Notes under the pieces: model-generated
What the model saw: only the letters and a program-made list of their open reading frames with translations
What the model was told of the DNA's origin: nothing
Databases searched by the model: none
Shown: piece after piece, positions 1 to 30,158 of the stretch
Numbering within the stretch: position 1 is the first letter of the stretch
Layout of the letters: each line of letters opens with the position of its first letter
Translations under genes and position numbers: made by a program
Source: a virus
DNA length: 30,158 nt
Strand: one strand, 5' to 3'
Virus record (IMG/VR): IMGVR_UViG_3300042880_000279
Location: 1 to 30,158 of that record

Positions 1-143
1 CCCGCCACGGTCTCTAAGTGGTTCACTGCGGCGTCGAATTCCCAAGAGCGGGACTCGCGGTTCAGTTCGGCAACGCTGGCCATGGCGAAGTAACGCGCGG
101 CTAGCAGAATATCCATTGAGGCGCGGGTGATTGGGTGATCCAT
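1..143 (-). CDS. Partial small phage protein (cut by window edge)
   Basis: An open frame on the minus strand starts with ATG at 143 and stays open to the window edge (47 codons). It begins MDHPITRASMDILLAARYFA and continues with a helical, hydrophilic sequence. Its start overlaps the stop of the next upstream gene by one base (TGATG), the usual sign of translational coupling, so it is the third gene of the leftward early operon. I do not recognise the family. The C-terminus lies outside the window. Confidence 0.6.
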   Translation of the reverse strand, partial: MDHPITRASMDILLAARYFAMASVAELNRESRSWEFDAAVNHLETVA

Positions 144-658
144 CACGCAGCCCTCGCTTCTGTGCTGATAACGACGCGCAGAAACTCGGCTGTTTGCGCA
201 GCCCACGCCGCATGGATCCCATGCTCGCTCGCCGCATCCCTCGCCGCATCCCACGCCGCAGCCAACGCCGCATCCCACGCCGCATCCCTCGCCGCATCCC
301 TCGCCGCATCCCTCGCCGCATCCAACTCATCTTTGGTCGCCAGTCCGTTTGCGTGCCGCTCTACCACATCAAGCGCGGCGATTGAGCGAGGGTCTGTCAT
401 CAGGTGCTGGACTTGCCGGGTGCACCAGACTGCGAATAAGCGCCATTCCTTCGCGTATTGCGGCTCAGCCCTGCAGCACCACAAAGCGTCATCAAGCCCA
501 TTGATCTCGACAATGCGGGCAAAGGGAATGGGGTCGTCACCACCCCAGCCAGCGCCAAGGCCAGCTTTCAGCTTTTGAAACCCCTCCAAAGGATTTTGAC
601 GAGGGCTCACCCCACACGGTCCATGAGCGCGGATGCGATTGAGTGTCGTGGTGATCAC
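143..658 (-). CDS. Phage protein with C-terminal DAA tandem repeats
   Basis: A 171-residue protein starting with GTG at 658, which overlaps the stop of the upstream gene (GTGA). The N-terminal ~110 residues form a globular part containing INGLDDALWCCRAEP and VWCTRQVQHLMTDPRSIAALDVVERHANGLAT, a family I know from phages and bacteria without an assigned function. Residues ~113-145 are a tetrapeptide-type repeat (DAAR/DAAW) encoded by eight 12-bp units, expected to form an alanine-rich helix. The end carries AASEHGIHAA, a peptide also present in the acetyltransferase-like gene at 21958-22368. Role unknown; probably an accessory early protein. The gene call is secure because the frame is open, coupled at both ends and family-like. 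Confidence 0.8.
   Translation of the reverse strand: MITTTLNRIRAHGPCGVSPRQNPLEGFQKLKAGLGAGWGGDDPIPFARIVEINGLDDALWCCRAEPQYAKEWRLFAVWCTRQVQHLMTDPRSIAALDVVERHANGLATKDELDAARDAARDAARDAAWDAALAAAWDAARDAASEHGIHAAWAAQTAEFLRVVISTEARAA
229..324. repeat. 12-bp minisatellite (8 units) encoding DAA repeats
   Basis: Eight consecutive 12-base units of the form [t/a]cgccgcatccc (plus strand), one of them diverged (gccgcagcca). Being a multiple of three, the unit can expand or contract without shifting the reading frame of the minus-strand gene. It encodes the DAAR/DAAW stretch. Confidence 0.9.
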
Positions 659-954
659 CAGGCGTACTCCTCAATGCGCTCGACAATGCGTTCGTGAAGC
701 TGCTCGGTGTCCTGCTTGATCCCGCGCATCAGGACTTCCCACAAATACGGGTCTGACTGCTTGGTGATGAAGTGCCGCTTGTGGAAAGAGCACTCCTCAA
801 TCTCGATTTCGGTAACTTCCCAATCCCATTCGCCGCGGCCTTCCTCGGAACATGCGAACTCAATTTTGCAATCGAATTCGGTCACGAAATTTCCGAGCTT
901 GGTGAGGACCGGAATGGTCCAGTTCAGTTTGATGCAGTGATCGCTGGAACTCAT
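655..954 (-). CDS. Small acidic early phage protein, unknown function
   Basis: First gene of the leftward operon. I place the start at ATG 954 because GGAG sits 8 bases upstream of it; a GTG at 993 would extend the protein to 112 residues, but it lies inside an operator-like palindrome. The 99-residue product is acidic (for example EWDWEVTEIEIEECSFHKRHF) and has no motif I recognise; it resembles a small single-domain protein with alternating beta strands followed by a C-terminal helix (ERIVERIEEY). Expression is probably controlled by the switch repressor, since two ATCAC-N5-GTGAT sites overlay its promoter. Confidence 0.7.
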   Translation of the reverse strand: MSSSDHCIKLNWTIPVLTKLGNFVTEFDCKIEFACSEEGRGEWDWEVTEIEIEECSFHKRHFITKQSDPYLWEVLMRGIKQDTEQLHERIVERIEEYAW

Positions 955-987
955 GTGGTCTGCTCCCGTGGTGTGATGGGAGAACCA

Positions 988-1004
988 TATCACTTCATGT
1001 GATA
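988..1004. promoter_or_regulatory. Operator-like palindrome O1 (TATCAC-N5-GTGATA)
   Basis: Perfect 6-bp inverted repeat TATCACttcatGTGATA. It shares ATCAC-N5-GTGAT with three other sites at 1019, 1402 and 1428. It covers the -10 region of the predicted leftward promoter. Binding by the XRE repressor at 1114-1368 or the Cro-like protein is inferred. Confidence 0.75.
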
Positions 1005-1026
1005 AAGTGCAAATGAAAAATCACAA
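999..1026 (-). promoter_or_regulatory. Candidate leftward early promoter
   Basis: Read on the minus strand: -35 TTGTGA (1026-1021), 16-base spacer, -10 TATCAC (1004-999). Matches to consensus are moderate. O2 covers the -35 and O1 covers the -10, as expected for a repressed phage promoter driving the genes from 954 leftward. Confidence 0.45.
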
Positions 1027-1035
1027 CGAGTGATA
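1019..1035. promoter_or_regulatory. Operator-like palindrome O2 (ATCAC-N5-GTGAT)
   Basis: AATCACaacgaGTGATA; 5-bp perfect arms and 5-base spacer, the same design as O1, O3 and O4. Its centre is 31 bases from that of O1, about three helical turns, so dimers could contact each other on one DNA face. Confidence 0.7.
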
Positions 1036-1113
1036 TCTTTTTTGACGCGCAGACCTGTTACGCGTTGTATTTCAGCAGCTTAATGCAATCAAAAATTTAC
1101 GTAGGGGGCAGGC

Positions 1114-1368
1114 TTAGACCCTGGCCAAATGCCCGAGTGCGATGGGCATTCCAGCTGCTTTCCCGAAAAACAGCCAATCTAGCGACACATCATAAACACG
1201 AACTAATTCAACAGCCACTTCAAGGGTTAAAGGGCGCTTGCCTGTTTCATACTGGCTCCATTGGGATTGCCCCGCGCCAATGGTCTCGGCAAATTGCTCT
1301 TGGTTTAGCCCCGCGTGATCACGAAGCGCCTTGAGCCGACGGCCAACTATTTTGGGGGAATCGGTCAT
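1114..1368 (-). CDS. XRE-family phage repressor (CI/Cro type)
   Basis: An 84-residue helix-turn-helix protein. The open frame extends upstream to 1476, but I choose ATG 1368 because the domain starts right after it (MTDSPKIVGRRLKALRDHAG) and the longer version would run through both operators. The HTH is LNQEQFAETIGAGQSQWSQYETGKRPL, a typical XRE motif with recognition helix QSQWSQYETG. Nothing like an S24 (LexA/CI) self-cleavage domain is present, so induction would not go through RecA-stimulated autocleavage of this protein. It is divergent from the Cro-like gene across a 76-base region with O3 and O4, and is the best candidate for binding all four sites. Whether it is the CI-like or the Cro-like partner cannot be read from sequence alone. 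Confidence 0.85.
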   Translation of the reverse strand: MTDSPKIVGRRLKALRDHAGLNQEQFAETIGAGQSQWSQYETGKRPLTLEVAVELVRVYDVSLDWLFFGKAAGMPIALGHLARV

Positions 1369-1401
1369 GGTTATTCGTAGAGCAATCGCAAAAAATCGAA
1401 A

Positions 1402-1418
1402 AATCACCGTGTGTGATG
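1402..1418. promoter_or_regulatory. Operator-like palindrome O3 (ATCAC-N5-GTGAT)
   Basis: AATCACcgtgtGTGATG, between the divergent repressor and Cro-like genes. Arms and spacing match O1, O2 and O4. Confidence 0.75.
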
Positions 1419-1419
1419 C

Positions 1420-1446
1420 TTGATTGCAATCACGTAGTGTGATAAT
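1420..1446 (+). promoter_or_regulatory. Candidate rightward early promoter
   Basis: -35 TTGATT (1420-1425) and -10 GATAAT (1441-1446) with a short 15-base spacer. O4 covers the spacer and -10. If used, transcription would start near 1453, giving an almost leaderless message for the ATG at 1457. Confidence 0.4.
1428..1444. promoter_or_regulatory. Operator-like palindrome O4 (ATCAC-N5-GTGAT)
   Basis: AATCACgtagtGTGATA, ending one base before the first ATG of the Cro-like gene. Its centre is 26 bases from O3. Occupancy should block initiation of the rightward transcript. Confidence 0.75.
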
Positions 1447-1666
1447 GCATGCGCTTATGGAGCAGGCTTCAGACATAAAGGCATTTGTAAAGGCCCTTGG
1501 TGGCGCAAAGAAAGTGGCGGCATTGACGGGGGTTGGCCCTGGTGCCGTCTACATGGCGATTTTGCGCGGAACTATCCCGCACAAGTGGCGGCTTCCCATG
1601 TTTGCGGAAGCAAAAGCCAAGAAAGTGAAGTTCGACCCGTCTCTCCTCGGCTTGGAAGCCGCCTGA
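1445..1666 (+). CDS. Cro-like (carph-isopro type) HTH regulator
   Basis: A 73-residue protein from ATG 1445, or 69 residues from ATG 1457 (the -10-like GATAAT overlaps the first ATG, which favours 1457; neither has a clear ribosome site). The sequence IKAFVKALGGAKKVAALTGVGPGAVYMAILRGTIPHKW matches the short YdaS/Cro-like HTH proteins sometimes labelled carph-isopro domain: an ALGG start, an HTH, and an IP.+W segment. Such proteins act as Cro-type antirepressors opposite a CI-type repressor. Divergent arrangement with 1114-1368 and O4 directly upstream support an autoregulated lytic-side regulator. Confidence 0.8.
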   Translation: MHALMEQASDIKAFVKALGGAKKVAALTGVGPGAVYMAILRGTIPHKWRLPMFAEAKAKKVKFDPSLLGLEAA

Positions 1667-1738
1667 TGAATTCCCCCGCCAGCCCTGCAGTCCCTCCCTG
1701 TGACATGGCAAGCGCACACTCCCGCGCGGCGGTAACTA

Positions 1739-1774
1739 GGCCCATCCTCCACACCCGGATGGGCCCCTTTCTTT
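1739..1774 (+). terminator. Rho-independent terminator after the Cro-like gene
   Basis: Perfect 9-bp stem GGCCCATCC / GGATGGGCC with a 9-base loop, followed by CCTTTCTTT. Lies about 70 bases after the Cro-like stop and before the early operon, the place of a tR-type terminator that antitermination would overcome. Confidence 0.75.
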
Positions 1775-1810
1775 CCCGGCGCCGCGCGCCGCAACGCTTC
1801 GCCCCGCCCC

Positions 1811-1830
1811 GCAACGCAACGCAACGCAAC
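1811..1830. repeat. (GCAAC)x4 tandem pentamer
   Basis: Four perfect copies of GCAAC followed by a degenerate fifth, preceded by GCCCC-rich sequence. Function unknown; could simply be slippage. Confidence 0.8.
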
Positions 1831-1833
1831 GAA

Positions 1834-2019
1834 CTATTTTCCACCTTCCAAATCTCGAACGATGGAGCTCGAAATTACTCCAATCGATACGAAGCCGCGA
1901 TCCTCCCTGACGCGGCCCGTAGGACGGGCGCGGCGATGAACGGACGGGACGTTACGGCCCCACCGTGCGCCGTCCAGCCGCGCCCGCTTCCACTTCACGA
2001 AATCAATCACTCTGCACAT
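1834..2019 (-). CDS. Possible small basic protein, unknown
   Basis: 61-codon frame starting at ATG 2019 with AAGGGA 6 bases upstream. The start MCRVIDFVKWKRARLDG resembles the opening of many short hypothetical proteins of alphaproteobacteria (xVIDFxxxKR). The rest is basic, without a motif. It lies opposite to the early operon, with the inverted repeat 2033-2056 between the divergent starts. Codon use is compatible with a real gene, but the evidence is thin. Confidence 0.4.
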   Translation of the reverse strand: MCRVIDFVKWKRARLDGARWGRNVPSVHRRARPTGRVREDRGFVSIGVISSSIVRDLEGGK

Positions 2020-2032
2020 GCCGTTTCCCTTA

Positions 2033-2056
2033 GTTCACTTGCTCGCAACAGTGAAC
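2033..2056. promoter_or_regulatory. Inverted repeat GTTCACT-N10-AGTGAAC upstream of early operon
   Basis: Perfect 7-bp arms with a 10-base centre (one DNA turn), a few bases before the strong ribosome site (AAGAGGAG) of the first early gene. Could be an operator for a dimeric regulator or a leader hairpin; it lacks a T-run and so is not a terminator. Confidence 0.5.
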
Positions 2057-2074
2057 CTAAGAGGAGTTTGTTCC

Positions 2075-2467
2075 GTGTTTTTGGAAAAGAGATCCATGAC
2101 CGCCGTGCTTGTTGAAAAGCTGACCGCCATTGGTGGTGCCGGCACACTCAAAGAACGTGAGTGGCGCATCCGATGCCGCCTGAACTGGCACCACAAGGCC
2201 CGTAGTGCGGTGCGGCATCTGCTGTATCGCGAACGGGTTCCTTCCTTTGAGGAGGGCAAACAAATTGAGGCTGCGCACCTTAGGTTTTGCGCGGAAAGGG
2301 TTCGACAGAATGCAGCCGAGAATGCGGCTTTGTTTCAGGAAATGCGATCCGCTCTGGCCGCGATGGAGGCAAGCGATCCTGACTTTTTTGCGCCCGACAT
2401 TGATGCGGTGCGCGCGATGCTGCTTCAGGGCCGGGACCAAGCTAACGAAACTCGCACTGAGGATTGA
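2075..2467 (+). CDS. Early phage protein, unknown function
   Basis: First gene of the rightward early operon. I prefer GTG 2075 (130 residues) because AAGAGGAG lies exactly 8 bases upstream; ATG 2096 gives 123 residues with a poorer site. The product is mainly helical and charged (LKEREWRIRCRLNWHHKARSAVRHLLYRERVPSFEEGKQIEAAHLRF), with an arrangement similar to small DNA-associated phage proteins, but no family is recognised. The following methyltransferase gene starts 6 bases after its stop. Confidence 0.75.
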   Translation: MFLEKRSMTAVLVEKLTAIGGAGTLKEREWRIRCRLNWHHKARSAVRHLLYRERVPSFEEGKQIEAAHLRFCAERVRQNAAENAALFQEMRSALAAMEASDPDFFAPDIDAVRAMLLQGRDQANETRTED

Positions 2468-2473
2468 GGATTA

Positions 2474-3634
2474 ATGGAATTTCACCCGATTGCAAACTGC
2501 TTCCCGCTGATCGATGGCCGCGAGTTTGATGAGCTTGTGGCCGACGTCAAGGCTCACGGCATTCATGAGCCTGTGATCATTCATGAAGGTATGATCCTAG
2601 ACGGGCGCAACAGGTATCGCGCTTCCCAGATTGCGGGCGTTGACTGTCCGCTGGTTCCGTATGACGGGAATGATCCGGTAGGATTTGTTGTCTCGCTCAA
2701 CCTTCGGCGTCGGCACCTCAGCGAGGGGCAGCGTGCTTGGGTGGCTGCACAGATTGCTAACTTGGGGCATGGGGAAAAGAAGGCAGATAGATCAATTGAT
2801 CTATCTTCTGTGTCTCAAGAAGACGCGGCCACAATGCTTAACGTAAGCGTGCCGAGCGTGAAGCGCGCGACTGTAGTCCGCGATCACGGCGTTCCCGAGC
2901 TGCAAGACAAGGTAGCCAAAGGTGAAGTAGCCCCGTCCACCGCCGCTGATGTCGCTCGTCTTCCTCAGGAGGAACAAAAGGAGATCGTGGCCAAGGGCGA
3001 GAAGGAAATCCTTGAGGCCGCGAAACGCATTCGTTCCGAGAAGGCAGAACAGCGCCGCGCGGAACTGGTTGAGGTTGCGGCGACAAAGGTTGAAATGCCA
3101 GACGGCAAGTTTGAAACGATCATCATTGATCCGCCGTGGCCAATGCAGAAGATCGAGCGGGATGTACGCCCGAATCAGGTGGCTTTCGAATACCCGACAA
3201 TGACGGAAGGCGAGCTTGTTGTATTTGGCGACAAGGTCAACGATGCGGCGGCGGATGATTGCCACATGTTCATGTGGACCACACACAAGTTTTTGCCAAT
3301 GTCGCTTCGGCTGCTAGAGGCTTGGGGCTTTCGTTATGTGCTTACGATGGTGTGGCACAAGAACGGCGGGTTCCAGCCGATTGGTTTACCGCAGTACAAC
3401 TGCGAATTCTGTGTCTATGCGCGCAAAGGTTCACCAAGCTTTGCTGATACCAAGGCATTTAACGCTTGCTTCGATGCGCCACGGCGCGAGCATAGCCGGA
3501 AGCCAGATGAGTTCTATGACGTCATTCGCCGCGTAACGCATGGACCGCGTATTGATGTCTTTTCGCGCGAGCGGAGGGAAGGCTTCTCGCAGTTTGGTAA
3601 TGAAGCTGGCCTGTTTTCTGGCGAGGCCGCATGA
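2474..3634 (+). CDS. ParB-like domain fused to MT-A70 adenine-N6 methyltransferase
   Basis: 386 residues in two parts. Residues ~5-90 are a ParB/sulfiredoxin-like domain: FDELVADVKAHGIHEPVIIH, the core ILDGRNRYRA (41-50) and LNLRRRHLSEGQRA (75-88), followed by a helical HTH-like stretch to ~200. Residues ~207-375 are an MT-A70 methyltransferase: the catalytic DPPW is at 219-222 in FETIIIDPPWPM, with MWTTHKFLPMSLRLLEAWGF and VWHKNGG downstream. The expected reaction is transfer of methyl from S-adenosylmethionine to adenine N6. In phages such enzymes can protect DNA from host restriction. The ParB part could supply target recognition (inference). The next gene overlaps by 4 bases (ATGA). Confidence 0.92.
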   Translation: MEFHPIANCFPLIDGREFDELVADVKAHGIHEPVIIHEGMILDGRNRYRASQIAGVDCPLVPYDGNDPVGFVVSLNLRRRHLSEGQRAWVAAQIANLGHGEKKADRSIDLSSVSQEDAATMLNVSVPSVKRATVVRDHGVPELQDKVAKGEVAPSTAADVARLPQEEQKEIVAKGEKEILEAAKRIRSEKAEQRRAELVEVAATKVEMPDGKFETIIIDPPWPMQKIERDVRPNQVAFEYPTMTEGELVVFGDKVNDAAADDCHMFMWTTHKFLPMSLRLLEAWGFRYVLTMVWHKNGGFQPIGLPQYNCEFCVYARKGSPSFADTKAFNACFDAPRREHSRKPDEFYDVIRRVTHGPRIDVFSRERREGFSQFGNEAGLFSGEAA

Positions 3635-4146
3635 GCGGATACTCTTCTGATCGGCAATGGTCTGACCTGATGATCCCTCAGATTAAGCAGATTGTTGGGC
3701 CGTTCCTTCTGGAGACTTCTAGCTTCGACGTGGACGCAAAGCAGGCCACTGACTTGATTGTTTTTACGGCTCGCGACATGAGGATTGCAGCACGAGTGCG
3801 GCGACCTGGGTATGCCGAAAGATATCCCTACGAGTTCACTATTCGGTGCAAGCGGGATAGCGGCGCGGAAACTGAACTTTCAAAGATTGTGAACGGCTGG
3901 GGTGACTGGCTGTTTTACGGGCACGCCGATGCAAGCAATTGGATTGCCCGGTGGTTTCTCATCGATCTTCACGCATTCCGCGCCGCTTTGATCAGGTGCG
4001 CCATGAACGGCGCTAGCCTCAAAGTCACTGAGAAGGCGAATGGCGATGGGACTTATTTCAAATCGTTTGACTTGAGGTCTTTCCCCGAAAGGCCGGCAAT
4101 TCTGATTGGGGCTAGCCATGACATCAAAAACCAAGAAGCCGCATAG
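3631..4146 (+). CDS. Conserved phage protein, possible restriction-endonuclease fold
   Basis: 171 residues, start overlapping the methyltransferase stop (ATGA). I recognise the family from phage early operons: KQATDLIVFTARDMRIAARVRRPGYAERYPYEFTIR and ETELSKIVNGWGDWLFYGHAD, then a WFLIDLHAFR strand-helix. The order ATDL, then a strand ending in RVRR, loosely follows a PD-(D/E)XK core but lacks a clean E-x-K, so nuclease activity is only a suggestion. Position between a methyltransferase and a VRR-NUC gene supports a role in DNA metabolism. Confidence 0.75.
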   Translation: MSGYSSDRQWSDLMIPQIKQIVGPFLLETSSFDVDAKQATDLIVFTARDMRIAARVRRPGYAERYPYEFTIRCKRDSGAETELSKIVNGWGDWLFYGHADASNWIARWFLIDLHAFRAALIRCAMNGASLKVTEKANGDGTYFKSFDLRSFPERPAILIGASHDIKNQEAA

Positions 4147-4161
4147 AATGGGAATTTTGAC

Positions 4162-4590
4162 ATGACCACGGGCTATGCATGGGCGAAGGCGCGCACGACG
4201 GCAGCGCTCAAGGCTGAGGTCGCGGCGGCTGGGAAGGCTGAGGAGCGGATTCACATTGCAATCGTGAACCTGCTTACCGCCACGGCGGCACCGGGCGTGC
4301 GGTTTCATCACGTTCCGAACGGCGGCCTCAGGTCCAAGCGTGAGGCCGCGCGCTTCAAGCTGATGGGCGTGAAGCCTGGCGTTTCTGACCTGGTTATTTC
4401 CATGCCGGAAGGCCGCACGGGCTACATGGAAGTCAAATCGCCTAAGGGCCGGTTGACTGAGGAACAAGAGAACTTCCTCGCTGCGATGGCTGCGAATGGC
4501 AATCTGACGGCGGTGGTTCGTAGCCTTGATGAGGCTGCTGACGTTCTGGCCGCATGGGGTGCGATCCGCCGGGTGAGGGTGGCGGCATGA
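4162..4590 (+). CDS. VRR-NUC domain nuclease
   Basis: 142 residues from ATG 4162 (TGGGA 8 bases upstream). Residues ~32-135 match the VRR-NUC family: FHHVPNGGLRSKREAARFKLMGVKPGVSDLVI gives the GVSD acidic residue, and GYMEVKSPKGRLTEEQENFL gives the E-V-K of the PD-(D/E)XK nuclease site. The fold is known from FAN1 and phage Holliday-junction-type nucleases; stand-alone phage forms probably cut branched DNA during replication or recombination. The N-terminal 30 residues are an alanine/lysine-rich helix. Stop overlaps the next gene (ATGA). Confidence 0.9.
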   Translation: MTTGYAWAKARTTAALKAEVAAAGKAEERIHIAIVNLLTATAAPGVRFHHVPNGGLRSKREAARFKLMGVKPGVSDLVISMPEGRTGYMEVKSPKGRLTEEQENFLAAMAANGNLTAVVRSLDEAADVLAAWGAIRRVRVAA

Positions 4591-4808
4591 GCGACGACCG
4601 CATAGACGCGTCATGCGCTGACTGCGCTTTCATGCACCGCGACCGTGACGGCGGGCGGTGGTGTTCGTCCCCCCAGCTTCTGAGGGCCATGGGCCATTCC
4701 CAGCGGTGTGTCTGGGAACGTGACGGGGTGCGGGATCAATCGCGGGCAGGCGACACGGCGAAGTGTGGCCCGTCCGGGGTCAATTTCAAGCGGCGGAGTC
4801 TTGTCTGA
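4587..4808 (+). CDS. Small cysteine-rich (zinc-binding-like) phage protein
   Basis: 73 residues starting at ATG 4587, overlapping the VRR-NUC stop by 4 bases; an upstream in-frame start would extend into that gene. Cysteines are arranged CADC-x13-C-x(n)-RC-x(n)-CG (residues C8, C11 and later), typical of small phage proteins that bind zinc. Ends with KCGPSGVNF. No catalytic residues. Stop and next start share one base (TGATG). Confidence 0.75.
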   Translation: MSDDRIDASCADCAFMHRDRDGGRWCSSPQLLRAMGHSQRCVWERDGVRDQSRAGDTAKCGPSGVNFKRRSLV

Positions 4809-5290
4809 TGGAATGGACGGATGAGAAAATCGAGACCATGCGCCGCCTTCTCGCGGAAGGGTTTTCATGCGGATATGTCGCAGCCCAACTCGGAACGACG
4901 CGCAATTCCGTCATCGGCAAAGTGAGGCGGATTGAGATCGAGACTGGCGAGAAATGGAAGCGTCCGTCCGGGACAATCTACGGCGCGCGCCAGAAGGCCT
5001 CGCCAGCGGCAACGCCCGGTCTTGCCACTGTCCTGCAGCTCAGGCGCCCCTTGCCCGCCAGCGCCGTTCCCAAGCCCGTCAAATACGTTCCGGGGGTTCC
5101 TGTCGGTATCATCGACGCAACCGGATGCCGGTGGCCTGTTGATCAGGGCAACGTTCCCGGCCGTCACCTGTTCTGCAACGGGTCGATTCACAAGGGCAGC
5201 TACTGCGAGTTCCATTCGCAGGAGAATGTGGCGAGCTATTCGGCGGGGCTGATCAGGAAGACCATCAAGCAAGCCGTGAGGGTGGCATAA
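4808..5290 (+). CDS. gcrA: Phage GcrA-family transcription regulator
   Basis: 160 residues from ATG 4808 (coupled TGATG). Residues 1-42, MEWTDEKIETMRRLLAEGFS then VAAQLGTTRNSVIGKVRR, match the GcrA DNA-binding helix-turn-helix. After a proline/alanine-rich linker, residues ~110-140 (CRWPVDQ, HLFCN, SYCEFHSQ) match the conserved cysteine/histidine C-terminal segment of GcrA. In Caulobacter, GcrA works with sigma-70 RNA polymerase at promoters carrying N6-methyladenine. A phage copy could redirect host cell-cycle promoters or boost phage promoters (inference). It shares an operon with an adenine methyltransferase. Confidence 0.9.
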   Translation: MEWTDEKIETMRRLLAEGFSCGYVAAQLGTTRNSVIGKVRRIEIETGEKWKRPSGTIYGARQKASPAATPGLATVLQLRRPLPASAVPKPVKYVPGVPVGIIDATGCRWPVDQGNVPGRHLFCNGSIHKGSYCEFHSQENVASYSAGLIRKTIKQAVRVA

Positions 5291-6702
5291 TGGGTTTACC
5301 GTTCAAGCAACAGGACCCCGCCCTTGATGAGCGGTTCGGTAACGAGGCGGGCCTTGTTGGTGCCCTGCTGATTTATGCCGATCCGGCGCTATATCGTGCT
5401 TCCGCCGCCATATGTGAGGCGGGGCATTTCTCTGACCCGTTCAATGCGCGCATGTTTGAGACAATCGGACGCGGTGTTGAGGCCGGACTTGCCAATTTCC
5501 CCTTGGTGCACTGGATTATCGGGCAATTCCGCGATGATCAGACGCTTGATGAAATGAAGATCACTGCTTCGGGGATTGTCGCAAAATATTGCGGCATGGC
5601 ATTCCCGGCAATTGCTGTTGAGGGGGCCTCTCGGCAGCTAAAGCATGATTTCCTGAAGGACCTGCTTAACGAAGTGGTTGAGTCCGGGGATACTGCGGCG
5701 GCGGAAACCACTGCGGCGGAAATGGAACGGCTTTCCCGCGCGCACCTGACCAAGGATGCGGGCATTGACCGCTTGGGCAACGTGGCCCGTGGGGTTGTCG
5801 AGCGGATATCCGATAGTTTTGCGAATGGCGTGGTGCCGGATCATTCCGCGTGGCCCGGATCGGCGCGTTTGGCTGAGCTTATGGGCGGCTGGCGTCGTGG
5901 CAGGCTTTACGTGATCGGCGGGCGTCCGGGTGCCGGCAAGACCACGGCAGCGCTTTCCTTGCTGCTCAGGACGGCAGAGAGGGGCCATGGCGTCCTGATG
6001 TTTGAGCTTGAAATGACGGCTCAAGAGCTAACTGAGATTGCCTTGTGCGATATGGCTTGGTCGAGCAAGGCCCGGATCGAGTATCGTGACCTGTCCACCT
6101 TCACAGATATCAGCCAGGACAAGGTTGAAAGGCTATGTGCCGCTGATAACCGGCTTCAGCGCCTGCCGTTTGTGATTTCGGATTCGCCGGGCCTGACCAT
6201 AGCTGAGATACGTTCTCAGGCCATGCAGTATGCCCAACGGCTTGAGGCGAGCGGATCACGGCTTGAGGTGGTCTGCATTGATCACCTGAACCTCGTGAAG
6301 GCGACGGGCCGCTATCAAAGCAACAAGGTGGCAGAGACTGAGGAGGTCTCGAATGCCTTGAAGGCGCTGGCCAAGGAATTGAAGTGCGCCGTTGTCGTGT
6401 TGTGTCAGCTCAACCGTGGTGTTGAGGGCCGGGACGACAAGAGGCCGGGGCTGGCGGATTTGAGGTGGTCCGGCGCGATTGAGCAGGACGCTGACATGGT
6501 GATGTTTGTTTACCGTGAGGCCTATTACCTGTCCAAGCCGGTTGATGATCCTACAGCCGATATTGAGCGCCAGGACAGGCTTCGGGAAGTCCAGAACAGG
6601 TTGGAAGTCATTGTGGCGAAGCATCGCGGCGGGCCGACGCCGGTGCTGGAGTTCTTCTGCGACATGGGGTGCGGTGTGGTTCGAGATATGGAGAAGCGCT
6701 GA
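5290..6702 (+). CDS. dnaB: DnaB-like replicative DNA helicase
   Basis: 470 residues, start sharing one base with the gcrA stop (TAATG). The N-terminal domain (FGNEAGLVGALLIYADPALY) matches the DnaB primase-interacting domain. The RecA-like ATPase has Walker A GRPGAGKTT (211-219), the Walker-B strand VVCIDHLNLV, motif VVLCQLNR, and DLRWSGAIEQDADMVMFVYRE. The end, AKHRGGPTPVLEFFCDMG, is the usual DnaB finish. It unwinds phage DNA at the fork as a hexamer. No phage polymerase or primase gene is in the window, so host enzymes are probably used. The following gene overlaps by one base. Confidence 0.93.
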   Translation: MGLPFKQQDPALDERFGNEAGLVGALLIYADPALYRASAAICEAGHFSDPFNARMFETIGRGVEAGLANFPLVHWIIGQFRDDQTLDEMKITASGIVAKYCGMAFPAIAVEGASRQLKHDFLKDLLNEVVESGDTAAAETTAAEMERLSRAHLTKDAGIDRLGNVARGVVERISDSFANGVVPDHSAWPGSARLAELMGGWRRGRLYVIGGRPGAGKTTAALSLLLRTAERGHGVLMFELEMTAQELTEIALCDMAWSSKARIEYRDLSTFTDISQDKVERLCAADNRLQRLPFVISDSPGLTIAEIRSQAMQYAQRLEASGSRLEVVCIDHLNLVKATGRYQSNKVAETEEVSNALKALAKELKCAVVVLCQLNRGVEGRDDKRPGLADLRWSGAIEQDADMVMFVYREAYYLSKPVDDPTADIERQDRLREVQNRLEVIVAKHRGGPTPVLEFFCDMGCGVVRDMEKR

Positions 6703-7529
6703 TGAGTGTGTCATCACAGGAATTGCGGAAGCTTGCGGCTCTGAACCTTTCTCCTGAGCAGATGTCAGCCGTGCTCAACCTTCTTGCAGATCGCGCCGAA
6801 GCTGAGGAGCGTAGGAAGGCTGCTCAGGCGGAAATGCCTTGTGCGGCTTTTGGCGGGGCGGGCAAATCAAAGGGTGCTGAAAGGACGGCTCGCTGGCGCG
6901 CCAAGAAAGCTGGCGATCAGGGCGTCACAGAAAGCGTCACAAGCGTCACAGAAAGCGTCACAGAAAGCGTCACAAGCGTCACAGAAAGCGTCACAAGCGT
7001 CACAGAAAGCGTCACAAGCGTCACCCCTTCCCCCCTTGTTCCCCCCCTTGAAGTTTCCCCCACACCCCCTTCTAAAACCCCCCCTATAATCCCCCCATCC
7101 CAGCCGCGCGCGCCTGACGAGTTCGAGGCTGTTGACGCTGCGCTTCGGAAAATCGAAGGCCTCGGCAACCATCCGGTGGCGGTTGATCCCGTCATCGGCC
7201 CAATCTGGCAACTGGTCCAGCAGGGCTACAACCTCAAAACCGAAATCATTCCGAGCATTCGCCAGCAAATCGCCAAGACCCGAAAGCGAATAACCCGATG
7301 GGGGTATTTCGTTCCGGGCATCATCGAGGCCAGAACCGGGCCTGCTGAGGTGATTTCGCCCGCCGTCACTGCCGATTGGCAAAAGAAACTTGATTGGGCA
7401 AGGCGGGAACGCAAATGGCCCTACAGCGCATGGGGGCCACCGCCTCACAAGCCCGGTTGCCGTGTCCCGCCTGCGATGCTCAAGCCGGATGACGGCGAAG
7501 GCTGGGGCGATTGGAGGCTGGCCTCATGA
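6702..7529 (+). CDS. Putative phage replication/primosomal protein with VTES repeats
   Basis: 275 residues from ATG 6702, coupled to the helicase stop. Residues 1-45 are helical (LRKLAALNLSPEQMSAVLNLLADRAEAEERR); then ERTARWRAKKA, a basic motif seen at the start of many phage replisome organiser-type proteins. Residues ~75-110 are a VTES/VTS repeat, followed by a ~25-residue proline-rich linker. The C-terminal domain (FEAVDAALRKIEGLGNHP to GYFVPGIIEART) is a conserved phage domain near dnaB genes. By position and architecture it may load the helicase or bind the origin, as lambda O and P do. The repeat DNA inside the gene may itself be the origin. Activity is inferred, not shown. Confidence 0.65.
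   Translation: MSVSSQELRKLAALNLSPEQMSAVLNLLADRAEAEERRKAAQAEMPCAAFGGAGKSKGAERTARWRAKKAGDQGVTESVTSVTESVTESVTSVTESVTSVTESVTSVTPSPLVPPLEVSPTPPSKTPPIIPPSQPRAPDEFEAVDAALRKIEGLGNHPVAVDPVIGPIWQLVQQGYNLKTEIIPSIRQQIAKTRKRITRWGYFVPGIIEARTGPAEVISPAVTADWQKKLDWARRERKWPYSAWGPPPHKPGCRVPPAMLKPDDGEGWGDWRLAS
6922..7025. repeat. Iteron-like direct repeats, 10 x GCGTCACA
   Basis: Ten copies of GCGTCACA (the last ends in C) at 6922, 6934, 6943, 6955, 6967, 6976, 6988, 6997, 7009 and 7018. Spacings alternate mostly 12 and 9, giving a 21-base higher-order period, two helical turns. They lie within the replication-type gene and are followed by a pyrimidine-rich tract. The geometry resembles origin iterons in lambda O, but protein linker expansion is the alternative. 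Confidence 0.85.
7022..7101. other. Strand-asymmetric pyrimidine tract next to the repeats
   Basis: About 80 bases that are overwhelmingly C and T on the plus strand, including several runs of five or more C. Encodes the proline-rich linker of the replication-type protein. Such tracts can form unusual DNA structures; functional meaning is uncertain. Confidence 0.6.
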
Positions 7530-7657
7530 ACTACGTCTACACCCTCCTCCTCTCCGCCTATGGCCCTCGCTGCAAGTCCTACAACCCCAAATGCGAGGCA
7601 TGCCGGGCGTGGGCTGAATACGACGCCATGAAGGCCATCACAAAGGAAGCGGCATGA
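7526..7657 (+). CDS. 43-residue cysteine-containing phage protein
   Basis: Starts at ATG 7526 overlapping the previous stop and ends overlapping the next start (ATGA at both ends), so it fits exactly between two genes. The sequence begins MNYVYTLLLSAYGPRCKSYN and continues KCEACRAWAEYDAMK; three cysteines (C16, C23, C26) could bind a metal with another ligand. Function unknown. The perfect coupling at both ends is the main evidence that it is translated. Confidence 0.65.
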   Translation: MNYVYTLLLSAYGPRCKSYNPKCEACRAWAEYDAMKAITKEAA

Positions 7658-8106
7658 GCTGGCTAATCGTTAGGACTGACGCCCGCAAGGAATCCTATGT
7701 GGCCGCTCAAATAGCCGGGCATGGCCATGACGCATGGGTTCCCGCTCAAATGATCCCGGTCCGCCCTCATGGCGCTCGCAAGCTCACGGCAAAGGCTGGG
7801 GTGACCATCAAAGAGCTGCCGATCCTTCCGAGGCGGGTTTTTGTGCAGGTTGATTGGCATGAGGCGAATTCGTTCGCCAGCATTCGCCACGTTCAAGGCG
7901 TAGAGCGTGACGGGGAGGAGCGGGTTATCCTCATTCCTGACGCTCAAGTTGCCTCATTCAGGGCAGAGATAGACCGTGAGAACACGTCAGCGCTGGCCTT
8001 GGCACAAGCCAGAAGCCGTAAGCAGAAAGCGAAATGGCGCTCGCTTCAGGAAGGGCTTATTGACCTGATTGACAGCGCAAAGCAAAAAATGAGCCAAGCG
8101 GCATAG
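7654..8106 (+). CDS. NusG-like phage transcription antiterminator
   Basis: 150 residues from ATG 7654 (ATGA coupling). The N-terminal ~95 residues resemble the NusG NGN domain: WLIVRTDARKESYVAAQIAGHGHDAWVP (the beta strand, helix and aromatic region), a short insertion, then ELPILPRRVFVQVDW corresponding to the PLFPGYVFV strand of NusG, and FASIRHVQGV. The C-terminal part is a charged helix, with no KOW domain visible. NusG paralogues bind the RNA polymerase clamp and suppress pausing or termination. As last gene before the late region, it could act as the late-operon antiterminator (inference). Confidence 0.85.
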   Translation: MSWLIVRTDARKESYVAAQIAGHGHDAWVPAQMIPVRPHGARKLTAKAGVTIKELPILPRRVFVQVDWHEANSFASIRHVQGVERDGEERVILIPDAQVASFRAEIDRENTSALALAQARSRKQKAKWRSLQEGLIDLIDSAKQKMSQAA

Positions 8107-8294
8107 CCGCCACAATTCCGCCATGATTGCATGCGTTATAGGGTTGAATATCTGTACGCATATGCCGCTCAAGAGGGTTCGCCCCGTGGCTGCGGAACGC
8201 TGTAGTTTCAGCGTCATTGGCGAGATTTGCCACCATTCAGCAAATGCTAAAATTTGCTAAAACCCGGTAAAAACGAAACAAAAGGACAATCACC
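8107..8294. promoter_or_regulatory. Gap before late operon with candidate late promoter
   Basis: The only long intergenic gap between the early and late genes. TTGCAT (8127-8132), 16-base spacer and TATCTG (8149-8154) form a moderate sigma-70-type promoter. ATGCGT (8131-8136) and ACGCAT (8156-8161) form a symmetric pair around it, so a dimeric regulator could bind across. An A-rich leader precedes the first late gene. A GGTTCG stretch at 8177 looks vaguely like a tRNA T-arm, but no cloverleaf forms. Confidence 0.4.
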
Positions 8295-8678
8295 ATGTCT
8301 GGCGACCAAGCTAATACGGCAGTCGCCGCCAGAAATGAAAAAGGCCAATTCCTATCTGGGACTATTGGCATTGGCGGCAGGCCAAAAGGCGCACGCAACA
8401 AGCTAGGCGAAGAGTTCATCAAGGCTCTTGCCAGCGACTTTGACAAAAACGGACCGGAAGCAATTGCCCGTGTTCGTGAAGAGCGCCCCCAGGATTACCT
8501 TAAGGTGATCGCTTCCCTGCTTCCGAAGGAAATCAAGCTGACCGATGAGCGAGAACTCAGCGACGAAGAACTTGACCGCCGAATTCGAGACCTTGCCTCA
8601 GTCCTCGGGGACTTTATTGCAGGTCAAGGCGGAACTCTTGTCGTTACTGGAGGAGGCTCGGAGACGCCATCACACTAG
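8295..8678 (+). CDS. DUF5681 protein, small-terminase position
   Basis: 127 residues. The start contains KGQFLSGTIGIGGRPKGARNKLGEEFIKALASDF, the GGRPKGARNK motif typical of DUF5681 proteins found immediately before large terminases, then YLKVIASLLPKEIKL. These probably recognise phage DNA for packaging and feed it to the large terminase. Coding overlap with the large subunit is 134 bases if that gene begins at 8545. A second, shorter relative lies at 26832-27092. Confidence 0.8.
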   Translation: MSGDQANTAVAARNEKGQFLSGTIGIGGRPKGARNKLGEEFIKALASDFDKNGPEAIARVREERPQDYLKVIASLLPKEIKLTDERELSDEELDRRIRDLASVLGDFIAGQGGTLVVTGGGSETPSH

Positions 8679-10020
8679 GCGGCTCGACAGGTACAAGCCA
8701 TATCCGAAGCAAATCGAGTTTCACACAGCTGGGGCTGACCGGCGTGAACGACTGTTCATGGCAGGCAATCAGCTCGGGAAAACATTGGCGGGTGCGGCTG
8801 AAGCCGCCATGCATCTCACAGGGCAGTATCCGGGCTGGTGGCAGGGCAAGCGGTTTGACAGGCCTGTTATGATGCTTGCCGGTTCCGAGTCTTACGAGTT
8901 AACCCGCGACGGCGTTCAGAGGCTTCTTGTGGGCCCGCCAGAGCGTGAAACGGAATGGGGAACGGGATACATACCCGGCGCATCCATCGCCTCTACAGAC
9001 CGCCGCCAGGGCGTTCCGAACGCTCTTGAGAACGTCACGGTTCAACACGCATCGGGCGGCACAAGCGTTGTGCAGTTCAAGGCCTATGAGCAGGGCCGGG
9101 GCAAGTGGCAGGCTTCGACGGTCGATTACGTCTGGTTTGACGAGGAACCGCCGGAAGACGTCTATTTTGAGGGTATCACCCGCACGAATGCGACACGCGG
9201 CCTGATCGCGGTCACCTTTACTCCGCTCAAGGGCATGTCAAGCGTCGTGGGGCGCTATCTTCTGGAACCATCGCCTGACCGGGCGGTAATTTCCATGACC
9301 ATTGATGACGCGCTGCACTACACCGACGAGGATCGGGCGCGCATCATTGCCAGTTACCCGGCTCATGAACGAGAGGCCCGCACCAAAGGCATCCCGTCTC
9401 TTGGCTCGGGGCGTATCTTCCCGGTGGCGGAGGAAAGCATTGTCATTGATCCCATTCCTATCCCGGAACATTGGGCTCAGATCGGCGGCATGGATTTCGG
9501 GTTTGATCACCCGTTTGGAGCGGTCAGGTGTGCCTGGGACCGGGACAACGATACATTCTATGTCGCCGCTGACTATCGGGAGCGGGAAGCAACACCGATC
9601 ATTCATTCAGCCGCGGTGAAGCCTTGGGCGGAATGGTTGCCATGGGCTTGGCCGCACGACGGGCTGCAACACGACAAGGGGTCTGGCGAGCAGTTGGCAG
9701 AACAATACAGGCAACAGGGGCTAAAGCTGTTGCCAGAACGTGCCACATTCGACGACGGCACCAACGGCGTCGAGGCTGGTTTGTCTGACATGCTACAACG
9801 GATGCAGACGGGCCGCTGGAAGGTGTTCCGGACTTGCGCTCACTGGCTTGAGGAATTCAGGCTGTATCATCGGAAAGACGGCAAAGTTGTAAAAGAGCGT
9901 GACGACGTGATTTCGGCGTCACGATATGCCTTGATGATGAAGCGCATGGCGACGTTGAAGCCTCAACCGCGTAAATCAGTTTCTCGCACTCTGCATCCTC
10001 AAGGGGCTTGGCTGGCATGA
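8545..10020 (+). CDS. Terminase large subunit (P22 gp2-like)
   Basis: Packaging motor ATPase and nuclease. From ATG 8545 it has 491 residues, but the first 24 read out of frame through the upstream gene; TTG 8617, with GGGGA 5 bases upstream, starts just before VKAELLSLLEEARRRHH, where relatives begin, and may be the true start. Numbering from 8545: RLDRYKPYPKQIEFH at ~46-60, Walker A GNQLGKT at 74-80, Walker B DYVWFDEE at 194-201, motif III-like AVTFTPLKG after it, and the nuclease acidic strand GGMDFGF at 304-310 with later DDVISASRYALMM. Headful packaging like P22 is expected. Confidence 0.92.
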   Translation: MSENSATKNLTAEFETLPQSSGTLLQVKAELLSLLEEARRRHHTRRLDRYKPYPKQIEFHTAGADRRERLFMAGNQLGKTLAGAAEAAMHLTGQYPGWWQGKRFDRPVMMLAGSESYELTRDGVQRLLVGPPERETEWGTGYIPGASIASTDRRQGVPNALENVTVQHASGGTSVVQFKAYEQGRGKWQASTVDYVWFDEEPPEDVYFEGITRTNATRGLIAVTFTPLKGMSSVVGRYLLEPSPDRAVISMTIDDALHYTDEDRARIIASYPAHEREARTKGIPSLGSGRIFPVAEESIVIDPIPIPEHWAQIGGMDFGFDHPFGAVRCAWDRDNDTFYVAADYREREATPIIHSAAVKPWAEWLPWAWPHDGLQHDKGSGEQLAEQYRQQGLKLLPERATFDDGTNGVEAGLSDMLQRMQTGRWKVFRTCAHWLEEFRLYHRKDGKVVKERDDVISASRYALMMKRMATLKPQPRKSVSRTLHPQGAWLA

Positions 10021-10145
10021 GCATTACCGATTCCGTTTCTGCGATCTTGCTTGTGCTGGCGTTGTGCTGGGGCGGATCTCTGATGATTGACCTTACCATT
10101 GGCGAATGGCTTCGGAAGCGGCGCAAGAGATACAGAGGGTATTGA
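10017..10145 (+). CDS. 42-residue single-pass membrane protein
   Basis: ATG 10017 overlaps the terminase stop (ATGA). One hydrophobic segment (SAILLVLALCWGGSLMIDL, ~8-26) is followed by a very basic tail WLRKRRKRYRGY, so by the positive-inside rule the C-terminus should be cytoplasmic. Function unknown; the shape is common to small phage membrane proteins. Confidence 0.5.
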   Translation: MSITDSVSAILLVLALCWGGSLMIDLTIGEWLRKRRKRYRGY

Positions 10146-10341
10146 GTGCGACAAACCCAATTGCTATGTTCGGATTATTCGTTCCTCAAAGGACTGGCAC
10201 GGAGGGCGTGGCAGAATTAAGGAAACTGTTCCCCGTATTGACGCCGCCAAGATTGGCGAATGGTGCTGGACGGAATGGGAAGAGCCTGTCGAAATACCTG
10301 AAGATCGTCGTGGAGAGTACTCGGAATGGTGGTACAGGTGA
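10087..10341 (+). CDS. Small phage protein, start uncertain
   Basis: The frame ending at 10341 has natural codon use from about 10141 on: CDKPNCYVRIIRSSKDW, then IGEWCWTEWEEPVEIPEDRR, an aromatic and acidic sequence with three cysteines. No ATG exists in frame; TTG 10087 or 10099 or ATT 10141 would be needed, hence the doubt about the start. A competing frame (ATG 10106 to 10348) reads MASEAAQEIQRVLSATNP but looks less natural. Function unknown. Confidence 0.4.
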   Translation: MTLPLANGFGSGARDTEGIECDKPNCYVRIIRSSKDWHGGRGRIKETVPRIDAAKIGEWCWTEWEEPVEIPEDRRGEYSEWWYR

Positions 10342-10364
10342 CCGGTGATGAAGGTGGTTCGCTG

Positions 10365-10631
10365 ATGCCAGCAAATACAATCAAAGTCCGTCGCCTTCGC
10401 TTTCTGGACGACACGGCCAACATGACTGAGGCCTACAGGCTTGACGCCGTTGATGATGATCGCGTTCCTTACCTTGGTGTCGACATGTGCAGGAACTTGG
10501 AGCGAGAACCGTTTACTGAGGCGGAATTCGCCGCCAAGTTGTCGGTTTTGAAAGAGGCCCTTATCGCGGAAGGCGCTGCGGACGACGCAACGACGCTTGA
10601 GGTTTATGATCAGGAACTAGGCGAGATTTGA
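10365..10631 (+). CDS. Small acidic phage protein, unknown
   Basis: 88 residues from ATG 10365, chosen because AAGGTGG lies 7 bases upstream. It begins MPANTIKVRRLRFLDD and contains two helical acidic stretches (EPFTEAEFAAKLSVLKEALIAEG). No recognised family. The next gene follows with a short overlap or a few bases, depending on its start. Confidence 0.55.
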   Translation: MPANTIKVRRLRFLDDTANMTEAYRLDAVDDDRVPYLGVDMCRNLEREPFTEAEFAAKLSVLKEALIAEGAADDATTLEVYDQELGEI

Positions 10632-10636
10632 AAGGG

Positions 10637-10846
10637 ATGATGGAACGTAGGCGTTTTTTAACCGGGTCTGCGGCTTTTATCGCGGCCCCGGCAATCATCA
10701 AGGTTGCCTCGCTGATGCCGATCAGCGTTCAAGAATTTCGGCTTCATCCGGTAGGCAATAGGATTTTGACGGCAGAAGAAATAACGCAGGAAGCATATGC
10801 AATATTGAGCGTCGCATATAATCGGCGGGGCTTATGGCTGGCATGA
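10637..10846 (+). CDS. Small protein with twin-arginine-like signal
   Basis: About 69 residues. Starts possible: TTG 10628 (coupled, TTGA), ATG 10637 or ATG 10640. The N-terminus MERRRFLTGSAAFIAAPAII has the RR-x-F-L motif and hydrophobic stretch of a Tat signal, then KVASLMPI. I recall similar short proteins near head genes in several phages, without known function. A true Tat export signal on a protein this small is unexpected, and the hydrophobic helix could simply anchor it. Confidence 0.55.
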   Translation: MMERRRFLTGSAAFIAAPAIIKVASLMPISVQEFRLHPVGNRILTAEEITQEAYAILSVAYNRRGLWLA

Positions 10847-10908
10847 AAACATACACCTTTGCCGAACTGTTTAAGATGTATCCGAGATTCGCAGCCTCAC
10901 CTATGTGA
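10843..10908 (+). CDS. Possible 21-residue microprotein
   Basis: ATG 10843 overlaps the previous stop (ATGA) and the frame runs MKTYTFAELFKMYPRFAASP to TGA at 10906. Translational coupling and natural composition are the only support; no family is recognised. Confidence 0.25.
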   Translation: MKTYTFAELFKMYPRFAASPM

Positions 10909-10924
10909 AGCACAAATAGTTTCT

Positions 10925-10939
10925 CCGTCGTGATGACGG
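10925..10939 (+). promoter_or_regulatory. Leader hairpin upstream of portal gene
   Basis: CCGTCgtgatGACGG, a perfect 5-bp stem with 5-base loop, 22 bases before the portal start and upstream of its strong ribosome site (AAGGAGG). The first 14 bases recur exactly upstream of the scaffold gene (15357-15370). Confidence 0.6.
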
Positions 10940-10961
10940 ACACTCTCCGGAAGGAGGCTCA

Positions 10962-12977
10962 ATGTCTGACAAGGACATTCTAGCCGAAGCAAAGGAAGCC
11001 TATCGCCTTGGTATCGAGGCTGAAAAGGACAACCGGGATTCCTATATTGAGGATTACCGCTTTTCCCGGCTTCACGAGCATTGGCCGGAGGACGTGGTCA
11101 AGCTTCGCCAGTCTCAGGGCAGGCCGACGCTGACCATTCCCCGGCTTCCGGCATTTATCCGCCAGGTGGTGAACGACACCCGCCAGAACAGGCCGCGCAT
11201 TCGCGTGAAGCCTGTCGATTCATTTGCAGATCCCAAGACGGCTACGGTTTATGACGGACTCATCTTGAATATTGAAACCGCTTCCAATGCAGCGGTTGCC
11301 TACGACACCGCTGTTGATTGCTCAGTCTCGGGCGGCTTTGGCTATTTCCGAATTGACGTCGAATATTCCTCGCATATGAGCTTTGACAAGGAACTGCGGA
11401 TCAACCGCATTCCGAACCCGTTGCAGGTGGTTGGCGATCCGTATGCACAATGCGCGGATTCAAGCGACTGGAATGTTGCTTTCCTCACGTCGCTGCTGAG
11501 CAAGGACGCGTTCGGCAAGCGGTACAAGGGTGCAGCGCCGTCCAACTGGTTCGAGACTGATTACCGCTCGCTGAACGACCCGTGGCGGGATGGCGATGAG
11601 GTCATGATCGCTGAATACTGGACGCGTGAGGAAGTCGACAAGACGCTTCTCAAGCTGTCTGACGGGCGCGTGATGCTTGAGGAGGTCTATGCCAAGCAGG
11701 GCGAGATGCTGATGGCTTATGGCGTGGTGCCTACGGGCGAAATGCGCCAGACGAAGGGCTATAAGGTTCGCCAGCACATTGTGACGGGCGCTGAGGTGCT
11801 CGAAACCAAGGATTGGGCAGGCTGCTATATCCCGATTGTGCCGGTGTACGGTGAGGAACTGAATGACGCTGGCAAGCGGTTGTTCCGCAGCCTCATCAAC
11901 AGCGCCAAGGACGCGCAGCGCAGGCTGAATTACTGGGTATCGTCAGCGACTGAGCTTGTGGCGCTCGCCCCTAAGACGCCGTTTATTGGCGATGAGCGGG
12001 CCTTTGAGGCTGAACCGGGCAAATGGGCCACGGTCAACACGCATACGCATCCTTACATCGCGGTGCCGAACGGTGCGCCGATCCCTCAGAGACAGCCTTT
12101 GGATAGCGGGCAGGCCATTGGTGCCATGTCGCAGGCCCTAGCGGCTGGGGACGATATAAAGTCCGTTCTCGGCATGTATGACGCGTCTCTCGGGGCCAAG
12201 TCGAATGAGACAAGCGGCAAGGCCATCATGGCCCGCCAGCGTGAAGGCGATACGTCCACCTTCCACTTCATTGACAACCTTTCCAGAGCTATTCAGCACG
12301 CCGGGCGCATTCTGGTTGACTTGATCCCGCACTGCTACACGCCGGGCCAGATGGTGCGCATTCTTGGCCAGGACGGACGGTCTGCCACGGTTGAAATCAC
12401 AAACCGCATGCCGGGTGAGCAAGCCCCTGAGGCGCAGCCTTTCGAGGAGGGCGTCGATCCGGGAATCACCATGGCTTACGATTTTGGCGTTGGGCGCTAT
12501 GACGTGGTTGTTGACTCTGGCCCGTCCTTTACGACGCGCCGTGAGGAAACGGCGAACCAGATGATTGAGATGATTCGGGCAGTTCCGGATATCGGCGCGC
12601 TCATTGGCGACAAGCTGGCGAAGAACCTCGATTGGCCTGATGCGGAAGAGATTTCCGAACGGCTCAAGAAAATGCTTCCGCAGCAGGTAACGGGGCAGGG
12701 CGGATTGCCGCCTGAGGTCGAGCAACAGATGCAGCAGGGCATGCAGCTCATTCAGCAGCAGCAGGCTGAACTTGAGAAGCTGAAGACGGACAAGAGCCTT
12801 GAGGCCCGCAAGGTCGAGATTGACGCCATGAAAGCTGAGACTGAGCGCCTCAAAGAGCTTTTGCCCTACATGACGCCTCAAGGCCTTGCCTCTCTCGGGC
12901 TTCAGATGAACATGCAGGCGCTAAACACTCCTGACATTGCGCCGGGTTCCTCGCCCGCTTCAACCCCAATTCAGTAG
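10962..12977 (+). CDS. Portal protein (P22 gp1-like)
   Basis: 671 residues with the strong ribosome site AAGGAGG. The start (LAEAKEAYRLGIEAEKDNRD, then IEDYRFSRL.EHWPEDV) and ...RPTLTIPRLPAFIRQVVNDTRQNRP are the characteristic beginning of P22-type portals. It forms the dodecameric ring at one vertex through which DNA enters and leaves. Length is close to P22 gp1 (725 residues). The C-terminal ~100 residues are Q-rich and helical (VEQQMQQGMQLIQQQQAELEKL), corresponding to the barrel region of P22 portal. Confidence 0.93.
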   Translation: MSDKDILAEAKEAYRLGIEAEKDNRDSYIEDYRFSRLHEHWPEDVVKLRQSQGRPTLTIPRLPAFIRQVVNDTRQNRPRIRVKPVDSFADPKTATVYDGLILNIETASNAAVAYDTAVDCSVSGGFGYFRIDVEYSSHMSFDKELRINRIPNPLQVVGDPYAQCADSSDWNVAFLTSLLSKDAFGKRYKGAAPSNWFETDYRSLNDPWRDGDEVMIAEYWTREEVDKTLLKLSDGRVMLEEVYAKQGEMLMAYGVVPTGEMRQTKGYKVRQHIVTGAEVLETKDWAGCYIPIVPVYGEELNDAGKRLFRSLINSAKDAQRRLNYWVSSATELVALAPKTPFIGDERAFEAEPGKWATVNTHTHPYIAVPNGAPIPQRQPLDSGQAIGAMSQALAAGDDIKSVLGMYDASLGAKSNETSGKAIMARQREGDTSTFHFIDNLSRAIQHAGRILVDLIPHCYTPGQMVRILGQDGRSATVEITNRMPGEQAPEAQPFEEGVDPGITMAYDFGVGRYDVVVDSGPSFTTRREETANQMIEMIRAVPDIGALIGDKLAKNLDWPDAEEISERLKKMLPQQVTGQGGLPPEVEQQMQQGMQLIQQQQAELEKLKTDKSLEARKVEIDAMKAETERLKELLPYMTPQGLASLGLQMNMQALNTPDIAPGSSPASTPIQ

Positions 12978-12987
12978 GATCAAATCC

Positions 12988-13467
12988 ATGTCAGCACAGA
13001 TTTCAGTGCATACAATGTCCTTCATCCGCCCTGCCGATACCACGGCCTATGCGTCGGGTGATCTTGTGGCCAATTCAACAACTGCTGGTAGCGTGGTGCC
13101 CATGTTGTTCCTTGTTGGCTCACGCCAGCGGGGGGCGATGATCCGTCGCGTGATCCTGCACAAGTCTGGCACCGGCGTCACCAATGCCAGTTTCCGGGTG
13201 CATGTATACAGGGCTGCGCCGATTACGGTGGCCAATGGCGATAACGGCGCATGGTCTACAAATCGCTCGATTGACTATGCGGGCGCATTCGACGTGACGG
13301 TTGATCGGGCGTTCACGGACGGCGCTGTTGGGGTAAGCGCGCCGATCACGGGGGCGGAGATCAACGTGAATGAAGACGTTATCTTTGTGCTTATTGAGGC
13401 CCGCGGCGCTTATACGCCGGTCTCTGGCGAGGTGTTCTCTGTTGAACTGGAAGTGGTTCGCAACTGA
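12988..13467 (+). CDS. Virion-associated phage protein, unknown
   Basis: 159 residues from ATG 12988 (TAGGAT upstream). Sequence is beta-rich: SFIRPADTTAYASGDLVANS, later MIRRVILHKSGTGVTNASFRVHVYR and EDVIFVLIEARGAYTP. No catalytic motif. The composition and position between portal and the lectin-like gene suggest a structural or capsid-decorating protein. Stop shares a base with the next start (TGATG). Confidence 0.65.
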   Translation: MSAQISVHTMSFIRPADTTAYASGDLVANSTTAGSVVPMLFLVGSRQRGAMIRRVILHKSGTGVTNASFRVHVYRAAPITVANGDNGAWSTNRSIDYAGAFDVTVDRAFTDGAVGVSAPITGAEINVNEDVIFVLIEARGAYTPVSGEVFSVELEVVRN

Positions 13468-15065
13468 TGCTTGGCCAATCGCTCACGGTAGCAGCGGCGG
13501 TTCTGTCGCGTCGAGGGACTGCGGTTTCTCCGCCTCCACCGCTTTTGCTTCCGCTGGACGGTCTCACGGCGGCTGGGGCGTGGTCCTCGGGGCGGCGTCT
13601 GCGCACGGCCTACACGGGGCCTCTGATCAGGGTGAGGCGGTCCACGGACAATGCCGAGCTAAATATCGGTTACACGGCGTCCAATGACCTCGACACGACG
13701 GCGCTTTTGAACTTCGTCAACGGCGTGACGTTGCCGCTCGACTCCGTGTCGGTTTCGGCGGCTGGTGCTTATTCGCTCCGGCGGTTGCGCGGCGCCTATA
13801 CGGGGCCTGCGCTCCGGGTCAGGCGATCAAGCGACAACGCAGAACAGGACATCGGCTTCGACAATGACGGCAACCTCAACACGGCCTCGCTGTTGGCCTT
13901 CGTCGGCAGCGGTGACGGGTTTGTAACCGTCTGGTACGACCAGAGCGGCAACGCCCGCGACAAGACGCAAACGGCGGCGGCAAGTCAACCCCGGATCGTC
14001 GTGTCTGGCACCGTGCAGACCATGGGCTCGCGCCCGGCCATCAACTTCGGCGGATCGCCCCAGCACCTCGCTACAGCAACATCCTATAACGTCTGGGCCG
14101 TGGTCGCGGCAGCGCAGCACACGTCATTTGTATCCCTGGCGGGCCTGTGGGGTGTGACAAGCGACTTGGGTATCCGCTTGGACAGCTCAAGCTTCGCCTA
14201 TCGCAACAGTATTGCTGATTTTGGCACGGCTTTCGCACGCCTCAATGGCGTGCAAACAGCCCCAGCGACCACTACGGCGCTGGTCAATACAGCGCCCCAC
14301 ATCATCGCCATGCATCGCAGCACAGTGGCGGGCGTGTCGCCGCGCATCGGCGGCTATTTCACCCCGCGGAACATAAACGGGCGCGTTGCGGAGTTGATCG
14401 AGTTTGCAGCAGAACCGACTGCTGCCGACTACATTTTCATTGAGCAGTCCGAAGCGGCGTATTACGGGATCACTCACGCGACAGCGATGCCCGAAGGTTT
14501 CGTTTCGGTCCTCTACGACCAGTCGGGAGCGGGGCTCAACGCCACGCAGACCACGGCGGCAAACCAAGGCCGGGTTGTGGTGGAGGGTGCGCTGAACACC
14601 ATCGGGACGCGTCCCGCCATCCTCGGCAACGGCACGAGCAGCGGTTATGCGATTGCCAATGCTGCCGTACAGGCCATGAATGCCGTGGTGCGGCCAGCGG
14701 TCAACAGCGGCGGCGCATACAGGATGATCACGACATCGGCACCAGTGGGTGGCGCGATGATCCTGGCCTCTCTGAATGCTGGCACCTCTTGGGGCACATA
14801 TGGCGGGGCAAACCGCCCAGCCAATACGCAGCTTCTGGCAAACACAACTTACGTGCTCACGCTCAACGGCGGCGGGTTCTTTGCGAACGGTGCGCCGGAT
14901 GGGACTTACGCATCAACGGAAGGGCAGGCCGCTGGCCGCATCATGTCGAGCACAAGCAGCATGTACTTCTCTGGTTCCATTGGCGAGGTGACGTGGTTTG
15001 CGTCGGCACTCGGCACGACGGACCGGCAGGCGCTTGAAACAAATCAGAACGCTTATTGGGTTTAA
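13467..15065 (+). CDS. Virion protein with duplicated lectin-like domains
   Basis: 532 residues, coupled start. An N-terminal motif R-R-L-R-x-A-Y-T-G-P-x-x-R-V-R-R-S-x-D-N-A-E occurs twice (around residues 43 and 105), typical of the arabinofuranosidase-B-like region seen in phage tail and decorating proteins. A second unit, GFVxVxYDQSGxxxxxTQT, appears at ~151 and again at ~343, each followed by a concanavalin-like beta sandwich ending in TGTRPAI-type sequence. This means tandem duplication of a sugar-binding jelly-roll. Probably binds host or environmental glycans on the virion surface; enzyme activity is not evident. Confidence 0.75.
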   Translation: MLGQSLTVAAAVLSRRGTAVSPPPPLLLPLDGLTAAGAWSSGRRLRTAYTGPLIRVRRSTDNAELNIGYTASNDLDTTALLNFVNGVTLPLDSVSVSAAGAYSLRRLRGAYTGPALRVRRSSDNAEQDIGFDNDGNLNTASLLAFVGSGDGFVTVWYDQSGNARDKTQTAAASQPRIVVSGTVQTMGSRPAINFGGSPQHLATATSYNVWAVVAAAQHTSFVSLAGLWGVTSDLGIRLDSSSFAYRNSIADFGTAFARLNGVQTAPATTTALVNTAPHIIAMHRSTVAGVSPRIGGYFTPRNINGRVAELIEFAAEPTAADYIFIEQSEAAYYGITHATAMPEGFVSVLYDQSGAGLNATQTTAANQGRVVVEGALNTIGTRPAILGNGTSSGYAIANAAVQAMNAVVRPAVNSGGAYRMITTSAPVGGAMILASLNAGTSWGTYGGANRPANTQLLANTTYVLTLNGGGFFANGAPDGTYASTEGQAAGRIMSSTSSMYFSGSIGEVTWFASALGTTDRQALETNQNAYWV

Positions 15066-15077
15066 GGGAAGCCGTAC

Positions 15078-15326
15078 ATGGCGCTTTATCTTGTCTTCGA
15101 CCTTCAGGCCGACGCGCAATATGTCGGCGATTACATCACCGCTGCTCTTGGCCTTCCGACCGGCCCTGAGAACGTGACCACGCATTGGAACGACATCCGC
15201 CAGCGCTTTGACGGCAAGTGGGTTCTGATGTGGCCCGGACGAAATGGCTTGATCCCGCCCGATGCGCCGCCCTTCGTCATCGAAGAATACGACCCGGCTT
15301 GGTTTGAGGCTTCCGAGCCTCTCTAA
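15078..15326 (+). CDS. Small phage protein, unknown
   Basis: 82 residues from ATG 15078 with AAGGGA upstream. Begins MALYLVFDLQADAQYVGDYI; contains GKWVLMWPGRNGLIPPDAPPF and ends EEYDPAWFEASEPL. Small proteins of this shape often follow fibre or decoration genes in phages; function unknown. Confidence 0.65.
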   Translation: MALYLVFDLQADAQYVGDYITAALGLPTGPENVTTHWNDIRQRFDGKWVLMWPGRNGLIPPDAPPFVIEEYDPAWFEASEPL

Positions 15327-15356
15327 CGAATCCCGCGCAATAACGCGCGTGATGCC

Positions 15357-15370
15357 CCGTCGTGATGACG
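15357..15370 (+). promoter_or_regulatory. Leader hairpin upstream of scaffold gene
   Basis: CCGTCGTGATGACG, the same 14 bases as upstream of the portal gene, giving a CGTC/GACG stem. Another inverted repeat, GCGCaataacGCGC, lies just before it. A related hairpin is upstream of the coat gene. Confidence 0.55.
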
Positions 15371-15404
15371 CGGCTTTCCCAGTGAGCAACCGAAAGGACT
15401 CCCG

Positions 15405-16295
15405 ATGGAACTTTCTACCTCGACCAATCCCGAAACCGAAACTGTTGAAGTGGAGGCGGCGGAAGTCGAAACCCCTGATGAGCAGACTCTAGAGACTGAA
15501 GCCGAAGCGCCGGAAGGCGAGGAAGCGGCGGAAGAAGAGGAAGAGCTGGACATTGACGGCAACCCTCTGAAGGTGCCGAAGACGCTGGCTGAAAAGCTCA
15601 AGGCCCGCATGATGATGCAGGCCGATTATACGCAAAAGACGCAAACGCTCGCAGAGCAGCGCCGGGAATACGAGGCCCAGCGCCAAGCCTTTGAAGCAGA
15701 GGAACAGGTCAAGCGGGAACTCTTCAATGAAGAGGCCCAGCTTTTCAATGTTCGTCAGCGCCTTCAGGCGTTTCAGAATGTGAACTGGACTGAGGCCTAC
15801 GGCAAAGACCCGCAACGCGCGGGGATGATGCAGGCTGAATATACCCAGCTCAAGGACTTCCATGACCGCTTGAACGGTCATGTTGAGAACCGCAGAACCG
15901 AACTGGCCAAGTCGCGCGAACAGGAAACTGCAATCGCACGCGACAAGGCAATCGCTGAAGCATTCAGCGTTCTCAACAAACCCGATCCCGAACTCGGCTG
16001 GGACGGCAAAATTGATGATGAAAAGGCGCGTGCTCTTACGGATGCGGGCATCAAATTTGGCTACAGCAATGAAGAATTGATTGCCGCCAATAGTGATCCC
16101 CGCGCAGCCAAAGTGCTTAACCTCGCGCGCCTTGGACTCAAATATCTTGAGGCTCAGCGCAAAGCCCCGCAGCGCCCAGCGGCAGAGCCTGCCGCCAAGG
16201 TGCCCGCTGCAAAATCACCGGGCCACCCGCGCGATCCTGAAAAGATGACTTATGCGCAATATGCGGCAGGGCGGAAGTCTGGCCGTATCAAGTAA
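15405..16295 (+). CDS. Scaffolding protein (P22 gp8-like)
   Basis: 296 residues (P22 gp8 is 303), AAAGGA upstream of ATG 15405. Residues 1-50 are extremely acidic (E-rich, EEAAEEEEELDIDG). The middle is a long helix (DYTQKTQTLAEQRREYEAQRQAF to ~165) and the C-terminus is basic and alanine/proline-rich with KMTYAQYAAGRKSGRIK, the coat-binding type end of scaffolds. It directs procapsid assembly and leaves before DNA packaging. Position between portal and coat is the usual one. Confidence 0.88.
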   Translation: MELSTSTNPETETVEVEAAEVETPDEQTLETEAEAPEGEEAAEEEEELDIDGNPLKVPKTLAEKLKARMMMQADYTQKTQTLAEQRREYEAQRQAFEAEEQVKRELFNEEAQLFNVRQRLQAFQNVNWTEAYGKDPQRAGMMQAEYTQLKDFHDRLNGHVENRRTELAKSREQETAIARDKAIAEAFSVLNKPDPELGWDGKIDDEKARALTDAGIKFGYSNEELIAANSDPRAAKVLNLARLGLKYLEAQRKAPQRPAAEPAAKVPAAKSPGHPRDPEKMTYAQYAAGRKSGRIK

Positions 16296-16307
16296 ACAAC
16301 GAATGCC

Positions 16308-16319
16308 CGCCGTGAGGCG
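16308..16319 (+). promoter_or_regulatory. Leader hairpin upstream of coat gene
   Basis: CGCCgtgaGGCG, perfect 4-bp stem with GTGA loop, 27 bases before the coat start. It resembles the longer hairpins before portal and scaffold (shared ATGCCC and CGTGA segments). Confidence 0.5.
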
Positions 16320-16346
16320 CGCTATTCCCATTGATGGAGTTTGGCT

Positions 16347-17588
16347 ATGCCGAACACGACACTTACAGCAGATGTAATTGCCAAAGAAGCCTTGCTGCTT
16401 CTGGAAAATGACCTTGGTGTTCTCGACACCTTCCACCGCGCAAATGAGGAAGAATATTCCGAGACTGTGAACGGGTACAAGAAGGGGTCAACCATTGCGA
16501 TCCGCCGTCCGGCTGATTTCACGGTTCGTACCAACTCGACGCTTAATTCTCAGGACGTGATTGAAGGCAAGGTAAACCTTGTGATCGATCAGGTTCGCGG
16601 TGTTGACTTTGAGTTTACCTCGACGGACCTGACGTTGTCCGTTTCCAAGCTCTCTGAGCGTGTTCTAAAGGGCGCAATGTCTTCGCTGGTGAATAACATC
16701 GCGGCGGATTGCATGAGCGCTTTTTACCCGGAAGTCTATAACTGGGTTGGTTCCTCGGGTCAGGTTGTCAACTCGTTTGATGACTTCTATCGCGCGCCTG
16801 AGCGACTGAACGAAATGGCAGTTCCGTTGGACAGCCGCTATGGCGTTCTGTCGCCGCGTGATCACGGGGCGATGCTTGGCAATCTCACCGGGCTTTATAT
16901 CTCGGGCGATGCCAAGGGAGCTTATCGCAAGGCCAATCTGGGGGAAATCGGCGGCGTCGAAACAATGATGTCGCAGGTTGTGCCTACCCACGTTAACGGC
17001 ACGGCGGCTGGTACGCCGCTGATCCGTGGCGGTAGCCAGAGTGTGACCTATGACACGGCCAAGAATAGCTGGTCCATGTCTCTGTCAACGGACGGCTGGT
17101 CATCGTCTGGCACGCTAACCCGTGGCACGGTCTTCACCATTGATGGCGTGTTCATGGTGAACCCGAAGACCAAGGCGACCACTGGCATTCTGCAGCAGTT
17201 CACAATCATGACTGCCGCGACTGCGAATGCCACCACAACCAATGACACGCCGCTGACCGTATCGCCTGCGATCATCATTTCTGGTCCTCATCAGACCGTG
17301 ACGGCGGCTCCGGCTGATAACGCTGCAATCACTGTTGTGGGGGCCGCAAGCGCTTCAAACCGTCAGAACCTTGTCTATCACAAGAACGCTTTCGCTCTTG
17401 CGATGGTGCCGATGGAACTTCCGCAGGGCGCTTATGGTGCCGCGCGTCAGACCTATAACGGCATTAGCGTCCGCGTGATTCCGGTTTACGACGGCACGAA
17501 CGATATCAGCAAGTGGCGTCTCGACGTCCTGTATGGACGCAAGTGCATTGATCCGCGCTTGGCCACCCGGCTTACCGGCACGGCCTAA
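16347..17588 (+). CDS. Major capsid (coat) protein, P22 gp5-like
   Basis: 413 residues from ATG 16347, preceded by GGAG with 7-base spacing; P22 coat has 430. The start, LTADVIAKEALLLLENDLGVLDTFHR, and TNSTLNSQDVIEGKVNLVIDQVRGVDFEFTSTDLTLSV are typical of P22-type coat proteins, ending in VIPVYDGTNDISKWRLDVLYG. It forms the icosahedral shell (HK97 fold with a telokin-like insertion). Confidence 0.93.
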   Translation: MPNTTLTADVIAKEALLLLENDLGVLDTFHRANEEEYSETVNGYKKGSTIAIRRPADFTVRTNSTLNSQDVIEGKVNLVIDQVRGVDFEFTSTDLTLSVSKLSERVLKGAMSSLVNNIAADCMSAFYPEVYNWVGSSGQVVNSFDDFYRAPERLNEMAVPLDSRYGVLSPRDHGAMLGNLTGLYISGDAKGAYRKANLGEIGGVETMMSQVVPTHVNGTAAGTPLIRGGSQSVTYDTAKNSWSMSLSTDGWSSSGTLTRGTVFTIDGVFMVNPKTKATTGILQQFTIMTAATANATTTNDTPLTVSPAIIISGPHQTVTAAPADNAAITVVGAASASNRQNLVYHKNAFALAMVPMELPQGAYGAARQTYNGISVRVIPVYDGTNDISKWRLDVLYGRKCIDPRLATRLTGTA

Positions 17589-17597
17589 CGATAATCA

Positions 17598-17621
17598 GGG
17601 GCGGGGAGCGATCTCCGCCCC
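17598..17621 (+). terminator. Stable hairpin after coat gene, no U-run
   Basis: GGGGCGG-GGAG pairs with CTCC-GCCCC (one bulged G) around CGAT. No T-run follows, so termination would be weak; it may set the high coat:downstream ratio or stabilise the coat message. Confidence 0.45.
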
Positions 17622-17639
17622 ATACCTCGCGGGGTGCCC

Positions 17640-18638
17640 ATGGAAGATACACCAGAAGTCTCGGTTCTCGTTTATGCGCAGGACGGCACGCCAACGGGCA
17701 TCACGTCTCTTGAGATAACGGACTCGACAGAGCCGGGCCGCGCGCTTTTGACGGCTGCAAGCGTGACGGAACAGCGTACTGATCTTGGCCTTGGCACTGC
17801 CGCGCTGGCCAATACCGGCGATTTTGCGGCAACCTCGCACACGCATATCATTTCCAACGTCACGGGCTTGCAGACGGCGCTGGACGGCAAGGCGGCAACC
17901 TCGCACACGCATATCATTTCCAATGTCACGGGCCTGCAGACGGCCTTGGACGGCAAGGCGGCGCTGGTTCACTCACATATCATCGCTGACACAACCGGGC
18001 TACAGACGGCGCTGGATGGCAAGGTCGGCATTCCTGCATCATCCGCTCAAGGCGACATTCTCTATCGTGATGGCACCGGCTGGGTACGCCTTGCGGCAGG
18101 AACGAGCGGGCAATTGCTGCGCACGAATGGCGCGGGCGCAAACCCCAGCTGGGGTGTTGGGGCAAACATCGTTGTTGGGTCCACGATAGCGACAACCAGC
18201 GGCAACATTCAGGACTTCACCGGCATTCCAGCAGGCGTGCGGCGCGTGCATTTGATCTTTGATGCGGTGAGCACGAACGGGATCCAAAGCGTTCTTGTTC
18301 AGCTCGGCACCTCAGGCGGTGTGGAAACCACGGGCTACTTTGGCGGATTTTCCGCGCTGACGAACGCTGCTGCGGTGCTGAACGTCAACGGTTTTGCCGG
18401 TTTCCCTATTGTCGGCAACACCGCAGGTTTTAGCCGATTTGGGCGACTAACACTAACCACTATCGGGGTAAACCGCTGGATTGGCGAGGCTGTCATCGGA
18501 ACGGACGGTGTTTTGGCTACTCAAGTCATGGGCGGCGTCAAGGCTATTTCCGGCACCCTTGACCGCCTCCGGCTCGGAATAGTTGGTGGCACCGAGCAGT
18601 TTGACCAAGGCTCCGTCACGCCTATGTGGGAGTTCTGA
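17640..18638 (+). CDS. Fibre-type tail protein with three 22-residue repeats
   Basis: 332 residues from ATG 17640 (GTG 17634 is alternative). Residues ~62-128 are three repeats SHTHIISNVTGLQTALDGK, the third more diverged (VHSHIIADTTGLQTALDGK), of the kind that make slender trimeric fibre shafts. After that: GDILYRDGTGWVRLAAGTSGQLLRTNGAGANPSWG, a common phage fibre connector, and a beta-rich C-terminus likely to bind receptor. The next gene looks like a fibre partner protein. Confidence 0.75.
   Translation: MEDTPEVSVLVYAQDGTPTGITSLEITDSTEPGRALLTAASVTEQRTDLGLGTAALANTGDFAATSHTHIISNVTGLQTALDGKAATSHTHIISNVTGLQTALDGKAALVHSHIIADTTGLQTALDGKVGIPASSAQGDILYRDGTGWVRLAAGTSGQLLRTNGAGANPSWGVGANIVVGSTIATTSGNIQDFTGIPAGVRRVHLIFDAVSTNGIQSVLVQLGTSGGVETTGYFGGFSALTNAAAVLNVNGFAGFPIVGNTAGFSRFGRLTLTTIGVNRWIGEAVIGTDGVLATQVMGGVKAISGTLDRLRLGIVGGTEQFDQGSVTPMWEF
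17826..18023. repeat. Three tandem 66-bp repeats in fibre gene
   Basis: Units start at 17826, 17892 and 17958. The first two are nearly identical, suggesting recent duplication; the third is diverged. Length is a multiple of three, so copy number could vary the fibre length in frame. Confidence 0.8.
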
Positions 18639-18640
18639 TC

Positions 18641-18967
18641 TTGAATCGCATCGAGACCAACGTCATCACGGGCGAGCAGACCGTCATTCCTCTCACGCCG
18701 GAGGAGATCGCAGCGCTTCCGCCGCTTCCAGGTCCCGTCGTTCCAGTATCCGTCACGCCGCGACAGGTTCGGCTGCTTCTGCATAGCCAGAACCTTCTTT
18801 CTCAGGTCGAGGCTATCATAGCCGCTTCCGATGAGCCGACGCGCATCGCTTGGGAATACGCCCTTGAATTCCGGCGCGATGATCCGTTGCTGCTTCAGCT
18901 TGCCGGTAACCTGAACCTCACGGCGCAACAGGTCGATCAATTCTTCATCACGGCTGCAGGTCTATAA
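18641..18967 (+). CDS. Fibre-associated small protein
   Basis: Start is TTG 18641, supported by GGGAG 8 bases upstream; 108 residues. N-terminal TGEQTVIPLTPEEIAALPPLP is a typical tail-fibre-associated segment; the C-terminal helical part, TPRQVRLLLHSQNLLSQVEAII and IAWEYALEFRRDDPLLLQLA, resembles families encoded next to tail fibres. Could help fold or attach the fibre; not established. Confidence 0.7.
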   Translation: MNRIETNVITGEQTVIPLTPEEIAALPPLPGPVVPVSVTPRQVRLLLHSQNLLSQVEAIIAASDEPTRIAWEYALEFRRDDPLLLQLAGNLNLTAQQVDQFFITAAGL

Positions 18968-18970
18968 TTC

Positions 18971-19639
18971 ATGACAACCTACGCCATCATGCGCGCCCGC
19001 ATTGCCGACGAAATGGCAAACGACGGTGCCCTCACGACCAACCAGATCAACAACGCCATTCAAAGCGCCATCAAGGCCTATGAGCGTGAGGAGTGGTGGT
19101 TCAATGTCCGTTCGGTTTTCTTCAACACGATCACGAATGGCGAGATTTACGGTTCCTCACCGCTCGACACCTTCAATGATATGATTGACGTAAAGGCGAT
19201 TTCCAGCGGCGCTGGCGCGAATGACAAGCGGCCTCTCCGGGCTGTCGATAACAGCTTCATTGAGGACGTTCAGGATGGTTCCGTCACTGGCGAGCCTGAA
19301 TACTACACGCGCGTTGCCAATCGGCTTCGGTTCTACCCAATCCCAAATGCGGAATATCGCGTCAATCTCACTTACGTGTACAAGCTGGCGACGCTGATAA
19401 ATGACGGCGACACAAACGCATGGGTAGATGAGTGCGAGGAGCTGATCCGCAACGGTGCCAAGCGGCGGATTGCCCTTGAAATATTGCAAGCAGACGATCT
19501 GGCGGCCCGCTTTGCGACACTCGAGCGCGAGATATACGACAGGCTTCGCCGTGAAAACCGTCTTCGCCAGCCTCAGCAGCAATTGCGGGTGAACTGGCCT
19601 TTCAACCGGAACTATTTTGACTCTCGACGGGGTGAGTAA
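18971..19639 (+). CDS. Head-tail adaptor-like protein (P22 gp4 position)
   Basis: 222 residues. MTTYAIMRARIADEMANDGALT and INNAIQSAIKAYEREEWWF, then ISNRLRFYPIPNA.-type strand, WVDECEELIRNGAKRRIALEIL. I know this arrangement as the phage adaptor protein placed between coat and stabilisation gene in P22-like alphaproteobacterial phages. It would ring the portal and begin the tail. Sequence similarity to P22 gp4 itself is not obvious by eye. Confidence 0.7.
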   Translation: MTTYAIMRARIADEMANDGALTTNQINNAIQSAIKAYEREEWWFNVRSVFFNTITNGEIYGSSPLDTFNDMIDVKAISSGAGANDKRPLRAVDNSFIEDVQDGSVTGEPEYYTRVANRLRFYPIPNAEYRVNLTYVYKLATLINDGDTNAWVDECEELIRNGAKRRIALEILQADDLAARFATLEREIYDRLRRENRLRQPQQQLRVNWPFNRNYFDSRRGE

Positions 19640-19778
19640 TGGTTCCTTTCGCCAACCATGCCTTAGAGCCGTCTTACTAGATGGCAAAACGACACACAGG
19701 GCGATTGCCAAGGCTTATGGCGTGCATTTTGCCACTATAAGCGACTTGGCAAATGGTAAGACATGGAGGCGTTCTTAA
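19632..19778 (+). CDS. 48-residue HTH protein in the tail module
   Basis: Start GTG 19632 overlaps the upstream stop (8 bases), and its TAA shares a base with the next start (TAATG), so it sits exactly between two genes. The C-terminal 33 residues read DGKTTHRAIAKAYGVHFATI then SDLANGKTWRRS: a clear helix-turn-helix of the type at the end of HNH/NUMOD homing proteins (REIAxxYGVxxxTISxIxNGKTW). Upstream is short and lacks a nuclease domain. Either a remnant of a homing endonuclease or a tiny DNA-binding protein. ATGGAGG near its end provides the ribosome site for the next gene. Confidence 0.5.
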   Translation: MSNGSFRQPCLRAVLLDGKTTHRAIAKAYGVHFATISDLANGKTWRRS

Positions 19779-21259
19779 TGGCTCTCGTCCCTTTTAGTAG
19801 CTTCATGCCAGACATAGCGGCTTTTGAGACGAATGCAGCGCGTGAGGCGGTGAATGTGATCCCGTCCGCGTCCGGCTATCGTCCGTTTCCGGCTTTCAGC
19901 AACACGGCGTCGGCTATTACGGCGCGTGCGCAAGGTGCTATCTCGGTTCGCTCGACAACGGGCGTGATCTATAATTTCTGCGGCGATGCGGGCAAGCTGT
20001 ACCGGCTCAATTCGAACGGTGCAGGCTGGACTGATGTTTCACGTGCGACAGGTGGTGCTTATGCCACTGCTTTGGATTCGCGCTGGTCATTTGCCCAGTA
20101 TGGGGATTTCATTATCGCATGCAACGGCGCTGACGAAACACAGGTCTATCAGCTCGACACGTCCACCAACTTTTCCGCCCTTGCAGGCTCACCGCCTCGC
20201 GCGTCGTTTGCGGGGTCCATTCGTGAATTCGGCGTGCTGGCGAGGGATTCGACCGCGTTCAATCGCATCCGCTGGTCAGCTATTGGCAACGTCGCCGATT
20301 GGGTAACCAGCGCCACGACACTTAGCGACTATCAGGATTTCCCTGATGGCGGCTCAATCATGGGTTTCGTCGGGGGCGAGTACGGGATTGTGTTCCAGGA
20401 ACGTGCGGTTCATCGCATGAGCTATGAAGGCCCGCCCACGGCTTTCCGGTTTGACAAGATAGCCAACTTCCTCGGGTGCCGCGCCGAAGGGTCCATTGCA
20501 GCTTATGAGAACCTCGCGTTCTTCCTGAGCGATGACGGCTTTTACATGATCCGGGCCGGGTCTGAGATTGTGCCGATAGGTGCCGAAAAGGTTGACCGCT
20601 GGCTTGAAGAAAATATTGATGAAGGCAATATCTACCGGGTGTCAGCGGCCATCGATCCGATCAACAAGATTTACGTGGTTGGCTTTGCGTCCACCAATTC
20701 TGGTGACGGCACGCCTGACAAGATTCTGGTTTATCATTGGGTAACAGGCCAATGGTCGACAGCGGCGGTTCGTCATCAGCTCATCTATTCGGCGGCGACA
20801 CAAGCCGCCTATACGATTGATGGCATGGACGCGGTGTCTGCCACGATTGATGGCCTTTCGTTCCCGGTCGATTCACGCTTTTGGTCTGGTTCCGGGCGTC
20901 TTCTGCTGGCAGGTTTCGACACGCTCAACAGACAGGGCTACTTCACCGGAACGCCGCTTGAGGCGACGATAGAGACTGGCGACACGCAACTGTCGCCGGG
21001 GCGCAAAAGCCTGTTCCGGGGACTGAGGCCCATGATTGAGGGCATGTCTGTCACGCCGATACTGACTGTCGGCTCTCGGGACCATCTGTCAAGCAGCGTT
21101 ACCTTCGGCGCGCCTATCCCGGCAAATTCAACAGGGTTCTGTCCGGCCCGCGTCAATGGCCGCTACCATAGGGCTCGGATTACCATTCCGGCTGGCAATG
21201 AATGGCGTTTTGCACGCGGTGTTGATGACCTCAAGTTCTCTGGCGCGGGTGCACGATGA
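19778..21259 (+). CDS. Packaged-DNA stabilisation protein (P22 gp10-like)
   Basis: 493 residues from ATG 19778 (GGAGG 8 bases upstream). Motifs: TARAQGAISVRSTTG, FAQYGDFIIACNGADETQVY, GGSIMGFVGGEYGIVFQERAVHRMSYEGP, ENLAFFLSDDGFYMI. This is the phage stabilise family; P22 gp10 has 472 residues. It plugs the portal and prevents loss of packaged DNA. Coupled to the next gene (ATGA). Confidence 0.92.
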   Translation: MALVPFSSFMPDIAAFETNAAREAVNVIPSASGYRPFPAFSNTASAITARAQGAISVRSTTGVIYNFCGDAGKLYRLNSNGAGWTDVSRATGGAYATALDSRWSFAQYGDFIIACNGADETQVYQLDTSTNFSALAGSPPRASFAGSIREFGVLARDSTAFNRIRWSAIGNVADWVTSATTLSDYQDFPDGGSIMGFVGGEYGIVFQERAVHRMSYEGPPTAFRFDKIANFLGCRAEGSIAAYENLAFFLSDDGFYMIRAGSEIVPIGAEKVDRWLEENIDEGNIYRVSAAIDPINKIYVVGFASTNSGDGTPDKILVYHWVTGQWSTAAVRHQLIYSAATQAAYTIDGMDAVSATIDGLSFPVDSRFWSGSGRLLLAGFDTLNRQGYFTGTPLEATIETGDTQLSPGRKSLFRGLRPMIEGMSVTPILTVGSRDHLSSSVTFGAPIPANSTGFCPARVNGRYHRARITIPAGNEWRFARGVDDLKFSGAGAR

Positions 21260-21609
21260 GGACGGACCGGACGGATATAAGCCGTGTTCTTGGGCAGTTC
21301 TTCCCGACAATGGAAAACGCCACGTCCAGTGATTGGCATTTCTTCCTCGACAAGGTGACAGGGATTGAAACGCCGCTCGACATGCCGAATGGGCAGGCTT
21401 TCGACCGCTGGCGGCAGGCGCTGGCGAAGGACGGTTATCCTGTTTTCCAGTATTCAGAACAGGACTTGGCAGAGAAAAAGGCCAAGGCTTCTGCAATGTT
21501 GCAGGCGGAAGAGGCGCGCGCGGCTGCTATGGGCAAGACGTTATCCGAGCTTGCGAAGGAAGCGCCGAACTGGACGGCTTCCGAAATCCTGGCCAGTCAG
21601 AAAGATTGA
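21256..21609 (+). CDS. Phage protein, unknown
   Basis: 117 residues, ATGA overlap with the stabilisation gene. N-terminal DISRVLGQFFPTMENATSSDWHFFLDKVTGIETP, then a charged alanine-rich helix (DLAEKKAKASAMLQAEEARAAAMG). No recognised domain; in the tail-completion cluster by position. Confidence 0.65.
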   Translation: MRTDRTDISRVLGQFFPTMENATSSDWHFFLDKVTGIETPLDMPNGQAFDRWRQALAKDGYPVFQYSEQDLAEKKAKASAMLQAEEARAAAMGKTLSELAKEAPNWTASEILASQKD

Positions 21610-21611
21610 GC

Positions 21612-21965
21612 ATGACAATCAGGGCTTTTCTTCATCTTCCGCCGCCCGCTACCTTCAGCAACCTTGCTGACGTTTCCGCTTACACCCGGCGCATGTGGGA
21701 TGCGCTGTTTCGGCTTCGCCAAGGCAAGATCGAAAGTGTGACTGAATTTCAGCTTGCGTCCGGCGCGACGACGACGACACTCAACTATCAAGGCCTCTCG
21801 CCGCAATCTGTCGTCATCTTCGATCCGAAAACAGCGGCGGCGGCAACGGAACTGGCGGCGGGCACCATGTATGTCCTCACGGCCAATCGCGGAAACGACA
21901 TGTGGACGGTAACGCATAGCAACGGGTCTTCGCCTCGCTTATTCCAGGTGGCGATCCTTGGGTAG
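21612..21965 (+). CDS. Phage protein, beta-rich, unknown
   Basis: 117 residues from ATG 21612 (TTG 21606 would add two residues with coupling). RAFLHLPPPATFSNLADVSA then GKIESVTEFQLASGATTTTLNYQGLSPQSVVIFDPKTA, a beta-sandwich-like sequence seen in small virion proteins. The next gene begins inside its last codons. Confidence 0.6.
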   Translation: MTIRAFLHLPPPATFSNLADVSAYTRRMWDALFRLRQGKIESVTEFQLASGATTTTLNYQGLSPQSVVIFDPKTAAAATELAAGTMYVLTANRGNDMWTVTHSNGSSPRLFQVAILG

Positions 21966-22368
21966 CGCAGCACTTGAGTTTTCGGGTGTCCTCGATGCCC
22001 AGATATGGGCGGTGTGGCACACAGTATCACCGATGCTCAGTCCGGCTCTTGGCGAGGGTGAAACGCCGGAACAGTTGCTTGCCGACCTCATGGCCAGAAG
22101 AGCTCAGTTGTGGATTGCGGCAAGCGAGCATGGGATCCATGCGGCTTGTGTGACTGAGCTGGTACGGCGCGGCGAGCGGTTCTATTGCAATGTCTGGCTG
22201 ACAGGCGGAAACGGGGTGAACAATTGGGTTCATTTCCTCGACACGATAGAAGAATGGGCAAAAGAGCAAGGCTGCGATGCGATGTTGATTGACCGCGCGC
22301 GGCCCGGCTGGAAAAGGCTGCTCAATGGCTACAAGACACAAACACTAACGCTCACGAAGGAACTGTAA
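21958..22368 (+). CDS. GNAT-like phage protein
   Basis: 136 residues starting at TTG 21958, supported by AGGTGG 6 bases upstream and overlap with the previous gene. LWIAASEHGIHAACVTELV and WAKEQGCDAMLI.RARPGWKRLLNGYKTQTLTLTKEL fit the reduced acetyltransferase-like proteins (GCDAM-R-GW-G) common among P22-like and related phage tail modules. The canonical acetyl-CoA loop is degraded, so activity is doubtful. Shares AASEHGIHAA and 29 of 30 bases with the DAA-repeat gene at 143-658. Confidence 0.7.
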   Translation: MGSAALEFSGVLDAQIWAVWHTVSPMLSPALGEGETPEQLLADLMARRAQLWIAASEHGIHAACVTELVRRGERFYCNVWLTGGNGVNNWVHFLDTIEEWAKEQGCDAMLIDRARPGWKRLLNGYKTQTLTLTKEL

Positions 22369-22370
22369 AC

Positions 22371-23138
22371 ATGGGCGGCAAATCCAAGACTGTAAAGCAA
22401 ACTCAGGAATCATCGCCTTGGGCACCCCAGCAAGGGCCTCTCAAATTCGCGTTTAGTGAAGCTGAGCGGCTTTACAAGAACCAAGGGCCGGAGTTCTTCG
22501 GCGGCGACACGGTGGCGGATTTCGCGCCTCAGCAGGAAGATGCGTTCCGGCTGGGCACGCAACGGGCCATGGCGGGCAACCAGACCATGCGCATGGCGGA
22601 AGGCTTTAATCAGGACGTCCTCTCTGGCAAGTATTCAGGCGATCCGTATCAGGGGCAGGTGTTCCAGAACATTCAACAGCGGGTAATGCCTGCGGTGAAT
22701 TCACAGTTCATGGGGTCTGGCCGTTATGGTTCCGGGCTTCAGTCTGACACGGCGGCAAGGGCGATGACTGAAGCGTTCGCGCCCTATGCGTCCAGCATGT
22801 ATCAGAAGGGGGTTGACCGCATGGGGCAGGCGGCACGCATGGCACCGGTATTCGCGGCGAATGACTATGCTGATTTGTCCGCTCTTGAGTCCATCGGGCG
22901 GCAACAGCAGGGGCAAGCGCAGGCTGAAATTGATGGCAACCGTGAGCGCTGGGATTACAATCAGAACCTTCCCTATAACAAGCTTGGCCAGTTCCTGAAT
23001 AACATTGGCGGGAACTATGGCGGGACTGTTGTCAGCACCTCAAAGGTTCCTCAGCCGTCCATGCTTTCGCAGATTGCGGGTGCAGGGCTGGGGGCCATAG
23101 GTGGGCTGGGCGGTCTTGGCTGGCGTCCATTCGGGTAA
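22371..23138 (+). CDS. Internal virion / DNA ejection protein
   Basis: 255 residues. GGKSKTVKQTQESSPWAPQQ and SEAERLYKNQGPEFFGGDTVADFAPQQEDAFRLG, then VMPAVNSQFMGSGRYGSGL and a hydrophobic glycine-rich C-terminus (GAGLGAIGGLGGLGW). This family occurs among P22-like phages just before the ejection proteins. Its stop codon touches the left edge of the tnpB relic, so the end of the reading frame could be altered by the insertion. Confidence 0.75.
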   Translation: MGGKSKTVKQTQESSPWAPQQGPLKFAFSEAERLYKNQGPEFFGGDTVADFAPQQEDAFRLGTQRAMAGNQTMRMAEGFNQDVLSGKYSGDPYQGQVFQNIQQRVMPAVNSQFMGSGRYGSGLQSDTAARAMTEAFAPYASSMYQKGVDRMGQAARMAPVFAANDYADLSALESIGRQQQGQAQAEIDGNRERWDYNQNLPYNKLGQFLNNIGGNYGGTVVSTSKVPQPSMLSQIAGAGLGAIGGLGGLGWRPFG

Positions 23139-23177
23139 CATCTTCCCCGGCCTAAAGGCCGAGGATTTCCAAGGAGA

Positions 23178-23336
23178 CTAAGCAACTTGAAGAGTTCGCG
23201 CTTCATCGCCGCCCCAAAGGATCGGCTCCACGCCCGGAGTGTTCCCCACAAGACGGCACACGCCCGCAAACTGGCTGAACTGGTCAGCCTGTTCTTGCGT
23301 CGGGCGCAAGGCGTATGTGCAACCACAAAATCTCAT
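23178..23336 (-). pseudogene. tnpB fragment (N-terminus joined to tail sequence)
   Basis: The minus frame from ATG 23336 gives 52 residues: YALRPTQEQADQFSQFAGVCRLVGN is the standard N-terminus of TnpB (Y-x-LxPTxEQ, FAGxCRxVxN), followed without a break by GVEPILWGGDEARTLQVA and a stop. A full TnpB has about 350-450 residues with a RuvC-like site; none of that is present. The join looks like an internal deletion linking N- and C-terminal ends. It cannot be an active nuclease. Confidence 0.65.
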
Positions 23337-23395
23337 ATTAAGCTAAATATAGGATACGTTGTGACGCAATTCAAGCCCCAAGACCTCGCTTTCCT

Positions 23396-23415
23396 CCCCG
23401 GCATGAATGCCGGGG
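23396..23415. repeat. Perfect 9-bp hairpin at tnpB relic end
   Basis: CCCCGGCAT-GA-ATGCCGGGG, followed by TTTCCC. It would also work as a terminator-like structure ahead of the ejection gene at 23435. Confidence 0.75.
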
Positions 23416-23434
23416 TTTCCCGCGAGGCAAACCG

Positions 23435-25012
23435 ATGACGCCGGACATCGCACGCGGCATCAAGGCGACGGCTGGGGCTTTGGGCATTGATCCGCGGGTC
23501 TTGGGTGCTGCTATCTCATATGAGACCGCAGGCACGTTTGATCCCGTCAAAAAGGGGCCCACTACGAAGTGGGGCACGCATAGGGGATTGATCCAGTTTG
23601 GCGAACCGCAGGCCAAGAAATATGGTGTCGACTGGAATGACCCTATCGGGTCTCAGCTTGGCCCTGACGGGGCCGTTGCGCGCTATCTGAGGGACACGGG
23701 CGTTAAGCCGGGCATGGGCCTTATGGACGTCTATTCCGCCATTAACGCGGGGGGTGTGGGGCGCTACAACCGTTCTGACGCTCATGCCGGCGGTGCGCCG
23801 GGCACGGTGGCGGACAAGGTCAACAACCAGATGGCCGGGCACTGGAAGAAAGCAGCGGCCTTGCTTGGCGGCGATTATCAGATCGTGCCAGCCTCATACC
23901 AACCCCCACAACAGAAAGAGGCCTCTCCCATGAGGAACTTGCTGGGCTTCCAGAGCCCTTACACGCCGGAGACGACGCAGCTTCTTGGCCTTGATCCGAA
24001 GGAAATGCGGCGGCAGGCGCTTTTTGCTGGCCTTGCACAGGCGGGCGCACGGCTGGCCGAAACGGGCACGCTTGGAGGTGCGGTCGGCGGCTTTGCGGAG
24101 GGCGTCAACCAGGGGCGGCAGGGCTACATGGATGAGCGTCTTATGGGCTTCCAGATGCAGCAGGGCGCGGAAGACCGGGCAATGCGTCAGGAAGATCGTC
24201 AGTGGCAGCTGGGCGAACGGCAGCGCCAGTCTGAGGAACGCCGCCGGCAGGAGGAGGCCCGCCAGAAGTGGCTTGCCAATCCCAATGATCAGGGAGCCTT
24301 TGCGCAGGCTTACCCGGACGAGTATGCGCGGCAGTACTCGCAGACACTGTTTCCCAGCCCTGAACCGCCCTACACGCCGAAAAGCTATGCGCCGATCCCT
24401 TATGACATGGGCGATGGCCAGATTGGCTATGGTATCCCGATGGAAGATGGTTCATTCCGCCCGGTCGAGACGCCTGAAGGCGCGCAGTTCCTCAGTCCTT
24501 TTGAAAAGGCCTATCAGACCAATGCCGGGGCCACGCGCGGCAAGACGGTGACGGAACAGCAGCTTTCTGCCCCGTCAGACATTGCTGCGGCGGATCAGGC
24601 TCTTGACCTTATCCGGCAGATTGAAAGACACCCCGGTATTGATCGGGGGACAGGCTTCACGGCGCTTGGGAATGTGGTTCCGGGCACCTTGGGCTATGAT
24701 TTTCAGAATCTTGTTGAGCAGACCAAAAGCGGCGCGTTCCTTACGGCGATTGATCAGCTTCGCGGCATGGGCGCACTGTCCAACATGGAAGGGCAGGCGG
24801 CAACCGCTGCTATCACGCGCATCAACACGGCCACCTCGAAAGAAGCCTTCCTCAAGGCGCTTGATGACTATCGCAAGATTGTCGAGACAGCGCGTGAGCG
24901 GGCCATTCGGCGCGTTCCGGGGCAGGTAGCACCCCAGCCGCAGGTCCAGCCCCAGCCGATGCAGCAGGGCGAGCCTTCTGTTGACGATCTTCTTCGCAAG
25001 CACGGGGGGTAA
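23435..25012 (+). CDS. Virion transglycosylase / DNA ejection protein
   Basis: 525 residues. Residues 1-140 form a lysozyme-like domain: LGIDPRVLGAAISYETAGTF (E30 as candidate catalytic acid), THRGLIQFG and YSAINAGG, typical of virion-associated peptidoglycan hydrolases that open the cell wall for DNA entry. The remainder is helical, with a Q/R/E-rich coiled region (~240-280, MRQEDRQWQLGERQRQSEERR) and proline-rich tail. The start lies just after the tnpB relic, whose GCGAGG may supply the ribosome site. Confidence 0.82.
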   Translation: MTPDIARGIKATAGALGIDPRVLGAAISYETAGTFDPVKKGPTTKWGTHRGLIQFGEPQAKKYGVDWNDPIGSQLGPDGAVARYLRDTGVKPGMGLMDVYSAINAGGVGRYNRSDAHAGGAPGTVADKVNNQMAGHWKKAAALLGGDYQIVPASYQPPQQKEASPMRNLLGFQSPYTPETTQLLGLDPKEMRRQALFAGLAQAGARLAETGTLGGAVGGFAEGVNQGRQGYMDERLMGFQMQQGAEDRAMRQEDRQWQLGERQRQSEERRRQEEARQKWLANPNDQGAFAQAYPDEYARQYSQTLFPSPEPPYTPKSYAPIPYDMGDGQIGYGIPMEDGSFRPVETPEGAQFLSPFEKAYQTNAGATRGKTVTEQQLSAPSDIAAADQALDLIRQIERHPGIDRGTGFTALGNVVPGTLGYDFQNLVEQTKSGAFLTAIDQLRGMGALSNMEGQAATAAITRINTATSKEAFLKALDDYRKIVETARERAIRRVPGQVAPQPQVQPQPMQQGEPSVDDLLRKHGG

Positions 25013-25014
25013 AT

Positions 25015-26712
25015 ATGGCCACACTTCAACAGCTTGAAACCGCCCTCAGGAATGCCGACAAGGCCGGTGACGTCAATGCGGCCAGACGGCTTGCGGCTGA
25101 ATACGTCAGGGTGCGCAATCTGTCCGGGCCTCACGCAATGGCTGCCACGAGCAGTGCCCCTTCCCAGCGTCCCCGAATTCCGGAACAGGGGGAACAGCCC
25201 GAGGCTTCACCGCCCCAACTTTCATGGTCTCAGCTTCCGGGTGAGGCCCTGAGGAACATTCCGGCAAGCGCTGGCCAGTTCGTGGGCAATCTCACACAGG
25301 CGGTAATGAACCCTATCGATACCCTTGTGGCGGTGGGCGATCTTGGCGCTGGTGCCCTTCGCGCTGGTGCGCAGGCCGTCTTGCCTACGGCGGCATTCGA
25401 CTACCTCGACAGCTTCAACCCCGAGGCCGCACAGAAGGCGGGCCGCACCGCTTCCGCCGTTGGGAACTTTTATGGCGACCGCTACGGCTCCGAGGCTGGC
25501 CTCAAGAGGGCCATCGCATCCGATCCCGTTGGCGTGGCAGCCGACCTTTCAACCCTCTTGACGGGCGGCGCTGGTGCCGCTCGGGCTACACTTGGTGCCG
25601 GATCGAAGACAGCCCGTGCGCTGGGCACCGCTGCGCGTGTCACCAATCCGCTCACGCCCGTCATCAAGGCAGGCGAGATGGCCGGCAAGGGGGCTGGGGC
25701 CACTGCCAAGGCGCTTCTCGGGGTAACCACTGGCACCAGTGCTGAGACGATTGGTGAGGCCTTCCGGGCTGGCCTCATGGGTGGCAAGCAACAGCAGGCC
25801 CTTCTGGGCAACATGCGAGGCTTGGAAGATCAGGCGGCAGCCGTAGAGGAAGCCCGGAGCGCGGTGGGGCGGATCGCTGACGTTCGCTCAAAGCAATACG
25901 CCGATGACATGCGGGCCATAAGGGCGGATACGAGGCCCGTCAGCTTCAAGCCGATTGAGCAGAAGTTCCTCGACGTCGTGGATTCGATGTACTCGGGCAA
26001 GCATCAGGTGGCTGCTGACGAGACGATTGCGAAGCTGGACAAGATTCAAGACGTTCTGGCGGAATGGTCTGCCGATCCGTCAATGCATACGGCAAGCGGC
26101 CTAGACGCCCTAAAGCGCCGTATTGACAATCTGATGCCGTCTTTTGCGGATGCCAATGCGGGCAACACTGAAAGGGCGGTGACTGCCGTTCGCAACGCCA
26201 TAAAGGACGAGATCATTAGGGTTTCGCCGCAATACGCAAAGGCCATGAAGAACTTCGAGAGCAGCAAGATTGCTCAGCGCGAGATTGAAAGGGCACTTTC
26301 TCTCGGCAGAAACAATGCGACGGATACGGCCATCCGCAAGCTGCAGAGCCTCACGCGGAACAATGCTTCAACCAACTATGGATCGCGCCTCAACAGCGCT
26401 GAAACCCTCAAGGCGGCGGGTGCCGAAACGCTTATGCCACGGCTTGCTGGTCAGGCTCTTAACGCCAAAATGCCAAGGGGGATTATGCAGGCCTTGGCAG
26501 GCGCGGGCCTTTTAGGCGGTGCAGCATTCCTCAATCCCGTTTTCTTGGCAGGTCTTCCGATGGCTTCGCCACGTCTAATAGGCGAAGCAGCCAATCTAGC
26601 CGGGACAGCAGCCAGATACGGACGGAAAATCCCTTTCCCCAGCCGGGAGCGTCTATTGGGCTGGCAGCTCCAAGGGAACGCCGCATTGCTTGGACAACAG
26701 TCGCAACAATGA
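25015..26712 (+). CDS. DNA ejection protein (internal virion protein)
   Basis: 565 residues, 2 bases after the previous stop. Begins LQQLETALRNADKAGDVNAARRLAAEY, a helix often found at the start of phage ejection proteins, then alanine/glycine-rich amphipathic segments (ALRNIPASAGQFVGNLTQ; LSTLLTGGAGAARATLG) and a helical C-terminal half. Corresponds to the gp7/gp16/gp20 group of P22 by position and composition; it likely forms the channel across the cell envelope. Confidence 0.75.
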   Translation: MATLQQLETALRNADKAGDVNAARRLAAEYVRVRNLSGPHAMAATSSAPSQRPRIPEQGEQPEASPPQLSWSQLPGEALRNIPASAGQFVGNLTQAVMNPIDTLVAVGDLGAGALRAGAQAVLPTAAFDYLDSFNPEAAQKAGRTASAVGNFYGDRYGSEAGLKRAIASDPVGVAADLSTLLTGGAGAARATLGAGSKTARALGTAARVTNPLTPVIKAGEMAGKGAGATAKALLGVTTGTSAETIGEAFRAGLMGGKQQQALLGNMRGLEDQAAAVEEARSAVGRIADVRSKQYADDMRAIRADTRPVSFKPIEQKFLDVVDSMYSGKHQVAADETIAKLDKIQDVLAEWSADPSMHTASGLDALKRRIDNLMPSFADANAGNTERAVTAVRNAIKDEIIRVSPQYAKAMKNFESSKIAQREIERALSLGRNNATDTAIRKLQSLTRNNASTNYGSRLNSAETLKAAGAETLMPRLAGQALNAKMPRGIMQALAGAGLLGGAAFLNPVFLAGLPMASPRLIGEAANLAGTAARYGRKIPFPSRERLLGWQLQGNAALLGQQSQQ

Positions 26713-26767
26713 TTGCGGCCCAGAGAGACACATAGGGGATTACCCACCATTCAATATCTTTGTTCAT
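26531..26767 (-). CDS. Possible antisense membrane protein
   Basis: Minus frame of 78 codons from ATG 26767. Its first 30 residues, DIEWWVIPYVSLWAAIIVATV then VQAMRR, look like a genuine membrane helix with basic flank, and they lie in the gap after the ejection gene. The rest is opposite to coding sequence and may be a random extension. No strong ribosome site. Confidence 0.3.
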   Translation of the reverse strand: MNKDIEWWVIPYVSLWAAIIVATVVQAMRRSLGAASPIDAPGWGKGFSVRIWLLSRLDWLLRLLDVAKPSEDLPRKRD

Positions 26768-26831
26768 GGGACCAATATAGCAACTCAGGACAGCTTTTGG
26801 AATCCCGGTTCAGAATAGAGCGGAATAGGAC

Positions 26832-27092
26832 ATGGAAGGCGGCAAGACAGGCGGACGGAAAGCGGGCACTCGGAACCGGCGAACACAAGCTCTTCTGGAG
26901 CTTGCCGAGGCTGGCGAGACCCCTTGCGCCTATGGCTTGCGGGTGATGCGTGACGAGTCGATGGACCCGACATTGCGGATGCAAGCAGCCAAGCTGGTTG
27001 CGCCCTTCCTGCACCCGAAACCCCAGCCGGAGCCGCGCTTGGTGGCTCGAAGACGGCAGACAACCTGGCTGACGAAGGTGTCATGTCTCTGA
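26832..27092 (+). CDS. DUF5681-like small protein
   Basis: 86 residues from ATG 26832. MEGGKTGGRKAGTRNRRTQA, then YGLRVMRDESMDPTLRMQAAKLVAPFLHP, the GGRKxGTxN...R..AAK..AP..HP pattern of short phage proteins near terminases. It is a second, shortened relative of the DUF5681 gene at 8295. Why it lies among ejection and fibre genes is unclear. Overlaps the next gene by 10 bases. Confidence 0.7.
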   Translation: MEGGKTGGRKAGTRNRRTQALLELAEAGETPCAYGLRVMRDESMDPTLRMQAAKLVAPFLHPKPQPEPRLVARRRQTTWLTKVSCL

Positions 27093-27361
27093 CCGATCCA
27101 AGCGTGATTGGAAACCTAATGTCGCTTAACCTGACCGGCGCGGCCCGGTCAGCCGTCGTGCAGTTCGTTTCAAATCTCAAGGGCCAGCCCGCAAGCGTGC
27201 GCGAGCGCGTTGCGCGTGTCCTTAGAGAGACCGATCCCGGCACGGTGGCGGAACAGTTCAGGCTTGGACGCCAGCAGATAGAGGCGGGAACGCGCCTTAA
27301 GAAGGCTTTGCTACAAGCTCTGTCTGTCGGCGGCAGCACAGCCGCCATCACAAGCAATTAG
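27083..27361 (+). CDS. Helical phage protein, unknown
   Basis: 92 residues from ATG 27083. MSLTDPSVIGNLMSLNLTGA, then RSAVVQFVSNLKGQPASVRERVARVLRETDPGTVAEQFRLGRQQIEAG and KKALLQALS. Amphipathic helices suggest a virion or chaperone-like role, not identified. Confidence 0.6.
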   Translation: MSLTDPSVIGNLMSLNLTGAARSAVVQFVSNLKGQPASVRERVARVLRETDPGTVAEQFRLGRQQIEAGTRLKKALLQALSVGGSTAAITSN

Positions 27362-27468
27362 CGGGGAATTCCGTGCTGTCCAATGTAGATTCCCGTCATG
27401 ATCACGACGAGGACAATCCATTCAAGAGGGCCTAGCTCTCGGGGCTTAAGAAACGGAAGCTTTTTCAT
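27358..27468 (-). CDS. 36-residue membrane protein on the opposite strand
   Basis: ATG 27468 is preceded by AAGGAGAGAGG, a very strong ribosome site on the minus strand. The product begins MKKLPFLKPRELGPLEW, has one membrane segment (IVLVVIMTGIYIG) and ends QHGIPR. It fills most of the gap between two plus-strand genes and its stop overlaps the stop of 27083-27361. No function known. A small antisense membrane peptide in the late operon could be a lysis or immunity component. Confidence 0.55.
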   Translation of the reverse strand: MKKLPFLKPRELGPLEWIVLVVIMTGIYIGQHGIPR

Positions 27469-27525
27469 CCTCTCTCCTTACTCGACTTCTCACCCGCTGT
27501 GAAGCGGCTTTCTCGGAGATAGATA

Positions 27526-28710
27526 ATGCCTGATTTTGGCTCATCAACGTTTACCCAGTCTGACGCCGGGAACAATACCGGAACAATGCCGTCCTGGAAC
27601 GGTTCGGCTGCACCTTCGACGCTGGACGACGCGGGCCGGGCGCTTCAAGGGGCTGTTACTCGAGAGTGGAACTGGCGGAACTACACGCTGACGGCTGGGG
27701 GCACGGCGAATACCAAGACCCTCACCTATTCCGTAGCGCCCCAGGCCTATTACAATCAGCGGTTTGCCTTTATCGCCAATGCGGCAAATACCGGGACCGT
27801 AACCTTAAACGTCAATGGTCTTGGCGCGAAAGCCATCAAGAAAGATATCTGGGGCACGTTAACCGATCTTGCATCTGGCGACATGCCGACGGGCGTATTT
27901 GTCGAGGTCGCCTTCAACACGGTTGCTGATTGCTTCGTATGGGTAAACCGTGGCGTGGTGCAGAGTGTGTCCGGCGTTGTCGGGTTGCAGGACGCGCTGG
28001 ACGCCGCGCGCATGCCCGCTGGCGCTCTCTCGCCCTTCGCCGGGGCAACCGCCCCAACCGGCTGGCTTCTCTGCCATGGGCAAGCAATAAGCCGATCCTC
28101 TTTCGCGGCCCTTTTTGCCATATTGGGGACCGCATACGGGGCAGGCGACGGAAGCACGACGTTCAATCTTCCTGATCTTCGTGACCGCGTCATTGCAGGC
28201 AAGGGCGATATGGGCGGCACCAATGCGGGTCGCCTGTCAATCACGCTTACCGGCACGACGTCAGCCGGAAGTGCAGTCATCACCGGATTGTCCAGCACGG
28301 CAGGCCTTGCCGTGGGCATGCTGGCAATCGGGCCCAATATTCCGGCAGGCCGCACGATTGCAAGCATAGATAGCGCCACTCAAGTTACGCTTGACAGCGG
28401 TGCGAGTGTTACGCTCGGCACGGCTGGCATCCGGTTCGCAGTCATTGACAGTAATACGCTTGGCGCGACGGGCGGTGCAGCAACACATACGCTCACAACG
28501 GCGCAGATGCCTGCGCACGGGCACACGGTTAGCTTTGGTAGCAATACGCCGGGCACAATCGACACTGCAAATCAGGCCAGCGAACCGTTGAACCCTGTAA
28601 ACTACAGCGCAGGCGCGGCCAACCAGAGAAGCAGTGAAACTGTCGGCGGCGGGCAGGCTCACCCCAATGTGCAGCCGACAATGGTCCTCAATTACATCAT
28701 CAAAACCTGA
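27526..28710 (+). CDS. Tail fibre with phage tail collar domain
   Basis: 394 residues, GGAG 8 bases upstream. MPSWNGSAAPSTLDDAGRAL and the following beta region, then the collar domain at ~164-227: APTGWLLCHGQAISRSSFAALF and FNLPDLRDRVIAGKGD. Between residues ~235 and ~305 an Ig-like insertion (TLTGTTSAGSAVITGLSST; GMLAIGPNIPAGRTI) interrupts the collar C-terminal part, which resumes at TLTTAQMPAHGH and ends QPTMVLNYIIKT. Likely the distal fibre that touches the host. Confidence 0.88.
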   Translation: MPDFGSSTFTQSDAGNNTGTMPSWNGSAAPSTLDDAGRALQGAVTREWNWRNYTLTAGGTANTKTLTYSVAPQAYYNQRFAFIANAANTGTVTLNVNGLGAKAIKKDIWGTLTDLASGDMPTGVFVEVAFNTVADCFVWVNRGVVQSVSGVVGLQDALDAARMPAGALSPFAGATAPTGWLLCHGQAISRSSFAALFAILGTAYGAGDGSTTFNLPDLRDRVIAGKGDMGGTNAGRLSITLTGTTSAGSAVITGLSSTAGLAVGMLAIGPNIPAGRTIASIDSATQVTLDSGASVTLGTAGIRFAVIDSNTLGATGGAATHTLTTAQMPAHGHTVSFGSNTPGTIDTANQASEPLNPVNYSAGAANQRSSETVGGGQAHPNVQPTMVLNYIIKT

Positions 28711-28742
28711 CGGTGACGCGGATGATACCGCAAGGGGTTGAT

Positions 28743-28979
28743 ATGACGAATTATGACCGCGATCTCGGCAGGCTTGAGGCTGTTGTTTCCTCGCTGGAAA
28801 AGCAGAATACAGACCTCAAGGCCGAAATCGGCAAGCTTCACAAGGACCTGACCGAAATCAAGGAACTTGTGCTGCAAATCAAGGGCGGTTCGCGCGTTCT
28901 GTTCTGGTTAGGCGGCCTTGTGTCCGGCGCAGGCGGGGCTGCGCTGTTTAAGTACTTGCCGCTGTTGTTTGCTAGATAA
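28743..28979 (+). CDS. XhlA-like holin/hemolysin protein
   Basis: 78 residues from ATG 28743 with AAGGGG upstream. Residues ~8-48 are a coiled coil (RLEAVVSSLEKQNTDLKAEI, GKLHKDLTEIKELVLQIK), residues ~52-72 a membrane helix (FWLGGLVSGAGGAALFKYL). This matches XhlA-type proteins encoded next to phage amidases. It may help the endolysin reach the wall. Confidence 0.75.
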   Translation: MTNYDRDLGRLEAVVSSLEKQNTDLKAEIGKLHKDLTEIKELVLQIKGGSRVLFWLGGLVSGAGGAALFKYLPLLFAR

Positions 28980-28992
28980 GATAGGTGTTTTG

Positions 28993-29466
28993 ATGAAACG
29001 TTTAATTCTGCATTGGAGTGCAGGAGGCTACAAAGCATCCGAGCATGACAAAACTGCTTACCACTGGATTGTTGAGGGCGACGGCAAGATCGTTCGTGGC
29101 GATTTCAAGCCGGAAGACAATCTATCCGTTCCCGATGGCATCTATGCGGCTCACACAAGGGGTGCCAATTCTGGCGCTATCGGAATTGCTGTTGCTGCCA
29201 TGCGTGATGCTCAAGGGCCGGGGAAGCTGGGGCCATGCCCGATCCGCAAGGTGCAATGGGATGCGTTCATTGGCTTGGCCGGGCGGCTGGCCAAAAAATA
29301 CAAAATCCCCGTGACGCCGCAAACAATCCTCTCTCATGCCGAAGTGCAGGCCACGCTGGGGATTCAGCAGCGGGGGAAGGTGGATATTTCTTATGGCGTT
29401 CCGGGGCGCCCGGACCTGACGACCGCCCGCGCGGTAGGTGACTACATTCGCGGGCTTTTGAAGTAA
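28993..29466 (+). CDS. N-acetylmuramoyl-L-alanine amidase endolysin
   Basis: 157 residues from ATG 28993 (AGGTG upstream; a longer frame exists but overlaps the XhlA-like gene). Amidase_2 fold: KRLILHWSAG with zinc-binding H7, YHWIVEGDGKIVRG, TILSHAEVQ with H115, and RGKVDIS with K129/D131 completing the site. It cleaves the amide bond between muramic acid and the stem peptide. No signal peptide, so release needs a holin. It is followed after 23 bases by the holin-like gene. Confidence 0.9.
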   Translation: MKRLILHWSAGGYKASEHDKTAYHWIVEGDGKIVRGDFKPEDNLSVPDGIYAAHTRGANSGAIGIAVAAMRDAQGPGKLGPCPIRKVQWDAFIGLAGRLAKKYKIPVTPQTILSHAEVQATLGIQQRGKVDISYGVPGRPDLTTARAVGDYIRGLLK

Positions 29467-29489
29467 TCAATTAGCGAAAGGACTTTCCC

Positions 29490-29969
29490 ATGTTTAGAAT
29501 TCTCTTCTGCTCTGTGCTTGCCATCATGGCCTTCAGCAATCCCGCCCTTGCCCAGCAGGTGGCCGATGATGGCCGGGTCTCAATCCCGTGGGGCGACGTC
29601 GTCGCTTCCGCGCAAGGCCTGCTGCTGACGCTGGCAGGCTCGGCCTTGGCTTTCGCACTGGCCCGCCTTCCCGCATCCGTCTTGACCATGATCAAGACCT
29701 GGCAGGTGGACCAGTTGCTTGAGAAGTCGATTGCCTATGGCATCAACATGGTGGCGGGTGCCGCCAAGGGGCAACAGCTTAGCGTGCCGGTAGGCAACAA
29801 GGTTCTGGAACAGGCGCTCGAATATGCGATTGAGAACGGCAGCCCGAAGCTTATCAAATGGCTGTGCAGCACGGGCACGCTGGAGAAAAGAATCCTCGCG
29901 CGGCTTGACCTGGCACCTGAGGCGGGGGCTTCCTCACTGGTGACGAAAGCTCAGGTCGCCAGCAAGTGA
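29490..29969 (+). CDS. Holin-like membrane protein with signal peptide
   Basis: 159 residues, AAAGGA upstream. Residues 1-21 (MFRILFCSVLAIMAFSNPALAQ) are a signal peptide or first membrane segment with an ALA-Q cleavage site; residues ~43-62 form a second membrane segment (GLLLTLAGSALAFALARLPA). The rest (QLLEKSIAYGINMVAGAAKG...LEYAIENGSPKLIKWL) is a conserved helical part I know from rhizobial phage holin-type proteins. Exact lysis role is inferred. Stop overlaps the next start. Confidence 0.7.
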   Translation: MFRILFCSVLAIMAFSNPALAQQVADDGRVSIPWGDVVASAQGLLLTLAGSALAFALARLPASVLTMIKTWQVDQLLEKSIAYGINMVAGAAKGQQLSVPVGNKVLEQALEYAIENGSPKLIKWLCSTGTLEKRILARLDLAPEAGASSLVTKAQVASK

Positions 29970-30158
29970 CCTGGCTCTACTGGCTGATCGGGGCGGCGCT
30001 CTTCGGGGTTGCCGCCCTTGCCATCTGGCAGGCGCTGCGAAGCCCTACTGTTCTGGCGGGGCTAAGCGCTATCGCAGCACGCGCGGCGGCGAATGCAATC
30101 GTTACAAAAGTCGCCAAGCGCAACCCGCCAGAGATCGAGGCCAAGATGCACGAATGCG
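29966..30158 (+). CDS. Partial membrane protein (lysis module), cut by window edge
   Basis: GTG 29966 overlaps the holin-like stop (GTGA). Reads MTWLYWLIGAALFGVAALAI (membrane helix), then WQALRSPTVLAGLSAIAARA and a charged stretch KVAKRNPPEIEAKMHEC up to the edge. Probable small lysis or accessory membrane protein; complete sequence not available. Confidence 0.6.
   Translation, partial: MTWLYWLIGAALFGVAALAIWQALRSPTVLAGLSAIAARAAANAIVTKVAKRNPPEIEAKMHEC

Follow-up and report, generated by a model that had tools for sequence, protein, structure and literature searches.

Two pairs of ATCAC-N5-GTGAT palindromes as predicted operators of a single-domain repressor in a proposed lysis-lysogeny switch of a temperate virus

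The window analyzed here spans an entire IMG/VR virus record (30,158 bases) that carries P22-like portal and coat genes. Its terminase is 73–75% identical to those of the Rhizobium phages RHph_N3_2 and RHph_N2, and the host is likely alphaproteobacterial. Judged by its sequence, the region of interest is laid out as in a lambda-type switch: the gene for an 84-aa XRE repressor lies between a set of putative operators at a leftward promoter (PL) and a set at a rightward promoter (PR), and a cro-like gene is divergent from it (Table 1). Several other features were noted in the record. A NusG-like gene (7654–8106; Pfam NusG, 4.9e-7; phrog_6386, transcription antiterminator) lies between the replication and terminase genes, and the protein encoded at 2474–3634 combines a ParB-like N-terminal part with an MT-A70 methyltransferase domain. 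Two tandem arrays lie within coding sequence: a 12-base repeat in eight copies (228–323) inside the second PL gene, giving AARDAA protein repeats, and an array of GCGTCACAGAAA (6922–7024), giving repeated VTSVTES in the protein of 6669–7529.

Table 1. Features of the predicted switch region and their positions in the window
Feature	Position	Strand	Remarks
PL operon gene 2, 171 aa, phrog_18326 (unknown function)	143..658	-	
PL operon gene 1, 99 aa, function not assigned	655..954	-	GGGAG before the start codon
Candidate PL -10 box TATGGT	984..989	-	17 bp from the -35 box; read from sequence
Putative operator O1 (OL, promoter-proximal)	988..1004	.	TATCACTTCATGTGATA; occupies the PL -35/-10 spacer
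Candidate PL -35 box TTGCAC	1007..1012	-	read from sequence; TTG recurs in the PL pairs of relatives
Putative operator O2 (OL, distal)	1019..1035	.	AATCACAACGAGTGATA; directly upstream of the PL -35 box; O1–O2 spacing, 31 bp
XRE repressor, 84 aa, single-domain	1114..1368	-	recognition helix GQSQWSQY; tail motif DWLFFG
Putative operator O3 (OR, distal)	1402..1418	.	AATCACCGTGTGTGATG; directly upstream of the PR -35 box
Candidate PR -35 box TTGATT	1420..1425	+	TTG at most 14 bases before the cro-proximal operator in 22/22 loci
Putative operator O4 (OR, cro-proximal)	1428..1444	.	AATCACGTAGTGTGATA; within the PR spacer, overlaps the -10 region
Candidate PR -10 region, GATAAT (1441-1446) or TAATGC (1443-1448)	1441..1448	+	read from sequence
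Cro-like protein, 69 aa, probable near-leaderless start	1457..1666	+	

The sequence ATCAC-N5-GTGAT occurs as an exact 15-bp palindrome at 989–1003, 1020–1034, 1403–1417, and 1429–1443, with no further exact copies in the whole record. The expectation from 100 dinucleotide shuffles was 0.04 exact copies, compared with the four found; no shuffled sequence contained more than one. When two mismatches were permitted, we counted 17 matches against 10.1 expected, and the operator signal therefore depends on the exact sites. The initial annotation had described four 17-bp palindromes with identical arms. The four sites and their rarity are upheld by this analysis, but the arms are identical over only 5 bp, the sixth, outermost base being T, A, or C among the sites, so that the description was slightly overstated. 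From start to start, O1 to O4 are spaced by 31, 383, and 26 bp. Each of the two predicted outward-pointing promoters has one site in its spacer and the other directly upstream of its -35 box.

The predicted promoter boxes are weak by Escherichia coli standards, and a strict σ70 consensus scan reported no promoter between positions 600 and 2100. We nevertheless trust the assigned boxes because the TTG box recurs in relatives, as described below. Downstream of PL, the leader RNA (950–987, minus strand) can form a small hairpin, CTCCC...GGGAG. The PL leaders of 19 relatives are alike, with a hairpin of the form CCATC...GATGGAGG whose 3′ arm often contains the Shine-Dalgarno sequence. Folding of 20 leaders, taken from 22 loci after omission of L113 and L114 as near-copies of L110 and L115, gave z < −1 in 15 (mean, −2.1) relative to mononucleotide shuffles. 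The hairpin is possibly a translational control element or a binding site. A Shine-Dalgarno-like stretch precedes the start of the PL gene in 17 of the 22 loci, a count biased upward since the starts were partly picked for it.

On the other side of the repressor gene, a 73-residue Cro-like protein had been assigned to the ATG at 1445. We revised this start, since that ATG falls within the PR -10 region and the start of the closest relative aligns with position 1457, which gives a protein of 69 aa. Translation probably begins at ATG 1457, almost without a leader. The same arrangement was seen in all 22 loci with a PL pair, where the cro ATG lies 7–13 nt past the PR operator and only one has a Shine-Dalgarno-like sequence; the window conforms to it. 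For this comparison the cro-proximal operators were picked by hand, and the ATG was sought 7–16 nt and then 7 to about 19 nt downstream.

The repressor matches the profiles HTH_31 (1.2e-14) and HTH_3 (2.3e-13), and its predicted fold (mean pLDDT, 94.2) consists of one HTH domain and a C-terminal helix. Among the PDB neighbors of the model are the single-domain C.AhdI and the DNA-binding domains of the P22 c2, 434, and lambda repressors. The tail, DVSLDWLFFG, agrees with the motif G-V-S/T-x-D-W-L/I-Y/F-R/F-G that we derived from an alignment of homologous short repressors. Profile search, structure prediction, and structure comparison revealed no oligomerization domain. Because the protein is also without a LexA-like C-terminal domain, RecA-stimulated self-cleavage should not remove it, and we therefore infer that induction would take another route, such as an antirepressor or loss of the repressor. 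That an antirepressor is encoded in the PL operon is a guess.

The nearest relative, the contig of loci L083 and L129, encodes a repressor 48% identical and a Cro 68% identical to those of the window. The latter was found with an alignment query alone (L129), whereas a single-protein search with Cro against viral contigs and phages returned no relatives. This contig has four sites in matching places. Taken in order from PL to cro, they have 1, 2, 2, and 0 mismatches, and two of the four have a degenerate arm; the spacings are 32, 453, and 26 bp compared with 31, 383, and 26 bp in the window. Absence of the motif from close relatives had been set out in advance as a refuting condition. The motif is present in the closest relative, but distant relatives are mostly without it, and the exact motif is absent from 9 of 10 records of relatives with other recognition helices; about half of the distant relatives examined carry an array of their own together with a different recognition helix. 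RHph_N3_2 and RHph_N2, which are relatives by their structural genes, contain no exact ATCAC-N5-GTGAT site. Capsid kinship is therefore no predictor of the switch.

We then compared the arrangement of sites across 49 repressor loci, comprising 46 found by repressor similarity, the window, L034, and L079. L019 was omitted because it shares a contig with L087, and L005 and L076–L078 were left unscored. Two loci are not independent of the motif: L034, which was found by it, and L087, whose contig was found by it through L019; the other 45 of the 46 were found by protein similarity. In 24 of the 49 loci, the best family of 17-bp dyads lies on both sides of the gene at p ≤ 0.02 (100 dinucleotide shuffles); no dyad family reached this threshold in the remaining 25. 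The half-sites in relatives include ATGGAA/C, ATCGAC, ATCCGA, ATGCAG, CTTCAA, ATCTAG, and ATCCTA, among others. In 22 of the 24 loci, the downstream (PL) pair is 30–32 bp apart, with a TTG box closing the gap directly before the second site, and the PL pair of the window fits this geometry. The exceptions are L120 and L127, in which the 31-bp pair is missing; only GC-rich matches were obtained for L120 and for L079, a related locus from a Bradyrhizobium phage.

A spacing scan and a strict pair scan, for both of which four named phage loci (L130–L133) were added, gave the same picture. The spacing scan took all pairs of similar dyads 14–90 bp apart downstream of the repressor, with no sequence tuning and with loci clustered at 70% protein identity. 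PL dyads 31 bp apart occurred in 13 of 37 clusters, and every other spacing in three at most. The strict scan for pairs 30–32 bp apart matched 23 of 53 loci, and each of these has the TTG. Elsewhere in those loci, the same scan gave 43 matches (eight with TTG) in 586,234 bases, which corresponds to a chance expectation of about 1.8 matches in the 24.9 kb scanned, compared with 23 loci. The spacings on the PR side are varied, at 24–26, 30, 41, or 59 bp.

A scan of viral contigs for motif pairs (70 stretches) also yielded XRE families that share this half-site but have different spacings; we kept these out of the spacing statistics. In a further family of short XRE repressors (about 126–142 aa; L022, L054, L051, L012, and L039), the ATCAC half-site flanks the gene on both sides and the PL spacings are 34–35 bp, for example in L022, L039, and L051. 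More than 20 near-identical contigs (L024, L030, and others like them; L006, L008, and others like them) have five ATCAC-N5-GTGAT sites, four together and one 220 bp off, between or within two XRE genes whose third helices read TSTIGM in one and SYSLLSK in the other.

We propose that the four palindromes serve as operators for the lysogeny repressor whose gene they flank, and that a dimer of this protein would block both PL and PR. To this reading, which adds inferred binding and promoter activity to the computed rarity, conservation, geometry, and covariation of the sites, we assign a probability of roughly 0.87. The dimer would use the third helix of the 84-aa protein to recognize each 17-bp dyad, and the bound pair would bracket the RNA polymerase site at each promoter. 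Bound repressor would thereby silence the two minus-strand PL genes as well as cro and the early genes on the plus strand. If repression failed, a nearly leaderless mRNA from PR would be translated into the small Cro-like protein, and the leftward operon would be expressed from PL. Cooperation across the 14-bp gap of the PL pair is possible. The earlier proposal that the site pairs lie on leftward and rightward promoters flanking the XRE repressor gene is supported by conservation and covariation in relatives.

It had also been suggested that the repressor loops across its own gene. The same switch would then operate, with the repressor in addition bridging the OL and OR pairs as lambda CI does. 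Relatives do retain both pairs, and a short phage repressor that is tetrameric in solution, gp33-103 of BPs, is on record in the accessible part of its description (PMC4557955). Against such bridging, the window repressor is without an oligomerization domain, and the inter-pair distances, 409–709 bp in 16 loci, keep no consistent helical phase. With one locus per cluster (n = 16), Rayleigh p values at the five periods tried, from 10.0 to 11.0, were 0.04, 0.99, 0.06, 0.10, and 0.55. We therefore found no support for looping over the repressor gene and consider it improbable.

The sites could also be chiefly Cro operators, with the XRE protein binding elsewhere. O4 overlaps the PR -10 region, a frequent place of Cro action, and the L083 contig retains the sites together with a Cro of 68% identity. 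However, sites are also found on the PL side of the repressor gene, and the half-sites track the recognition helix of the XRE protein. In 18 representatives, with one half-site entered by hand for each (L121 was set to CTTCAA), half-site similarity correlated with similarity of the seven recognition-helix residues (Spearman 0.38), and the correlation persisted as a partial one on the rest of the protein (0.34); none of 2000 permutations reached either value. The correlation of half-sites with the rest of the protein was 0.26, reached in 7 of 2000 permutations. Because the half-site tracks helix 3 more than the rest of the protein, the XRE protein is indicated as the reader, and a primary role for Cro appears slightly less probable even than looping. 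A chance origin or a host regulator, favored only by the general frequency of palindromes in promoters, is most improbable given the excess of exact sites over expectation, their conserved positions in the L083/L129 contig, and their absence from nearly all records with other recognition helices.

We thus return to the XRE repressor, which, as had been proposed, very probably reads both operator pairs; site conservation and half-site covariation in relatives point to this at the sequence level. The half-site of the window, TATCAC, is the same as the consensus half-site that we computed for lambda from NC_001416, and the recognition helix has GQS like that of lambda CI. When all positions of the window were ranked with a matrix built from the lambda operators, O1 came first, O3 third, O4 fourth, and O2 sixth. 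A plain lambda recognition code was considered and rejected: L083 and L034 have TQP yet the same half-site, and L121 has KQP and a different one. The likeness to lambda is only suggestive, because L083 and L034 share the half-site via TQP.

The CI protein of lambda has oligomerization and cleavage domains and 237 residues, compared with 84 residues and one HTH domain in the window repressor. Lambda (NC_001416) and, by prediction, the window share 17-bp operators and divergent PL and PR promoters around the repressor gene; in lambda, however, there are three operators per side, 20–24 bp apart, where the window has two pairs with spacings of 31 and 26 bp, and OL is separated from cI by rexA and rexB. 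A closer match in layout is the immC region of Rhizobium phage 16-3 (NC_011103.1), where the repressor gene c is flanked by annotated operators, OL1 and OL2 at PL and OR1 and OR2 at Pr. As in the window, OL2 lies between the PL -35 and -10 boxes and OL1 directly upstream, and the OR1–OR2 spacing is 26 bp, the same as at PR of the window. The 16-3 operators differ in sequence, and their OL spacing is 17 bp compared with 31 bp. The C protein of 16-3 has 263 aa with a long C-terminal region, and BLASTP against the window repressor found no useful similarity (E = 6.4).

Two further phages share single elements with the window. According to the available sections of its description, gp33-103 of mycobacteriophage BPs is likewise a short repressor, and an operator falls between the PR -10 and -35 boxes, but BPs differs from the window in its operators, its tetrameric repressor, and its integration-dependent immunity (PMC4557955). 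At immB of PY54, RACE showed a leaderless cro mRNA; as far as the accessible text describes it, PY54 differs from the window in being a telomere phage with a CI/Cro pair and another operator placement (PMC4488713). The layout with two operators on each side is thus already known from 16-3; what sets the present switch apart is the single-domain repressor, the 31-bp PL geometry, and the diversity of half-sites. In the accessible parts of the literature searched, which was mostly open-access, we found no description of the short-repressor family, its 31-bp PL geometry, or its operators.

The occurrence of the same layout and spacing with different binding sequences in relatives suggests that this compact form of the lysis-lysogeny switch is widespread, which can be tested. 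With odds slightly better than even, we regard it as a widespread, undescribed class that would combine a single-domain repressor of about 80–110 aa beyond the reach of SOS cleavage, a rigid clamp at PL in which two dyads flank the -35 box at a distance of three helical turns, and a leaderless cro at PR; its half-sites would diversify along with the recognition helix, but its geometry would not change. Such a class would raise the questions of what induces a phage whose repressor has no cleavable domain and why the three-turn PL spacing is kept although a protein of this size hardly seems able to bridge the 14-bp gap.

Outside the lambdoid group, operator prediction is difficult for temperate phages. 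Those of Brucella phage BiPBO1 were reported as not predictable in silico in the accessible portion of its description (PMC4729917), and for Sinorhizobium prophages the available sections of the report describe no operators like those of lambda or 16-3 (PMC12429752). A fixed geometry would make operators findable from sequence alone and shared immunity predictable. If the proposed class is real, the family would constitute a natural set of matched repressor-operator pairs and immunity types.

Follow-up and report, generated by a model that had tools for sequence, protein, structure and literature searches.

A phage early operon encoding a ParB-like/MT-A70 methyltransferase and a GcrA-family protein

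The window analysed here is the whole of an IMG/VR virus record (IMGVR_UViG_3300042880_000279), 30,158 bases in length. It contains genes for the large terminase subunit (TerL), portal, scaffold and capsid, which confirm that it is a phage, and its repressor/Cro-like region (1114-1666) suggests that this phage is temperate. The host is probably an alphaproteobacterium. Two proteins were tried and rejected as more precise host markers. The chromosomal relatives of DnaB reach no more than 39% identity, and that along only a part of its length (the best full-length relatives, at 34%, are from the Acetobacteraceae), and therefore point no further than to the class, while the best-scoring match to GcrA (37%) is in a Phenylobacterium MAG. 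The features of the early region are listed in the table.

Table. Features of the early region and its surroundings (window coordinates).
Feature	Position	Strand	Remarks
HTH repressor (CI-like)	1114..1404	-	start codon possibly further upstream, at 1476
Cro-like regulator, heading the rightward early operon	1424..1666	+	
Intergenic gap preceding the operon (candidate promoter region)	1667..2095	.	without GANTC
MT-A70 methyltransferase with a fused ParB-like N-terminal domain, 386 aa	2474..3634	+	DPPW at residues 219-222
171-aa protein, start overlapping the MT-A70 stop codon	3631..4146	+	no Pfam, PHROGs or NCBIfam family
VRR-NUC nuclease (PF08774)	4162..4590	+	adjoins GcrA in L031 also
Small Cys-rich protein, 73 aa	4587..4808	+	overlaps the GcrA start
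GcrA-family protein, 160 aa	4808..5290	+	DNA-binding domain 1-46, linker about 47-100, C-terminal sigma-interacting-type domain
DnaB-like replicative helicase	5290..6702	+	start codon overlapping the GcrA stop
Repeat-containing protein 3' of DnaB	6690..7529	+	inside the stretch missing in L121
NusG-like transcription antiterminator	7654..8106	+	phrog_6386
Terminase large subunit	about 8295/8545..10020	+	ParB-fused methyltransferase upstream on the same strand

A rightward, co-directional set of genes begins at about 2018-2096. Within it, stop and start codons overlap at 3631-3634, 4587-4590, 4808 and 5290, all on the same strand, and the overlap at 5290 implies that GcrA is translationally coupled to DnaB. 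The MT-A70 gene and gcrA are 1.17 kb apart, separated by three genes (that for VRR-NUC and two of no known family). A first-pass annotation had placed an MT-A70 enzyme and a complete GcrA-like protein in one early operon. This is correct: the MT-A70 profile (PF05063) scores 66.8 bits against a cut-off of 23.9, the GcrA profile (PF07750) scores 75-76 bits against 26.9, and the genes are co-directional with overlapping codons. The observation is far beyond chance.

A nucleotide search of the phage collection with positions 2474-5290 gave no match, and the VRR-NUC protein, used as a query for syntenic relatives, gave a single match at 25%. Scanning positions 1-8600 with a consensus promoter returned zero sites, this consensus being uninformative for the host group. 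Repeats were seen at 197-338 (tandem 12-nt units within a minus-strand ORF, 143-658, encoding DAARDAA-type repeats), at 6901-7037 (GCGTCACAGAAA repeats in the ORF 3' of dnaB, encoding TESVTSVTESV) and at 17826-18023 (three 66-nt repeats, 68-94% alike, in an ORF of the predicted virion region).

The start of gcrA was assigned to 4808 rather than to an upstream GTG. The match to PF07750 covers profile positions 1-143 of 155, and phmmer aligns residues 1-138 with Caulobacter GcrA (7ye1; 1.4e-15), to which the protein is about 33% identical. Its score with the NCBIfam equivalog NF050816 is 59 bits compared with the 280 required; it is therefore a member of the family and not the host orthologue. 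The structural model shows a three-helix DNA-binding domain (residues 1-46, pLDDT 94-97), a low-confidence or disordered linker and an ordered C-terminal domain. The best Foldseek matches are the DNA-binding domain of Caulobacter GcrA with and without methylated DNA (5yiv and 5yiu; 43 residues, rmsd 0.8-1.1 A, 51% identity), and the complex with methylated DNA (5yiv) superposes on the predicted domain at 1.1 A. The HTH and the Cys/His C-terminal domain are thus both intact, as originally described. Among 28 phage GcrAs, R32, N33, V35, I36 and G37 of the third helix and C107, C123, C133 and H136 of the C-terminal domain are invariant, and the recognition-helix sequence TRN[SA]VIGK is retained. 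From these conserved motifs, the protein is predicted to bind sigma domain 2 and methylated GANTC. A GcrA-type HTH alone is no proof of methylation reading since low-score matches to it also occur in Lactobacillus phages. Elsewhere, two Phenylobacterium genomes (G115 and G116) carry 5 and 3 GcrA paralogues respectively, possibly in part derived from prophages.

Mesorhizobium phage vB_MseS-P1 (L006, 6370-6690) encodes a 106-aa protein annotated as GcrA that comprises only the C-terminal Cys/His segment, scores below threshold with PF07750 (18 bits against 26.9) and belongs to an operon that also encodes a GapR-like protein, ParB and MT-A70. It is possibly a sigma-binding decoy, as it could bind sigma without DNA. 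By extension, the GcrA of the window might be not an activator but a competitor or decoy, titrating away sigma-70 or the GcrA sites of the host and so blocking host cell-cycle transcription. We judge this quite unlikely: the window protein retains a confidently predicted DNA-binding domain, for which a pure sigma decoy would have no need.

The product of the gene at 2474-3634 is assigned to the MT-A70 family, the sole methyltransferase family matched by Pfam, from its gathering score, its DPPW active site and the METTL3-like fold of the catalytic domain in its model (Foldseek 1.6e-12; mean pLDDT 81.5). PHROG 21315 spans residues 2-382 (1.4e-55). The enzyme has an N-terminal domain that the first-pass annotation missed. 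PHROG ParB-like families match it (1.2e-17), and box-like motifs (ILDGRNR and NLRRRHL) are conserved, whereas the curated ParB models remain below their cut-offs (PF02195, 20.3 against 26.3 bits; TIGR00180, 20.1 against 58.45 bits). For this reason the first 100 or so residues are labelled only as 'ParB-like'. ParB and MT-A70 also occur as separate genes, for example in genome G427 and in vB_MseS-P1. No significant blastp or profile match was found between the window enzyme and the GANTC methyltransferase PhiLM21_p027; by sequence comparison the MT-A70 appears to have no relationship to CcrM or to the phage enzymes with tested GANTC specificity, and its substrate could be non-GANTC DNA motifs or RNA.

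If the substrate were RNA, such as 16S rRNA, and the ParB-like part served as a nucleic-acid adaptor, the enzyme could not mark promoters. METTL3 and other MT-A70 family enzymes are its closest solved relatives in both sequence and fold, and one prophage MT-A70, which shares the DPPW motif and works with a partner that binds DNA/RNA, has a strong preference for 16S rRNA over DNA (PMC10810198). However, the DNA-acting MT-A70 complex MTA1c also matches the model by fold, and a ParB-like fusion upstream of the terminase is typical of phage DNA-modification loci (PMC6536676). Moreover, a close relative of the rRNA enzyme is cited in PMC10810198 as methylating GATC in DNA when overproduced. We regard an RNA substrate as somewhat unlikely.

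The nearest relatives give no indication that the two genes travel together. The closest gcrA (in L121/L003) has 94.3% DNA identity over 407 bases (4808-5214), beginning exactly at the ATG. Since identity starts at the start codon, gcrA has been exchanged without its upstream neighbours. After 5214, identity with L121 returns only at 7525, a point which in L121 directly follows gcrA (L121 10001-10665 aligns with window 4808-7657, with about 95% identity at 7525-7657). The segment between, with dnaB and the repeat protein gene, is absent or replaced in L121, and the sharp borders point to exchange of a replication module. L121/L003 lack MT-A70, and none of the five methyltransferase types sought was found around their gcrA. 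The dN/dS ratio of gcrA between the window and L121 is 0.14, so the gene is maintained under purifying selection. In the locus with the nearest DnaB (L031), the order VRR-NUC-GcrA-DnaB is kept and MT-A70 is missing.

Viewed from the methyltransferase, GcrA was found in 0/23 of the nearest viral relatives of the ParB-MT-A70 protein, so this lineage works without GcrA; such absences are weak evidence, as most of the records compared are metagenomic fragments. These relatives probably infect other host groups. Their observed/expected ratios for GANTC are mostly 0.7-1.0, compared with a median of 0.51 for GcrA-bearing phages. Among 385 genomes of the class, a single full-length ParB-MT-A70 relative was found (39%), with no GcrA nearby on its partial contig. 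The two genes are not conserved together in relatives.

We then compared GcrA loci with loci carrying GapR. Of 176 GcrA loci found in IMG/VR, 80 were kept. MT-A70 is present in 5 of the 50 GcrA-bearing records longer than 20 kb, always within 2.0 kb of gcrA and on the same strand; the same records include N6_N4 (11), Dam-type (3) and above-cut-off C5 (6) enzymes. Besides the window, nine or more phage loci have MT-A70 close to GcrA. When PhiLM21-type enzymes were added and near-duplicates removed, 69 distinct GcrA loci remained. An adenine-type enzyme lies within 3 kb on the same strand in 25/69 (opposite strand, 0), a count in which N6_N4 enzymes may make N4-methylcytosine and divergent PhiLM21-type matches may differ in specificity. 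The control, GapR loci from phages without GcrA (one of which, L233, contains a weak GcrA match), gave 16/50. Where full flanks were available, the figures were 24/56 for GcrA and 14/36 for GapR without GcrA, which indicates that the proximity stems mostly from a common early region. An early impression of striking linkage between GcrA and methyltransferases was mostly removed by this control. Among GapR loci, an adenine-type enzyme occurs anywhere in 10/17 with GcrA and 22/63 without (P=0.097). Direct adjacency (150 bp or less) behaves differently, at 10/69 GcrA loci compared with 1/50 GapR loci (P=0.024, with the threshold set after the data had been seen).

GANTC occurs 42 times in the window compared with 97 expected from a third-order model (ratio 0.43); for seven similarly shaped control patterns the ratio is 0.83-1.16. 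This depletion is consistent with a host that writes GANTC methylation. Most phage loci bearing GcrA or GapR show it too, and it may be a signature of the host class. No GANTC was found in the gaps before the early operon (1405-1423 and 1667-2095). Intergenic sites lie at 10886, 15328, 15397 and 26800, about 4 of the 42 in roughly 7% intergenic DNA (an estimated fraction); with no clear enrichment, site positions were rejected as evidence of GcrA targets. From this distribution, phage early promoters are not indicated as targets. A published scan of phage genomes likewise found GcrA sites without asymmetric distribution (PMC9437464). Of the earlier proposal that the phage proteins drive phage promoters or alter the host cell cycle, action on promoters or on the host cell cycle stays plausible since both GcrA domains are kept.

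The first-pass annotation went further and suggested that the phage writes and reads its own mark. In such a dedicated pair, MT-A70 would write N6-methyladenine at phage promoters and phage GcrA would read it and recruit RNA polymerase, giving phage transcription that is timed by replication or restricted to the phage itself. The shared operon and the intact GcrA domains are in keeping with this, as are the adenine methyltransferases of several unrelated families that recur beside phage gcrA and the GANTC enzymes mimicking CcrM that some phages of Alphaproteobacteria encode (PMC5537653). Against it stand the lack of conserved pairing, a frequency within 3 kb no higher than in the GapR control, the distribution of GANTC and an MT-A70 unrelated to the GANTC enzymes of phages. 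In the window, a writer-reader relationship is unsupported and is weakened by the separate histories of the genes, and we consider it unlikely. It may exist elsewhere, in phages whose methyltransferase directly overlaps gcrA. The best candidates are the loci in which adenine-type enzymes of different families adjoin or overlap gcrA (L136, L142, L153, L168, L179, L199, L122, L131 and L160).

The explanation that we favour, with a probability of about 0.6, is that the transcription unit combines two independent early functions: a GcrA that would read the mark of the host CcrM and a ParB-MT-A70 that would modify phage nucleic acid. The gene content, order and domain structure, the purifying selection on gcrA and the separate mobility of the genes are established at the level of sequence. 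The phage GcrA would act as a sigma-70 cofactor, its N-terminal domain recognising N6-methyladenine written by host CcrM in GANTC and its C-terminal domain binding sigma domain 2. Produced together with the coupled DnaB helicase, and hence at the time of phage replication, it would raise RNA polymerase activity at methylated host replication and cell-cycle promoters, or at a few sites in the phage late region. That gcrA was exchanged by itself and is under purifying selection is an argument that the mark of the host suffices. The ParB-MT-A70 protein would be an adenine methyltransferase of phage nucleic acid, positioned on the phage genome by its ParB-like domain, and would most likely mark phage DNA against restriction. 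The two proteins are thus more likely to be separate tools for early takeover of the host than a writer and a reader dedicated to one mark. Against independence, direct adjacency at other loci exceeds what a shared hotspot predicts, and the recurrence of MT-A70 close to GcrA in other phages also counts against it. One further proposal is that phage GcrA and any available adenine methyltransferase form interchangeable epigenetic switches, in which replicated phage DNA receives a mark that the phage's own GcrA reads, thereby activating later genes. In this scheme, the window would represent an MT-A70 version with a mark other than GANTC. This is very unlikely in our view; if true, it implies a GcrA with a new methyl-motif specificity.

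Reports of phage GcrA date back to 2012. Our literature search, which was incomplete in coverage, found no functional test of it and no paper treating GcrA and a phage methyltransferase as a unit. The GcrA of phiCbK-like Caulobacter phages (gp222; PMC3556154) and gp5 of Agrobacterium phage Atu_ph08 (PMC6630229) are likewise phage members of the family, proposed to alter the replication state of the host. Those phages are unrelated to that of the window, an adjacent MT-A70 is not discussed for them, and the translational coupling of GcrA to DnaB distinguishes the window. Host GcrA and CcrM (PMC3667746, PMC7987155, PMC7403470) provide the same GcrA architecture and recognition helix, with adenine methylation as the mark, and a preference for methylated GANTC is seen as well in GcrA from other alphaproteobacteria (PMC3667746). 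Host CcrM, however, belongs to a different methyltransferase family and methylates GANTC, whereas the window enzyme is an MT-A70 with a ParB-like domain. The phage mimics of CcrM (PhiLM21_p027 and relatives; PMC5537653) are, like the window enzyme, adenine methyltransferases of alphaproteobacterial phages encoded near replication genes, but they are NPP[FWY] enzymes with tested GANTC specificity and no detectable sequence relation to it. In a 2022 paper, these mimics and phage GcrA are mentioned as indications that the cell cycle of the host is of interest to phages (PMC9437464).

For the fused methyltransferase, the closest precedent is the ParB-terminase locus (PMC6536676), in which an N-terminal ParB-like domain and a methyltransferase lie upstream of the terminase on the same strand, with 36 examples in Paracoccus phages and prophages; the window differs in its MT-A70 type and in the replication module between methyltransferase and terminase. 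ParB-CTPase fusions have also been published (PMC12704722). The prophage MT-A70/PNB-2 rRNA methyltransferase (PMC10810198) similarly combines a DPPW MT-A70 with a nucleic-acid-binding partner, but there the partner is a separate winged-helix protein and the host group is another. Phage GcrA, phage mimics of CcrM and ParB-methyltransferase fusions are, then, already published. Early operons of phages of the Alphaproteobacteria type often combine GcrA, GapR and adenine methyltransferases in variable ways, and what seems less recorded is how often GcrA and an adenine methyltransferase share an operon. This sharing, including the directly overlapping pairs, is the part worth testing, and the survey makes it possible to ask whether phages exploit the GANTC mark of the host or write their own.
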